Assembly (NCBI RefSeq): GCF_001625195.1
Contig: NC_054390.1
Span: forward strand, 186,001 to 250,000
Source: Drechmeria coniospora
Lineage: Eukaryota > Ascomycota > Sordariomycetes > Hypocreales > Ophiocordycipitaceae
Reading direction: 5' to 3'
DNA length: 64,000 nt
The notes beneath the pieces were generated by a model. It did no database searches. It saw only the letters and a list, made by a program, of their open reading frames with translations, and was not told the DNA's origin. The position numbers and the translations under genes were made by a program. Positions 1 through 64,000 of this stretch are shown here, in pieces (position 1 is the first letter of the stretch; each line of letters starts with the position of its first letter).

Positions 1-2900
1 CTAGTATTGAAAATTATTATCATCGTCATATTAGCTCATACTACTAGCAAGACTTGCGAGGTATCCTTGTTAACCCTCCATACTGGGCAAGATGGTTTGA
101 GGCATTCATGAGGAAGGCGTCGCTGCAATTTATCCGGGACGCTAGTGGCCCTAATAGCAACAAATCGTCATTCCCTCCGACGGAAATGATATGCCAAGAC
201 GAATCGGATGGTGTCAATACCCTTGCAGCAGGAGAGGCGGCCGAGGACTAAGTTAAGAGACTCCCGATGCTATCATCTCGACCAATCGAGCTCATCGAAG
301 GTAAGCAAGAACAACAGCACCAATGCGAATGACCAGAACACACACAACGTTGTGTTGAAAGACCAACTGTACCGGGCAGCAGGCGTTTACCGAATTGACG
401 ACCTAAACTTGAGAAAGAAACAGTGAAGAAGCTGAAAGGGGCCAGCGAGCCATTGGGGATCCTCTTGATCAAGCAACGACTGGATAAATTGCCTACTAGA
501 AGTAGTGGACCCGTAATAACTGCTGTAAGGTAGTGCAAGCAGCTGGTAGGACCAACCCGATTGACTGGTATTGGCAACGGGAATCAGCGGTTTTCCGTAC
601 GGTCGAATGGTCGATCCAAGCCGTCGAAGATTTTGGGATCAATTACTTGCTCGCCGCAATGGTAAGCCTCTATTGTAATGAGACCAAGATTTAGCGAATC
701 ATGATTGCAGAATCAGGTAATTGACGACTCTCGAGTATCGAGGGGAACTTTTCCTCGCGGACCGTGAAGCGGGATAGAGCCCAAGTACACGATCGAACGC
801 AGTGCCCGTGCCTTGACCGAAGTGTACATAATTGTTTCCTGCAGACAACATACCGCAAGATCCTAACAGCCTTTCCCATACTCGTCCTAGCTATTGTTAC
901 GTTTACCTACGGTAACGACAGCGACCTCTACTATCTATCCTCCTACCCAGCGAGAACCCCCCTTGCAGCGCTAGGTACGGCGTTAGAGCGTCTACCTTGA
1001 GTTGCCTCACTCTACAACAAGGGAGCCAACCGGAGGAGCAGGACGAGGACGAGGAATCACTCGGCAATACCTCTGTTGCTTTATAGGAACGTTCTCTTGC
1101 AATCTCTGGCCAGAGGCACATTGGACCGTAGCTCGCTATTGAATCGGCAATACTTGCTTGAGAGAATAACACCTCGATGGCCAAATTCATCGCTACGCAA
1201 GGTAGTACAAAAGGTAGGATCCATGACCGACCCTTATCATGAGCATTGCCATGCAGCTATGGGTCTTTCGCCATTCACCCGTTGGGCGCCGCCACATTCC
1301 GGCACAACATTCTAGGGTGCGCATTTTACAAGAGCTGGATTGAGCGAGCCGATTGCGGCTACTTATCCACTCTCGCACAACGATGAGACTTTCTCCTAAC
1401 GATAGTGTTTCCGCTTACAAAGCTACGGCTGCTGCCCTGCCCTGCCTGTTCTTACCTCGCAATGCCTTTTGCCTCCTGCTGCCTCGTCCAGCGAGCTCGT
1501 AAAGGACAAGCCGCAACGGAAGCCAATGCAGGCCAGGGTTTAAGTCTAGTTGTCCAAGGCGGCTAGGCTGATGCGTAGCCGGCCGGGATGCGCATCCTGC
1601 TGCAGAACAAGGTTCGATGCAACTACCGCAAGGGTTCATGCGTCCGTAGCCCCACGTCAACTCGCCCCTTTTGGACGTCAACTCGGTCCCTCTACACTAT
1701 ATCGTCAACGCTGCTTTGCACAGCCCAAGTGCCGAGGGAGAGCATCCCAAGGATACAAACAGAGCCGACGCCGATAGAGCCGCCCGTAGAGCCGGCCTTG
1801 GTTGGAGCGGTGCTGCTAGCATTCGTTCCTCGCCCAAGCCCCCCCCCCCCCCCTGTTGTGCCCTCGCATCGTGCCTCCGCATCGTAGCAGTAGATCTCGG
1901 GCGTCTTGCACCTCAGTAAGACATACGATGCATGCCCGGGTAGCTGGTCGGGAAATAGTATTCCGGGTAGCTGGTCCGGACATAGTATCTAAGCATATTT
2001 GCGCCTACCTATGCGGGGTCGGAACGGCGGCGCCCTTGACCGGGTGGCTTGTCAATAGAAAGTATACTGCCTTCGGAATGCGCTATACTCGCTGAAGTAA
2101 ATAATGCTGGGAAGGGTTAAACAGACGCTCGTAAATTCAACGCCGGCGCGGGGCATCGTACTACATGGCACAACGCACTCGTACGATGCACTCGCGCGAG
2201 GCCAAACCTTACTGTTCGGAAGGACGGGGTGCGCTTGGCCTGTACAAGCCAGACAGCCGTAGTAGTACGCGGCCGAGGCAATAGTCGCAGTGCTAGTAGC
2301 GAGGACAAGGTATCGGTATGCGCTGGATACGCACCCGTAGAGGATTCGTCGATTCGTCTGGCATCGACTGCCGATATTTAGGTGCGGTATTGTATTCATC
2401 GACCAGCCCTCCTCCACTATGCTCTGTTGCTAAGTTCTTTGATGCGACCGGCGGAGGTATGGTGTGCACTCGCATTACTCGGCAGAGGCAGTGGGGTCCA
2501 TCTCCTCGCGCATATCCGGGCCGTAGTCTCTCCTTTCTGCTGCTGCGAGGAAGATATCTGTTGGCGATAACTACGGCAGGCTTGCTAGAGATGCGGGCGG
2601 AAAACGAGTGGCGCGATCGGAGTCTCTGCTCGACGATGTCAACGACAACGGCGACTTATAAGTACATATGTTGTAATTGTAGTACGCCTTCGGGCACTGT
2701 AAGTAAGCGCTTGGGAAACAAGTGCTTGTGCAACTACATGTACTATATAGTGCCGAGCTCTTTACTCATTACACTACAGCCGGTACGAAGTACTGAACTG
2801 TCCATATAAAACTTCCCCTCAGCACGAGTATATGTAAGTGCTTGACCGCATCAGCACCTATTGGGATTACTGCATAGCTCCGCGTTTGTACGCAGCAAGG
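1..2900. other. Gene-poor region with no convincing gene
   Basis: Mixed-composition DNA. All open frames are short (163 codons or fewer), overlap on both strands and show no protein family I recognise. A poly-C run lies near 1842-1853. Decayed coding sequence is possible, because some frames read like degenerate protein, but nothing could be identified. Confidence 0.5.
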
Positions 2901-3072
2901 AACAACAACACGCTGTACAAGTACGGAGTAGCGGATGCATGTATTATATGTATATATATAGTATAACACAGAGGCCCTTACGCGCTCTGCAAGTACCTCA
3001 ATATCAACGGTACGGAATGCTTCAAAAGGGACGGAGTACTTGTTATTGCTTGACATGCTGTGCAGAACATAT

Positions 3073-3232
3073 TGTTGGTTCGGTTCTGGGGGAAACTGGT
3101 AACAAGAGATCTCTTCTAATGGATTCAATTTGGTACGAAAGGAGGGAAAAGAGGCTGCCCCTGAGCGGCCACTTTTATCCTCTCCGTAATCGTGCCCCAC
3201 ACGATTACGTGATCCTAGTCTACTATTGGCCA
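3073..3232 (+). mobile_element. Solo LTR, family B
   Basis: Starts TGTTGGTTCGG and ends in CA. It is one of four related copies in the window (others at 4074-4220, 7138-7302 and 21476-21639). The TG...CA ends and short length fit a solo LTR or a miniature LTR element. No clear target duplication is visible around this copy. Confidence 0.6.
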
Positions 3233-3255
3233 CTATATACATATAACACACACAT

Positions 3256-3365
3256 ATCATACAACAAGATAGTCACGTATGTGGAACATCGATAAGACTG
3301 GTAGAAATCCTTGTCTTGAGTAAAGATGTGGGAATCATATCCCCTATATATACTATAATACAACC
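3256..3365 (+). repeat. Dispersed repeat C
   Basis: About 100 bp that matches, in reverse orientation, the sequence at 29126-29225. It shares blocks such as ACAAGATAGTCACGTATGT and GATAAGACTGGTAGAAATCC. It is also distantly similar to the tandem unit at 21749-22612. Its nature is unknown. Confidence 0.6.
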
Positions 3366-3834
3366 TTATTGTACGGAGTATAGGTACAGCCGTATAAGGT
3401 GGGTCTCCTCCTTTACCTATCTGTTTGACCTATATTGGTGGCTGTAACATGGCTGTAACCTTAACTGTATACTAGATAATGGTAAGGTCCATCCAACAGA
3501 ACACAAGTGTACTGTAAGTACCACGTGGCGGTGCCAAACTATGGTGCGAACGGCGCCAGGCATGCTGAAGTCCAGAATAGAAACATACTTATGTACAATA
3601 CTCCGTACATGTACCTGGGTACAGAGAGGACGGTATTTAAGTAAGTACGTGCCCCCAAGTACAGGTACTGACAATACTTGAGAGTACTTGCTACGCACAA
3701 GCACTGTGCCTTTTGAAAAATATTCAACAAAGTAAACTACATGTACTATGTAATTAGTTGTAAACCTTCACCTGCTTCCGTATGCACTTGTACCAACTAA
3801 GTCTACCAGTTGCATATACCAACTATGCAACTAG
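3366..3834. other. AT-rich spacer, no gene seen
   Basis: Contains GTAC-rich low-complexity sequence and two exact copies of the 9-mer TACGGAGTA or its complement (3372-3380, 3599-3607). No supported coding sequence. Confidence 0.5.
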
Positions 3835-4073
3835 CAGTATGACTCAACCAGAGTATTTGGAACTGCGTTGCGTGCAAGCAGATTGTTCGGAGATGCATTG
3901 TGTGGAAGCAGTCGGAATTCCAACACGTACACATTATACTAATTGAGGTACTACCTCACAGGTTTAAAATAGTCCTACCTTTCCTACACTCCTAGATAGG
4001 AATAATAAGAATAAGCAAGTCTTTTTATCTGAATCGCATTATGGCACTACTGTGTGTTGGGTGTAATATATAG

Positions 4074-4220
4074 TGACCAATAGTAGACTAGGATCACGTA
4101 ATCGTGTGGCGTACGATTACGGAGAGGATAAAAGTGGCCCTCTTTTCCCTCTTTTCGTACCAAAATTGAATCCATTAAAGAGATCTCTTGTTACCAGTTT
4201 CCCCCAGAACCGAACCAACA
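4074..4220 (-). mobile_element. Solo LTR, family B, inserted in a copia LTR
   Basis: Reverse-oriented copy of the element at 3073-3232, ending in the complement of TGTTGGTTCGG. It sits between two blocks that are contiguous in the other family-D LTR copies, which supports insertion. No clean target duplication was seen. Confidence 0.6.
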
Positions 4221-4350
4221 GCCAGCCAATCTACTACTGCTGTACGACCTACACAAGTAGTATCAAGTCAATCACTTAAGCAAATTGATCGAGTTACCAA
4301 TTGTCATGCTCTCAACTGCTACTAGCCGTTGCCGGCCAGGAGTACTACTA

Positions 4351-4640
4351 CTTACAATTCAAACTGTAAATCAGGCAATCTGCCGTACGGTGCAGTAAAC
4401 TAGCTATCGGATCTGACAGGTCACGTATACGTATATGTACAAGACCATCCACGTACTATTACGGACTTATAAATAGCCACATTCCCATGTAGTCTACTTA
4501 CAATTCAAACTGTAAATCAGGCAATCTACTGCATGGTGCAGTAAACTAGCTATCGAATCTAATAGGTCACGTACACGTATAATAAAAACCATCCACGTAC
4601 TATTACGTACATATAAATAGCCACCTTCCCTTGTAGTCTA
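4351..4640 (+). repeat. Two-copy tandem repeat, period about 146 bp
   Basis: Both copies begin CTTACAATTCAAACTGTAAA (4351 and 4497) and carry the same blocks, including GGTGCAGTAAACTAGCTATC and CCATCCACGTACTATTACG. Confidence 0.85.
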
Positions 4641-4794
4641 CTTAATAGAATAATCACATTCGTTTGTACAATTCGACATACCTAAATTTGCACTCTTGCC
4701 CAGTTACTAACTGGTGCCCATTTTGCTGTTACTAACAGCTTGATTGATTCTCTGGTCCGTGCGATACACTTCCACTACCCCTACTTCTTGCGCA

Positions 4795-5145
4795 CATATC
4801 AACCTTTAGCTTGAGAAATTTCACGGGGACATTCATCATGGCCCTCAAATCGATTTGGTTTGTAGATACTAGCTTTTCCAATACCTTATTTGGCTGTACC
4901 TTTGTTATTGCGTCGGCTGGGTTATTGCTACCGTTAATCCAACGGATTTCAGATATCTCCTGTCTCTCGTAGCTTTATCGTATTTCCATAATATCGATTA
5001 TTAACCTTTTCTCTACAGTTAATCCTAGTTTAACTAGACATTCGTATAGCGAATACGAATCTATACACATAACAAGGGGGATATTGGGTATCTGTAATTG
5101 GCTAGCGATTGTATTGGCTGTTTGGGTTCAAATATAGGAATACTC
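4795..5145 (-). pseudogene. Ty1/copia-like RNase H fragment
   Basis: The minus-strand frame reads as the C-terminal RNase H domain of a copia polyprotein. Visible motifs are PLVMCIDSYSLYECLVKLG, EKRLIIDIM and EIRWINGSNNPADAITK, the last being the characteristic end of Ty1/copia RNase H (I-x-W-I-x-G-x-x-N-P-A-D). One in-frame TAA follows IMEIR and fits a CAA to TAA change, the direction expected of repeat-induced point mutation. The 3' end runs into the family-D LTR. The rest of the element upstream is not recognisable. Confidence 0.8.
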
Positions 5146-5345
5146 TTCAACAGAAGAATACTAAGTTAGACTTATTTTAGCAACAAGAGCGGCCCGGGGC
5201 CGTAAGGGATAACGCAATGAATGCCCTTATTAAATAGTAAGGCTACGAATAACCAACCTGGGAGCTACTAGAGGCCCTTGCATAAATAGAAGCCTTAGAG
5301 GAGTTTATACAATAATAGGGAGATCCATATATAAACAGTAGAGCG

Positions 5346-5505
5346 TGTAAGGCGCGCTATAGGCGTGTAGGCCTTATAAGCGAATGTGAGGTGCAGTACC
5401 CGTACTAAGTGCGGATACTGGCGGATCTTTTGACAGTTTGGCCATTTGGTCTAACGGTTAACTGGTCTATTGTCCATATGGGCACACCTCCCAATATGTG
5501 TTACA
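5346..5505 (+). mobile_element. 160-bp solo LTR, family C
   Basis: Starts TGTAAGGCGCGC and ends TGTTACA. It is one of three copies of exactly 160 bp (others 25858-26017 and 27027-27186). No target duplication is visible here, but one copy has a perfect one. An internal stretch (TGGTCTAACGG, near 5450) resembles a tRNA A-box; no B-box or cloverleaf follows. Confidence 0.7.
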
Positions 5506-5660
5506 AACTCTTTATTGTGTGCAGCAACTCCTACGCGTCCTTGTAGTAGAAGTACTCCGTTGGCTCGCTGTATACTTCCGAGAACTAGAAGGGCTAGGCC
5601 GGGTTCCATATTAGGTTAAGGTAGCCGGCAATATTTTGGATATAGTTGGACATAACTCTT

Positions 5661-5900
5661 GCAATTTGGGTGCGCAAGAAGTGGGGGTAGTGGAAGTGTA
5701 TCGCACGGACCAGGGAATCAATCACGCTATTGGTAACAGCAAAATGGGTGCCAGTTAGTAACTGGGTAAGAGTGCAAAATTGGGGGTGCCAAATTATACA
5801 AACGAATGCGATTATTCTATCAAGTACAGTACAGGAGAAATGGGACTATTTATGCCTGAGAGGTAGTACCTCGACAACCTTGTATACCTGGGTCGAGACC
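5661..5900 (+). mobile_element. Partial LTR, family D
   Basis: Inverted relative to 4645-4790. It carries the purine-rich stretch AAGAAGTGGGGGTAG and then TGGAAGTGTATCGCACGGAC, the likely polypurine tract and LTR start. The downstream end is unclear. Confidence 0.55.
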
Positions 5901-6463
5901 ATAACTACCGTACTAATTTACTATACCGGGGGGCGAGGTTGTGTATATCAGTAAGGAGATACCCCGCCTTATAGTAAAGACAGTGCATCTCAAGCCGTAG
6001 TATAATACGCTCTAGAATATAGTAGCCGGCTGCCTCCTGCTATTGGACAAGCTCCTTGTATTGTTGGACTCGGGCCTGCCCGAAATCCTCCCAGAAGGTT
6101 AAAGGGTGCAGGGCGCCCCCGTTATAATTAACAGCGCCGTATAAGTAGAGGCAACTTACCCTAGGATCGACCGATGCATCTAACTTTGCCCTTACGGAGC
6201 CAACCCAGTAACTCGTCCGCTGGCTCGTTAACCTTAGGAACAGTATACGTATCGAGGTCGGCGGGCTAGGCTTGCATACTAGCGATCTCGTAGGCTGCCA
6301 GGACGGCCCGACGGACGCTATATAGCTTGCCTACAATACTAACTCGACGAACAAGGACAATAAGGACAAAAAGTTCATAACGTTAATGCGCCCTAATACC
6401 TTCAAGAAGAAGAGGGCGGACTAGAAGGTAGTAGACTATAGCAGGCCCCTACCAGCCGCTGGT
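5901..6463. other. Probable retroelement remnant, unidentified
   Basis: Moderate GC, no open frame of note and no recognised protein motif. Its position between LTR fragments suggests decayed internal retroelement sequence, which is inference only. Confidence 0.3.
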
Positions 6464-6637
6464 TGTTACGGAGTCGCTAGGCGACTGCTCTAGGACTCTC
6501 AATGATATTTATTAAAAGACTTGAAGAAGGGAAAACTACTTGACAGTTAGGGCTTCTAGTTTATGTGCGTTCCTCCAGTGGGTCCGTTAGTCCCTCCATC
6601 TTGTGTCCCATATCGGGCTAAGCCCGATACCATAACA
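6464..6637 (+). mobile_element. Solo LTR, family A
   Basis: Starts TGTTACGGAGTCGCTAGGCG and ends in a palindrome (TATCGGGCTAAGCCCGATA) followed by CCATAACA. It closely matches 22800-22971 and, inverted, 28946-29119. The flanks GCTGG/GCTGA hint at an imperfect target duplication. Confidence 0.75.
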
Positions 6638-7137
6638 GCTGAGGAGACTATTGTACATCCCTTTTCAAGTAGACTGTTATAATACTAGGCTTTGCCTAAT
6701 ACAGCTATGTCCTAGGACAGAGTCACGTGCTACTGTACGTGACTTGCACCCTATGACTAAGCAGGCATTGGAGTATAAGTACTCTAATGCTTGTACTTCG
6801 AGTTAGAGTTCTGTAGATTTCTTAACAACTATTTCCGACCACTAGATACTGGTAGTACTAGTGACTCCATAACATAGACGAGGAATGGGCGAGCTTTAGA
6901 GGGCTTGCAAGCAAGATACTAAGGAGCAGCATGCGTTTTATTCAGCTAAATAATTATCGAATGTATGTATTTATATTTTATTGTATAGTTGTTGTACTCC
7001 GTAAAGGTAATAATAATATTGTATAAGTAATGCGTTTTATTGTACGGAGTAAGCGCGACGCGTTCAGGAAGTAGTAAATAATGCTTATATAATACTATTG
7101 TAATGTTACTTAGATGCACGGGTACCCGTGCGCCTAT
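6638..7137. other. AT-rich spacer, no gene seen
   Basis: No supported coding sequence. Two exact TACGGAGTA-type 9-mers lie at 6995-7003 and 7043-7051. Confidence 0.5.
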
Positions 7138-7302
7138 TGGATCCCCAAGTGTAGACTAGGATCACGTAATCGTGGCCCATACGATTACGAAGGGGATAAA
7201 AGTGGACGCATGATTGCAACTTCTTTTTCCTCCTTTCGTACCAAATTGAATCCACCAAAAGAGATTTCTTGTTACCAGTTTCCCCTAGAACCGAACCAAA
7301 TA
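7138..7302 (-). mobile_element. Solo LTR, family B, just downstream of the giant adhesin
   Basis: Reverse-oriented copy of the family-B element with the same internal blocks (GATCACGTAATCGTG, TTGTTACCAGTTTCCCC, AACCGAACCAA). It ends about 88 bp past the adhesin stop codon. Confidence 0.6.
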
Positions 7303-7389
7303 ATTGTAATAGTAACAGTAGAATTACGAACAATAACTATTATATTAAAATATTCAGCAATAATACATTAAAATTAACCAAGAATCATC

Positions 7390-10300
7390 TTAACAATCTG
7401 ATGGATAATACAATCCATTCTGAGAATGTGATGCTGCGCCCCCAGGAGGTTGAATACTGAATTCCAACCCAGTATTGTATCTATTATTACCGTAGACTAC
7501 CCTAAGTGGATAATATTGGTCCTGTTGCATATAAACCGTAAAGCATTGGGGTATATTGATAAAATATGCCCCCCTGGCGGTAACCCTTGGATTTGTATTT
7601 ACGGGTAATCTGGTCTCACAATCAAACGCGTACTCATCACCAAAAAAGACGTTGACCTCTGCGTCAGCCCATGCGCACAGAGTAAACGTCCCGCTAGAAG
7701 GCGCCTTGTAAAGTCCTTGGTATACCAAGGTAAAATTGTTACCATCAATACCAGTAATGGTGCCTGTATTAAAATTTCGTGTGTAACCAACATAGTACTC
7801 CAAGAATGGATATGAGGGATGAGGGTGGATAATAGGATATTTTACAACGTCTGGAATATAGTCCTGTGCAAAATAAATAATGTTTGTGTAAGAGCTAGCA
7901 ATTGGAGTATCCCCAAAATAGTAGTTAGGTCCGGAAACAACGCATGCTTCTCCAGAGGCTGTACAGCCAAGGCCACCAACAAACTGATTTTTATAGAGCA
8001 TGACATTTAGTCCCAGAGCCGCACATGAAGGCTTAGGTAAATTGGATTCATCAACATTTCGTGTCTGACAAGGAGCGTATGGAACAGATGTCATGACCAG
8101 AATAGTTGTAGTGCAAGGACGACTGCAGTTTGGTGCTGGAGTAACGGTAGAAGTTGTAGCCTTGGCACCCGGAACGGTTGTAGTAATAATTACATCGGGA
8201 GGCTGCGAAACAATAACGCTAGTTGTGCACGGGTGCGTACAGTCCACTGGAGGCGTTATTGTATTTGTAATTACAACTGTTCCAGTAGTTACTGTTATCG
8301 TAACAGCAACATCCGCAGGTTGCGTAATTATAATATTGGTAGTACATGGTTTTGTACATCCAGCCGACGGCATAATCGTTAGAGTGCCGTAAACTGTACC
8401 AGTGGTAATAGTTGTCGTAATTACAATATCGGCAGGCTCCGAAATAATAACGCTAGTTGTGCAAGGGTGCGTACAATCTACCGGGGGAGTTATGGTCTTT
8501 GTAATCAGTACTGTTCCAGTAGTTACTGTTGTCGTAAAAACAACATCCGCAGGTTGAGTTATTATAATACTAGTAGTACACGGTTTTTCACATCCAGCCG
8601 ACGGTATAATCGTTCGAGTGCCGTACACCGTACCGGTAGTAATTGTTCTCGTAATGGCAATATCGGCAGGCTGCGAAACAATAACACTAGTTGTACACGG
8701 GTGCGTACAATCCACTGGCGGCGTTATTGTGTTTGTAACTACAACTGATCCAGTAGTCACTGTTATCGTAACAGCAACATCCGCAGGTTGCGTAATTATT
8801 ATGCTAGTAGTACAAGGTTTCGTACATCCAGCCGACGGCATAATCGTTAGAGTGCCATAAACTGTACCAGTAGTAATTGTGCTCAGAATAGCAACATCGG
8901 CAGGTTCCGAAATAATAACGCTAGTTGTGCACGGGTGCGTGCAGTTCGTTGGCGGCGTTACAGTCCATGTACCCAGCTTTGTTCCACCAGTTACTGTTGT
9001 CGTCAAAGCGATATCCAAGGGTTGCCTAATAATAACACTAGTCGTACAGGGAGGTATACATGCAGACGACGGCAAAATCGTCAGAGTTTCGTAAACCGTA
9101 CCAGTAGTAATTGTAGTGGTAATAGCAATATCGAGAGGCTGCGAAACAATAACGCTAGTTGTGCACGGGTGCGAACAATCCGCCGGCGGCGATATGGTCC
9201 ATGTACCCAGGGTTGTTCCACCAGTTACTGTTGTCGTAACAACAATATCCCTAGGTTGCGTAATCATTACAATAGTGGTACAAGGATGAGTACATTCCGC
9301 CGGGGGAGTAATAGTACTAGTGCCTATAACGGTCCCGGTTGTAATAGTTGTGAAAATAATAGTATCAAAAGGAATTACAACAATAACGGAGGTAGTGCAA
9401 GGGTGTATGCAGCCAATTGGTGGTGTTACTGTAGTAGTGCCCGGAATACTTCCGGGGGTGGTAACCGTCGTAATCCCTCCCGTCTCTGTAACGAAAATCG
9501 TAGTAAGGCAATTAGCTATGCATCCTGAGGATGGTAGAATAGTGCTTGTACCAGGACTTGGACCTAACGTTGTTTGCGTAGTAATGCCACCAGTTGCAGT
9601 AACAATAATTGTAGTAACGCAATTCGCTGTGCATCCTGATGTCGGTGGGATAGTGCTTGTACCAACAGTTGGACCGAAAGTTGTTTGAGTAGTAATACCA
9701 CCGGTTGCAGTAACAATAATCGTAGTAACGCAATTGGATATACATCCTGACGTCGGTGGGATAGTGGTTGTACCAACAATTGGACCGAATGTTGTTTGAG
9801 TAGTAATACCACCAGTTGCAGTAACAATAATGGTAGTAACGCAATTGGCTGTGCATCCTGAAATCGGTGGGATAGTGCTTGTACCAACAGTTGAACCAAA
9901 TGTTGTTTCAGTAGTGATACCGCCAGTTACAGTAACAATAATCGTAGTAACACAATTGGCTGTACATCCTGATGTTGGTGGGATAGTACTTGTACCAACA
10001 GTTGGACCGAAAGTTGTTTGAGTAGTAATGCCACCAGTCCCAGTAACAATAATCGTAGTAACGCAATTGACTGTGCATTCTGACGGTGGTAGGATAGTGC
10101 TAGTACCAGCAGTCGGGCCCAATATTGTTTGAGTAGTAATACCGCCAGTTGCAGTAACAATAATTGTAGTAATACAATTTGATGTACATCCTAGCGGCGG
10201 TAGGATAGTGCTTGTACCAACAATTGGACCGAAAGTTGTTTGAGTAGTAATACCACCAGTTACAGTAACAAAGATCGTAGTAACGCAATTCGCTGTGCAT

Positions 10301-13300
10301 CCTAACGGTGGTGGGATGGTGCTAGTACCGGCAGTCGGGCCCAATGTTGTTTCCGTAATAATACCGCCAGTAGCAGTAATAATAATTGTAGTAATGCAAT
10401 TTGATGTACATCCAAGCGGCGGTAGTATAGTGCTTGTACCAACAGTTGGACCGAATGTTGTTTGAGTAGTAATACCACCAGTCGCAGTAACAATAATCGT
10501 AGTAACGCAATTAGCTATGCATCCTAACGGTGGCGGGATAGTGCTAGTACCAGCAGTCGGGCCCAATATTGTTTGAGTAGTAATACCACCAGTTGCAGTA
10601 ACAATAATTGTAGTAATACAATTGGATGTGCATCCTGATGTTGGTGGAATAGTACTTGTACCAACAGTTGGACCGAATGTTACTTGAGTAGTAATACCAC
10701 CCGTCGCAGTAACAATAATCGTAGTAACGCAATTGACTATGCATCCTGACGGTGGTGGGATAGTGCTAGTACCGGCAGTCGGGCCCAATGTTGTCTCTGT
10801 AATAATACCGCCAGTTGCAGTAACAATAATTGTAGTAACGCAATTGGCTGTGCATCCTGATGTCGGCTGGATAGTGCTTGTACCAACAATTGGACCGAAA
10901 GTTGTTTGAGTAGTAATACTACCAGTCGCAGTAACAATAATCGTAGTAATGCAATTAGCTGTGCATCCTGACGGTGGTGGCATAGTAGTAGTACCGGCAG
11001 TCGAGCCCAGTGTTGTTTCCGTAATAATACCACCAGTTGCAGTAACAATAATAGTGGTAATACAATTCGATGTACATCCTGGAGTGGGTGTAATAGTGCG
11101 TGTACCAATAGTTGGACCGAATATTGTTTGGGTAGTAATACTACCAGTAGCAGTAACAATAATTGTAGTAACGCAATTGGCTGTGCATCCTGGCGATGGT
11201 GGGATAGTGCTAGTACCAGCAGTCGGGCCCAATGTTGTTTCCGTAATAATACCGCCAGTTGCAGTAACAATGATTGTGGTAATACAATTCGATGTGCATC
11301 CTGGCAGCGGTGGGATAGTGCTTGTACCAATAATTGGACCGAATGTTGTTTGAGTAGTAATACTACCAGTTGCAGTAACAATAATGGTAGTAACGCAATT
11401 GGCTGTGCATCCTAACGGTGGTGGGATAGTACTAGTACCGGCAGTTGGGCCCAATATTGTTTCCGTAATAATACCGCCAGTTGCAGTAACAATGATTGTA
11501 GTAATACAATTTGATGTACATCCTGGCGGCGGTGGTATAGTACTTGTACCAAAAGTTGGACCGAATGTTGTTTGAGTAGTAATACCACCAGTTGCAGTAA
11601 CAACAATTGTAGTAACGCAATTCGCTGTGCATCCTGACGGTGGTGGGATAGTGCTAGTACCAGCAGTTGGGCCCAATGTTGTTTCCGTAATAATACCGCC
11701 AGTTGCAGTAACAATGATTGTAGTAATACAATTTGATGTACATCCTGGCGGCGGTGGTATAGTACTTGTACCAAAAGTTGGACCGAATGTTGTTTGAGTA
11801 GTAATACCACCAGTTGCAGTAACAACAATTGTAGTAAGGCAATTCGCTGTGCATCCTGACGGTGGTGGGATAGTGCTAGTACCAGCAGTTGGGCCCAATG
11901 TTGTTTCCGTAATAATACCGCCAGTTGCAGTAACAATGATTGTGGTAATACAATTCGATGTACATCCTAGCGGCGGTGGGATAGTGCTTGCACCAACAAT
12001 TGGACCAAATGTTGTTTGAGTAATAATACCGCCAGTTGCAGTAACAACAATTGTAGTAATGCAATTGGCTGTACATCCTGACGGTGGTAGGATAGTACTA
12101 GTACCGGCAGTCGGGCCCAATGTTGTTTCCGTAATAATACCGCCAGTAGCAGTAATAATAATTGTAGTAATGCAATTTGATGTACATCCTAGCGGCGGTA
12201 GTATAGTGCTTGTACCAACAGTTGGACCGAATGTTGTTTGAGTAGTAATACCACCAGTCGCCGTAACAATAATCGTAGTAACGCAATTAGCTATGCATCC
12301 TAACGGTGGCGGGATAGTGCTAGTACCAGCAGTCGGGCCCAATGTTGTTTCCGTAATAATACCGCCAGTTGCAGTAACAATAATTGTAGTAATACAATTC
12401 GATTTACATCCTGGCGGCGGCGTGATAATGGTTGTACCAACAGTTGGACCAAATGTTGTTTGAGTAGTAATACCGCCAGTTGCAGTAACAACAATTGTAG
12501 TAACGCAATTCGATGTGCATCCTGACGGTGGTGGGATAGTGCTAGTACCAGCAGTTGGGCCCAATGTTGTTTCCGTAATAATACCGCCAGTTGCAGTAAC
12601 AATGATTGTGGTAATACAATTCGATGTACATCCTAGTGGCGGTAGTATAGTGCTTGTACCAAAAGTTGGACCGAATGTTGTTTGAGTAGTAATACTACCA
12701 GTTGCAGTAACAATAATGGTAGTAATGCAATTGGCTGTGCATCCTAACGGTGGTGGGATAGTACTACTACCGGCAGTTGGGCCCAATGTTGTTTCCGTAA
12801 TAATACCGCCAGTTGCAGTAACAATTATTGTAGTAATACAATTTGATGTACATCCTGGCGGCGGGGTGATAATGGTTGTACCAACAGTTGGACCAAATGT
12901 TGTTTGAGTAGTAATACCACCAGTCATAGTAACAATAATCATAGTAACGCAATTGACTGTGCATCCTGCCGGTGGTAGTATAGTCCTAGTACCGGCTGTC
13001 GGGCCCAAAGTTGTTTCCGTAATAATACCTCCAGTTGCAGTAACAATAATTGTGGTAATACAATTCGATTTACATCCTGGCGGTGGTGGGATAGTGGTTG
13101 TACCAATAGTTGGACCGAACATTGTTTGAGTAGTAATACTACCAGTCGCAGTAACAATAATTGTAGTAACGCAATTGACTGTGCATCCTGATGGTGGTGG
13201 GATAGTGCTAGTACCGGCAGTCGGGCCTAATGTTATTTCCGTAATAATACTACCAGTTGCAGTAACAAGAATTGTAGTAACGCAATTGGCTGTGCATCCT

Positions 13301-16300
13301 GATGTCGGCGGGATAGTGCTTGTACCAACAATTGGACCGAATGTTGTTTGAGTAGTAATACCACCAGTCGCAGTAACAAGAATCGTAGTAACGCAATTAG
13401 CTGTGCATCCTAACGGTGGTGGGATAGTGCTAGTACCGGCAGTCGGGCCCAATGTTGTTTCTGTAATAATACCACCAGTTGCAGTAACAATAATTGTAGT
13501 AACGCAATTGGCTGTGCATCCTGATGTCGGCGGGATAGTGCTTGTACCAACAATTGGACCGAATGTTGTTTGAGTAGTAATACCACCAGTCGCCGTAATA
13601 AGAATTGTAGTAATGCAATTGACTGTGCATCCTGACGGTGGTGGGATAGTGCTAGTACCAGCAGTCGGGCCCAATGTTGTTTGAGTAGTAATACCACCAG
13701 TTGCAGTAACAATAATTGTAGTAATACAATTTGATGTACATCCTAGCGGCGGTAGGATAGTTCTTGTACCAACAATTGGACCGAATGTTGTTTGAGTAGT
13801 AATACCACCAGTTACAGTAACAATGATCGTAGTAACGCAATTCGCTGTGCATCCTAACGGTGGTGGGATAGTGCTAGTACCAGCAGTCGGGCCCAATGTT
13901 GTTTCCGTAATAATACCGCCAGTTGCAGTAATAATAATTGTAGTAACGCAATTTGATGTACATCCTGGCGGCGGTAGGATAGTGCTTGTACCAACAATTG
14001 GACCGAAAGTTGTTTGAGTAGTAATACCACCAGTTACAGTAGCAATGATCGTAGTAACGCAATTCGCTGTGCATCCTAACGGTGGTGGGATGGTGCTAGT
14101 ACCAGCAGTCGGGCCCAATGTTGTTTGAGTAGTAATACCGCCAGTTGCAGTAACAATAATTGTAGTAACACAATTTGATGTACATCCTGGCGGCGGTGGT
14201 ATAGTGCTTGTACCAACAATTGGACCGAATGTTGTTTGAGTGGTTATACCACCAGTCGCAGTAACAATCATCGTAGTAACGCAATTAACTGTGCATCCTG
14301 ACGGTGGTGGGATAGTGCTAGTACCGGCAGTCGGGCCCAATGTTGTTTCTGTAATAATACCGCCAGTTGCAGTAACAATAATTGTAGTAATACAATTAAA
14401 GGTACATCCTGGTGGCGGTAGGATAGTGCTTGTACCAATAATTGGACCGAATGTTGTTTGAGTAGTAATACCACCAGTCGCAGTAACAATAATCGTTGTA
14501 ACGCAATTGACTGTGCATCCTGACGGTGGTGGGATAGTGCTAGTACCGGCAGTCGGGCCCAATGTTGTTTCTGTAATAATACCGCCAGTTGCAGTAACAA
14601 TAATTGTAGTAATGCAATTTGATGTACATCCTAGCGTCGGTAGCATAGTGCTTGTACCAACAGTTGGACCGAATGTTGTTTGAGTGGTAATACCACCAGT
14701 CGCAGTAACAATCATCGTAGTAACGCAATTAACTGTGCATCCTGACGGTGGTGGGATAGTGCTAGTACCGGCAGTCGGGCCCAATATTGTTTCCGTAATA
14801 ATACTACCAGTTGCGGTAACAATAATTGTAGTAATACAATTAAAGGTACATCCTGGTGGCGGTAGGATAGTGCTTGTACCAATAATTGGACCGAATGTTG
14901 TTTGAGTAGTAATACCACCAGTCGCAGTAACAATAATCGTTGTAACGCAATTGACTGTGCATCCTGACGGTGGTGGGATAGTGCTAGTACCAGCAGTCGG
15001 GCCCAATGTTGTTTCCGTAATAATACCGCCAGTTGCAGTAACAATAATTGTAGTAATACAATTCGATATACATCCTAGCGGAGGTGGGATAGTACTTGTA
15101 CCAGTGGTTGGACCTAATGTTGTTTCCGTAGTAATGCCGCCGGTTGCAGTGACAATAATAGTTGTAATACAATTGGCTGTGCATCCTGGCGGTGGTAGCA
15201 CAGTGCTTGTACCAACAGTTGCACCGAATGTTGTTTTAGTAGTAATACCAACAGTTGCAGTAACAATTATTGTAGTAATGCAATTAGCTGTACATCCTGA
15301 CGGTGGTGGTATAGTGCCAGTACCGGCAGTCGGGCCCAATGTTGTTTCCGTAATAATACCGCCAGTTGCAGTAACAATAATTATAGTAACGCAATTTGAT
15401 GTACATCCTGGTGGCGGTGGGATAGTGCTTGTGCCAACAATTGGACCGAATGTTGTTTGAGTAGCAATACCACCAGTTGCAGTAATAAGAATCGTAGTAA
15501 CACAATTAGAATTACATCCTAACGATGGTTGGATAGTGCTAGTACCAGCAGTTGGACCAAACGTTGTTTCGGTCGTAATACTACCAGTTGCAGTAACAAT
15601 AATTGTGGTAACGCAATTCGCTGTGCATCCTAATGTCGGTAGGATAGTACTTGTACCAACAGTTGGACCGAATGTTGTTTGAGTAGTAATACTACCAGTT
15701 GCAGTAACAATAATTGTAGTAATGCAATTGGCTGTACATCCTGACGGTGGTGGGATAGTACTAGTACCGGCAGTCGGGCCAAATGTTGTTTGCGTAGTAT
15801 TACTACCAGTTGCAGTAACAATAATCGTAGTCACACAATTGTCCGTGCATCCTAGTGGTGGTGGGATAGTACTTGTACCAGCGGTTGGACCTAATGTTGT
15901 TTGAGTAGTAATACTACCAGTCGCAGTAACAAGAATCGTAGTAACGCAATTAGCTATGCATCCTAACGGTGGCGGGATAGTGCTAGTACCAGCAGTCGGG
16001 CCCAATGTTGTTTCCGTAATAATACCGCCAGTTGCAGTAACAATAATTGTAGTAATACAATTCGATGTACATCCTGGCGGCGGCGTAATAATAGTTGTAC
16101 CAACAGTTGGACCAAATGTTGTTTGAGTAGTAATACCACCAGTTGCAGTAACAACAATTGTAGTAACGCAATTCGCAGTGCATCCTGACGGTGGTGGGAT
16201 AGTGCTAGTACCAGCAGTTGGGCCCAAAGTTGTTTCCGTAATAATACCGCCAGTTGCAGTAACAATGATTGTGGTAATACAATTCGATGTACATCCTAGC

Positions 16301-19300
16301 GGCGGTGGGATAGTGCTTGTACCAACAATTGGACCGAATGTTGTTTGAGTAGTAATACCACCAGCTGTAGTAACAACAATTGTAGTAACGCAATTGGCTG
16401 TGCATCCTGATGGTGGTGGGATAGTACTAGTACCAGCAGTTGGGCCGAACGTTGTTTTCGTGGTAAGACCTCCAGTTGTAGTAACAATAATCGTAGTAAC
16501 GCAATTCAATATGCATCCTAGTGGCGGTGGGATAGTACTAGTACCGGCAGCTGGACCGAATGTTGTTTCCGTAGTAATAACACCAGTTGTAGTAACAATA
16601 ATGATAGTGATGCAATTGGCAGTGCATCCTGGTGGTGGTGGGATAGTGCTTGTACCGGCAGTTGGACCGAGTATTACGACAGTGCCAAAGCTACCTGTAT
16701 CGGTAACAATAATCCTTGTAATGCAGTTAGCTGTACATCCTTCTTGTGGTGGGATTGTGCTAGTCCCAGCAGTTGGACCGAATGTTGTTTCGGTAGTAAC
16801 ACCAGCAGTGGCAGTAACAATAACCGTAGTAACGCAATCGGCTGTACATCCTGGCGTTGGGGGAATAGTGCTTGTTCCAATAGTCCGACCAAACGTTGTT
16901 TTGGTTGTATTACTACCGGTTGTGGTAACAATAATTGTTGTTACGCAATTGCTTGTGCATCCCGGCGGTGGTAAAACAGTACTCGTCCCAGCTGTTGGAC
17001 CGACTGTAAAGACAGTGCTGAAGCCACCTGTGGCGGTAATAATTATAGAAGTAATGCAATTGGCTGTGCACCCTGAAGGCGGTGGGATGGTGCTAGTACC
17101 GGCTGTCGGACCAAAAGTTGTTTTAGTTATAATACTACCAGTTCTAGTAATAATTATTGCTGTAATGCAATTTGCTGTGCATTCTTCTGGTGGTGGAATC
17201 GTACTAGTACCAGCAGTTGGACCAAATGTTGTTTCCGTAGTAATACCACCAGTTGCAGTAACAATAATTGTAGCAACGCAATTTGCTGTGCATTCCGCTG
17301 GTGGTGGGATGGTACTAGTGCCAATGGCTGGACCAAACGTTGTTTTCGTCGTAATACTAGCACTTGCAGTAACAATAATCGTAGTGATGCAATTGTCTGT
17401 GCATCCCGGCGGTACTGGAATAGTGCTTGTTCCAGCTTTTGGACCGATTGTGAACACGGTGGTAAAGCCGCCTGTAGCGGTAACAATGATTCTAGTGAGG
17501 CAGAATCCGGTACACCCAGGTGGGGGCAAAATAGTGCTGGTACCAGTTGTTGGCCCAAAGGTAGTCTCCGTAATGATACCTCCAGCGGGAGGTTCAGTAA
17601 CAATAACTTGTGTATAACAGTTTACTTTGCATTCCGGCGGCGGTGGAATAGTGCTTGTCCCAGCAGTTGGACCTATTGTTGTGACAGTCCTAAGGCCGCC
17701 TGTAACGGTAACAATGATTCTAGTGGGGCAGAATCCGGTACACCCTGGTCGGGGCAAAATAGTGCTGATACCAGTTGTTGGCCCAAAGGTAGTCTCCGTA
17801 ACGATACCTCCAGCGGGAGGTTCAGTAACAATGACTTGTGTATAACAGTTTACTGTGCATCCCGGCGGCGGTGGAATAGTACTCGTCCCAGCAGTTGGGC
17901 CGAGCGTTGTAACAGTGCTAAGTCCGCCTGTAGCGGTAACAATGATTTTAGTTGGGCAGAATCCGGTACACCCAGGTGGGGGCAAAATAGTGCTGGTACC
18001 AGCTGTTGGCCCAAAGGTAGTCTCCGTAATGATACCTCCAGTGGGAGGTTCAGTAACAATGACTCGTGTATAACAGTTTACTGTGCATCCCGGCGGCGGT
18101 TGAATAGTACTTGTCCCAGCAGTTGGGCCGACCGTTGTAACAGTGCTAAAACCACCTGTAGCGGTAATTATAATCCTTGTAACGCAGTTAGATGTGCATC
18201 CTGGTGGTGGTGGAATAGTGGTAGTCCCACTTGTTGGGCCGAATATTGTTTCCGTAATAACACCTCCAGCAGGTTCAACAGTAACAATAATCTGTGTAAA
18301 ACAGCTCACTGTGCATCCTGGGAATGGTAGAATGGTACTCGTTCCAGCAGTTGGTCCGAATGTTGAGACAGTTCTAAGGCCTCCTGCAGCGGTTACAACA
18401 ATTCTAATAGGGCAGAATCCGGTACAACCAACAAAAGGCAAAATAGTAATGGTCCCAGCAATTGGACCAGGGGTGGTCTCGGTAATAACACCTCCAGTAG
18501 GCTCTACAGTTACAATAATTTGCGTATAGCAGTTCACTGTGCATCCTAGTGGTGGTGGAATCGTACTCGTCCCAGCAATTGGACCATAGGTGGTTGTAGT
18601 AGAAACACTTCGTGTATGCTCTACAGTAACAACAATCAGTGTATAACAGTTTATTGTGCATCTCGGCGGTGGTGGAATAGTGCTTGTCCCTGCAATTGGA
18701 CCGAATGTTGTTACAGTACTATAGCCGCCTGTGGAGGTAATAATAATTCTAGTCGGGCAGAATCCGGTACACCCAGGAGAGGGCAAAACAGTGCTGGTCC
18801 CAGCAGTTGGACCAAAAGTGGATTCAGTAATAACACCACCACTTGGGGCTATAGTAATAATAATTTGTGTATAGCAGTCTACTGTGCATCCCGGGGATGG
18901 TCGAATGGTGCTCGTCCCAGGATTTGGTCCGAATGTTGTTACAGTTCTATAGCCTCCTGTGGTGGTAAAAATAATTCTAGTAGGGCAGAATCCGGTACAC
19001 CCAGGAGAGGGCAAAACAGTACTTGTCCCAGCAGTTGGACCAAAAGTGGATTCAGTAATAACACCACCACTTGGGGCTATAGTAATAATAATTTGTGTAT
19101 AGCAATCTACTGTGCATCCCGGGGATGGTGGAATAGTGCTCGTCCCAGGATTTGGTCCGAATGTTGTTACAGTTCTATAGCCTCCTGTGGTGGTGAAAAT
19201 AATTCTAGTAGGGCAGAATCCGGTACACCCAGGAGAGGGCAAAACAGTACTTGTCCCAGCAGTTGGACCAAAAGTGGATTCAGTAATAACACCACCACTT

Positions 19301-20384
19301 GGGACTATAGTAATAATAATTTGTGTATAGCAGTCTACTGTGCATCCCGGGGATGGTGGAATGGTGCTCGTCCCAGCAGTTGGGCCGTACGTTGTAATAG
19401 TGCTGAGGCCGTCTGTAGTAGTTACAATTATCCTTGTAGGACAGCTGCTAATACACTCAGAGGATGGTGGAATTGTACTGGTACCGGCCGTTGGCCCATA
19501 TGTGTATTCTGTAGTATATCCAGCCGTAACGGTCACTATAATTCGAGTCGGACAGTTGCCAGTACAGCCTGGTAGTGGGGAGATTGTACTTGTGCCAGGT
19601 ACAGGTCCATAGGTTAACTGGGTTATTCTTCCACCGACTTGCGTAATAATAATTTTTGTTGGACAGTTTCCTTGACACCCAGGTGGTGGCTGAATCGAAC
19701 TCATACCAGGCGTTGGTCCAAATGTTGTCTCGGTAGTATATCCACCTTTTAGCGACTCTACTAATGTTGGTTCGACAATAACGACAGTTCCTGTCTTAAA
19801 GGTTCCTTTTGGTTCTTGTGTAATAGTCCACCCTAGGGATCCCGTTCCTTTGCTTGTAATAGTCGTATACTGGCCGGTAAATGTTGATTTCGGTTCGACA
19901 ATAATTATCGTCCAAATCTTATCCGTAGTAGAAGGTAGTATTAGCAGCTTAATAGTATTCGTGCTAGTTCCAACTGCAGTAATAGTTGTATATAATCCTG
20001 TAAATATTTGCTGTATTGCACTCGGCTCTATTACTATAATCGTTCCTGTTTTCCCTATTCCCGTTGGATTCAAAGATATTGTAGATAATACAGTTCCTGT
20101 ACCAACGGCAGTAATTGTAGTAAATTGTCCTGTAAAAGTGTTCGAATCTGGATACGAAGTGTATGTTCTAAAACCTATTTTAGCAATAACATTCTAGGAG
20201 GAACGATATCTACCCTAACCGTATCATACCGAGTACTATAGCTTTGTATTGTTGTGCTGGAGCATATTATTTCAAAGGGCTGAAATTCAACAAATACTGT
20301 CCCTTCATCTTCTTGTATCGCTCCATAAGTAAAATTTGCAAAGAACGTAAGGAGGGCGAATCTTGCTAAGATTTTGATATTCAT
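7390..20384 (-). CDS. Giant repeat-rich secreted adhesin with C-terminal GLEYA-like domain
   Basis: Two exons, 20230-20384 and 7390-20167, are joined across a 62-bp intron (20168-20229: donor GTATGA, branch-like GCTAAAA, acceptor TTTTAG). The product is about 4,310 residues. Residues 1 to about 21 form a signal peptide (MNIKILARFALLTFF...). Then come a few flocculin-like Thr-rich units (TGQFTTITAVGTGT), about 92 units of 37 residues (consensus FGPTAGTSTIPPPSGC then TANCVTTIIVTATGG), and about 12 variant units (CTHPCTTSVIVSQPAD). The last 225 or so residues look like a GLEYA/PA14 lectin domain: GLYKAPSSGTFTLCAWADAE, VNVFFGDEYAF, YYPLRVVYG and GLEFS in the GLEYA position. No GPI signal is visible. 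The frame is open for 12.8 kb inside decayed transposon DNA, and its base composition is much more AT-rich than the housekeeping genes. An in-frame ATG at 20492 is an alternative start. Role inferred: cell-surface or extracellular adhesion. Confidence 0.85.
7393..8060 (-). other. C-terminal GLEYA/PA14-like domain of the adhesin
   Basis: Encodes the only non-repetitive part of the protein. It has several Cys residues, an aromatic-rich beta-sandwich-like pattern, and the motifs WADAEVNVFFGDEYAF and YNTGLEFSI. Family knowledge: GLEYA and PA14 domains in yeast adhesins bind glycans and are usually N-terminal; here the domain is C-terminal. Confidence 0.7.
8075..9430 (-). repeat. Adhesin repeat type 2 (about 12 units of 38-39 residues)
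   Basis: Units contain C-x-x-P-C (HPC, KPC, PPC or RPC) followed by TTSVII, then QPADVA and TTTVTTGTV. Two subtypes alternate: THPC units with TITPP and KPC units with TIMPSAG. Confidence 0.85.
9431..19720 (-). repeat. Adhesin repeat type 1 (about 92 units of 37 residues; 111 bp, paired as 222 bp)
   Basis: One C-x3-C pair per unit (TANC, TSNC, TVNC, TGFC). Over much of the array two subtypes alternate (TLGPTAGTSTIPPP and TFGPTVGTSTILPP), giving a 222-bp higher-order period. For example, equivalent sequence recurs at 13430, 13652, 13874 and 14096. Units near the 19-kb end (CTVDC/CTGFC) form a separate, more diverged subarray. Confidence 0.9.
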
Positions 20385-21475
20385 AATGATCTCTGAATAG
20401 TAGTGCAAATATAGAGGGTTTTGGGTTGTATATCGAGTACGTAACGTCGAAAACAAAAAGAATAAAATGATTACGGTAGTAATAAATTTCAAAATAAATA
20501 CCAGTAATAGAAATAGGGTATTTACGATAACGTATGAGTTGAGTCAATGTTGTTACGTAGTATTCAGTAAAGTATTATAGTATAAGATCCTCTCTAAGGA
20601 CTTTTCGCGATGAATACTATCTTTAAATATGTCTTGTATATTTCGTTTCCCCTGTCTGCTTATTGCTTGTACAATCCAGCTGCTTTGTATATAGTACTAC
20701 TACTCGTAAAGTCAAATACCACTAGTCGCTTTCCTACAGGCATTGATCACCAAAGACGTTACCACCGGATTTGGTTAATCATATACGATGCGACATATGC
20801 AAGTTACTGCAAAAGAGGTTAAAATTTAGAAGCAGGATGACATTGTTAGAGGACCAGCTTTAATAAAGTATAATAAGTTAGAGTTTATACTAGTTAAACT
20901 GTATAGTAATGTACTAAAAGTAGTGTGGTAGATATAATACCAGCCATAGTGGATTACTAGAAGTCTAAATCATACGAGTCGGTTAACAAGTCTGGTTACG
21001 AGCCTCTTTGGAACAAGGACACTTTTTCCATATGTACACTAGAGTAATAGGTTATACCCTAGCTGACCCAGCCAAGACTGGGAGCTAAATGCAATCAATC
21101 AATCCAATCAATCATTCAATCTGGTATTCATTTCTCTAACCCGGTCGACGGTAACAGAAGCTATTGTATTTCATGTACTAGACTTGTACAGATATTCCCC
21201 ACTAAATGCTCAATAAAGCTTAAATTCGGTTTGGATATTCCTCCACAACTATCATTGTCCGCAGGCGTTTAGAGTTAGTCCTTTGGTACTATTGAAACTT
21301 AAAAATCAACTAGTACAACATCATAAAGTAAGGCAATTGGAAATATAACTACAAACATAGGAATACAAGGCTTGAAACACTATATGCTACATACATGCAA
21401 ATAAGGTTAGAGTTGAGGCTATAAACTCAGTCTCAAAAATAAATACTGTGTGTATATATTGACCAAGCCTAATTG
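20385..21475. other. AT-rich spacer upstream of the adhesin
   Basis: Should contain the adhesin promoter. TATA-like stretches lie about 30-50 bp upstream of the chosen ATG. No other gene is supported. Confidence 0.4.
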
Positions 21476-21639
21476 GTGCATAGACAAGGACCTAGCAGAA
21501 GGTTACGTAAACGCACCCCGCGCGCTAAAGAGGGAATAAGTTGGTCGCGTTACTTCAACCTCCTTTTCCTCCCTTCGAAATACTTGAATTCATTGAACGA
21601 GATCTCATGCTATCAATTTCCCCAAGAACCGAACCAACA
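21476..21639 (-). mobile_element. Solo LTR, family B (diverged)
   Basis: Carries the same end as the other copies (AAGAACCGAACCAACA) and a collinear but more mutated interior. It has the same orientation as the copy at 7138-7302, so the two bracket the adhesin gene. Confidence 0.55.
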
Positions 21640-21748
21640 AATACTATATATCGTTTCAACCTCATCTTACTAACCGCTCCCAATTGAATATACTTATCTA
21701 TAGCTATATATACAATGCTAATACTAACGTTACAGTTATATTACAGCT

Positions 21749-22612
21749 ACAAATTCAAAGTTCAATAATGCAGTAGATAATGTAGGATCCGCCCTGACCG
21801 CAGTATTAACAAACTCAATATAGGAAAATCAACAAGATAATTACTTTCAGGAGTTTCGATAAGACTAGTGTAAATCATTATTCTATTAAGTGGGTTAGAA
21901 CCGTATCCCTTATATCATCTAACTAGTTACTGGAGGGTTGGCTTTCCGACCTTACTCTATAGGTACAATTGTAAAAGGTAGGCCAAATTTAAAGTTCAAT
22001 AATGCAGTAAATAATAGGGGATCCGCTGTAACTGCAGTACTAACAAACTCAACGTAGGAAAATCAACAAGATAGTTACTGTCAGGAGTTTTGATAAGACT
22101 AGTTTAAATCATTCCCTTGTTAAGTGGGTTAGAACCGTATCCCCTACATTATCTAACTAGTCACTGGGGGAGTAGCTCTCCGACCTTACTTTATAAGTAC
22201 AATTGTAAAATGTAGGCCAAATTTAAAGTTCAATAATGCAGTAGATAATAGGAGTTCCGCTCTAACTGCAGTACTAACAAATTCAACGTAGGAAAATCAA
22301 CAAGATAGTTACCTTCGGGAGTTTTGATAAGACTAGTTTAACTCATTCCCTTGTTAAGTGGGTTAGAACCGTATCCCCTACATTATCTAACTAGTCACTA
22401 GGGGAGTAGCTCTCCGACCTTACTTTATAAGTACAATTGTAAAATGTAGGCCAAATTTAAAGTTCAATAATGCAGTAGATAATAGGAGTTCCGCTCTAAC
22501 TGCAGTACTAACAAATTCAACGTAGGAAAATCAACAAGATAGTTACTTTCAGGAGTTTTGATAAGTCTAGTTTAAATCATTCCCTTATTAAGTGGGTTAG
22601 AACCGTAACGAT
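21749..22612 (+). repeat. Tandem array, about 232-bp period, 3.7 copies
   Basis: Each unit begins near AAAGTTCAATAATGCAGTA (21749-21770, about 21986, 22218 and 22449) and contains CAACAAGATAGTTAC, GATAAGACTAG and GTGGGTTAGAACCGTATCCC. The last copy is truncated. It shares spaced blocks with dispersed repeat C (3256-3365, 29126-29225). Confidence 0.85.
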
Positions 22613-22620
22613 TCCGATCA

Positions 22621-22790
22621 GAACCAAATACTGTAATTCCAGCAAATACTTCAACTCCAGCAAATATTGCAATTCCAGAAATACTGCAATTCCAGTAAGT
22701 ACAATCATTCTAACAAATACAGCAAATACTATAATTTAACAGAACACAATTCCAACAAATACTATAACCCAAGAAAATACTAGTCCAGTA
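22621..22790 (+). repeat. Degenerate short-period minisatellite
   Basis: Imperfect repeats of roughly 18-20 bp around ATTCCAGCAAATACTGCA, between the 232-bp array and a solo LTR. Confidence 0.6.
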
Positions 22791-22799
22791 CAACAAGGA

Positions 22800-22971
22800 T
22801 GTTACGGAGTCGCTAGGCGACTGCTCTAGGACTCTCAATGGTGTTTATTAAAAGACTTGAAGGATAGGAAAACTACTTGGCAACTAGGGCTTCTAGTTGT
22901 GTGCGTTCCTCCTAGTGGGTCCCTTGGTTCCCTCCGTTCTCCTATATCGGGCTAAGCCCGATACCATAACA
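22800..22971 (+). mobile_element. Solo LTR, family A, with 5-bp target duplication
   Basis: Runs from TGTTACGGAGTC to CCATAACA and is flanked by AAGGA at 22795-22799 and 22972-22976. A perfect 5-bp duplication with TG...CA ends is the signature of LTR-retrotransposon insertion followed by LTR-LTR recombination. Confidence 0.9.
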
Positions 22972-23230
22972 AAGGACTACAAATATATCGAGGAGAGAAC
23001 GCGCCAGTTAATTATAAGAATTGTCTTTATTTTTTAAGGATGTGGAAATCAGAATATATGTATTCTGGTAATATATATAATATATTGGATGATACCGTTG
23101 AACAGTTTCAGGTAACATATGCAGAGGTTTGAATACAACCAAACCAGTATTATACAGTATTTAAACAAGTATCTACAGGTAATGCACTGAAATAGGTTCA
23201 AAGGAATATACAACTAAATTGGACCTTTGG

Positions 23231-23630
23231 ACAAATGTATAATGCACTGAAACAAGAGTTTGATACAAATATTATACGACAAGAATACTTTAACGCATAT
23301 TCAATAATTACATTTACAGTAATTAGAAACCAAGAAGAAAATATAGATAAGAACCTACAAGTTATCTTACGGACCCTATTAGAACGAATACAACTATACC
23401 AACGGGTACTAGGTCCGGACTTTTCAGGAGAAGGTATACTAATTGCTGCAAAAATCCGTACATGCAAACATGTACCGGAATTGAAACAAATGTTTATAAG
23501 ACCAACAATAAAATTTAAAGCATTATGTACTGATTTACGTATATCAATACAGGTATATAAAGAAAAACATATAGAGAACTATTATATTGACCAACGATAT
23601 AATAATAATAATAATAACCGTATGTAATGC
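23231..23630 (+). pseudogene. Gag-like fragment of the copia element
   Basis: An open frame of about 130 codons (from 23235, MYNALKQEFDTNII...) rich in Lys, Ile and Asn, with the helical look of a copia Gag. It is followed by a minisatellite and then by protease-like sequence. The identification rests mainly on position. Confidence 0.5.
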
Positions 23631-23808
23631 CTTAGGCAAGGCACTTACCAAGGTGGTAAGCAAGGCACTTACCAAGGTAGCAACCAAGGCACCTACGAAG
23701 GCATTAATCAAGGCACCTACTAAGGTAGTAACCAAGGCACCTCATAAAGGCACTAATTAAGGCACCTACTAAGGTAGCAACCAAGGCACCTACTAAGGCA
23801 CACAAAAT
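23627..23808 (+). repeat. Minisatellite, about 20-24 bp unit
   Basis: Repeats of AAGGCACCTACTAAGGTAGT-type units, probably grown inside the Gag-protease spacer of the copia element. Confidence 0.8.
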
Positions 23809-24179
23809 AGGCTACAATAAAGGTAGAAGAAAAAGTGTTATATTTGCAATAAGACGAGATACTAGATGCGAAACCATATAACAGAAGAATAACAACAAGT
23901 TATTGGTTAATAGAAAAAGGACTGTAAATTCTCGGGTAATAATACACAACTATTCTCATTGTACCTTACGGAATATAAAGGCAGACCAGATAACAACAAT
24001 AGTAATAAATGCAATACAAGTACTAATATACTCGACGAGAAGTCATTAATACAATATAACGACTAAATCCAAGATACCTTCTTAATACACTCATACCTAA
24101 CTACCCAGGCCGCATATTATGCCTTAATAGGAAAAGTACCCCCTCTAACAACAATAGATAAGGTTGTATAGGTCCAACA

Positions 24180-25400
24180 ATTTCTTATAGATAGTTATTC
24201 AGACTACCAATTCTAAGGTATTCTGCCAGATACAGGAGTAGCAGAACACTCAACAGGAGGATATAACTAATTTCGGGTACTACAATGAGAAATTCCCCCA
24301 TAACTTAACCAAACGCGTACAGGGGAAGTAGTTATCCAATTTAGAGATATAGAACTTATTAAATCAATTGAGTCTATAGAAGTTAACATACCTGTTAAAA
24401 TAACTGGTATTCATACTAGTAAGACTACCTAAATAGGATACTATCCTATGTGTGTTGCTACTCGCAACACCTGGCAGCAGTACTACTGCTCGCTAAGATA
24501 CTACTACTGTACTGTACGTACAAGTAGTATATCGAGTTCACGAATTGCACTTGCTATGCAAATTCTCCTCGCTCCGACTTGGTACTACTGATGGCAGTAC
24601 TACTGCCCAGCCAATTTACTACTGTTGCGCGTTTCGTGCAACTAGTACTTGGTCAACCAAGCAAGATTATTGGTCGGACCGTCAATTAACGCTCTCCAAA
24701 CTACTACTAGTAGTTGCCCACTAACAGTACTACTGTTACGTGCTAGGACCCACTCAACTGCAACTAGCAGTTGCTTGCTAGTAGTACTACTACTAGCCCA
24801 CTTGACTACTGCAGTACTACTGCTGTACTGTCGCAACCGAACCCTAATACTAACTAACCCTACTAGTTGCATCCAACTAGCAGTATGACTTAACCAGAGT
24901 ATTTGGAGCTGCATTATATGCAGGCAGATTGTTCGGAGATGCATTGTGTGGAATCAAACAGAATTCCAACACGTGCACATTGCACTGATTGAGGTACTAC
25001 CTCTCAGGTATAAAATGGTCCTACTTTTATTACCCACACAAGCTACACATACAAGCAAGCACAAGAAACACACAAGTCTTTCTTTTCTGAATCGCATCTT
25101 AGCACTACTATTTGACTTGTTCAAATCTGTATTCCCTGCCCAGTTACTAACTGGTGCACCTCCTACTGTTACTAACAGCCGTAATTGATATCCATTTTGG
25201 ATAGTCCGTGCAACTGTACTTCTACTGTGCACCCTTCCTATTTTACCTCTTTATTTCAAGAGGTATTTCCCCTTTTGTTTTAAGAATAAAATTAGTAATA
25301 TAATATTCCATATTATACGAACAAAAACACCATTTCTATTATACCTACGGGACCCAGATCGACTAGGGGCTTATTTTAACTTATAGAAAAATATAATAGT
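24180..25400 (+). pseudogene. Copia protease, split by an LTR insertion
   Basis: The first half (24180-24420) contains FLIDSYSDYQF and GILPDTG, the aspartic-protease active-site region (DTG). The second half resumes near 25305 with FHIIRTKTPFLLYLRDPDRLG. The two halves are separated by about 0.85 kb of family-D LTR. In-frame stops are present. Confidence 0.7.
24410..25260 (-). mobile_element. LTR, family D, inserted in the protease region
   Basis: Matches 3835-4060 plus 4645-4790 and 27715-28490. It interrupts the protease reading frame of the copia element, which lies on the other strand, so it came from a different element. Ends are approximate. Confidence 0.65.
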
Positions 25401-26660
25401 CAAGCAGACTATAACCGGTAAAATTACAATACTAGTTACAAGGAAATAGGGACACCCTTGGTTTTTATTACGACTAGAGGAAAATGCAGCTATTTATTTA
25501 ACGGATATATAAATACGACAAATATACTGACAATGTGGATCAGTTACCAAGTTACACAATCTATTGCAATGTTCTGGCAATAAGGTAGAACACGAACGGA
25601 TTGTACTAATAAATAAATTATTCTATTACTACTAAATAAAGGGGAACGCACCTACTAGATTTAAATTTACGTTAAAGGACGATATGGAATTTAACTATAA
25701 TATTATTGTCGATATTATAGACCTGGAAAGTAACAAAACCCTATATGTAGTTGACGAGGCAACATTATTCCAGGCAGTATGAGTTTTACCTAATCTTAGT
25801 GTACAGGCTACTTGGGAAAAGTTACGAGAATACTAGATTAATACGTACCTGGGTCTATGTAATACATATGGGGAGGTGTGCCCATATAGACAATAGACCA
25901 GTTAACCGTTCGACCAAATGGCCAAACTGTCAAAAGATCCGCCAGTATCCGCACTTAGTGCGGGCACTGCACTTCACATTCGCTTATAAGGCCTACACGC
26001 CTGTGGCGCGCCTTACAGTCTACCTGATATACTAACTACAGATGCCGGTACTAATTTTACTGCATCTAAGGTCCGAGCAGAGGTACGATTAATAGGAATT
26101 ATATACTACCAAGTACCAACAGAAGTACATTAGTCAGTAGGCAAGGTTAAACGGTACTACTGACTACTACGCCGGGCATACCAAATTATTAGCAAGGAAC
26201 TAGGAGGATCGGCAATAAAAGCAGTAGTTTTACAAATGGCTATAAAGGCTATAAATGATACTATAGGACCTAATGGCCTTATGCTAATGCTCCTTGTTTT
26301 TGGTACATTACTAAGACTATATATAGATTCCCTACCGTTAGCAATAACAGTAAAACGCGCACAAGCTATAAAAGCAGCTATAATGGAATTACGGAAGATC
26401 GGTACAAAACAAAAGGTCAATAAGACACTATAAGCCCGTAACGGTCCCGATACTTTAGCAGTACTACCATTATCGTTACCAACAGATAGTAACATTCTTG
26501 TATATTGTACAGCAAAGGGTACGGAAAGGGCGGGATAGACTGGACCTTATAAGGTACTAGGAATTAACGGCACCAATATTTCCGTAAATATAGGTATAGG
26601 GGTATTAACATTCCGTAATAGTTACGTTAAACCGTACTACTAGGAACAAGAAGACGCCCG
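25400..26660 (+). pseudogene. Copia integrase, degenerate, interrupted by a solo LTR
   Basis: Reading across several frames gives RFKFTLKDDMEFNYNIIVDII, TDAGTNF and QVPTEVH, which supply the three acidic positions of a DDE integrase. Downstream come LGGSAIKAVVLQMAIKAIND, LRKIGTKQ and TGPYKVLGING, the usual C-terminal part. A 160-bp solo LTR (25858-26017) sits between the first and second Asp. Several in-frame stops (for example in place of residues before the VGK and RRAY motifs) show it is dead. Confidence 0.75.
25858..26017 (-). mobile_element. 160-bp solo LTR, family C, with 5-bp target duplication
   Basis: Runs TGTAATACATATGGGGAGG to GGCGCGCCTTACA and is flanked by GTCTA at 25853-25857 and 26018-26022. 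Removing it rejoins the integrase frame just before TDAGTNF. Confidence 0.9.
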
Positions 26661-26869
26661 TATAATAGCAATACTAGTAGCAGTACCAACTACTACACAC
26701 CGTAACTAAGCAATACTAGTAGTAGGACCAATTACTATATACCGTAACCCGGATATACCAGTAAAACCAATTGCAATAACTACTACCTGCCGTAACCTAC
26801 TACGCACAATACGTTAACAGATATCCTATAATAAGATATTTATACAGCTGTTTGCTACAATACAAATAT

Positions 26870-27026
26870 TGGATATGCATAGTGCATTCTTATTACAGAA
26901 GGAAAAGGGAAATAGGGAATTATTTCTATAGTTGCATATTTAAGGAAAAATCACAACTATAGGCCAACCGTTTGAGTTATTAAATACTACGGAAATCGAT
27001 AGCCTTATTGGGCGTGGTATTATTAT
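26870..27026 (+). pseudogene. Short reverse-transcriptase-like fragment
   Basis: Frame MHSAFLLQKEKGN...TTIGQPFELLNTTEIDSLI resembles the start of a copia reverse transcriptase. It is cut off by the solo LTR at 27027. Tentative. Confidence 0.4.
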
Positions 27027-27186
27027 TGTAACAGATATGGAGAGGTGTGCCCATATGGACAATAGACCAGTTAACCGTTCGACCATATAGCCAAACTGTC
27101 AAAAGATCCACCAGTATCCGCACTTAGTGCGGGTACTACACCTCACATTCGCTCATAAGGCCTACACGCCTATGGCGCGCCTTACA
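27027..27186 (-). mobile_element. 160-bp solo LTR, family C
   Basis: Third copy of the 160-bp element, same length and ends as 25858-26017. The flanking pentamers do not match. Confidence 0.75.
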
Positions 27187-27230
27187 CCCTCTAACAAAAT
27201 ATCGCCTAGGGCGCGGTAACGGTCCGATTT

Positions 27231-27714
27231 ATTTCCATAATGGCCGGATCCAAGGCCAGATCCGCGTCCCAGAGGGGGGGGGGGGGGGCGCCCGTAGCAG
27301 CAGACATAATAGTAGCGGCGGGGAGGGAAGGTAAATAAATTCCTACCGAAAGGACCAAGAGCGTTGGTACAACTCCCCCGCGAAGCATACAATATAAGCG
27401 TAACAAGGGTACAGCGACCTACCTTATAAGGGAGGAACAATAGCAACGAGAGAAATAAATAGTTCCTACCAAAACCAGCCTATTTGTCCAAGCGCCCGAA
27501 GAATATACAAAACGGACCTAATAAGGAAGTGGCAACCTACCTTACGAGGGGGGAACAATAGCAAGGTAGAAGTAGGTACGGTAGGGGCGGCGCGAAAGTC
27601 GATAACAAATCGTACGGCGGGAAACTTAAGGATAGGTAGGTATAAGAATTAAAAGAAGGAGGAACAATAATTATATAGGAGGTAGGGAGAGAGAAGGTCA
27701 ATACTGTTAAAATA
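27231..27714. other. Unassigned, probably retroelement-derived
   Basis: Contains a poly-G run near 27272 and repeated phrases such as CCTACCTTANNAGGG-GGAACAATAGCAA (about 27418 and 27538). No recognisable protein. Confidence 0.35.
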
Positions 27715-28490
27715 CTAGTATTTATACTAGTAAGACTACCCAAATAGGATAGTATCCTATTGTTACTAGTAGTACTACTACTAGTAACGATGCTATACTA
27801 TACTGCGAGTATTAGTAAGTATATAGAGTTGACTGATCAACGTACTATTTCTCCGAACCACAACTCGGAGCGACTGGCGGCAGTACTACTACCGACCAAC
27901 TCACTACTACAATACGACTCGTATACGTAGTAGCCAGTCGACGACTGGAGCTAATTAATCGGACCGACAATTACCACTCTCCTAATCACTACTAGCTCTT
28001 GCCAGCCCACAGTACTACTATGGGCCGGGCCACTCAATTATTATGTGATGGAATCAGCTAAACTTATGACTGAAACGAGCCATCTAACCTTATGACGGAA
28101 GCAGTCAACTATGGTATGACTGAAACAGGCTATCTAACCTTATGACAGAAGCAGCCAACTATTGTATGACTGAAACAGCCATCCAACTGTATAATGGATT
28201 CAGCCATCAAGCCATAGTACGATGGTATCTCCGATCAAGCCGTTGAGCAATGGAAACGGCGATCTGTCCAGACCCATTGGGTATTGTTCTGTAGACATAA
28301 ATAGCCGCTCTTTTCCTGTACTGTAGCTAGAAGAAATAATTGTATTTGTTTGTATAATTTGGTACTACCAATTGTGTACTCTTAGTTACTAACTGGTACC
28401 TCTTATTGCTGTTACCAACAGTGTGATTGATTCCCTAGTCCGTACGATACACTTCCACTACCCCCTCCTCTTGCGTACATAAATTGCAAG
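27715..28490 (-). mobile_element. LTR, family D
   Basis: Shares with 24410-25260 the same edge block (ATACTAGTAAGACTACC) and the same far-end block (GTTACTAACTGG, CACTTCCACTACCCC). The middle is diverged, with an AC-poor short repeat (GACTGAAACAG / ATCTAACCTTATGAC) near 28065-28200. Confidence 0.6.
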
Positions 28491-28945
28491 AAATACAGTA
28501 GGGGCGGCGAGTGGGCAAAGCGGGGTAAGGCCGGATGCCTTAGGCACCCGGTAAATACCTAACGAGACCCAGTTTCGTCGAGCTATTTCCGCTTAGACTG
28601 TTGGCGAGCACACACGGCTAACGTACGTGAAGCAGGGGTCACCCGTCAGCTGGCAGGGTAGACGCACCTCTCACCAACCCACGTGGGCCACTCGACGGCC
28701 GTCATAGGAAGATCGACAGCGTAGGCGAGAAGAGAGAACACTGAATGGATGGACGGATAGATGAATGAATGACTGGACGAATGACGGAATGAAGGCAGGA
28801 TGGGGTTTTGGTACGGCAAGCTTCCTAAAAAACCATTTTGCCCCGTGAGTTTTTTGGGGGGAGGGGGGGTAAGTACTGGCGACGGGAAAGGATAGCTCTA
28901 GGCCTCCTTGCGAAAATAACTTAAAATAGAGAGAGCGAGACGGTA
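28491..28945. other. Spacer with a short tandem repeat
   Basis: A GATGGATGAATGAATGAC-like array lies at about 28742-28800. No supported gene. Confidence 0.45.
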
Positions 28946-29119
28946 TGTTATGGTATCGGGCTTGGCCCGATATAGGACATAAGATGGAGGGAGCCAATGG
29001 ACCTACTGGGGAGCGTATATAAACTAGAAGCCCTAACCGACCAGTAGTTTTCCCTTTGTGAAGTCTTTTAATAAATATCATTAAGAGTCCTAAAGCAGCT
29101 GCCTAGCGACTCCGTAACA
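28946..29119 (-). mobile_element. Solo LTR, family A
   Basis: Reverse copy of 22800-22971, TGTTATGG...CTCCGTAACA, including the CGGGC-GCCCG palindrome. No matching target duplication. Confidence 0.75.
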
Positions 29120-29125
29120 ACAATA

Positions 29126-29225
29126 CACAATAGTATATATAGGGGATATAATTCCCATACACTTACTCAAGACAAGGATTTCTACCAGTCTTATCCATAT
29201 TCTACATACGTGACTATCTTGTTAT
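29126..29225 (-). repeat. Dispersed repeat C, abutting the stop codon of the secreted protein gene
   Basis: Inverted match to 3256-3365. The similarity appears to start at the last codons and stop (ATCATATAA) of the gene at 29222-29938. Confidence 0.6.
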
Positions 29226-29938
29226 ATGATATCCCCTGTCGGTAGACGACGTTCATCTACTTTTTGTTTCCTTCGTCTAGCTTTTTCTTGTTTAGTTAGC
29301 GCTTGTGCTTGTTTTTCTGCTGCGTTTCCTTTTTCTCGGGCTGCTTGATTTCGTTGATTTTGGGCATTTTGTTGATTTTGTGCACTTTGTTCATTTTGGG
29401 TTTGTTGTCCATTTGTAACCTTGTCGATTTTCGTTCGTAACTCCGGATTCTCATCTAATTGTTTTGCAATATTTTCGATCTCGTTATTGATGTCAAGGCC
29501 CGCTTGACTTTCCGATTTAGGTGTACCATTGAATTTTTTAATAAGATCCCTCGCATACTGTACGTAATTCTCGTCTGCTTTATCCGCAACAAGGACCGGA
29601 ATCATCGCAGTATCCTTTAGCTGGTCTTTGAAGACATATAACCGTCGGTTATCTAACGAGAAATAAATTGTACCAACCTGTACAACTCGTATTTTATCAA
29701 ACCCGGTTTCTTTTATTTTGTCGCCATCTCCCGTAGTGATTGTTTTAAGCTTGTTGATAGTGTCGAAGACAGTTCCCAATCTCGTGTCCGACCAGTATTC
29801 ATTTATTGTTTTTTGGCTAAACCTAATGGAAGAAAGTTGTAATTCCGTTTCTATTGTCCCTTTGGTAAATGTAAAAGGGATCGCAAGAATGCCACTAAGC
29901 CATAAGGCAATAATAGAAAGAGCATAAGTAGTCCTCAT
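29222..29938 (-). CDS. Secreted 238-residue protein, effector or toxin-like candidate
   Basis: One uninterrupted frame from ATG to TAA. Residues 1 to about 19 form a signal peptide (MRTTYALSIIALWLSGILA). Residues 33-130 form a compact domain with SSIRFSQKTINEYW, KIRVVQVGTIYFSL and LDNRRLYVFK. From memory of such motifs this resembles a ParB/sulfiredoxin-like or bacterial polymorphic-toxin C-terminal domain with a conserved DNRRL; this is a resemblance, not a demonstrated homology. Residues 175-205 are Q/N-rich repeats (QNQQNAQNQ). The tail is highly basic (KQEKARRRKQK), which could act as a nuclear localisation or nucleic-acid-binding segment. It lies among LTR remnants, is AT-rich like the adhesin, and keeps an intact frame where its neighbours are broken. 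Function is unknown. Confidence 0.7.
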   Translation of the reverse strand: MRTTYALSIIALWLSGILAIPFTFTKGTIETELQLSSIRFSQKTINEYWSDTRLGTVFDTINKLKTITTGDGDKIKETGFDKIRVVQVGTIYFSLDNRRLYVFKDQLKDTAMIPVLVADKADENYVQYARDLIKKFNGTPKSESQAGLDINNEIENIAKQLDENPELRTKIDKVTNGQQTQNEQSAQNQQNAQNQRNQAAREKGNAAEKQAQALTKQEKARRRKQKVDERRLPTGDII

Positions 29939-31184
29939 TGTATCGGCTAGGTATTTCTGTAGGACGTGGCGAGCTGAGAGAGTAGTGTATCGAGTCCTCT
30001 ATGCTTATAGGGACAGTAGTGACAGCGGTTTTTGATATACAGTTTCTCTAATGATATTGAAGTTCGGATTCTTCGACTTTATATAGCCCGAAGGCTTGCG
30101 AGGTTAAGTAAGTTTGTAATCTGCAACTTACCTTGTATACCGTTGTGGATAGCAAGTGGTGGTAGCGGTGGCCAACCAGCAGTGCTGCGCAAACTCGTAT
30201 ATAATACGAGCGTCTTCATGTACGAAGACGCATTGCAGAACGTACTCGTAGTGGCGCATTTGAGTATCTCTGCCGCTAGCAAAGACGCAGGTCCTAATAA
30301 TAAATAGCCGTAGAGTGGATTATCACTCTATCTCCAAACATTTACAAGGGCTGTAAGAGCCAGGAAGCTAAAAGGGCTGGATTATTTGTGTCTCGCGAGA
30401 AGTACCCTAAATTAGCCAGTTCAAGCGCTGAGTCGTAATACTTGGAGCTTCGACAAAATATCACATTAAGAATACAAGTACAAAAGGATACCATACTCTA
30501 GAACAGCGCTGCTATTTGCACCAGTACGAGGACGAAATCCGAGGAAGTGTACGAGAACTGTACTCGTTCTTTGTTGAAGCCAAACCCCTGCCCAGCGACT
30601 CGATGGATCTCCCGGATTAAAGGTGTAGGGCGCAGTACGATTATTACAAATTTGTTCCCCGCAACTCAGGCGCAGTCCACCTACTGCAGTTGCCGTATGG
30701 CCAGTTTGTCCGCTTGTCGATATCATTGCGATTATTGTATAATTCTTAATGTACAGGTCGCTGCGTCGGCATTAAGCCGCAGCCAGTGTCAGTTTCTTGG
30801 CGTTGTTCCGCAGCGTCTTCAACAGAATCCTTTGGATCCTGACGTACTCCTTGCGTCCAGTAAAGTGATGTCGGTCCCGCATTAAATAGTCTAACAGGGG
30901 CCAGCTTTTGTCCAATTCTGGTGTTGTACTTCAAAATGTAACGCCACTCTAAGTACGGAGTTAAGATCCTACATATTGTGATATCTGGATACGTAGATCT
31001 AAAAGTAGTATAGTGGATAATACAAGCCACAGTGAATGCAGCTACAGTAAGTAGACTACTATATAGTAGATCCAGCTCCGGAGTACTCCGTATAGTACAT
31101 GAGTATTCCTAATTATACAATCCTTTTTCTCTATTCATACGACTTTTCGTCTAGCGCCCTACAACGCCCCGCGATAAGTTTCCT
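29939..31184. other. Spacer at the compartment edge, no gene seen
   Basis: Presumed promoter side of the secreted protein gene. Only short, unsupported frames occur. One exact TACTCCGTA lies at 31084-31092. Confidence 0.4.
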
Positions 31185-31335
31185 CTATAAATATATACAT
31201 AAATATAGCAACTGTTATGTGACGCGGCTTTTTATATATATAAATATAGCAACTGTTATGTGGCCCGGCTTTTTATATATATAAATATAGCAACTGTTAT
31301 GTAGCCCGGCTTTATATATATATAAATATAGCAAC
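31185..31335 (+). repeat. Tandem array of about 50 bp, 3-4 copies
   Basis: The unit contains ATAAATATAGCAACTGTTA, then TGTG(A/G)C(G/C)CGGCTTTTTATATAT. It marks the end of the AT-rich compartment. Confidence 0.8.
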
Positions 31336-33234
31336 TGTTAATTGGCGCGCGCGCGAAAAGGTACTTGCGGTCGGCATCGTCGAGTCAAAAAGGTGCAGTG
31401 AAAAAGATCCACCGCCGCGCGACCGGGCGGAACGAATGCGTCGACGAATAAATACGACATCGCATCGGCCGCAGAGGCACCCGGGCGGCTGCAAAATAAT
31501 CCTTCATGGTAAATTTTCGTTGTCGGGAATTTTGGCGCGACAATGGTTGGGTAGTGGGGGGTAGGGGAGTAATAGCGGTGTGTTGGTTACCAGGTGATGG
31601 CGGTGCTCAAAAAAAAAAAAATCCATCGAGGTAGCTGGGCCAGACCAACGGCAGACAAGAGTATCTATCCGTACGTATACTTGGGTCAGTTGGATTCTTT
31701 CAATTGCCTTGGTTTGGCATAACAGAAAAAGGTAAAAAGGTAAGTAAGTAAGTACTTAGGTGAGTAGGTAGCTAAGCAACAGCAATCGGCAACAGCAACG
31801 GCAACGGCAACAGCAACAGCAACAGCAACAGCAACGGCAACAGTACCTGCAACTGTCAGCAACAGCAACAGCAACGGCAACGGCACCTGCAACTGTATAA
31901 CCTACACGTATCCGTACATGCACGTACGCCAAGTAGTCGTATTATTGCTTCGTGATCCGTCGACTTGTGGGGCCGGACCCGGCTGGCCGGTTCAGTTTCC
32001 TCTTGCCAAGCAGGGCGAACGCGGCTCGGTTCGGGATGACGGACCCCTGCCCTTCGTGTCCAGCGGTTCCTCCTTTCTCGACCCTAGTTCTCGTGACAAC
32101 CCATCGGTAGATGGCCTTGTTCGCCCGACTTGTTCCCGTCGACAAGGACACTCTTGGCTCTTCCCTTTGGCACCCGTCGTCGGAGCGTCCGTTTCCCGCC
32201 AGTGCATGTTTGAGGCTCGGTGGAATGGTGTCAAGTGCCGCAAGGCTGACCCATCATCCCTTGCTGCCACGGTCACACCGGCGCTCCTCCCTTGCCGTTC
32301 CCCGTATTTCGGTCGAGAGAGGGGGGCGGTGCGGAGCAATCACCTGTACCGCGCAAGCGAGGACGAGTTTGGACAAGTCGTCAACCGGGACGCACACTTG
32401 CATCGGCCAGTCCGTCGGTTGAATCCATCTTGGCTGGGCGTCCAAACGACAGCGCGGTACAATGGTAGGCTGGGCAGCGGCAGGAATGCACCACGCTTGC
32501 CAATCGTCCATTGTCTAGCATTCGCATGTGCAAGGTCATGCGTAGCCTCGATTCGTCATCTACAAAGCAGGGCTTTTCTGCCCATCTGCGTCGGCCATCG
32601 CTGCCTGGGGCCGGCCTTCATGGGCGAGCCCAGCATGCTCCTTGGGTCAACGCGGAATTCTGCAGCCTGCATCTCGCACTCGGTTACTGCTCATCATATT
32701 CGCCATCTTCTGCGTACACTTTGTCCCGTAAGTCTCGTCTGATGCAACGACGGGCACCGATGGAACGATTCTCGAGGAGGGCACTCCTCACGATGTCTGT
32801 CATGCACACACCCACATCGCATGCCCGCTTGGTGATGACGGCAATCGACAAGCATGGCACATGAAAATATACGTATGAGCAGAGGCAAATCATTGCATCA
32901 AATGCGGACTGTGCGATGGATGATCAAGGTCTGGGTGTCGAGAGGGCAAGCGAATGGTGTACGTGTGCCGTTCAACACGGCCGAGTATTACGCACTGTAG
33001 GGAAGTGTTGGCCGTCGGCTGTGGAGCAGCTTTAATCCGGCCACCAAGCCCCTGTCCAGCTCTGTCAGGTGACGCTGCAAGTTTTCGGTCATCGCAACAG
33101 ACGATTCACCCATCTTGAAAACAACTACCCACCACCACCACCATCACTAGGTGTCCTACGACTACGCCGGCAGTCAATCTACCTTTTCCGTCGGCTATCA
33201 TCCATTTCTTGGTCCCCAGCGAGCCGCCGCCGCC
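31336..33234. other. Spacer with a CAACAG/CAACGG array
   Basis: A trinucleotide-type array (CAGCAACAGCAACGG) lies at about 31775-31895. A 274-codon frame at 31918-32742 (+) has no recognisable domain and looks fortuitous. From here on composition is GC-rich. Confidence 0.45.
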
Positions 33235-33822
33235 ATGATCTGCTCCTCCTGCCGCGCCTCCTTGCGCCAGACGCGCATCTTCGATCGACCTCCCTCGGCT
33301 CTGCGATCCTTCTCCCGAACCAGCCTCGCCGTCCCATTCGCTTCCTCTAGAGGCCTCACGATACCCGAGTCCCAAAGGCAGCAATGTCGACTTCTTCGAA
33401 CCCCAAGACGGCGGCCAGCTTCCTTGGCTCGACTCTTCTCGGCCTCCGTCTCATCCGCTCGACTCTTCTCGGCCTCCGTCTCCTCAGCCTCTTCGGCCTC
33501 GTCCAACGCCTCCTCCTCTCAAGGCAACCCTGCTCGGCAAGAATCTGGAGAGAGGCAAAAGGAGGAGGAGGAAGTGGAATACATGTCGCCCGCCGAGGCC
33601 TCCATCGCCGCCCTCCTCGCCGACAAGCTCGCCCCGACCTCCCATCTCCTCGTACAGGACGTCTCCGGCGGTTGCGGCAGCATGTACGCCATCCAGGTCG
33701 CCTCCCCTCGATTTCGCGGCCAGTCCCTGCTCAAGCAGCAGCGCATGGTCAACGCTGCTCTAGGCGACCTCGTCAAGAGCTGGCACGGCGTCCAGATCCG
33801 CACCATCGTCCCCGACGAGTGA
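33235..33822 (+). CDS. BolA-family mitochondrial protein, Bol3-like
   Basis: A 195-residue product. The start at 33235 was chosen for its strong context (GCCGCCGCCATG) and the Arg/Ser-rich mitochondrial-type presequence that follows. Residues 120-195 form the BolA domain: SIAALLADKL, then DVSGGCGSMYAIQV, SPRFRGQSLLKQQRMVN and WHGVQIRT. The GGCGSMY region with its Cys, and the presequence, match the Bol3/Aim1 type rather than Bol1. Family role: with glutaredoxin Grx5 and Nfu1 it helps pass 4Fe-4S clusters to mitochondrial enzymes such as lipoate synthase and succinate dehydrogenase. A 30-bp direct duplication encodes a doubled ARLFSASVSS in the low-complexity linker. No intron is needed. The gene faces ACC1 tail to tail. 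Confidence 0.85.
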   Translation: MICSSCRASLRQTRIFDRPPSALRSFSRTSLAVPFASSRGLTIPESQRQQCRLLRTPRRRPASLARLFSASVSSARLFSASVSSASSASSNASSSQGNPARQESGERQKEEEEVEYMSPAEASIAALLADKLAPTSHLLVQDVSGGCGSMYAIQVASPRFRGQSLLKQQRMVNAALGDLVKSWHGVQIRTIVPDE

Positions 33823-34344
33823 TTCATCGCGACAGCATCCGTGCGGCATCCTCCTCGTGCGCAAGCACACTATGGAAGGCGTCCATGAATTCGCTTCTCT
33901 CCGGACGGCGCCCGAAAATCTTCCTAGCCTCGCCGGCGCTGGCAAGCAACGAACAAACGCTCCATGAAGCTGCGCTCGTAGTGGAATAGACTCGAACGAG
34001 GGATGCGAAATCGTCATCGCCTGCGCCGTGCTGGAAACGATGAAGCCTGTGAAGCTGTACTCGTGCTTGAATAATACATATCGACTTGAAACCTAGGACC
34101 TGTCGTCACGACGATGCATGCTCCAACGATGCATGCTCCAACGATGCTGCTCCAACGATGCATGCTCCGAAACGTTACTCCGTCACCTGAGCTGCGCCGG
34201 AAACAAACAACGGCGCATGGACCAAGGCGTGCTCGTGCTTGAAAAATAAATATTGAAACCTAGGACCCGTCGTCATGATGATGCATGCTCTAGCCATGCA
34301 TGCTCCAAGATCTACCAAACAAACGCCCGAATGCCGGCAAAACA
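33823..34344. other. Shared 3' region of Bol3 and ACC1, with a duplicated block
   Basis: A block of about 80 bp occurs twice (about 34060-34140 and 34230-34315): CTCGTGCTTGAA, AATA-rich, then GAAACCTAGGACC and GATGCATGCTC. The first copy ends in four short repeats of ACGATGCATGCTCCA. It probably carries the polyadenylation regions of both convergent genes. Confidence 0.55.
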
Positions 34345-37300
34345 CTACTCCTTGAGGTACTTGAGAATCGCCTCCCGCTCCTCGACCGGCATCACCCGCA
34401 GCACCTCGCGGACGCCCTTGAAGCCCGCCTCCTTGTGCGCCCGCACGACCTCGCCCAGCTCGCCCGACAGCTTCTCCGCCTTGAGGGCCTCGACCTTTTC
34501 GCCAATCGTCTTCCTCTCCTTCTCGTACCACTCCGCCACCTCCCTGTCCTTTCCGTCCCAGCCGACGATGCCCGACCAGCTCTCGAGCAGGTGCAGGTTG
34601 CGCGCCCGCGCGTCGTTGGACTTGGCCGTGCCCTGCTCCTTCGTCGTCAGCAGGCTCGACGCCATGCGCCGGAGGATGTACTCCTCGTTGAGGCGGCGCC
34701 GCAGGCGCCAGTAGAAGAAGCGACGGGCGTTGGTCCACTCGAGCACCTCGCGGATCACGCCCTTGGCCTTCATGCGGCCGGCGCGGTCGTGCAGGTCGGC
34801 GAACTGCACGGCAATCTGCGCGTACACGGGCAGCAGCTTCTTCTCCCGCTCCACCATCTTCTGCTTGATGGCCGCCGAGGCCTCCGCCGAGAGCCCGGCG
34901 TTGTCGAGCTGCTTCTTGAGGTCGGCGTACGTCGGGTCCATGCGCGCCATCGTCTGCAGCTGCTTCTCCTTGCGGTACTTGATGCCGATGATGCCGTCGG
35001 GCTCGAGCACGCCGCCGCGCGCCTCGACGTCGGCGTACATCTCCATGGCCGTCGGGTTGATGGTCGGGTCCACGACGACCCACGAGCCGCCGCGGAGCTC
35101 GCCAAAGGGCGGGATGTAGACGAAGATGGGCTGCTCAAAGTCCACGAGCGCGTCGACGATGAAGGAGCCGTACTTGAGCACCTCGTTGTACATGTCCCGC
35201 TGGCCGCCCGAGAAGCCTCGCCAGTTGGCCAGGATCATGAGCGGCAGCTGCTCGCCCTTGTTGAAGTCGTTGATGGCCTGCGCCGTCTTGAACGCCGAGT
35301 TGGGGTACCACACGCCGCCCGCCTCGTTGCTGACCTGCTCCATCGAGTCGGGGTTGGCCGGGTCGGCGGGCGTCACGTTCTCGACCGAGCGCGTCTCGAC
35401 GGCGATGACGCCCATGGGGATGCCGCTGAGGCGCGCGCGGCCGACGACGACGGTGCGCGCCCAGCCGCCGAGCGTCTCGACGAACGAGTCCTTGTCGAAG
35501 AGTCCGGTGCGGAAGGTTCCGTCGTCGTCGGCCTTGCCCGAGATCATCCACCGCACGTCGTACGGCTGCTTCTGCGGCGGGCAGTAGGTGACGTCGCGGT
35601 CCCAGTCGTCCGAGCTCGGGCTCACGGGCACGGGGCCGTTGCGCTTCTCGGGCACAAACGACATCCACTCGACGATCCTCGACACGCCGGCAAAGTCGTC
35701 GTTGGCCGTCATATGCGACACGCCGTTGCGGTACATGATCTGCGTGCCGCCGAGCTGCAGGTTGGACGTGTACACCTCGCGGCCGAGCAGGTTGTTCAGC
35801 GCCGGGGCGCCCGTGAGGATGATCGGCTGGCCCTCGATCTGGACGGCACGCTGGCCGAGGCGGACCAGGTACGCGCCGATGCCTGGGAAAGGTTAGCCAT
35901 CTCCGCCGCGGCAAGGATCCTAGGCATACGCACCAACTGAGCGGCAGGTGACGAGCGTCACGGTGAAGATGTCGTTGTACGCCCGGCTCGTCGCGCCGGC
36001 GATCAAGCCCGAGCCCCGCAGGCATTCGACGCCGAGGCCGTCCTCCTCGCCGACGATGGTGACGATCTTGTGACGCTTCTCGCCGGCCTCCGACACCTCC
36101 TCCGTGATGACCTCGTCCTTGAACCGGTTCTTGGCCTTCTCGTCGAGGTACAGGTACCGGAAGCCCGCGTCCTGCTTGGACGCGTCGTTCCACGCCACCT
36201 TGAAGTGCGGCATCAGCTCCTCAGCGAGGCCGAGGCGCGCACCCGAGTTGGCCGACAGGTAGATGCGCGGGATGCCGAGCTTGCGCGCGAGCTCGGTGCA
36301 CTTGTGGAAGAAGTTGTCCTCCTTGGGCCCGAAGGAGCCGATCTTGTACGTGATGTCGTTGGCGACGACGATGTAGCGCCGGCCCGCCGGGTACTCGGGG
36401 GTGCGGGCCTTGAAGACCCAGCCGACCATGCCGCACGTGTTGGTGCCGGGCTCGCGGTTCACCTCGTCGAGGTTGTCCTTGTCGTCGAGGACGAGCTCGG
36501 TGAAGGTGACGCAGTCGCCGACCTTGGGCTGCTGCGACGCGAGCGCGGGCTGGTTCTTGATGGCCTTGGTCCAGCAGTTCTGCGTCGCCTGGCGGAAGAG
36601 CTCGGGGAAGTCGTAGACGTACTGCGTGCCCATGAGGTGCGCCTTGTACCGCTTCGGCTGGAGCGCGTTCTTGGTCGCGTAGGGCGTCGAGACGGACATG
36701 AGATGCATCGGGCCCTTCTCCTTGGTGCCGCCGATGCTGTGGAAGACCCAGTCGCCCTTTTCCGACTTGCGCTCGGCGTACATGTCGACGTCGACGACGT
36801 AGCCCGACGTGTTGGTGATGACGACGCGGAGCGGGTACGGCGTTCCGGCGCTCGGATCGGTGCAGATGATGCGAATCTCGACCTGGGCGACGCGCAGCCT
36901 CCAGCCGCGGGCGCCGAAGCGGTCGAGGAAGCCCTGGAGGCTCTGCTCGACCTGCTGCGGGTCGAGCGAGAAGACGGGGCTGAAGTTCATGAAGATGTGG
37001 TTCAGATCCGACGAGTTGTTGCCGATGATCTCGAGCGCGTCGAAGATGTCGTTGATGACACGGTCAGCCTCGGAGATGAGGTACTCGGCCGTCGGGATCT
37101 CGTCGCGGAGGCGGCCGGGACGGATGACGGCGCGCGTGAAGTAGCGCTTGTCGGTGTCGACGGCCTTGCCGACGCCCTCGTAGACGTGGATGTTCTTGTT
37201 CTCGGTGAAGACGGGCTTGATGTGGAACTTGGTGAGGCGCGCGAGCTCCAGCTGGAAGGCCAGCGCCGGCTCGCTGTGGCGGATGCTGTCGTCCTCCTCG

Positions 37301-40300
37301 TACTCAGGGCCGCGGAAGGTGTAGTAGCCGGGGTACGAGCCGTCGTTGTGGCCGCAGATGAAGGTCAGGCGGCGCACGCCGCGGACGAGCAGCTCGCTCT
37401 TGAACTGCTGGACGATGGGCAGGATGCGCGCCAGCACCTCGTGGTCCTCGGTGCTCTCCGTGTCGCGGACGGCGACGTTGATGACGGCCGACAGCTCGTC
37501 GTCCTTCTTGACGTCCCGCTTGACGGCGCTGAAGGGCCGGCGCTTGCCGCTGAGGTCGGCGAGCATCTGCGTGCCGTTGTGCTGCTTCTTCTGCTTGTTG
37601 TGGAAGGCGATGGTCTCGAGCGCCTTCTGGATGAGCTCCTCGGCCTCCTCGAGGTACTTGCAAGGCACGATGATGCCCTTGCGGGTGGGCTCCTCCTCCC
37701 ACTTGCTCGTGAGGTACGACATGTCGCTGATGGAGTTGATGCGCTTCATGTTGAGCTCGGCGACGCCGGGCGTGCCGGGCGTCGACGGCAGGCCCGACTG
37801 CAGCGGCAAGCCGAATTCGGACTGGCCAATCTTGCGCAGCTGAAAGTCCCACGAGACGAACTGGGGCGTGTCCGTCTCGTCGCTGTGATAGGCGATCTCG
37901 TTGAGGACGTAGGCGCGGTAGGCGCGGCGGATGTAGACCTCGAGCGACGCCAGGCCCACCCAGGGGTCTTCGTGGGCGAAGAAGAGCGGCAGGACGTCGA
38001 AGACGGTGTACTTGGAGTCGACGACCTCCTTGATGACGTCGAGGTTGGGCTCGCGGTGGTCCCAGCCGCTCTCGCCGTAGCGCGACTCGACGACCGACGA
38101 GCGCAGGATGTGCTCCATCTGCGAGGTGCGCTCCTCGAGGGACGGCAGCGAGCACTGGATCATGATCTCGCGGGCCTTGAGGGACACCTTGGAGGTGGCG
38201 CGCGACGAGAGCTCCGTCAGGCGACGCAGCGAGTCCCGCAGGTACTTGCCGATGTTGCCGACGTTCGGCTTGTTCGGGCGGTACTCCTCGAGGATGGCCA
38301 GGACGAGCGAGCTCTTGGCGCTGACGCGGCTGTGGGAGAGGACGGTCTGGACGACGTTGCTCATGCTGTCCTTGTTCTGGTCGCGCAGCTTCAGGACGAC
38401 GCTGTCCTCCTGGGCCTGGGTGAGGAAGAGCTTCTCCACCTCCCAGTACGAATCGAGCAGGCTCTGGATGAAGTTGAGCTCGCGCACCTTCTGGCCGTCG
38501 GCGTACGTGTCGAGGATGTCGGTGAGGGGCGCGAGCGTGGCCTTGAGCATGTCGGCGTCGGCGGCGGCGACGCTCTCGTCGAGGAACTTCTGGAAGGCCT
38601 TCTGCAGCGCCTTGGAGGGGAACTCGAGATGGCGCGCCTTGGCGCGCTCGACGATCTGGGCAAACTGGGCGTCGAGCTTGTGGGGCATGCGCGAGTGCAG
38701 GGCCGAGAACTGCGCGTTCCACTCGCTGTAGGGCAGCTCGGGGTTGCGGAGCATGGCGATGAGCTCCTTGAGGGCGGGCGCCATGATGACGGAGTTGTCG
38801 AAGCCCATGAGGATGTTGGTGATGATGTCGCGGAGGACGCCGAAGCGCTGCGAGGGCTTGTTGCCGACGACGACGGGGTCGCCGTACGAGGGCAGCTTGT
38901 CGACAAAGGCCTGGGCCTGCTTGACGCGGCTTGGGTCGTCGAGGGCGAGGATGCCGAGGATGTCGCCGGCCTCGAGCGTCGCGCCGGGCTGCTTGATGAG
39001 CTGGACGACGCCGTCCTCCTGGGCGACGAGGGGCATGTACATCTTCATGACCTCGACCTCGGCAAAGGTCTGGCCGGCCTTGACGTGCGTGCCGTTCTCG
39101 ACGGCGTACTTGACGAGCTTGCCGGGGCTCGGCGTGCGCAGCTGCGTCGGGTCGTTCTCCTGCTCGAGCAGGCACGTCTTGCCGTCGACGGAGAGGCGCG
39201 TGGCGCCGACCTCCTCCTTCCAGTAGACGTTGTGGCTGTGGCCGTCGAGGAGGACGAGGAGGCCGCCGTCGCTGAGGGCGCGGACGCCGATGGAGCACTT
39301 GGAGCCGTTGATGAAGAGGTGGTAGCTGTCGGGGCTCGCGCGCGTGGCCGTGAACTTGTAGCGGAAGCCCTCGTAGATGAAGTCGATGGTGAAGACGGTC
39401 TTGAGGATGTCCTTGGACGGCACCTGGCCCTTCTCGAGGCCGGCGCGGTACTCGGCCATGCAGGCCTCGCTGGCGATGTGGGCCCTGGTGACGGCGCCGC
39501 AGACGACGGCGAGCATGGTGTCGGGGCGCTCGGCGGTGAGGCGCTTGGAGATGAGCTCGTCGAGCCAGCCGGTCGAGATGGTGTTGTCCTCAAAGGCCTC
39601 GGTCTCGAGCAGCTTGATGAGGTACTCGACCGTGGTGCGGAAGTCGCCGCGGATGCTCAGCTCCTTGAGGGCGACGACCATGTGCTTGCGCGAGGCCTGG
39701 CGGTTCTCGCCGTAGGCGAAGATGTGGCCGAACTGGCTGTCGGAGAAGCTGTGGATGCCGCCCTGGGTGCCGACGGAGAAGTAGCCCCAGACGTTGGAGC
39801 TGCTGCGGAAGTTGAGCTCGTGCATGACGCCGTTGGAGGGCTTGAAGCCCTCGCCGGGGTCCTCGGAGGTGATGCGGCAGGCCGTCGTGTGGCCCGTCGG
39901 CGTCGGCCGGCGCTGGTTCTGGGCGCTGTGCTCGTTCTTGAACTCGAAGTCGATCTCGCCCGCCGTCTTGGGGTCGACGCCGTAGAGGAGGCGGATGTCG
40001 CGGATGCGGTGCAGCGGCAGGCCCATGGCGATCTGCAGCTGGGCGGCCGGCAGGTTGACGCCGCTGACCATCTCGGTGGTCGGGTGCTCGACCTGGAGGC
40101 GCGGGTTGAGCTCGAGGAAGTAGAACTTGTCGTCGGCGTGCGAGTAGAGGTACTCGACGGTGCCGGCCGAGACGTAGCCGACGAGGCGGCCGAGACGCAC
40201 GGCCGCGTCCTCCATGGCGCGGAAGGTGTCGGGCTTGGCGATTGTGACGGGCGCCTCCTCGATGATCTTTTGGTGGCGGCGCTGGACGGAGCAGTCGCGG

Positions 40301-41294
40301 CCGAAGAGGGAGATGTTGTTGCCGTACTGGTCGGCGAGGAGCTGCACCTCGAGGTGCCTCGCGTTGCCGGCGAGCTTCATGATGAAGATGGGCGAGCCGG
40401 GGATCTCGCTGGCGGCCGCCTTGTAGAGGGCCTCGAAGCCTTCCTCGGCGACGGCCTTGCGGATGCCCTTGCCGCCGCCGCCCTCGGAGGCCTTGATCAT
40501 GACGGGGAAGCCGATGTCCTTGGCGCGCTGCAGGCCCTCCTGCCAGGAGGCGACGCAGCCCTTGCTGTAGACGTCGTCGGGGACGGTGACGATGCCGTGG
40601 GCGTCGACCTCGACCTCGCGGACGCCCGTGCCGGACCAGGGGATGCAGGGGACCTCGGCGTGCTGGGCGACGATGGTCGACGAGATCTTGTCGCCGAGGG
40701 AGCGCATGGCGGAGCCGGGGGGGCCGATGAAGACGATCTTGTTGGGCGAGGCGGCGAGCGACTCGGGCAGCTTGGGGTTCTCCGAGGCGTGGCCCCAGCC
40801 GGCCCAGACGGCGTGCACGTTCATGCGCTCGGCGATGTCGACGATGAGCTCGACGTTGGCGTAGTTGTGGTTATTGGTGCCGCCGGGCACCTCGACGTAG
40901 TGGTCGGCCATGCGGATGTAGTCGGCGTTGGCCTGGAGGTCCTCGGGCGTGGCCATGACGGTGAAGTGGATGGCCCGCTCGTCGCCGAACGTCTCGTAGG
41001 CCCACTTCCGCACCGAGCGGATCTCCTTGACGGCGGCGATGCCGTTGTTGGCGATGAGCACCTGCGGGCGAGGGTCAGCGGGCCGCTCCGACGGCTGGCG
41101 GATCGAGCGTCACTCACGTTGGTGATGACGGTGTGGCCGTCATGCTGGGCGACAAAGTCCTTGACCTTGCTCGTGGCGGCGCTCGCCAGCTTGTTGCCGC
41201 CGATGAAGTGGTCGGCGATCTTGTGCTTTTGTGCGTAGGAGGCCTTGCCGTTGACGACGGGCACCGTCCGCCCGTTTGTCGCGGCATCGGCCAT
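34345..41294 (-). CDS. ACC1: Acetyl-CoA carboxylase
   Basis: Three exons (41118-41294, 35934-41061, 34345-35882) with introns of 56 and 51 bp give 2,280 residues, the usual size of fungal ACC. The enzyme makes malonyl-CoA from acetyl-CoA, bicarbonate and ATP in the cytosol, the committed step of fatty-acid synthesis. Splice junctions restore the conserved HTVITN|VLIANNGIAAVKEIRS and TCRSVG|IGAYLVRLGQ. The biotin carboxylase domain spans about residues 50-560, with the ATP-binding glycine loop SEGGGGKGIRK near 253. The biotin carrier motif EVMKM has its biotinyl Lys near residue 732. The central ACC region follows, then the carboxyltransferase half with EDNFFHKCTELARKLGIPR, LSANSGARLGLAEE and WRGFSGGQRDMYNE. 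All key motifs are intact. Strong GC3 bias opens a 1,722-codon antisense frame, which is not a gene. Confidence 0.98.
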
Positions 41295-43454
41295 GATGTG
41301 AGAGGGAGTGAGGGGGGGGGGGGGCGAGGGGAGATGGCGAGGGGAGAGGGCGAGGCCGAGAGAGTGCCGTGGGTATCAGAGGACGTCGAGGGCAGGAAGC
41401 ACGCGGCAGAACGGGGGCGTCGCGGTCAAGGAGTCGTCATGAACCGTCGTTATCGAGGGCGGCCGCTGCTGCTGGAGGGACGAGACAACCGGGAGGAAGC
41501 AGACGAGGCGGAGGAAGGGTGACGGCGGCTACGGGGCGGTGCCAAGGACGGAGGGCGAGACGAAGGACGAGTTTTCCGCTGCCACAGGACAAGGACGATG
41601 ACGAGAAGGAGGGCGAGGGCGACGATGAGGATGAGGAGGGAGGACGTTTGGGCGAAGGGGATGACGGAGTGCGTGGTGGAAAGATTAATGAAGCGTAGAG
41701 CCGAAGAAAGCTCGGAAGTCGTGGTTGGCGGTCCGTCAGTCGCACTACGAGGCACACCTGCCAGGGCACCCCATCAATCTGTTGGGACCCATCTTCGCAC
41801 GGTGCTGGCAGAAAAAAAATGGAACTCGCGACGGCCAGCAACGCACTAGACCAGGCACCCGTTTGGGGGGGGGGAGGGGCGATGGCACTACCGGTTAGAG
41901 CCAACCCAGCAAGACCGGAGCACAGTGCGAGCGGGCGGTGGGTCGCGGTTGGCATGCAAAGTCACCCATGTCCGAGCTCGGGGCAAGACATGCAAGCAAG
42001 TACCTGCTGCAAGTACCTACGGTACGGTACTTATTTGTAAGTAATACTTGTAAATGCATACTGTACCTAGTAGGTTATGACTTGTAGGTGCGAGTAATTA
42101 CAGCAAGTGCAGTAAGTGCACATGGAAGTGCAAGTAATTCCAGCAAGTGCAGTGAGTGCAGATGGAAGTGCCAGAACTTGGAGGTGCAAGTAATTACAAC
42201 AAGTGCAGCAAGTGCAGCAAGTGCGCATGGAAGTGCAAGTGCTTGTACGGTACTTTGTACTGCTCTGGCAAGTAGCGTCACCGCGGCGGCAGTGTCAATG
42301 AATACTAGGAACCAAAGTACTAGGTACAGAATGCAGTACAAGTACTAGGTACAGTATGCAGTACCAGGTTCGTGGTCCGACGCCTACAACCGCTGCGGAA
42401 TAAGAGCAATACAGTTAGGTACGCTGCATACTTGCACCCTGACCAGGCGCAGCCTCTCAGCGAGCCGGGCTTACATCAGACAATCCGAGCTCGGGTCATG
42501 TGCAGGTAAGATGACGGGCAGTCGAATGGGGTCGGAGGATTGCATGGCAGCTGGATCGCCATCGTCGCAGGTCATCCAGCGCGTTCATGCGTGATGCATT
42601 CAAATGCTTACTCCGTACGTGCAGTGGCATCAGGACAGGAGGGACGCCCATGTACTCCGTAACGTGCTGTACATGTCATAATAATGGTTCAAGGTCGAAA
42701 GGACCGCCCGCTGGATATTCGCAGCATTCCAGTGCCAGCGTCGCAGCCGATGCAACGTCCCCTGCCGGACTGACGTCGCCGCGGGACAGGTGCGTATCGA
42801 TAACGATTCTCCACAGTGCGACGGCAAGGCCAGACCCCTACAAAAGTACCTTGTCGCGCGTACAGTACTTACTTGCCTACCTAGTACTCTACCAAGTAAT
42901 TACACTGTACCCCGTACTTGCACTGGCAATGACTGCACGAGCAGCGGTGCCCGTACCTGGGCTTGTGCATTTTGCGAGATGATATTCGCTGCCAAAAAAA
43001 AAAAAAAAAAAAAAACCATGGAGGATGACATTCTCCCAAGCGCCGTCCGTAGTATTCCCTGCCCGCGACGCAATCCATGTCGGCATTCCCTCGGCAAGCA
43101 TGTTGAGTCGTTCCCTGGAGGAGTTCGTTGCCGGCGCACAGGCATCGACATCGACAGTACTTGCAGGTACATGAGAATGGCGGCCCTGACTAGCGCTGCA
43201 TGTACCGGTGCATGTACTGTAGAAGTACTCTGCCGGCCATGACGATGCCCCTCCCTCCCTTGCCGAGGCGGCGGCGCCTGTACTAGCATGCCCTGGCACG
43301 GCCTGGCACAACGTCAGTAGTGGTACTTGCACAGTACCTGCTTCAGTATCGTCTGCACTGTACTCAAGTGTACAGTGCTTGCAGGTACGGTGCGGTCACG
43401 GTCGATCAGTTTCCATTACCTTCCAACGTAATACCACAGTGCGTACTCCGTACA

Positions 43455-43612
43455 TGTACTGCACTATACTGTACTCTACTGTACTGTGCTATACTGTACT
43501 CTACTGTACTGTACTCTACTGTACTCTACTGTACTGTACTGTACTCTACTGTACTGTACTGTACTGTACTGTACTGTACTCTACTCTACTCTACTCTACT
43601 GTACTCCGTACG
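43455..43612 (+). repeat. CTACTGTACTGTA microsatellite
   Basis: A mixture of the 5-mers GTACT and CTACT over about 150 bp, flanked on both sides by TACTCCGTA. Confidence 0.9.
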
Positions 43613-45009
43613 TACTCCTACAACGTCCACGAACATGGTTGCACATTAGGCTTCCCGTCTCACACCGCTCACCTTTCGCCACCCTTTCCAGGTGCTCGCG
43701 TCGCTGCCGACATGCGTTAATGTCCACGAGCGATCGACTTTGGCTCGAGCCCGGAGCAGAGATGTCTCAAACGGTGAGTGCTGCGGCATCCTTCCTCCGC
43801 TTGGGTTGTTCCAAGTCTCCTTGCTCGTTCGCTCAGCATTAGCAGGTTCGCCCGCCCATCCGCCCGACAGCGACTTCCAGACGCCATGCCATGGCCGGGG
43901 TCAAATCAACAGATTTGACTCGTGAGTGACGCCGGCATTGACATCGCCACCGCCGAGGAGTGCCGGTATTACGAGCAGAGCATTCGCCGCCTGTGTGAGA
44001 GCTGGCGAGAGTGCTGGCGAGGGCACCTGGCCCCAATTGTTGAGCGACCGCCGTTAGGCCCTGCTGCTAGGCAAGTACAGTGTACTTGGTGGCCGGCAAC
44101 GAGCCAACCAACCAGCCCACCCACCCCTCTCTCCCCCCCCCCCCTCCCCGCCTTTGTCTCACCCAATCCAGTCAATCCAGTCCGAAAAAAAAAACCCGAC
44201 TTGCTGGGTCCGTCATGCATTCCTAACCTCCAGCACGGTACGGAGTTATTACTCCCCAGAGTCCCTCGAGCACGCACACATGGGCTTGTACAGTACTTGT
44301 GTGTGCGAGTACAGTAACGCAGGCATGGCAAGTACTGTGCACCCAGAAATCAACGTTATCGTGCCGCGAGTATTACAAGGATTACATGACTGGCACTTCG
44401 TACCTTTCACCGACCCGAGAAACGACGTCTCTCAACATTGCTCCGACCCTCGGCGGGGCCCATCGAGACTATCGCTCCACACCGACGCTCCACACTCTGC
44501 CAACCGTCCGCCGCTGACGACGGACCTTGACCGTCGGCACACCGGGCCGATACCACTCCGCCCGCTTCCCTGCGCGCCGCCGAATCTCCTCTCCTCGCCG
44601 TCCGGCTCGGCGCATTTTGAATTTCGCCCCGAGATTGGTCGAGCAAGCACGAGGGCGCCTCGGCCGAGCAGCGCATGGCAGAGCCGTCGTGTCGGCGCGA
44701 GGAGAATCGTGGCCAGCCAAGGCTCCACGCCTGCGTCATCCAGTCTCCGTTGCCGTGCCGGTTCCGTCGATGGCAGCACCAGAACATGGTCGGCCGCACC
44801 ACTCTCCCGCGGAAGCATTCACGCAACGTTGACATGGTGACACGGTGTGGCGCGGAGAATCTCCAGCTCATCTCTGTAATGTCTACTCGATTATATAATC
44901 ACATCACCGCCGACGGTGGTTTGGTCCAGCTGCTGCCCCCATCCCGCCACCAAAATCAACAACCAGGGGACCTTTGCATGGCGCTGCGTGCGTGCGAGCG
45001 AACGGCAGG

Positions 45010-45350
45010 CGAGGCGTGCGGCGTGCACAAACTGGTGCGTGCATGCGTGTGCGCGTGCGTGCGTGTGCGTGCGTGTGTGTGCGGCGCGTGTCTGTGTGCG
45101 ACGTGTGTCTCTGTGCGAGTATGTCTTGTGTGCATGCGAGCGTGTGTGCGTGTGTGTGTGCGTGCGTGGATGTGTGGGCGTGTGTGTGTGTGTGTGTGTG
45201 TCTATGGGTGTATGTGTGCGTTTGTGTGTTTGTGTTTGTGTGCCTGTTTGTTGATACAGGCGGCTGTGCGGCTCTGCGGCTCTGCGGCTCTGCGGCTCTG
45301 CGGCTCTGCGGCTCTGCGGCTCTGCGGCTCGACGGCTCGACGGCTCGACA
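45010..45350 (+). repeat. GT-rich and CGGCTCTG simple repeats
   Basis: An imperfect GTGTGTGC tract is followed by about nine copies of CGGCTCTG and then CGGCTCGA. Confidence 0.9.
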
Positions 45351-45542
45351 GTGCTGTGCATCATGTCATCATGACTCTGACGGCTACCCTCGACCGCTCG
45401 TCAACGGCAAACGAAATGTGGCAAAGCAAAGGGGGTATTGTGGCACGAAAGACGAGCGGCCGTTGCGCGACGACAGACGATGAATTGTCGGCCGGCAAAC
45501 GCGTGAGATGGCGGACCGCGGCCGGAGCCGTGAGCCTTCGAC

Positions 45543-47356
45543 TCAGTACGTCTCGCCGAGGTCGCTGAGCTTCCGCCCGCCAGACATGCTGAGCCGTCCC
45601 GGCGCGCCGCCGCCGGCCACGCCCGTGCTGGTGCGCCTGCCGGCCGCGTTGACGCCTCCGCTTTGCCTCCGCATGCCCGACGCGGGCATCGGGATGCCGC
45701 TGATGCCCGCCTCCATCTCCAGTCTCGAGTACGTGCCCCGCCGGCTGGGCGTCCGGAGCTCGCCCTCGAGCTCCTCCTCGTCCATGCGGCCGATGCTCGT
45801 CGAGTGGCCGTGCATCGGCCCGCTCATCGACGACCGCGGCCGGCCGAGCGGCGTTCGGGCCCCGGACATGGACGTCCTCGACATGGGCCGCGGCGGCGCG
45901 ATCATGTCGTTCCTCGACGCCGGTCGGGCGTACGACGACAGGCTCGCGCGCGAGCTCGGCCGGCTGCTCTCCGACTCGGGCCCGCGGTTCGGCAGCGGCC
46001 CGAACGAGAGCCTGCTCATGCCCGACGTGCTCAGCCGCGGCACGTGGCTCTTGCCCGACGTCGACGCTCGCGGGTTGAAGCCCGTCGGCGTCGCCTCGTC
46101 GTCGCACGCCGCCGACGAGGCCGACGAGGCGACGGTGCGCTTCCGAGATCGGATCGTCACCGACGGCGGCACGATGGATCCGTGCAACCCCGACCGCGGC
46201 GAGGACCGAGGGGGCGTGCTCGCCGGCGCCGGAAGCTTGGACCGTGCCGACTGCACCTTGGCCTCGAGCCGCTGCATCTGCGCCGTGAGCGTCCGGATGT
46301 GCGTCAGCGAGTTGGACGCCGGAAGCTTGTTCGTCACCGCCCGACTCTTGGTCGACCTGTTCGCCGGCGTCCGCAGGGCCGCCGCGCCGCCCGACATGCG
46401 ACTGCCGGCGCGGCTGAGCGTCCCGATGCTCGGCCTGCCGCGCGGCTTGGGCGTGTTGCCGCCGTTGTCGAGCGACGGCAGCCTCGACTTGCGGGCCGTC
46501 GGTCCGCCGGCCCTGAGCGTCGTCGACTGTCGCATCTGCACCGAGACGTCCGACATGGGCGGCGACGGCGGGTCCGACGCGGCATCGGCCGACTTGGACT
46601 CGGGCGGCGTCGTGATGAGCGGCGAGCTCGCCGTCGAGTTCGGCGAGGCCGAGGCGTGCTTGTCAAAGGTCGGCGAGCCGAGCACCGACAGGTCGGTCGA
46701 GATGGTCGAGAGGTGGGCCGACTCCTTCTTGTTGATCTTGTGCTGCATCAGCTCCGCCTCGATCTTGAGATCGGCCAGCTCCTCGCGAAGGCGCTGCGAC
46801 TCGATCCGGAGCTTCTCGCGCTCCTGCTCGCCCGACTTGATGTCCTCGTCCATCAGGACGGCACGCTCGATGGCCTGGTTGTACTTGCTTTCCATGTCCT
46901 CGAGCGACGACGTCGTGTTGCGCGCCTGCCGCTCAAAGTCGTCGTTGGCCACCTCGGTGTCCCGAAGCCGCAGCTGCAGCGATCGGTTCGAGTCGCGCAG
47001 CGTCGTGATCTCCTTTTCGAGCGCGTTCTGCGCCGTGCTGGCCTCGGCTTTCGATTCCTTGTATTTCCTCTGCACCCGTCAGCGTTTCCCCCGAGGCCGC
47101 CTGCCCGTGGGAGTCTGGGGCCACCCACCTTCCACTCCTCGACCTCGAATCCCAACGACTCGGCCCTTTCTTGCAGGATCCGCTCCTGCTTCTCGGCCCG
47201 CTCAATGTCCTTTTCCAGCTCCTGCTCGAGCTCGCGGCTCGACTCGCGAAACTCGCTCAGCTCCGACTCGAGCATCTCATACTGGGCCTTGTACCAGGAC
47301 AGGGCGTCCTTGGCGCTCGTCGCCTCGCTCGGCGGCGACGAAGGTGGTTCGGCCAT
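45543..47356 (-). CDS. nudE: NudE/RO-11 nuclear distribution protein
   Basis: Two exons (47129-47356 and 45543-47069) and a 59-bp intron with branch CGCTGAC give 584 residues. The start was taken at MAEPPSSPP; nine in-frame codons upstream begin with a weaker ATG at 47383. Residues 20-190 are a long coiled coil (ALSWYKAQYEMLESELSEFR, KEITTLRDSNRSLQLRLRD, ANDDFERQARNTTSSLEDME), diagnostic of NudE/Nde1. The remaining 390 residues are Ser/Pro/Arg-rich and probably disordered, with a short LTHIRTLTAQMQRLEAKV helix conserved in filamentous fungi. Family role: binds LIS1/NudF and dynein and supports nuclear migration along microtubules in hyphae. The splice joins EEWK to RKYKESK, matching the expected heptad run. 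Confidence 0.93.
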
Positions 47357-48967
47357 CCTTTGGCGTGGGTCGTGCACGAGCAAGCAGTCAGTACCGTCAG
47401 CGGCCTGTCCCCATGTGCCGTGTTTCGTCGATGAAGTTGCGTCGACGTAGGTGGACAGGGGTGCTCAATGTCCGTCAGCCTTGAGGAATCGCCGTGTTCC
47501 GGTGAGAGACGAGGGCCCGGGGGGTGCCGTGTTTGCTGTCGGTTTCAGGATAAAACGCCGACGCCTTCTCCTAGCACCGTCGTCAGTCGGATGGCACCGC
47601 GAGGCAGGGAGCTCGCAGCTGTCGAGAGCCGACAGGCAAGGTTCAACCGTCATGCCCTACCTCGGCGAGAAAAGGGAGCAGTGCCGTGCTGATTCCTCGT
47701 GTCCAGCTTCCAGGTGTCCGGCTTCCAGGAGTCCAGCGTCCAGGAGTCCAGGTGTCCAGCTTCGAGGTGTTTGTTCGTCCAAGCTCCGACGTGTCAAGCT
47801 TCGAGGTGTCAAGCTTCGAGGAGTGGGAGATGCCGGTCGTGTCGTGTCGTTTGACGCTGAGCCTTGTCGTCAAAGGCTCCGGGTCGTCGTCGTCGTTGTC
47901 GTCGTCGTCGTCGTCGTAATCGTCGTCGTTGTTGCCGACGTTGCTGGTTGCATGTTTTGGCTCGTGACGGATGGCTGTTGATGCGACGCCAGAACCGGCA
48001 CTGCCAATCTCACAGCCACCTTGGCACTATTAGCGCCCCTATGGCCTAATGGGGCTATCAACGAACATGCGCGCTAATCCTCTTTTGGACTTCTCTGGCG
48101 TCACAGCAACGCTGCCTGGATCACGTGATCTACACTCGATCACTGCAACAACAAAATGCCTACCCTAGAGTGTGAATCCATCGACTCGGAGATGCTCACG
48201 AGGTAGGTTTTCTTGCTTCACGAGACGAAATTAAGCTTTGTATCACGCCAGTCATGAGAGAAAATCACAGGGGGCCAGCTTCATCGGTGCTATATATACT
48301 TCAACACCAATCGAGTGGAGTTGGCAAAAGGACTTGGTCACGGTAAACAAACACGTTTGATGCCAGGATGACAGCCCCTCTGGTTGCACCCTTACGTCGA
48401 TGAACCGTAGCATCGAGGTTCGAGATTGTCGACCAAAACACCATTATATCATATTGATCACAGTTATCATATTATCCTCTGGTTGCATCCTCACGACGAT
48501 GAACCGTAGCATCGAGGTTCGAGATTGTCGACCAAAACACCATTATATCATATTGATCACAGTTATCATATTATCCTCTGGTTTCATCCTCACAACGATG
48601 AACATAGTTACTCTGGTTGCACCCTCACGGCGATGAACCGTAGCATCGAGATTCGAGATTATCAATCATTGCACCATGTCATCATTATCATCACAATCAT
48701 CATGCCCTCTGGTTGCACCTTTATGGCGATGAACCGTATCATCGAGATTCGAGATTGAAAATCATCACACCGTGTCATCATAATCATCACAATCATTACA
48801 TTGCGAAGCCGTTCTCGGCTACCGCTGCTGACATGGCCATGCACCAAAGCCCCTGCCGATGTGGAAGCCGTGCCAAGGAGCCCGAGGCCGTCGAGGTATC
48901 ATTACGCTCATTACACATGATGGATATATATACAGTGCAGGCAAACGCCGTCGTGCGCACGAATCGC
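47357..48967. other. NudE-Doa10 spacer with tandem arrays
   Basis: A GTCCAGGTGTCCAGCTTC-like array lies at 47695-47825 and a GTC trinucleotide tract at 47880-47935. A larger array at 48370-48805 is listed separately. No gene is supported. Confidence 0.55.
48370..48805 (+). repeat. Tandem array of about 110 bp with a hairpin-forming core, 4-5 copies
   Basis: Each unit contains CTCTGGTTGCACC, then CGATGAACCGTAGCATCGAG followed by GTTCGAGATT, then an AT-rich CATCATTATCATCAC tail. Inside the core TCGATG pairs with CATCGA, and GAACC with GGTTC, so two alternative hairpins are possible. One unit is truncated at about 48590-48615. Confidence 0.8.
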
Positions 48968-51900
48968 TTACAATCTTGCATGTCCCGCTGCTCCCCATAC
49001 CTTCTTGGCCCTCTTCGTTCCCGTCGCGGCGGCGCCAAAGTTGTGCAGACGCTCGCCGATGAGGTACGCCTCGTCGCGGATGCCCACCTTCCAACCGTTG
49101 AACACCCTGACCATGCGGAAGAGCTTCCTCATCACGACGGCCGCCAGCGCGGATGCCGGATACGAGTATCGGTACAGGATGGCGAGATTGGCCGCCCGGA
49201 CGCCTTCGTCGGCGGCGGCGTAGAGATCGGCGGCGAGCTCGGTCCTGACGAAGATGCTCATCATCAGGGGCGGGTAGAACGTGGCCACGGCCGCCATCAC
49301 GACGCCGGGGATCACAAAGGCCCTCGTCAGGACGCCAATGTTGGGTCGCAGCCACCCGTTGCGCATGACGGTCCGCACGGCCGTCGAGATTCGGCTGTCG
49401 GGGAGCAGCGACCGCAGCATCCGCGTGCCGAGGTTCAGGTACAGCAACCCCAGCGTCCAGGCCTGTATGAGGCGGACGGTGTGACGGTCGACCGTCCGCT
49501 CGGGCTCCCGCGCCGCCGTTGGCGGGTTCATGTACGTGTGCAGCGGGATGGTGACGTAGAGCTCCATCGTCGTCGAGAAGAGGAGCGGGAAGACGAGGAG
49601 GAGGAAGAAGTAGGCGTACAGGAGCTTGGCCGCCCGGACGACGGCCGACAAGGTGCGGCGCGCGACGCCGCCGCCCTTGATCTCCTCCCACGCCGCGCCG
49701 ACCCAGCCGCGCGCCTGGGCGACGAGGCTCCGGGCGCGGAAGACGGCGTAGGCGACGGTGCCGATGAGGTAGATGCCGATGCTGAAGGCGTAGATGTCGT
49801 TGGTTCGGATCCCCTCGGGGATCAGCGCCTTGAACATGGTCCTCCCGAGGGCCAGCGGGATGACGGTGATGCCGACGCCCGTGACGGCGGCAAAGAGCCA
49901 GATGAAGAGGATGAAGAGAAAGACCCTCGTGCGGAAGTGGGGTGGGATGTACACCAGCTGGTACTGGTTGGAGGCGTAGATGTCGTTGTCCTCGTTGCCG
50001 TCCTTGCGCCTGCTGAGCTCGGTGACGGGGAGGAAGACCTTCCGGCCCTTGGGTATCTTGACCCGGTCCGAGGCCGGCGCGCGCACGAAGCGGCCGCTCT
50101 TGACGAGCTGTCTCGAGCCGACGAGGTGCTTCTTGCGCCGCCGCAGTATCCTCTCCTCGCGGCTCGAGATGGGAGGGTTGGGCTTCGCGTGGCCGCCCTC
50201 GAAGGTGTCCCGCCACGTCTTGGGGATGACCTGGTTGAACTTGTCGAGCTCGAGGAACAGAGGCCTGACCCGCAACCGATGGCGCAGGCCCGGATCCAGC
50301 TGCAGGGTGCCCTCCTCGTCGATTCGTCGCTCGCCGAAGAGAAAGTACGTCAGGCGCAGGGCGCGGGCGCACTTGCGGAACCACCAGGTGTACATGGTGT
50401 GCAGGCCGTCGCCGGGCTTGAAGACCTTGACGGCCAGGGGCATCAGGAAGTTGTAGAAGAGGAGGTCGACGGGGAACTCGAGCACCGGCTCGTTGGACGA
50501 GTAATGTATCGGCAGGACGCCCGGCAGCGCGTAGGCCAGCCCCCAGACGACGCCGCCGAGGCAGACGATGACGAGCGCACCGTACACAAAGGCCGAGAAG
50601 AGTATCTTCCTCAGCTGCGTCGTGAGGTTGCGCTCGAGCACGTCGCGGACGGGGTGAAACTCGGGGTCGTCGGGATCTCGGATGAAGTCTAGGACGAAAG
50701 GGATCAGCAGGCGGGCGTAGGGTCGCCGGGGGCAGCAAGGGGGCCGGGGGGAGGCACTCACACAAGACGCCCGGTCGCATGATCTTGCGGCACATGGAGA
50801 CGAAGAGGGCAAAGTGAAACATGTACCCGGTGCCGACGAACCAGTGGACGAAGATGGAGGTCAGGGGGTAGTTGTAGGTGAACATGACGCGCGAGCGGAC
50901 CGTGATGCTCTCGAAGAGCGGCAGCAGGGCGACGTCGAGGAGGAGTCCGCAGTAGAGGGGGAAGACGAGCATCTCGATGCTGATGATGAGGATGACCTTC
51001 ATGATGCCGCTCGCCTGGTGCAGCGTGTCGATGACGCCGGCCTCCCAGGCCTGCATCAGGTTGCCCGTCGAGAAGGGCGTGCCTCGCCTCAGGTACATGG
51101 CGCCGACGGCGCAGATGGTCACGTAGCCGGCGAGGATGGCCCACAGACGGTCGAGTCCGGACCAGTAGGCGAGCTCGGGGTCGACGGGAGGCCGTCCCTC
51201 GACGCCGCGCAGGTCGATGACCCACGAGCTGGGATCGAGCAGAAGCGACCAGAGGGCGCGGAGGCTCGCGGCGGCCGAACCGGCGGCGCCGGTCGCCGCG
51301 GCGAGGAGCAGCCTGCCGTCCGACGCAGCCAAGCTCACGGTGGCGAGGGAGGCCAGCGTCAGGTGGGCGCTGCCGAGGGCCGACGACAGGGACCCCTTGA
51401 CGGCGACGAGGGCCTCGTGGCTGATGGCGGAGAAGTTCTTCATCTCCGACGCCGTCGTGGGAAAGTCCATGAGGGCGCACTCCATGACGCGCTTGGCGGC
51501 GCCCGTCCACAGGGCCCACGAGGCCTTTCGCGCGACGACGACCTTGGACTCGAGGGCGCCGCCGACGACGCCGGTGAACATCTGGACGAGGTTGAGGGCG
51601 CACCACGAGGCCAGGCCGCCGACGATGATGCTCGCGTCCTGCACGACCTTGGACAGCTCGAAGAGCATGCGGACCAGCTGCAGGGGGTTGGCGACGGTCC
51701 AGACGCTCAGCCGGCCGATGTTGTAGGGGACGAAGATGCAGGCGAAGATGGTGACGGAGACGAGGACGGCGCAGAAGATGGCGTTCTGGAAGAGGCCGGC
51801 GATGGGTCCGCGCATGCCGATGAGCTCCATGACGCCCTCGAACTCTTCGAGGTCGTCGATGACCTCGACATCGACGCCCTGGCCGCCGACGGCGTCGACG

Positions 51901-53924
51901 TCCCTGTCGTCGGGCTCGACGTCGTCGTCGGGGCCGTCGGCCATCGGGACGTCGACCCAGCCGTCGTCGTCGTGGTGAGGGTCGTCGGCGTCGAGGTTCT
52001 GATGCTCATCGAGACCTCCCCACATGAAGTCGGCCATCCAGCCGAGGAGCCCCTGCGGCTCGACGTGGCTGGGCGCCTCGGCCTGGTCGGCCTGGTCGGC
52101 CTCGGGGGGATGGGCCGCGACGGCTCCGTTCTCGGTATCGGCATGCGCGTGATGCTCGTCATCGCGAGGGTATCCGTTCTCACGGTCGACCGAGGAGGCT
52201 CCGTCGGCTCGGAACGACGGCGACTCCTCGTCGGCCGACGAACGTGGCGGCAGGTCGGCAAACGACCAGTTGTTGCTGCCGAGAGGATGCACGGCGGCGC
52301 GAGGCCTCGGGCCATCCGAGGCGGCGCGTGGCCTCGACGAAGCGGCTCGCGGCTGCTCCGGCGCCGGCCAGGCCGCCGCCACTTCCTTGCCCTTGGAGGC
52401 GCTCGCCAGCGCCGTCAACTCGTCGGCGCGGTCCTCGACGGCCGCTCGAGGATGCTCCTCCGGCGCGGCCGACGGCACGGTCAGCGACAGGGCGAGGGCG
52501 TTTTCGACGTCGTCGCGTTTCGTCATGGAACGGCGGGTCACGTCGACCCAGTAGCCGAGGCGGTCCTCGAGCCCCTCCTCCTCGACGATCTGCAGGATGC
52601 GTTCCAAGTCCCCGTTGGCCCGTCGATAGATTCGCAGGTAGTCCATGACGCTGGAGCGACTGTCGGCGTCGTCGGCGTCGGCGACGGCAAAGGGTCGACG
52701 GGCGGCCGGCCGATCGGACGGCATTTCCGGCGGCGACGTTGCCTCGTCGACGGGCGTGGCCGTCGTCGACGGCCCTTCCTGGCCATCCTGCTCGCGGCCG
52801 ACGCCCATCCCGGCCATGTCGGATTCGGCGGTCGAGCTCTCGGGCGCCGGCATCACGGGCAGGGGCGTGCTCGCGCGGGTGCTGCCGTCGGGCACCTCGC
52901 CGTCCGAGTCGGAATCGACGGGCTCCCGCAGCGGCTCAACCATGGGCAGCGGCGGCGGCGGCGGCGGCGGCTCGGCCGGCTCGTCGGCGTGCGGCGCGGG
53001 GAGGTCATCATTCTCGGGCTCAAAGGCGGCGCGCATGTTGATCTCGGGCTGCTGCTGCACGACGTAATCGCGGACGAGTATGACGAGGATGAAGCTCAGG
53101 ATGACGAGGATGGTGATGATCTGACCCTCGAGGACGGTGACGACGGTGCTGTTGACGGTCGGGCTTCGCGTGAGGTTCTTGAGCATCCTCACGTCGCCGA
53201 GGAGGGTGCTGGCGGTCGGCACGGTCAGGTTCAGGCCGCTCGCGTGCGAGGCGTCAAAGGGGCCGCCGACGCTGTCGGAGCGCGTCTTGGTGGGCATGCC
53301 GAGGGAGCCGAGGAGGATGCGGACGAGGTACTCGGACAGGTCCTCGCCGTGCAGCTCCTTGATGACGGCGGCGGCCTCGGCGGCCGAGGTGGTGGTCGGG
53401 GCCAGCAGGGGCGTGGCGGGACAGGTGCCCAGGTCCGAGGCCGAGAGCCAGAGGGCGGCGCCGGCGACGTCGCTCCTCGCGAGGACCGAGGCGGGCCCGA
53501 GGCCCTCGTCGCTGACCCAGAACATGAAGGACCAGACGGAGCGCATGAAGTAGGGCAGCCAGCAGACCCAGACGCTGACGGTGACGGCGGCGCGGAGCCA
53601 GAGGAGCAGGTTCCGCAGCAGGTAGCGGGCGACGTGCTCGAGGAAGACGTGGACGGGCAGCGACTGGGGCATGTCGGGGGCGTAGAGCTTGGTGAAGCGA
53701 AACGACGTCTTGCAGAGCTCGCAGTGCTTCTTCTGCGAGTGCGAGAGCCACTCCATCAGGCAGTCCTGGTGGACGTGCTTGATGCTGCCGCTGCACTTGC
53801 AGGGGTAGAAGAGCGGCTCGGCGGCGGTGCCCTCGCCCCTACATATCCGACAGATGGCGGGCGCCGCGTCGGGGAGCGGCGACGGTCGAGGGAGGGAGGC
53901 GGCGGCGGCGTCGTCGTCGTCCAT
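48968..53924 (-). CDS. DOA10: Doa10-type RING-CH ubiquitin ligase
   Basis: Two exons (50762-53924 and 48968-50688) and a 73-bp intron (GTGAGT...GTCCTAG) give 1,627 residues, slightly longer than yeast Doa10. The N-terminal C4HC3 RING-CH finger is complete: Cys25, 28, 42, 44, His52, Cys55, 68 and 71. It is followed by about 14 hydrophobic segments, for example IITILVILSFILVILVRDYV, AVLVSVTIFACIFVPYNIG and VFLFILFIWLFAAVTGVGI. The splice restores MRPGVL|YFIRDPDDPEFHPVRDVLE, a strongly conserved Doa10 stretch next to the TD region. A 300-residue acidic, low-complexity cytosolic loop lies between the first and later membrane segments. Family role: ER and inner-nuclear-membrane E3 working with Ubc6 and Ubc7 in ER-associated degradation of cytosolic and membrane degrons. 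Confidence 0.96.
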
Positions 53925-54896
53925 GGTGGCGAGCTGATTCCCTCAGAGGGGCGATCTCGCGCGTGCCGAGGGGCGCATGAGGCGTCGAGCGACGGCGAGG
54001 CGAGGAGGACGGCTCGTCGCGGGCGGCGTGCTTTGCAACAGAGGCGGTTCGAACGTCGGCGGTGAGGGGGTGCCGCGAGGCTCGCCGGCCGCTCCAGGGC
54101 ACGTGGTCGGGACGCCGGCCGCAAGGAGAGGGGGGACGAAGAAATTGGAGAGAGACGGGGATCGGACGGCGCTTGAGGCGTGGACGAGGTCCTTGAGAGA
54201 GGAAGACGGCGGGTGGGAGGCGGCAAGCCGATGGATGGAAGATGCAAAAGTCGAAAGGGTGGCATGGATGAGGGAGGAAGAAGAAAGCAAGGTCGAGCGG
54301 TGGAGGTAGGCGGTGGAGGAGGATGGCACGAGGGGCGAGCGGAGGCAGCGGCGGTACCTTGCCGATACCGCACCTCAGGGCGGGGTTTGGGGACGCCGAC
54401 ATGTACCGACGAGGTATCTCGCGGAGGGCGGTTGAACATGGCGCCGAAACAGTGCCAGCGACGCTCTCCGCCGACGCGTCTCTCCACCACCGCCCGTGCC
54501 TTTGCCGGACTCGCAGCGGCGAGGAGAGTCGGGGCATCGATTCGTCCACTCGTCGACGAGAGCACGATGGCGAGGAAAGTTGAGCGAGGGATGTGGTGCT
54601 GGAAGCACGGCGTGCTGGCTACCGATCGGTTGGTGAACCATGTTCCTCCCGCCTGTAGTTGCAGGGACTCGGTAGGTACTTTACTAATGGCCCAATGCGT
54701 GTGGGAGCTAATAATGGTGATAATGCTGTACATGTACCTGTCTAGTAGACAAGTCAAGTACAGCCTACAGGTAGGACGGCTACCTTAGTACCTACTACTA
54801 GGTAGGTACTTGGGAGGTAGGGAGCACCAAGTAATATTACTACAGTTACTCCATACTGTAAGTACAGCACTACTAGGTACTTGGTTGTACTCTGTA

Positions 54897-55340
54897 GACA
54901 AAAGTGACGATTCAATTTTGGTTGCGCTACCACCAATATTACAAAGCGAATTGATGCTTTGCCACCTGACAAGAGCCTACGAGGTAATACCACGGTAATT
55001 ACTACCTAGTAGGTACAGCCGCTTGACAAAAGTGACGATTCAGTCTTGGTAGCACTACTCGTACAAATTGAATGACATTTTTGCCACCCTCCAAGAGCCT
55101 ACGAGGTAATACTACGGTAATTACAACCTAGTAGGTACAGTCACTTGACAAAAGTAACGATTCAGTCTTGGTAGCACTACTCGTACAAATTGAATGACAT
55201 TTTTGCCACCCTCCAAGAGCCTACGAGGTAATACTACGGTAATTACAACCTAGTAGGTACAGTCACTTGACAAAAGTAACGATTCAGTCTTGGTAGCACT
55301 CCTCGTACAAATTGCATCGACATTTTTGCCACCCAACCGC
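54897..55340 (+). repeat. Tandem array, 122-bp period, about 4 copies
   Basis: Units start GACAAAAGTGACGATTCAGT at 54897, 55025, 55147 and 55269. Each contains TACAAATTGAATGACATTTTT and a CCTACGAGGTAATAC block. The last two units are almost identical. Confidence 0.9.
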
Positions 55341-55844
55341 AAGTAAGTACTTGCGTGTACGTGCTAGGGGCAATTACTGCAAATGACGGCAGCAATACTA
55401 TTGGCATTGGCATTCCCTACAGCAGCGGTAGGCTTCGTCGTCCGCCCTCCAGCATAGCCCGTGCCATGCACCCAGGGGCACGATTTACGACGGACGGTAC
55501 CAGTGTTTGCTGTCTGCCGGCACAGACAGGTTACCCTGCTGACGCCTTGAACTCGTGTGGTCAACCCGCAAACGGTGTCTTATCGACGGCATTCGCAGGA
55601 GTATGAACTCGGGCCATTTGCTTTCTACCGCCGCTTGCCAGAAGACATGACACCACCAGCAGCACGATGCCATTGCGCACCAACAGCGTCCCTCTCAGAG
55701 GCACTTTGGCGCAGCACTCACCATGGCTACTAGGTACCAAGGCAAGTCCTTGCATGCCCATCCCGTAGGTACTTGGTATGTACTAGGTAGGTTGGCACGA
55801 GGTACTACGCAGTACTGACCCTCGCAATGACGCCTACAACCCCG

Positions 55845-55955
55845 ATAACACCTACAACCGCGTAGGTACCTACAACTACACGGGTAGGTACCTGCAACCA
55901 CATGGGTAAGTACCTGCAACCACATGGGTAGGTACCTGCAACTACTGTACATATG
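55845..55955 (+). repeat. Minisatellite GTAGGTACCTGCAACCACATG
   Basis: About five imperfect copies of a 22-bp unit. Confidence 0.8.
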
Positions 55956-56424
55956 TCGGCACCTACAACTGCATACTAGGTACTAGAGTTCGGAGCAGTT
56001 GGGTGCTCCGTCGCGGCGGTGGCAGAGCTCAAGTAGCACCTGTGCCGCCAACTGGCACCAAGGACCAAGCACCGTACTGTACATGTACTGTAGCACCAGA
56101 CGGCGCTGCAGACAGCAGGCACCGACAAACGGAGTATTTGTCATAATGGCCTGTCATAATGGCCCGAGAGGAATAAACACTCTGCATGTGCCGATGCAAT
56201 ACTTGGGTCAGTACTCTTTGAACAATTCTGCACATGTCACATGTCTAGCTTTCCTATTCATGGGAACCTAGTAGATTACCTACCGAGCGCGGTACATGTG
56301 CCAGCAGTGGTGCATCATACCAGGTGCGAATAGAGGCATGACAATGGATTATACAAAGCAGTATTGGTGCACATGCCGTATGTACATGCAGTATGTACAT
56401 GCACTGTAGTCATTGTACCTGATA

Positions 56425-56775
56425 CCTGGTAGTACTCGTACCTACTACTGTATTACCTGGTAGTACGGAGTACTCGTACCTACTATTACCTGGTAGTACT
56501 CGTACCTACTATTACCTGGTAGTACTCGTACCTACTGCCTGGTAGTACTCGTACCTACTACCTGGTAGTCATCGTACCTACCTCTTGGTAGTCATCGCAC
56601 CTACTACCTGGTAGTACTCACACCTCCTACCTCGCAGTACTCGTACCTACTACTTGATAGTGCTCGTACCTAGGTACTATCTGGTAGTCCTCGTACCTAC
56701 CGCCTGGTAGTATTCGTACCTGCTACCTTACCAGGTATTCGTACCTGCTACTTGGTAGTACTCGTACCTACTACG
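56425..56775 (+). repeat. Minisatellite ACCTGGTAGTACTCGTACCT
   Basis: About 14-15 imperfect copies of a 20-26 bp unit, with one TACGGAGTA at 56464-56472. Confidence 0.9.
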
Positions 56776-57349
56776 GTGGGCTGGCAAGAATGTCGATTCA
56801 AATTGTAGGAGTAGCGTTACCAACACTGAGTCGTCACTTTTGTCAGGTGACTGTACCTGGCTGATCGTAGGAATCGCAGTAGTGAGTGGTGGTGCGTGCC
56901 GTTGTACCGACCGCTGCAGTGCATTTCGGAGTGACCAACAAAGGCACGTGCTGGCCCTTGATGCGGTACAGTTGGTGCCGTGTGGCCTACAGAGGCCGGT
57001 GCGCTGCGTGAAAGACCTCGTTGGACGCCACCTCGCGTCAACCACGCCAATCTTCCATGGCGCTCCATGGCCTTCCATGGAACCGTTGGTGCTCTGGCGT
57101 GGACGAGGCCGACAATGGCGACGAGTCGACGACGCGACGGAGCGGCCGACCGACGGAGCGGCCGACCGACGTCGCCATCAATAGGCCGTTGCGTGCGTCT
57201 AGGTCGTCGTGGACCTTGGTCGTTCCCGTGCCGTGCATGTCTGTACGGCGCCGTGAGCAGGTCCACGCTGTTGGCTCGCGAGCACCGAGAGCCCAATGGC
57301 CAGCACCAACAGTGTTGCGGTGCGTGCTGTGGCTGTTGGTCCAAGGTAC

Positions 57350-57745
57350 TGCCCGCAGCCCGTACGAACCATGCTGCGGGGGACGAACCTGCTAGGGACT
57401 TGGTGGTGCGAGGGCTGAAGCTGCGGCTCCCACAGTCGCTGGACAAAAGTAACGATTCGGTTTTGGTGTCTCTACTCCAACAAACTGAACCGACAATTTT
57501 GGCCCCCCACTCACTGTAGGTACTCGTACCAACCGTGCTGCGGGGGACGAACCTGCTAGGGACTTGGTGCTGCGAGGGCTGAAGCTGTGGCTCCTGCAGT
57601 CACTGGACAAAAGTGACGATTCAGTTATGGTGTCTCTACTCCTACAAAATTGCATCGACATTTTTGCCACCCCCCTCACTGTAGGAACCTTCGGGGGACG
57701 AACCCGCTAGGGACTTGGTGCCGCTGGTGCTGAAGCTGCCGCGGG
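57350..57745 (+). repeat. Direct repeats of about 165 bp, 2-3 copies
   Basis: Shared blocks are GGACGAACCTGCTAGGGACT, GCGAGGGCTGAAGCTG and the GACAAAAGT(G/A)ACGATTC motif (57442 and 57606). The last copy stops at about 57745, just before the Hoxa13-like gene's upstream frame. Confidence 0.85.
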
Positions 57746-58195
57746 TACAAGATGGGCGACATGCCCCCGCCGCCCGTACCGGCCCGACCACTAGGCCGAA
57801 GGTCCAACGGCGCCTCGATCCCTTTCTCGTCGACCTCGGAAAGCGTTTCCTCCTCCCCATCCGTCCCCCCTCACGCCGTCTGCGGCCTACCGATCAACCT
57901 TCTCGCCGGAGCTGCAACCTGCGAGCCCGCGTACACACACGAGCGAGTGCAGAGTCCGTGCTGGCGTGCTCGCTGCCCGTCGGCCGTCGCCTCGCACCGT
58001 CGGCCGTCCCCAATCTCCCCCAATTTCCGCCTCCCCCCCCCCCCCCGTTGGCGTGACGCGGGACAGGGCCTGAAGGCTCCGCATCTCGAGGTGCTCCGCC
58101 TCGAGCTGTGTCTTCCTCGCTCGCCTCCTCCCTCCTCGCAGCCGTTCCTCGTCTCGCCGCCGCCCGGGCTCGCGAATCTCGACCTCTCGCCCGCC

Positions 58196-60761
58196 ATGGC
58201 CGAGCCCAGCGGCCCCCTCAAGCCGGCCAACGGCCATGGAAAACGGACCAAGCCCCGCCGCACGAGGCCCTCGAAAGCACCTCGTGGCTTCTTCCGCTCC
58301 CTCTTCAGCCTGCTCGCGAGGTTGGTACCCCCCGACGACCCGGCGCTGCTCCCCCGTCGTCGCTGCTCCCCGTGTCGTCGCTCACAAGTCCCGCAGAATC
58401 GCCACCTGGGGTGCCATCGTCACCATCCTCTTCCGCTGTCCCTCGTCCCTCGAAGCCTGCGACGAGACCTCGCCCTACCTCTGCCGGCTGTACTTTGTCG
58501 CCAAGTCCGCCGTATCCCCCCACCTGCAGCCGTACTACGACCGCTACGCCTTGCCGTACGTCGACGTCGCCGGGCCGTACTACGACGCCGTCAACGCGCG
58601 CCTTCTGACGCCCGCCCGTGTCTACGCCGCCCGCTACGGTGCCCCCCTCGTCCGCCAGGGTCGGGCCTATGCTTGGACGCAATGGGAGACCAACGGGCAG
58701 CCGCGGCTGGTCCGGATCCAGGAGCTCTCGCGGGAACGCTACCGACAATCCGTCGCGCCCCACGTCAACAAGGCCGCCGACCGAGTCGGACCGTACTACG
58801 ACGCCGCCAGGACGAGCTCGCTGCGCCTCTTCCACGGCTACCTCCTGCCGAGCTACGAGTTTCTGCAGCCGTACGCCGCCCACGGGTATGCCGTCGCCTC
58901 CGACTTCACCCTTCACACCGTCATCCCCACCACCTACTGGGCCTGGAACAAGACCGTCGTCTTCCTCGACACCACCGTTTGGCCCCAGCTGCGCGTCGTG
59001 TACGTCGAGAGCGTCGAGCCGCAGCTGGTCCGCATCGGGGAGCGCCTTGGCCGGCACAAGATTAGTAGGACCAAGATCCTCTCCGACTCCATCGACGAGT
59101 GAGTTCGGTCCGCGTAACCGTCGAACCGAGCTTGCGCTGACGACGCAGGAGCACGACTGAGCCGACGCCGTCCGACGACGACGTGACTGCGTCCGAATCC
59201 TCGACGGCCCTGACCCCGACGTCGACGGCCGAGAGCGCCTCGTCGGCCGCCGAGCCTCGGCAGCCGCAGCAGCCGGTCGAAAAGTACTGGAATCCCGTCG
59301 AAGCCCCCGCCGCCGCCGAGGGCGAGAGCGACAAGCGACGGGCCGCCCGCGAGATGGTCGCTCACGATCTCGAGATGTGGCAGAACAAGTTTGCCGCCCA
59401 GGCCGACGAGGGCGCCACCGACATGGAGGACCGCATCGACGAGATCGCGCGCCGCATGATCGAGGAGCGCGCCAAGGCGACGGGAGGCGGCCTCGTCGAG
59501 ACGCTGAGCCTGACGATCGCTTCCGAGCTCGCCGACCTCAAGCGTACCATTTCTTCCGTCGTCGAGGATGCCGCCGGGGATGGCGAGCAGAGAGCCCTCA
59601 GGGCCATTCGCGAAGCCGGTGTCGCCATCAAGAAGAAGGCTCAGCTCATCCGAGGCTGGCGCGAGGACTACGATGCCGACCTGCAAGAGACGGTCGTCAA
59701 GGCCGCCGACACTCATTTCCAGATCCTCGACGAGACCCGAGGCCTCGCCCTGCAGCAGATTGGCATGAAGTGGGCCTGGGCCGAAGGCGTCACCTACAAG
59801 GACTGGGCCAAGTACCACGAGCTCAAGAACACGCTCACGAACTGGACCGAGGAGCTCAAGCAGCTGATCGTCAGCCACCCGACCCTTCTCGAGGCCCAGG
59901 ATGCCGCCGCCCAGGTCGAGGAGGAGGGCATGACGATGGCGGCGGCGGCGGCCAAGGAGCTGAGCCGCCTGAAAGAAGTGGCCCGCTGGAAGATTCTGGC
60001 CAAGGACTCGACCGACGACTTTGACTCTGAATCCATGCGACGAGCCGCCGAAGCCGCCGAAGCCGCCGAAGCCGCCGAAGCCGCCGAAGCCGCCGAAGCC
60101 GCCGAAGCCGCCCAAAAGGCCGAGCATGCGGAGGAGATTGTCGGCGGCCCTTTGGATGATGCACCAGAGGCCGAGGATGCTGTCGGCGATGCAAAGCCTC
60201 CCGTCGAGGAGTCTCCTTCCTCTGTCCCCGAAGCCACCCGAGAACACGCCGGCGAAACGGCAGAGCAGGTGGCGGAGGATGCTGGCGCGCCATCTTTTCC
60301 TGTTGAAGAGAAACTCGATGCGGCAGCCGAGAGGGCCGACGAGGCATCGGCCAGTGCTTTCGAAAGCCAGGACGGGCATGACACCTTTTCGAGCCCGGCT
60401 GGTGACTCTGAACCGACCATTCCGAGTGAGCCAAGTTTGCTTTCGCCGTCATTCAATTACAACATGCGCTAATCATTCCGCAGGTGCCGGAGAGCGAGTT
60501 GATGCAGTAGCGGACGACGGAACTGCCGACGAGGTGCCAAGGACAGAGACGGAACCCGAGACGGAGGCGGAACCCAAGCCCGAGACGGAGACGGAGACGG
60601 TCAACCCCACGGATCCCGAACCTGTTGAGAACTCCCAAGAACATAATAATAAGGAAGCCGGCGACGAGGGAGAGAAAGACGACGGCACGGCCAGCGCTTC
60701 GGCGGCATCGGCAACTGATGCTGCCGAGGAACCGGGGCAGCATGCCAAGGACGAGCTGTGA
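58196..60761 (+). CDS. Fungal 'Hoxa13-like' protein with predicted membrane anchor and KDEL end
   Basis: Four exons (58196-58320, 58397-59098, 59149-60425, 60484-60761) with introns of 76, 50 and 58 bp give 793 residues. The start MAEPSGPLKPANG was preferred because it begins the conserved region; the frame is open upstream to 57752. A basic N-terminus (TKPRRTRPSKAPR) precedes one hydrophobic segment (FSLLARIATWGAIVTILF), so a type II membrane topology is likely. Residues 65-275 hold the conserved tyrosine-rich repeats (YYDRYALPYVDVAGPYYD, VGPYYDAARTSS, LLPSYEFLQPY) ending in VEPQLVRIGERLGRH. A helical acidic region follows, with GMKWAWAEGVTYKDWAKYHE and an (AAE)n run, then a Glu/Thr-rich tail ending HAKDEL. 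Databases label this family 'transcription factor Hoxa13', but no homeodomain is present. Molecular function is unknown. Confidence 0.85.
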
Positions 60762-61717
60762 GCGCAGGCGAGGTGCTGCGAGTTGGACGATACCCCTGAT
60801 GACGGAGGATGGAAGGGACGACGAGTTGCGGCAAGATGGGCTGGCATCGCGAAGCCTGCTGCAAAGGATGCGGGTGCTTGCGTGGTTTTTGCTGAACGTC
60901 GTCGGCGTCGGCGTCGCATGTTCCTATGCCTCTGGGGATGGCTGCGCGGTCAGACGCCGGTATTGATGGATGGGCAGCCGATGCATTTCGGCGGCTGTAT
61001 TATGCACTGTTTGAAATAGCACAGTTTCGCGCGGGCAGGCAGTCTCCGTCATTCCCCAAGGAAGCCCACGGGGACGCGAGCAAGGACAGTGACGACGGTT
61101 TACCATTCGTGACACTACATAGCCCCCTCCCTCCTTCTCCCCTGTAGCAGCAGATGACCCGAGGGGAGAGCGATGGGTGTTTCGACATGTCAAGATGGAA
61201 AGCAGCATCTTTCCACCACACGTCATTGCCACCTTCATATTCATTCGAAACCGTGAGCTCATTTCCGAACGGAAGGCGCCCGAGGAGGACACATCTCTAG
61301 CGACGTGGGCTTCTAAACGATTCCGCATTTTCTCTCCTACACGCTCTCTGCCAACTCCAATTCATTTTGATTCATTGAACATCCCCGTGTGAAATATCCC
61401 TATTTGCTCAGCCTATCGATCCTACGTCACTTGACCTCGTTGACTCACCATCCGCTGCTCGGCACAACTTTCATCTCAACGTCACTGGACTGATGAATAT
61501 GTCTATTCGCTGTCGTCGGAGCAGATTTCGGGTGTAGAAAAGCTCGCGAGAGAATGGTGAGGTGAACCTCATCGAGATCCTCGTCAACCAAGGCGGTCGA
61601 GAGCAGCTCCTCTTCCCGCATGTGGGCCAACTGACCCTCTGTCAGGTGAACCTTTTCAAACTCCAAAGCATTCCGATCGTCATTGCCGCCGCAGCGCCGG
61701 CGCTCGAATTCACCCCC
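60762..61717. other. Spacer, no gene seen
   Basis: 3' region of the Hoxa13-like gene and possible promoter or upstream exon of the small Cys-rich gene. No repeats stand out. Confidence 0.4.
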
Positions 61718-61957
61718 ATGATGTGCCAACCGACGGCATTCGTGTACGCCCGCTGTGGCCACCTCGTCAACCCCAGCGGCGGTCGGCGACTCGCATGGCA
61801 TCTGGAGCCGTGCTGTAAAGCCCTCGCGACGGGCTTCGCATGCTGGATTCCGGCCGACGTTCCTCGGCGCATGATCAGGAAGGCTCCGTGGCAAGGCTTG
61901 GGGAACAGGGATTATTGCCCGGAGTGTTTGCGCACGCGGTCGGATGACGGCTCCTGA
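61718..61957 (+). CDS. Small Cys/His-rich protein, putative zinc binder
   Basis: A 79-residue frame from two adjacent ATGs (61718 and 61721). It has MCQPTAFVYARCGHLV, WHLEPCC, ACWIPADVP and a C-terminal DYCPEC. The spacing C3...C13-x-H15...H28-x3-CC...C42...C67-x2-C70 looks like a small zinc-binding fold. From memory, short fungal proteins of the form 'MCxxTxFxYxxCGH...YCPxC' are common and uncharacterised. The frame is open upstream to 61562, and an upstream exon cannot be excluded. It ends 93 bp from the convergent permease gene. Function unknown. Confidence 0.55.
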   Translation: MMCQPTAFVYARCGHLVNPSGGRRLAWHLEPCCKALATGFACWIPADVPRRMIRKAPWQGLGNRDYCPECLRTRSDDGS

Positions 61958-62050
61958 CGCACCTCGCGCGGCTTCAGATTGGTCGGCGCGACTCCTCCGT
62001 CCGTGGGCCACCGGTGCATGTTTGGTGCCCCTCGCGTGGCCATCTCCTTT

Positions 62051-63977
62051 CTAGCCAAAGATCCTGTCCAAGACTCTCTCGAAACGATTTCTGGTCACGT
62101 CAGCGATGCCGTTGAGCGGGGGCAAGGCGGGAAGACGCACGAGGGCGGCTGCGGCATGAAGTTACGTTCGTACTCCTCTATCGACGCCATGTCTTTTTGC
62201 AGATCGACTTCGACGGGCTTGTGCATGCGCGTCTTGTGGACCAGCTTCCAGCCGAGGTACAGGGCGGGAAAGACGGGAATCATGGTGTAGCTGCGGGCGT
62301 GTTAGCTCTCCGACAACAAAGGGCAGCGAGGGGCGGCGACGCACGAGAAGAGGAAATCCGGCACGCTCCAGCGGCCCGGCAGGGGCAGGAAAACGGTGTA
62401 GCCGCCGACCAAGGCCATGACCGAGGTGCACACGAGGCCGTACCACGCGGCGTAGGGCATGAACCTGGCCTTGTACGGCAGCGTGTCCCTGCTGATGCCC
62501 TGGGCGGCGAGGGCGCGGTGGAAGCACAGGTAGGTGGCGCAGACGACGGCGAAGTTGATGAGCTGGGAGGCCGTGACGAGCGAGACGAACCAGTCGAGCA
62601 CCTTGGCGGCGTTGCCCTCGAGCTGCAGGAAGGCGAGCAGGGCGAAGAGGAGGACGAAGGCGACGCAGAAGACGGGCACGCCCGCCTTGGTGCAGGTGGT
62701 GAGGAACTTGGGCGCCTTGCCCTCGAGGGCGAGGCCGTAGAGCGAGCGCGAGGCGCAGTAGACGTACGAGTTGCCGGCGGAGAAGGCGGCGGTGAGGACC
62801 ATGGCGTTGACGACGTGGGGGAGGACGCGGATGCCGAGGCGGTTCATGGCGACGACGTAAGGGGAGGCGGCGGCGCCCGGGGCCGAGTCCCGAAAGGCCT
62901 TGGTGAGCTCGGCGTCGTCGAAGGGGACGAGGATGCCGACGCAGAGGGAGCCGAGGACGAAGAAGGCGGTGAGGCGGTAGAAGACGGCGTTGTAGGCGCG
63001 GGGCATGACAACGCGCGGGTTCTCGGCCTCGCCGGCGGCCATGGAGACGTAGTCGGGTCCGGCGATGGTGAAGGCGGCCTGGATGAGGCACTGCAGGAAG
63101 CCGAGCCAGCGGCCGAGGGCGCCGGCGTAGTAGAGCTCGGCGAAGGCGCCCGGCTCGGACCAGTGGCGGAAGCCGATGCGGTCGCCCGCGGGGTTGCCGC
63201 CGAGCATGACGACGACGGTGAAGACGACGAGGCCGACGGCGAGGACGACCTTGCCGACGGCGGCCCAGAACTCGGACTCGCCGTACCAGCGGACGGCGAG
63301 AAGGTTGATGACGGCGTAGAGGAGGATGATGGAGACGATGACGGCGGCCGTGGGGACGACGTCGGTCCAGAAGTGCAGGATGACGTTGCAGGCGACAATC
63401 TCAAAGGGCACGAGGGCGGCCTCGAAGACGAAGAAGTTCCAGCCGGCGGCGAAGCCAAAGGCCTCGTCGACGTAGCGGCCGGCGAAGCGGATGAAGGGCG
63501 ACGAGATGGGCAGGTGCGTCACCATCTCGGCCATGCAGAGCGTCACGGCGAAGATGACGGTGCACCAGAAGCTGAAGGCGAGGAAGAGGCTCGCGGGGCC
63601 GCCGTTGAGGAGCCCCTTGCCGATTTGAACCTGGTCGTCCGTCAGCAGCCTCGGCCATGCGTCTCCGGCCCCTCGCCCTCGCGTGGGGCGGACGAGAGAA
63701 GACGAAGGGGCAACCGTCACTCGGCTGCGGGGGAAAGGCGTACGTAGAGGGCCGTTCCGATGGTGCCTCCGATGCCGATGAGCTGGATGTGGCGCGACTT
63801 GAGCTTCCGGTGCGTCGCGTCGCGGCCGGGCGTCGTCGAATCGACCTCGACCGTCTCGACAACTTCACGAGCCTTGCCCTTTTCCCCATCGGACGCATAG
63901 GTCACGGGCGGTTCGTCGAGGGCGACCATGATGCTTGCCGGCAGGTCACGAGGAGATGATTCGTGCGTTGCGGCCAC
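62051..63977 (-). CDS. Amino acid permease, Dip5-like (YAT/APC family)
   Basis: Four exons (63744-63977, 62345-63630, 62141-62290, 62051-62090) with introns of 113, 54 and 50 bp give 569 residues. Junctions restore IGTALY|VQIGKGLLNGGP, DFLFS|YTMIPVFPALYLGWK and MPQPPS|NRFERVLDRIFG, the last a 13-codon terminal exon. The protein has about 12 hydrophobic segments. Motifs are HIQLIGIGGTIGTALYV in the first segment, FEAALVPFEIVACN, and AGPDYVSMAAGEAENPR then VMPRAYNAVFYRL, typical of the yeast amino acid transporter family and closest in flavour to the dicarboxylic amino acid permease Dip5. Role: proton-coupled amino acid uptake at the plasma membrane; the substrate is inferred. The start ATG is 23 bp from the window end, and a second Met at codon 17 is possible. 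Confidence 0.92.
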
Positions 63978-64000
63978 CGTCGGGAGGCACGCCGAGCGGT

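Follow-up and report, generated by a model that had tools for sequence, protein, structure and literature searches.

The window analysed here, 64,000 nucleotides of the Drechmeria coniospora genome, carries on the minus strand at positions 7390-20384 a two-exon gene for a product of 4,310 residues. D. coniospora is a nematode endoparasite whose conidia adhere to nematodes (PMC4859500), and it has been used extensively in C. elegans immunity work (PMC7500977). The literature on the species, as far as it is cited here, does not settle which molecules are behind the sticking of the conidia.

With an ATG at 20384 and a 62-bp intron, the gene has 4,311 codons, stop counted in. The open frame, the intron, and the motif counts bear out the coordinates, strand, length, and copy number given in the initial annotation. 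The features are listed below by window position.

20230..20384, minus strand: exon 1, with a putative signal peptide and a short conserved segment (VEFQPFEIICSS type); ATG, open frame, hydrophobic stretch
20168..20229, minus strand: 62-bp intron, GTATGA...TTTTAG; best donor, and a position that by eye appears to match the paralogs
19678..20167, minus strand: about 3 ALS/flocculin-like units of roughly 40 residues each, FTGxYTTIT type; PF05792 below cut-off
9412..19677, minus strand: C-x3-C repeat units 1-92, 37 or 39 residues each, from motif spacing
8092..9411, minus strand: C-x3-C units 93-104 of a second type, 39 residues (CTHPCTTSVII...), the 104th incomplete
7393..8091, minus strand: 233-residue C-terminal region lacking a hydrophobic tail of GPI type, from Pfam and hydropathy
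7450..7734, minus strand: GLEYA domain (PF10528) overlapping a PA14 match (PF07691), from Pfam

The signal peptide was called by eye and from hydropathy, which reached a maximum of 2.04 in exon 1 (Kyte-Doolittle, 12-residue window). The intron donor GTATGA was the best among 7 listed candidates of 40-150 bp, and an alternative 62-bp intron (20175-20236, minus strand, donor GTACTC) leaves the product length unchanged. Exon 1 had 29 matches in the genome at E <= 0.01, its own included and one with an internal stop, and by eye a similar exon precedes 10 of 10 giant frames. The proposed single gene with a signal peptide exon and a 62-bp intron fits this open-frame model.

The gene contains 104 C-x3-C motifs, separated by 37 residues in 83 of the 103 spacings, by 39 in 19, and by 38 in 1. 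An array of 92 units of one type is followed by 12 of a second type, in agreement with the earlier estimate of about 92 plus 12 repeats. The whole protein is 27.4% Thr and 5.6% Ser. In the main run, 71 different DNA sequences occurred among 73 units, exact repeats within the gene reached at most 176 bp, and units an even distance apart were more similar (0.85-0.86) than those an odd distance apart (0.785-0.797). Because the units are mostly distinct, the exact repeats short, and the pattern dimeric, the array is unlike an assembly echo. The assembly is described as a short-/long-read hybrid, on which the exact array copy number depends (PMC4792172). The 37-residue unit gave nothing over any Pfam cut-off, and four repeats had no match to PDB sequences at E <= 10, in keeping with the initial annotation, which gave the unit no name. 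We set aside as chance the Defensin_2 match in the repeats (the best Pfam match of the unit, 10 residues only, 18 of 20.4 bits), FUR on the last 12 units (15.2 of 23.1 bits), mTERF in a paralog piece (19.1 of 23.1 bits), and a weak Pfam match to DGC. AlphaFold was run on four repeat units (39 window rows); pLDDT was 68.9 in the best of five models and 34-49 in the rest. The best Foldseek match had an E of 0.045 and a TM of 0.16, and this low-confidence model suggests nothing beyond "beta-rich."

The N-terminal units had been called flocculin-like. Their nearest Pfam family was the ALS repeat (PF05792; 2.9e-4, 21.6 bits, cut-off 25), which was not reported for the whole exon-2 frame. In a paralog (C1:170956-182280, 760 residues), the same family scored 139.9 bits (3.2e-41). 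The description therefore holds as a likeness to ALS repeats that is strong in the paralog but below the cut-off in the present gene. The C-x3-C unit was aligned with the ALS-like unit over 21 columns by hhalign (probability 49%) and with an E of 2.2 by BLASTP. In an HMM test, the best single match scored 18.4 bits, compared with maxima of 16.7 for 200 shuffles and 14.4 for 200 unit-column permutations. When total scores were compared, the real sequence was equalled or exceeded by the reversed sequence and by 18 of 200 permutations, and by none of the 200 shuffles. The register is the same in the hhalign match and the HMM match. Common ancestry of the two units is not proven by these alignments.

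The C-terminal region matched GLEYA (PF10528) at 9.9e-16 and 58.3 bits against a curated cut-off of 26.2, or 53.2 bits within the whole exon-2 frame, and the PA14 match scored 34.9 bits (cut-off 24). The GLEYA match stops 19 residues short of the protein's stop. Hydropathy over the last 30 residues, from which alone the absence of a GPI signal was judged, peaked at 0.24, compared with 2.04 in the signal peptide. Sequence matches in the PDB included Epa9, Cea1, Flo5, Epa1, and others. The AlphaFold model of the region was poor (pLDDT, 39.9); its first 20 Foldseek matches were all Cea1, KpFlo2, Epa, or Flo chains, with TM-scores of only 0.30-0.39. The GLEYA/PA14-like end proposed at the outset is thus supported by Pfam cut-offs and PDB relatives and, weakly, by Foldseek on the poor model.

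The GLEYA motif, defined as G(M/L)(E/A/N/Q)YA (PMC8621652), reads GLEFS here, a departure from the definition in the strict sense, with F for Y and S for A. It is also degenerate in the other 14 of 15 aligned C-terminal domains (from 12 frames, out of 58 matches), yet all 64 genome matches pass the Pfam cut-off. Calcium-site positions were transferred from the Epa9 alignment, with the Asn of the DD-N signature of calcium-dependent PA14 lectins located by residue numbering. At these positions, the DcisD pair reads D-A in place of an Asp-Asp cis pair, and the Asn is kept. The first Asp was found in 15/15 domains, the second in 2/15 (Asn in 7, Ala in 6), and the second-loop Asn in 13/15. Since the second Asp of DcisD is Ala here, yeast-type calcium-dependent sugar binding is not assured. 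Retention of the first Asp and of the Asn counts for an adhesin reading, the altered pair and the poor C-terminal model against it.

The gene is not alone in the genome. Counting open frames that carry family repeats, ALS repeats, or GLEYA, we obtained 37 giants of 2,089-6,916 aa, 25 of them within 0.5 Mb of contig ends. The size called extreme in the initial annotation is so relative to well-studied yeast adhesins, for which a review gives 600-2,500 residues (PMC6023273), but not within this genome, where the gene ranks 12th of the 37. GLEYA matches numbered 64 in 41 frames; 14 of the 37 giant frames had none, and several giants had 2-4 copies. The published analysis, on the same assembly, reports nine GLEYA proteins, compared with our 64 matches in 41 frames, and ten ALS proteins, and its genes probably overlap those found here (PMC4792172). 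According to the same source, the GLEYA protein DCS_00041 is upregulated in conidiogenesis and infection, one of the nine GLEYA proteins is named as highly expressed, none of the ten ALS genes is transcribed at a high level, and most D. coniospora-specific proteins have low expression. The upregulation of DCS_00041 counts for the adhesin reading, the other published expression levels against it.

We also searched beyond the genome. In a set of 5.8 billion proteins, the C-terminal part had no giant relatives at E <= 0.001 (280 candidates), and the repeats had none among the 1,491 scored candidates sharing most words. When the 15 C-terminal domains were combined into a profile, a single hit emerged from 2,269 candidates: P0001, a protein of 340 aa that carries GLEYA at its C-terminus and, judged by eye, begins like a signal peptide and has a T/S-rich stretch. 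Because only this match came from it, the protein set is taken to be poor in fungi, and the absence of such giants elsewhere therefore cannot be claimed. A plasmid search gave no matches, and the best NCBIfam E was 0.15.

The locus could be mostly silent or decaying DNA, with an array that is open since a stop-free 111-base unit stays open when copied. The composition is AT-rich and RIP-like, 3 of the 41 GLEYA frames are interrupted by stops within the match, and one paralog array is open for 2,357 aa in antisense, so that openness alone is weak proof of coding and was rejected as the sole evidence. However, the exon-2 frame (20193-7393, minus strand) runs through 4,267 codons without a stop, against 72 to 767 stops in the other five frames of this DNA, and exon 1 and the intron recur in paralogs. 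The pooled dN/dS was 0.28 over 83 units of 37 residues and 0.31 when the C-terminal domain was compared with its closest paralog, and heterozygosity among units by codon position was 0.15/0.15/0.37. At the sequence level, these values show purifying selection on the repeat units, and we consider silent DNA very improbable.

The gene layout is consistent with an adhesin role, and the product is likely an adhesin of the GLEYA type known from fission yeasts, secreted and displayed at the cell surface, with export, a glycosylated stalk, C-terminal carbohydrate binding, and a recombining family. In the mechanism that we infer, expression stage included, the chain would be exported and O-glycosylated, and the repeat part would be retained by the wall, inside it or at its surface, with no GPI anchor involved. 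The GLEYA domain could be projected far past the wall by its stalk of 104 threonine-rich repeats and would bind carbohydrate, most likely of the nematode cuticle or of sister cells. Recombination between in-frame units may alter stalk length in a family found mostly near chromosome ends. The opposite orientation, in which the GLEYA domain anchors to the fungus's own wall glycans and the array forms a sticky outer layer or matrix, would suit the lack of a strongly hydrophobic tail in all 10 giants examined and the beta-rich, though low-confidence, repeat model. We regard it as unlikely, however, as the C-terminal region of fission-yeast Map4 is described as exposed on the outer face of the wall (PMC6023273), and multiple GLEYA copies suit binding avidity as well as anchoring. 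Partly overlapping with the adhesin reading is a flocculin for self only, acting in adhesion between hyphae or between conidia, or in kin recognition, rather than on the host. Flo and Pfl relatives work in cell-cell adhesion (PMC8621652 and PMC13147542), and a family so large and divergent, placed near chromosome ends, points to recognition diversity, but the described lifestyle relies on conidia sticking to nematodes (PMC4859500 and PMC4792172), making self-only function doubtful.

A giant GLEYA family far above the nine published offers specific adhesion candidates and may help explain how spores stick to worms. It also suggests that annotation has missed or masked long coding genes in the repeat-rich ends of chromosomes. 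More tentatively, the "species-specific repeats" at chromosome ends might largely be a repertoire of at least 37 giant adhesin genes (about 2,100-6,900 residues) whose repeat modules are interchangeable and which carry 1-4 GLEYA domains; recombination turnover would then yield diverse cuticle-binding or self-recognition proteins, and the giants without GLEYA would end in a further undescribed domain.

Among known systems, BAD1 of Blastomyces is similar in having many short two-Cys repeats, secretion, no GPI, and a C-terminal binding domain (PMC6023273); its repeats are 24 residues long and Trp-rich and its end is EGF-like, and the likeness is noted without a claim of homology. The N-terminal units resemble Candida Als (PF05792) weakly in this gene and strongly in the paralog. 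Unlike Als proteins, the product reaches the ALS-repeat cut-off nowhere, and an N-terminal ligand domain of Als type was not reported at E <= 0.1. The ligand-binding domain is homologous to that of the budding-yeast PA14-GLEYA adhesins Flo, Epa, Cea1, and KpFlo2, from which the D-A pair differs. In the Flo/Epa type, the domain is N-terminal and the C-terminus GPI anchored, whereas here the domain is C-terminal and a hydrophobic tail is lacking; Flo-type adhesins have been redefined by an N-terminal PA14/GLEYA domain plus flocculin PF00624 or PF13928 repeats (PMC8621652), and neither repeat family was reported in our Pfam search. The closest layout is that of the fission-yeast GLEYA/DIPSY flocculins (Pfl, Map4, and Mam3; the Linder and Gustafsson family), described as sharing a signal peptide, Ser/Thr-rich repeats, a C-terminal lectin-type domain, and no GPI signal (PMC13147542, PMC6308950, and PMC6023273). 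In contrast to these, the main repeat here, a C-x3-C unit 37-39 residues long, clears no Pfam cut-off, and the N-terminal units are ALS-like. The main repeat numbers 104 units in this gene, and no DIPSY (PF11763) was found in this genome, the control genomes being silent too. The C-terminal, GPI-less GLEYA layout known in fission yeasts now appears in a filamentous parasite, in large size and number, and the gene is this layout varied by a C-x3-C stalk.

The initial annotation had placed a single gene, encoding some 4,310 residues and roughly 104 repeats, on the minus strand at 7390-20384, and both the gene and the repeat number were borne out. The minus-strand frame at 20193-7393 contained 0 stops over 4,267 codons, and splicing to exon 1, which starts with an ATG at 20384, gave 4,311 codons including the stop; 104 C-x3-C motifs were counted. 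The gene and its intron are as follows.

7390-20384, minus strand, adhesin gene (ATG, open frame, intron candidates)
20229-20168, minus strand, 62-bp intron (GTATGA...TTTTAG; best donor of the 7 candidates of 40 to 150 bp listed)

An alternative intron at 20236-20175 gave an equal coding length. The other frames of the same DNA contained 130 and 132 stops on the same strand and 103, 72, and 767 on the antisense strand. The frame encodes 27.4% threonine and 5.1% cysteine, and G+C at the third codon positions of the gene amounts to 0.27.

An open frame alone is weak coding evidence here because the tandem unit length is a multiple of three, and an antisense open frame of 2,357 aa was present inside the array of one paralog. 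Codon-position heterozygosity and dN/dS are better evidence for a gene than openness. Mean heterozygosity in the 83 units that are 37 residues long was 0.151 at the first codon position, 0.150 at the second, and 0.372 at the third; pooling every pair of these units (the pairs being non-independent) gave a Nei-Gojobori dN/dS of 0.28. Comparing the C-terminal domain with its closest paralog gave a dN/dS of 0.31, and comparing two tandem GLEYA copies of another gene gave 0.42. Exon 1 recurs, with 29 genome matches at E ≤ 0.01 (own copy included), 1 of which has an internal stop. A similar signal-peptide exon, judged by eye, precedes 10 of the 10 giant frames whose DNA was inspected, and in the paralog at C3:311685 the open frame is continuous from this exon into the array.

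The GLEYA/PA14-like end proposed in the initial annotation was recovered by Pfam, with 58.3 bits for GLEYA (cut-off, 26.2) and 34.9 bits for PA14 (cut-off, 24). The whole exon-2 frame matched GLEYA and PA14 again and no other Pfam family at E ≤ 0.1. Relatives in the PDB by sequence (20 chains at E ≤ 1 with the single sequence and 21 at E ≤ 0.001 with a profile) include Epa9, Cea1, Flo5, Epa1, Epa6, KpFlo2, and Flo1. The AlphaFold model of the C-terminal region, built from a two-row alignment, was poor (pLDDT, 39.9); its best 20 Foldseek matches were all PA14-type adhesins (TM-scores, 0.30 to 0.39), which is weak extra support since Foldseek uses sequence too. The calcium signature of PA14 adhesins consists of a DcisD pair and an Asn (PMC8621652 and PMC6308950). 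The C-terminal domain had 58 matches in its own genome, and in a subset of 15 aligned domains from 12 frames, the first Asp was kept in all 15 and the second in 2, with Asn in 7 and Ala in 6, including the gene studied. The signature Asn, at the position that we take to be equivalent by Epa1 numbering, was kept in 13 of 15. By these counts, sugar binding by the domain is plausible, though its site is altered.

The 103 spacings between C-x3-C motifs were 37 residues (83 times), 39 (19 times), and 38 (once). Units 1 to 92 were mostly of the CTxNCxTTIIVTATGG or CTGFCPTRII type, and units 93 to 104 were of the CTHPCTTSVII type. In the main run, 71 of 73 units had distinct DNA sequences, and no exact repeat in the gene was longer than 176 bp. 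Units two apart were more similar (0.86) than adjacent ones (0.785), indicating a dimer pattern. These features argue against the array being an artifact of assembly. The copy number still depends on the assembly, a hybrid of Velvet contigs, PacBio gap filling, and an optical map (PMC4792172). The N-terminal units of the gene scored 21.6 bits against the ALS repeat PF05792, under the cut-off of 25; in 760 residues of the paralog at C1:170956-182280, PF05792 scored 139.9 bits (3.2e-41; 16 stretches at a loose limit of E ≤ 10). The C-x3-C unit had no Pfam family over cut-off in the Pfam search and no PDB sequence match. The nearest Pfam family, Defensin_2, covered a 10-residue stretch with 18 of 20.4 bits and was taken as chance. 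By its appearance, the unit may be an ALS-like one whose loop carries a pair of cysteines.

GLEYA (PF10528) had 64 genome matches, all above cut-off, in 41 distinct frames, 3 with stops inside the match, and PA14 (PF07691) had 55. We compiled at least 37 distinct giant frames that, measured stop to stop, reach 2,000 aa or more, at least 20 of them reaching 4,000 aa or more; these counts are lower bounds, since only 150 of 1,760, 150 of 803, and 127 of 1,003 repeat-search candidates were scored. The longest compiled was 6,916 aa, and the gene studied ranks 12th. The 10 inspected at the DNA level, including the gene studied, had 3,368 to 4,695 aa, no stops, and 34 to 104 C-x3-C motifs; the other nine were picked from C-terminal-domain matches and are thus GLEYA-bearing by selection. 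No strongly hydrophobic tail was found in these 10 (maxima, -0.11 to 1.32, versus 2.04 for the signal peptide). A GLEYA match was present in 23 of the 37 giants and absent from 14, 4 of which (3,512, 4,215, 4,651, and 2,788 aa) are known only by ALS-repeat matches. The fourteen frames, of 2,763 to 5,508 aa with family or ALS repeats, lie at C1:11.56 Mb, C2:6.95 Mb, C1:12.24 Mb, C3:0.56 Mb, and elsewhere. Their C-termini may hold a different binding domain, or an intron or frame break ahead of the domain could account for the lack of GLEYA.

The 6,916-aa frame, at about 582-603 kb of contig C3, has repeats on both sides of its GLEYA match and a family first-exon match at C3:582847-582990. Directly left of the window, at C2:168-184 kb, the gene studied has as its neighbor a 4,948-aa frame that carries GLEYA four times; the family's first exon matches there at C2:183392-183541. 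Matches with identical scores occurred at C7:1-8.5 kb and C3:7333-7350 kb (adhesin region at C3:7.34-7.35 Mb); contig C7 is possibly an unplaced duplicate of the C3 locus, which would lower the family counts. The published analysis of D. coniospora lists nine GLEYA and ten ALS proteins and reports DCS_00041 as upregulated in conidiogenesis and infection (PMC4792172).

The window corresponds to positions 186001-250000 of contig C2. The genome studied comprises 32,831,003 bases in 28 contigs, the three large ones being 12.54, 10.20, and 9.75 Mb; in the published assembly of D. coniospora ARSEF 6962, three chromosomes were inferred, at 12.5, 10.2, and 9.8 Mb (total, 32.5 Mb), with flanks of about 0.5 Mb carrying species-specific repeats (PMC4792172). 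Within 0.5 Mb of a contig end lay 25 of the 37 giants versus 9.2% of the sequence, and within 1 Mb, 31 of 37 versus 18.5%, with neighbors not independent. Window positions 1-31000 showed RIP-like indices (TA/AT, 1.27 to 1.36; substrate, 0.80 to 0.92) at a G+C of 0.40 to 0.46, compared with 0.71, 1.01, and 0.62 at 31001-64000. Active RIP is reported for this genome (PMC4792172), and long intact repeats despite it are worth explaining. The AT-rich flank switches abruptly to GC-rich DNA at about 31-34 kb. At this switch lies a frame at 33151-33822, possibly BolA-like. The same AT-rich flank holds a 238-aa minus-strand frame (29222-29938) whose start resembles a signal peptide and whose later part is rich in Gln and Asn. 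Upstream of the adhesin gene, at 21750-22607, a 234-bp unit is repeated in tandem (3.7 copies at 92% matches).

In the open-access literature listings and passages searched (the latter from PMC4792172, PMC4859500, PMC7500977, PMC10512298, PMC8621652, PMC6308950, PMC6023273, PMC3828140, and PMC13147542), the giant family and the C-x3-C unit are undescribed. The kind of adhesin is already known; the variant and its scale are new relative to that literature. From its length, the protein would reach beyond the wall. Host attachment by a long-reach adhesin is proposed as the likeliest role, with self-adhesion and reverse anchoring as rivals. The DIPSY relative Map4 is described as attached to the wall in a way that would fit a non-covalent or ester link, and as having an exposed C-terminal region (PMC6023273). 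Conidia of D. coniospora infect through sticking to the cuticle (PMC4859500). We propose the long-reach adhesin from this sticking together with the layout that the gene product shares with fission-yeast GLEYA proteins, namely, a signal peptide, a Thr-rich stalk, and a C-terminal ligand-type domain without a GPI tail (PMC6308950, PMC6023273, and PMC13147542).
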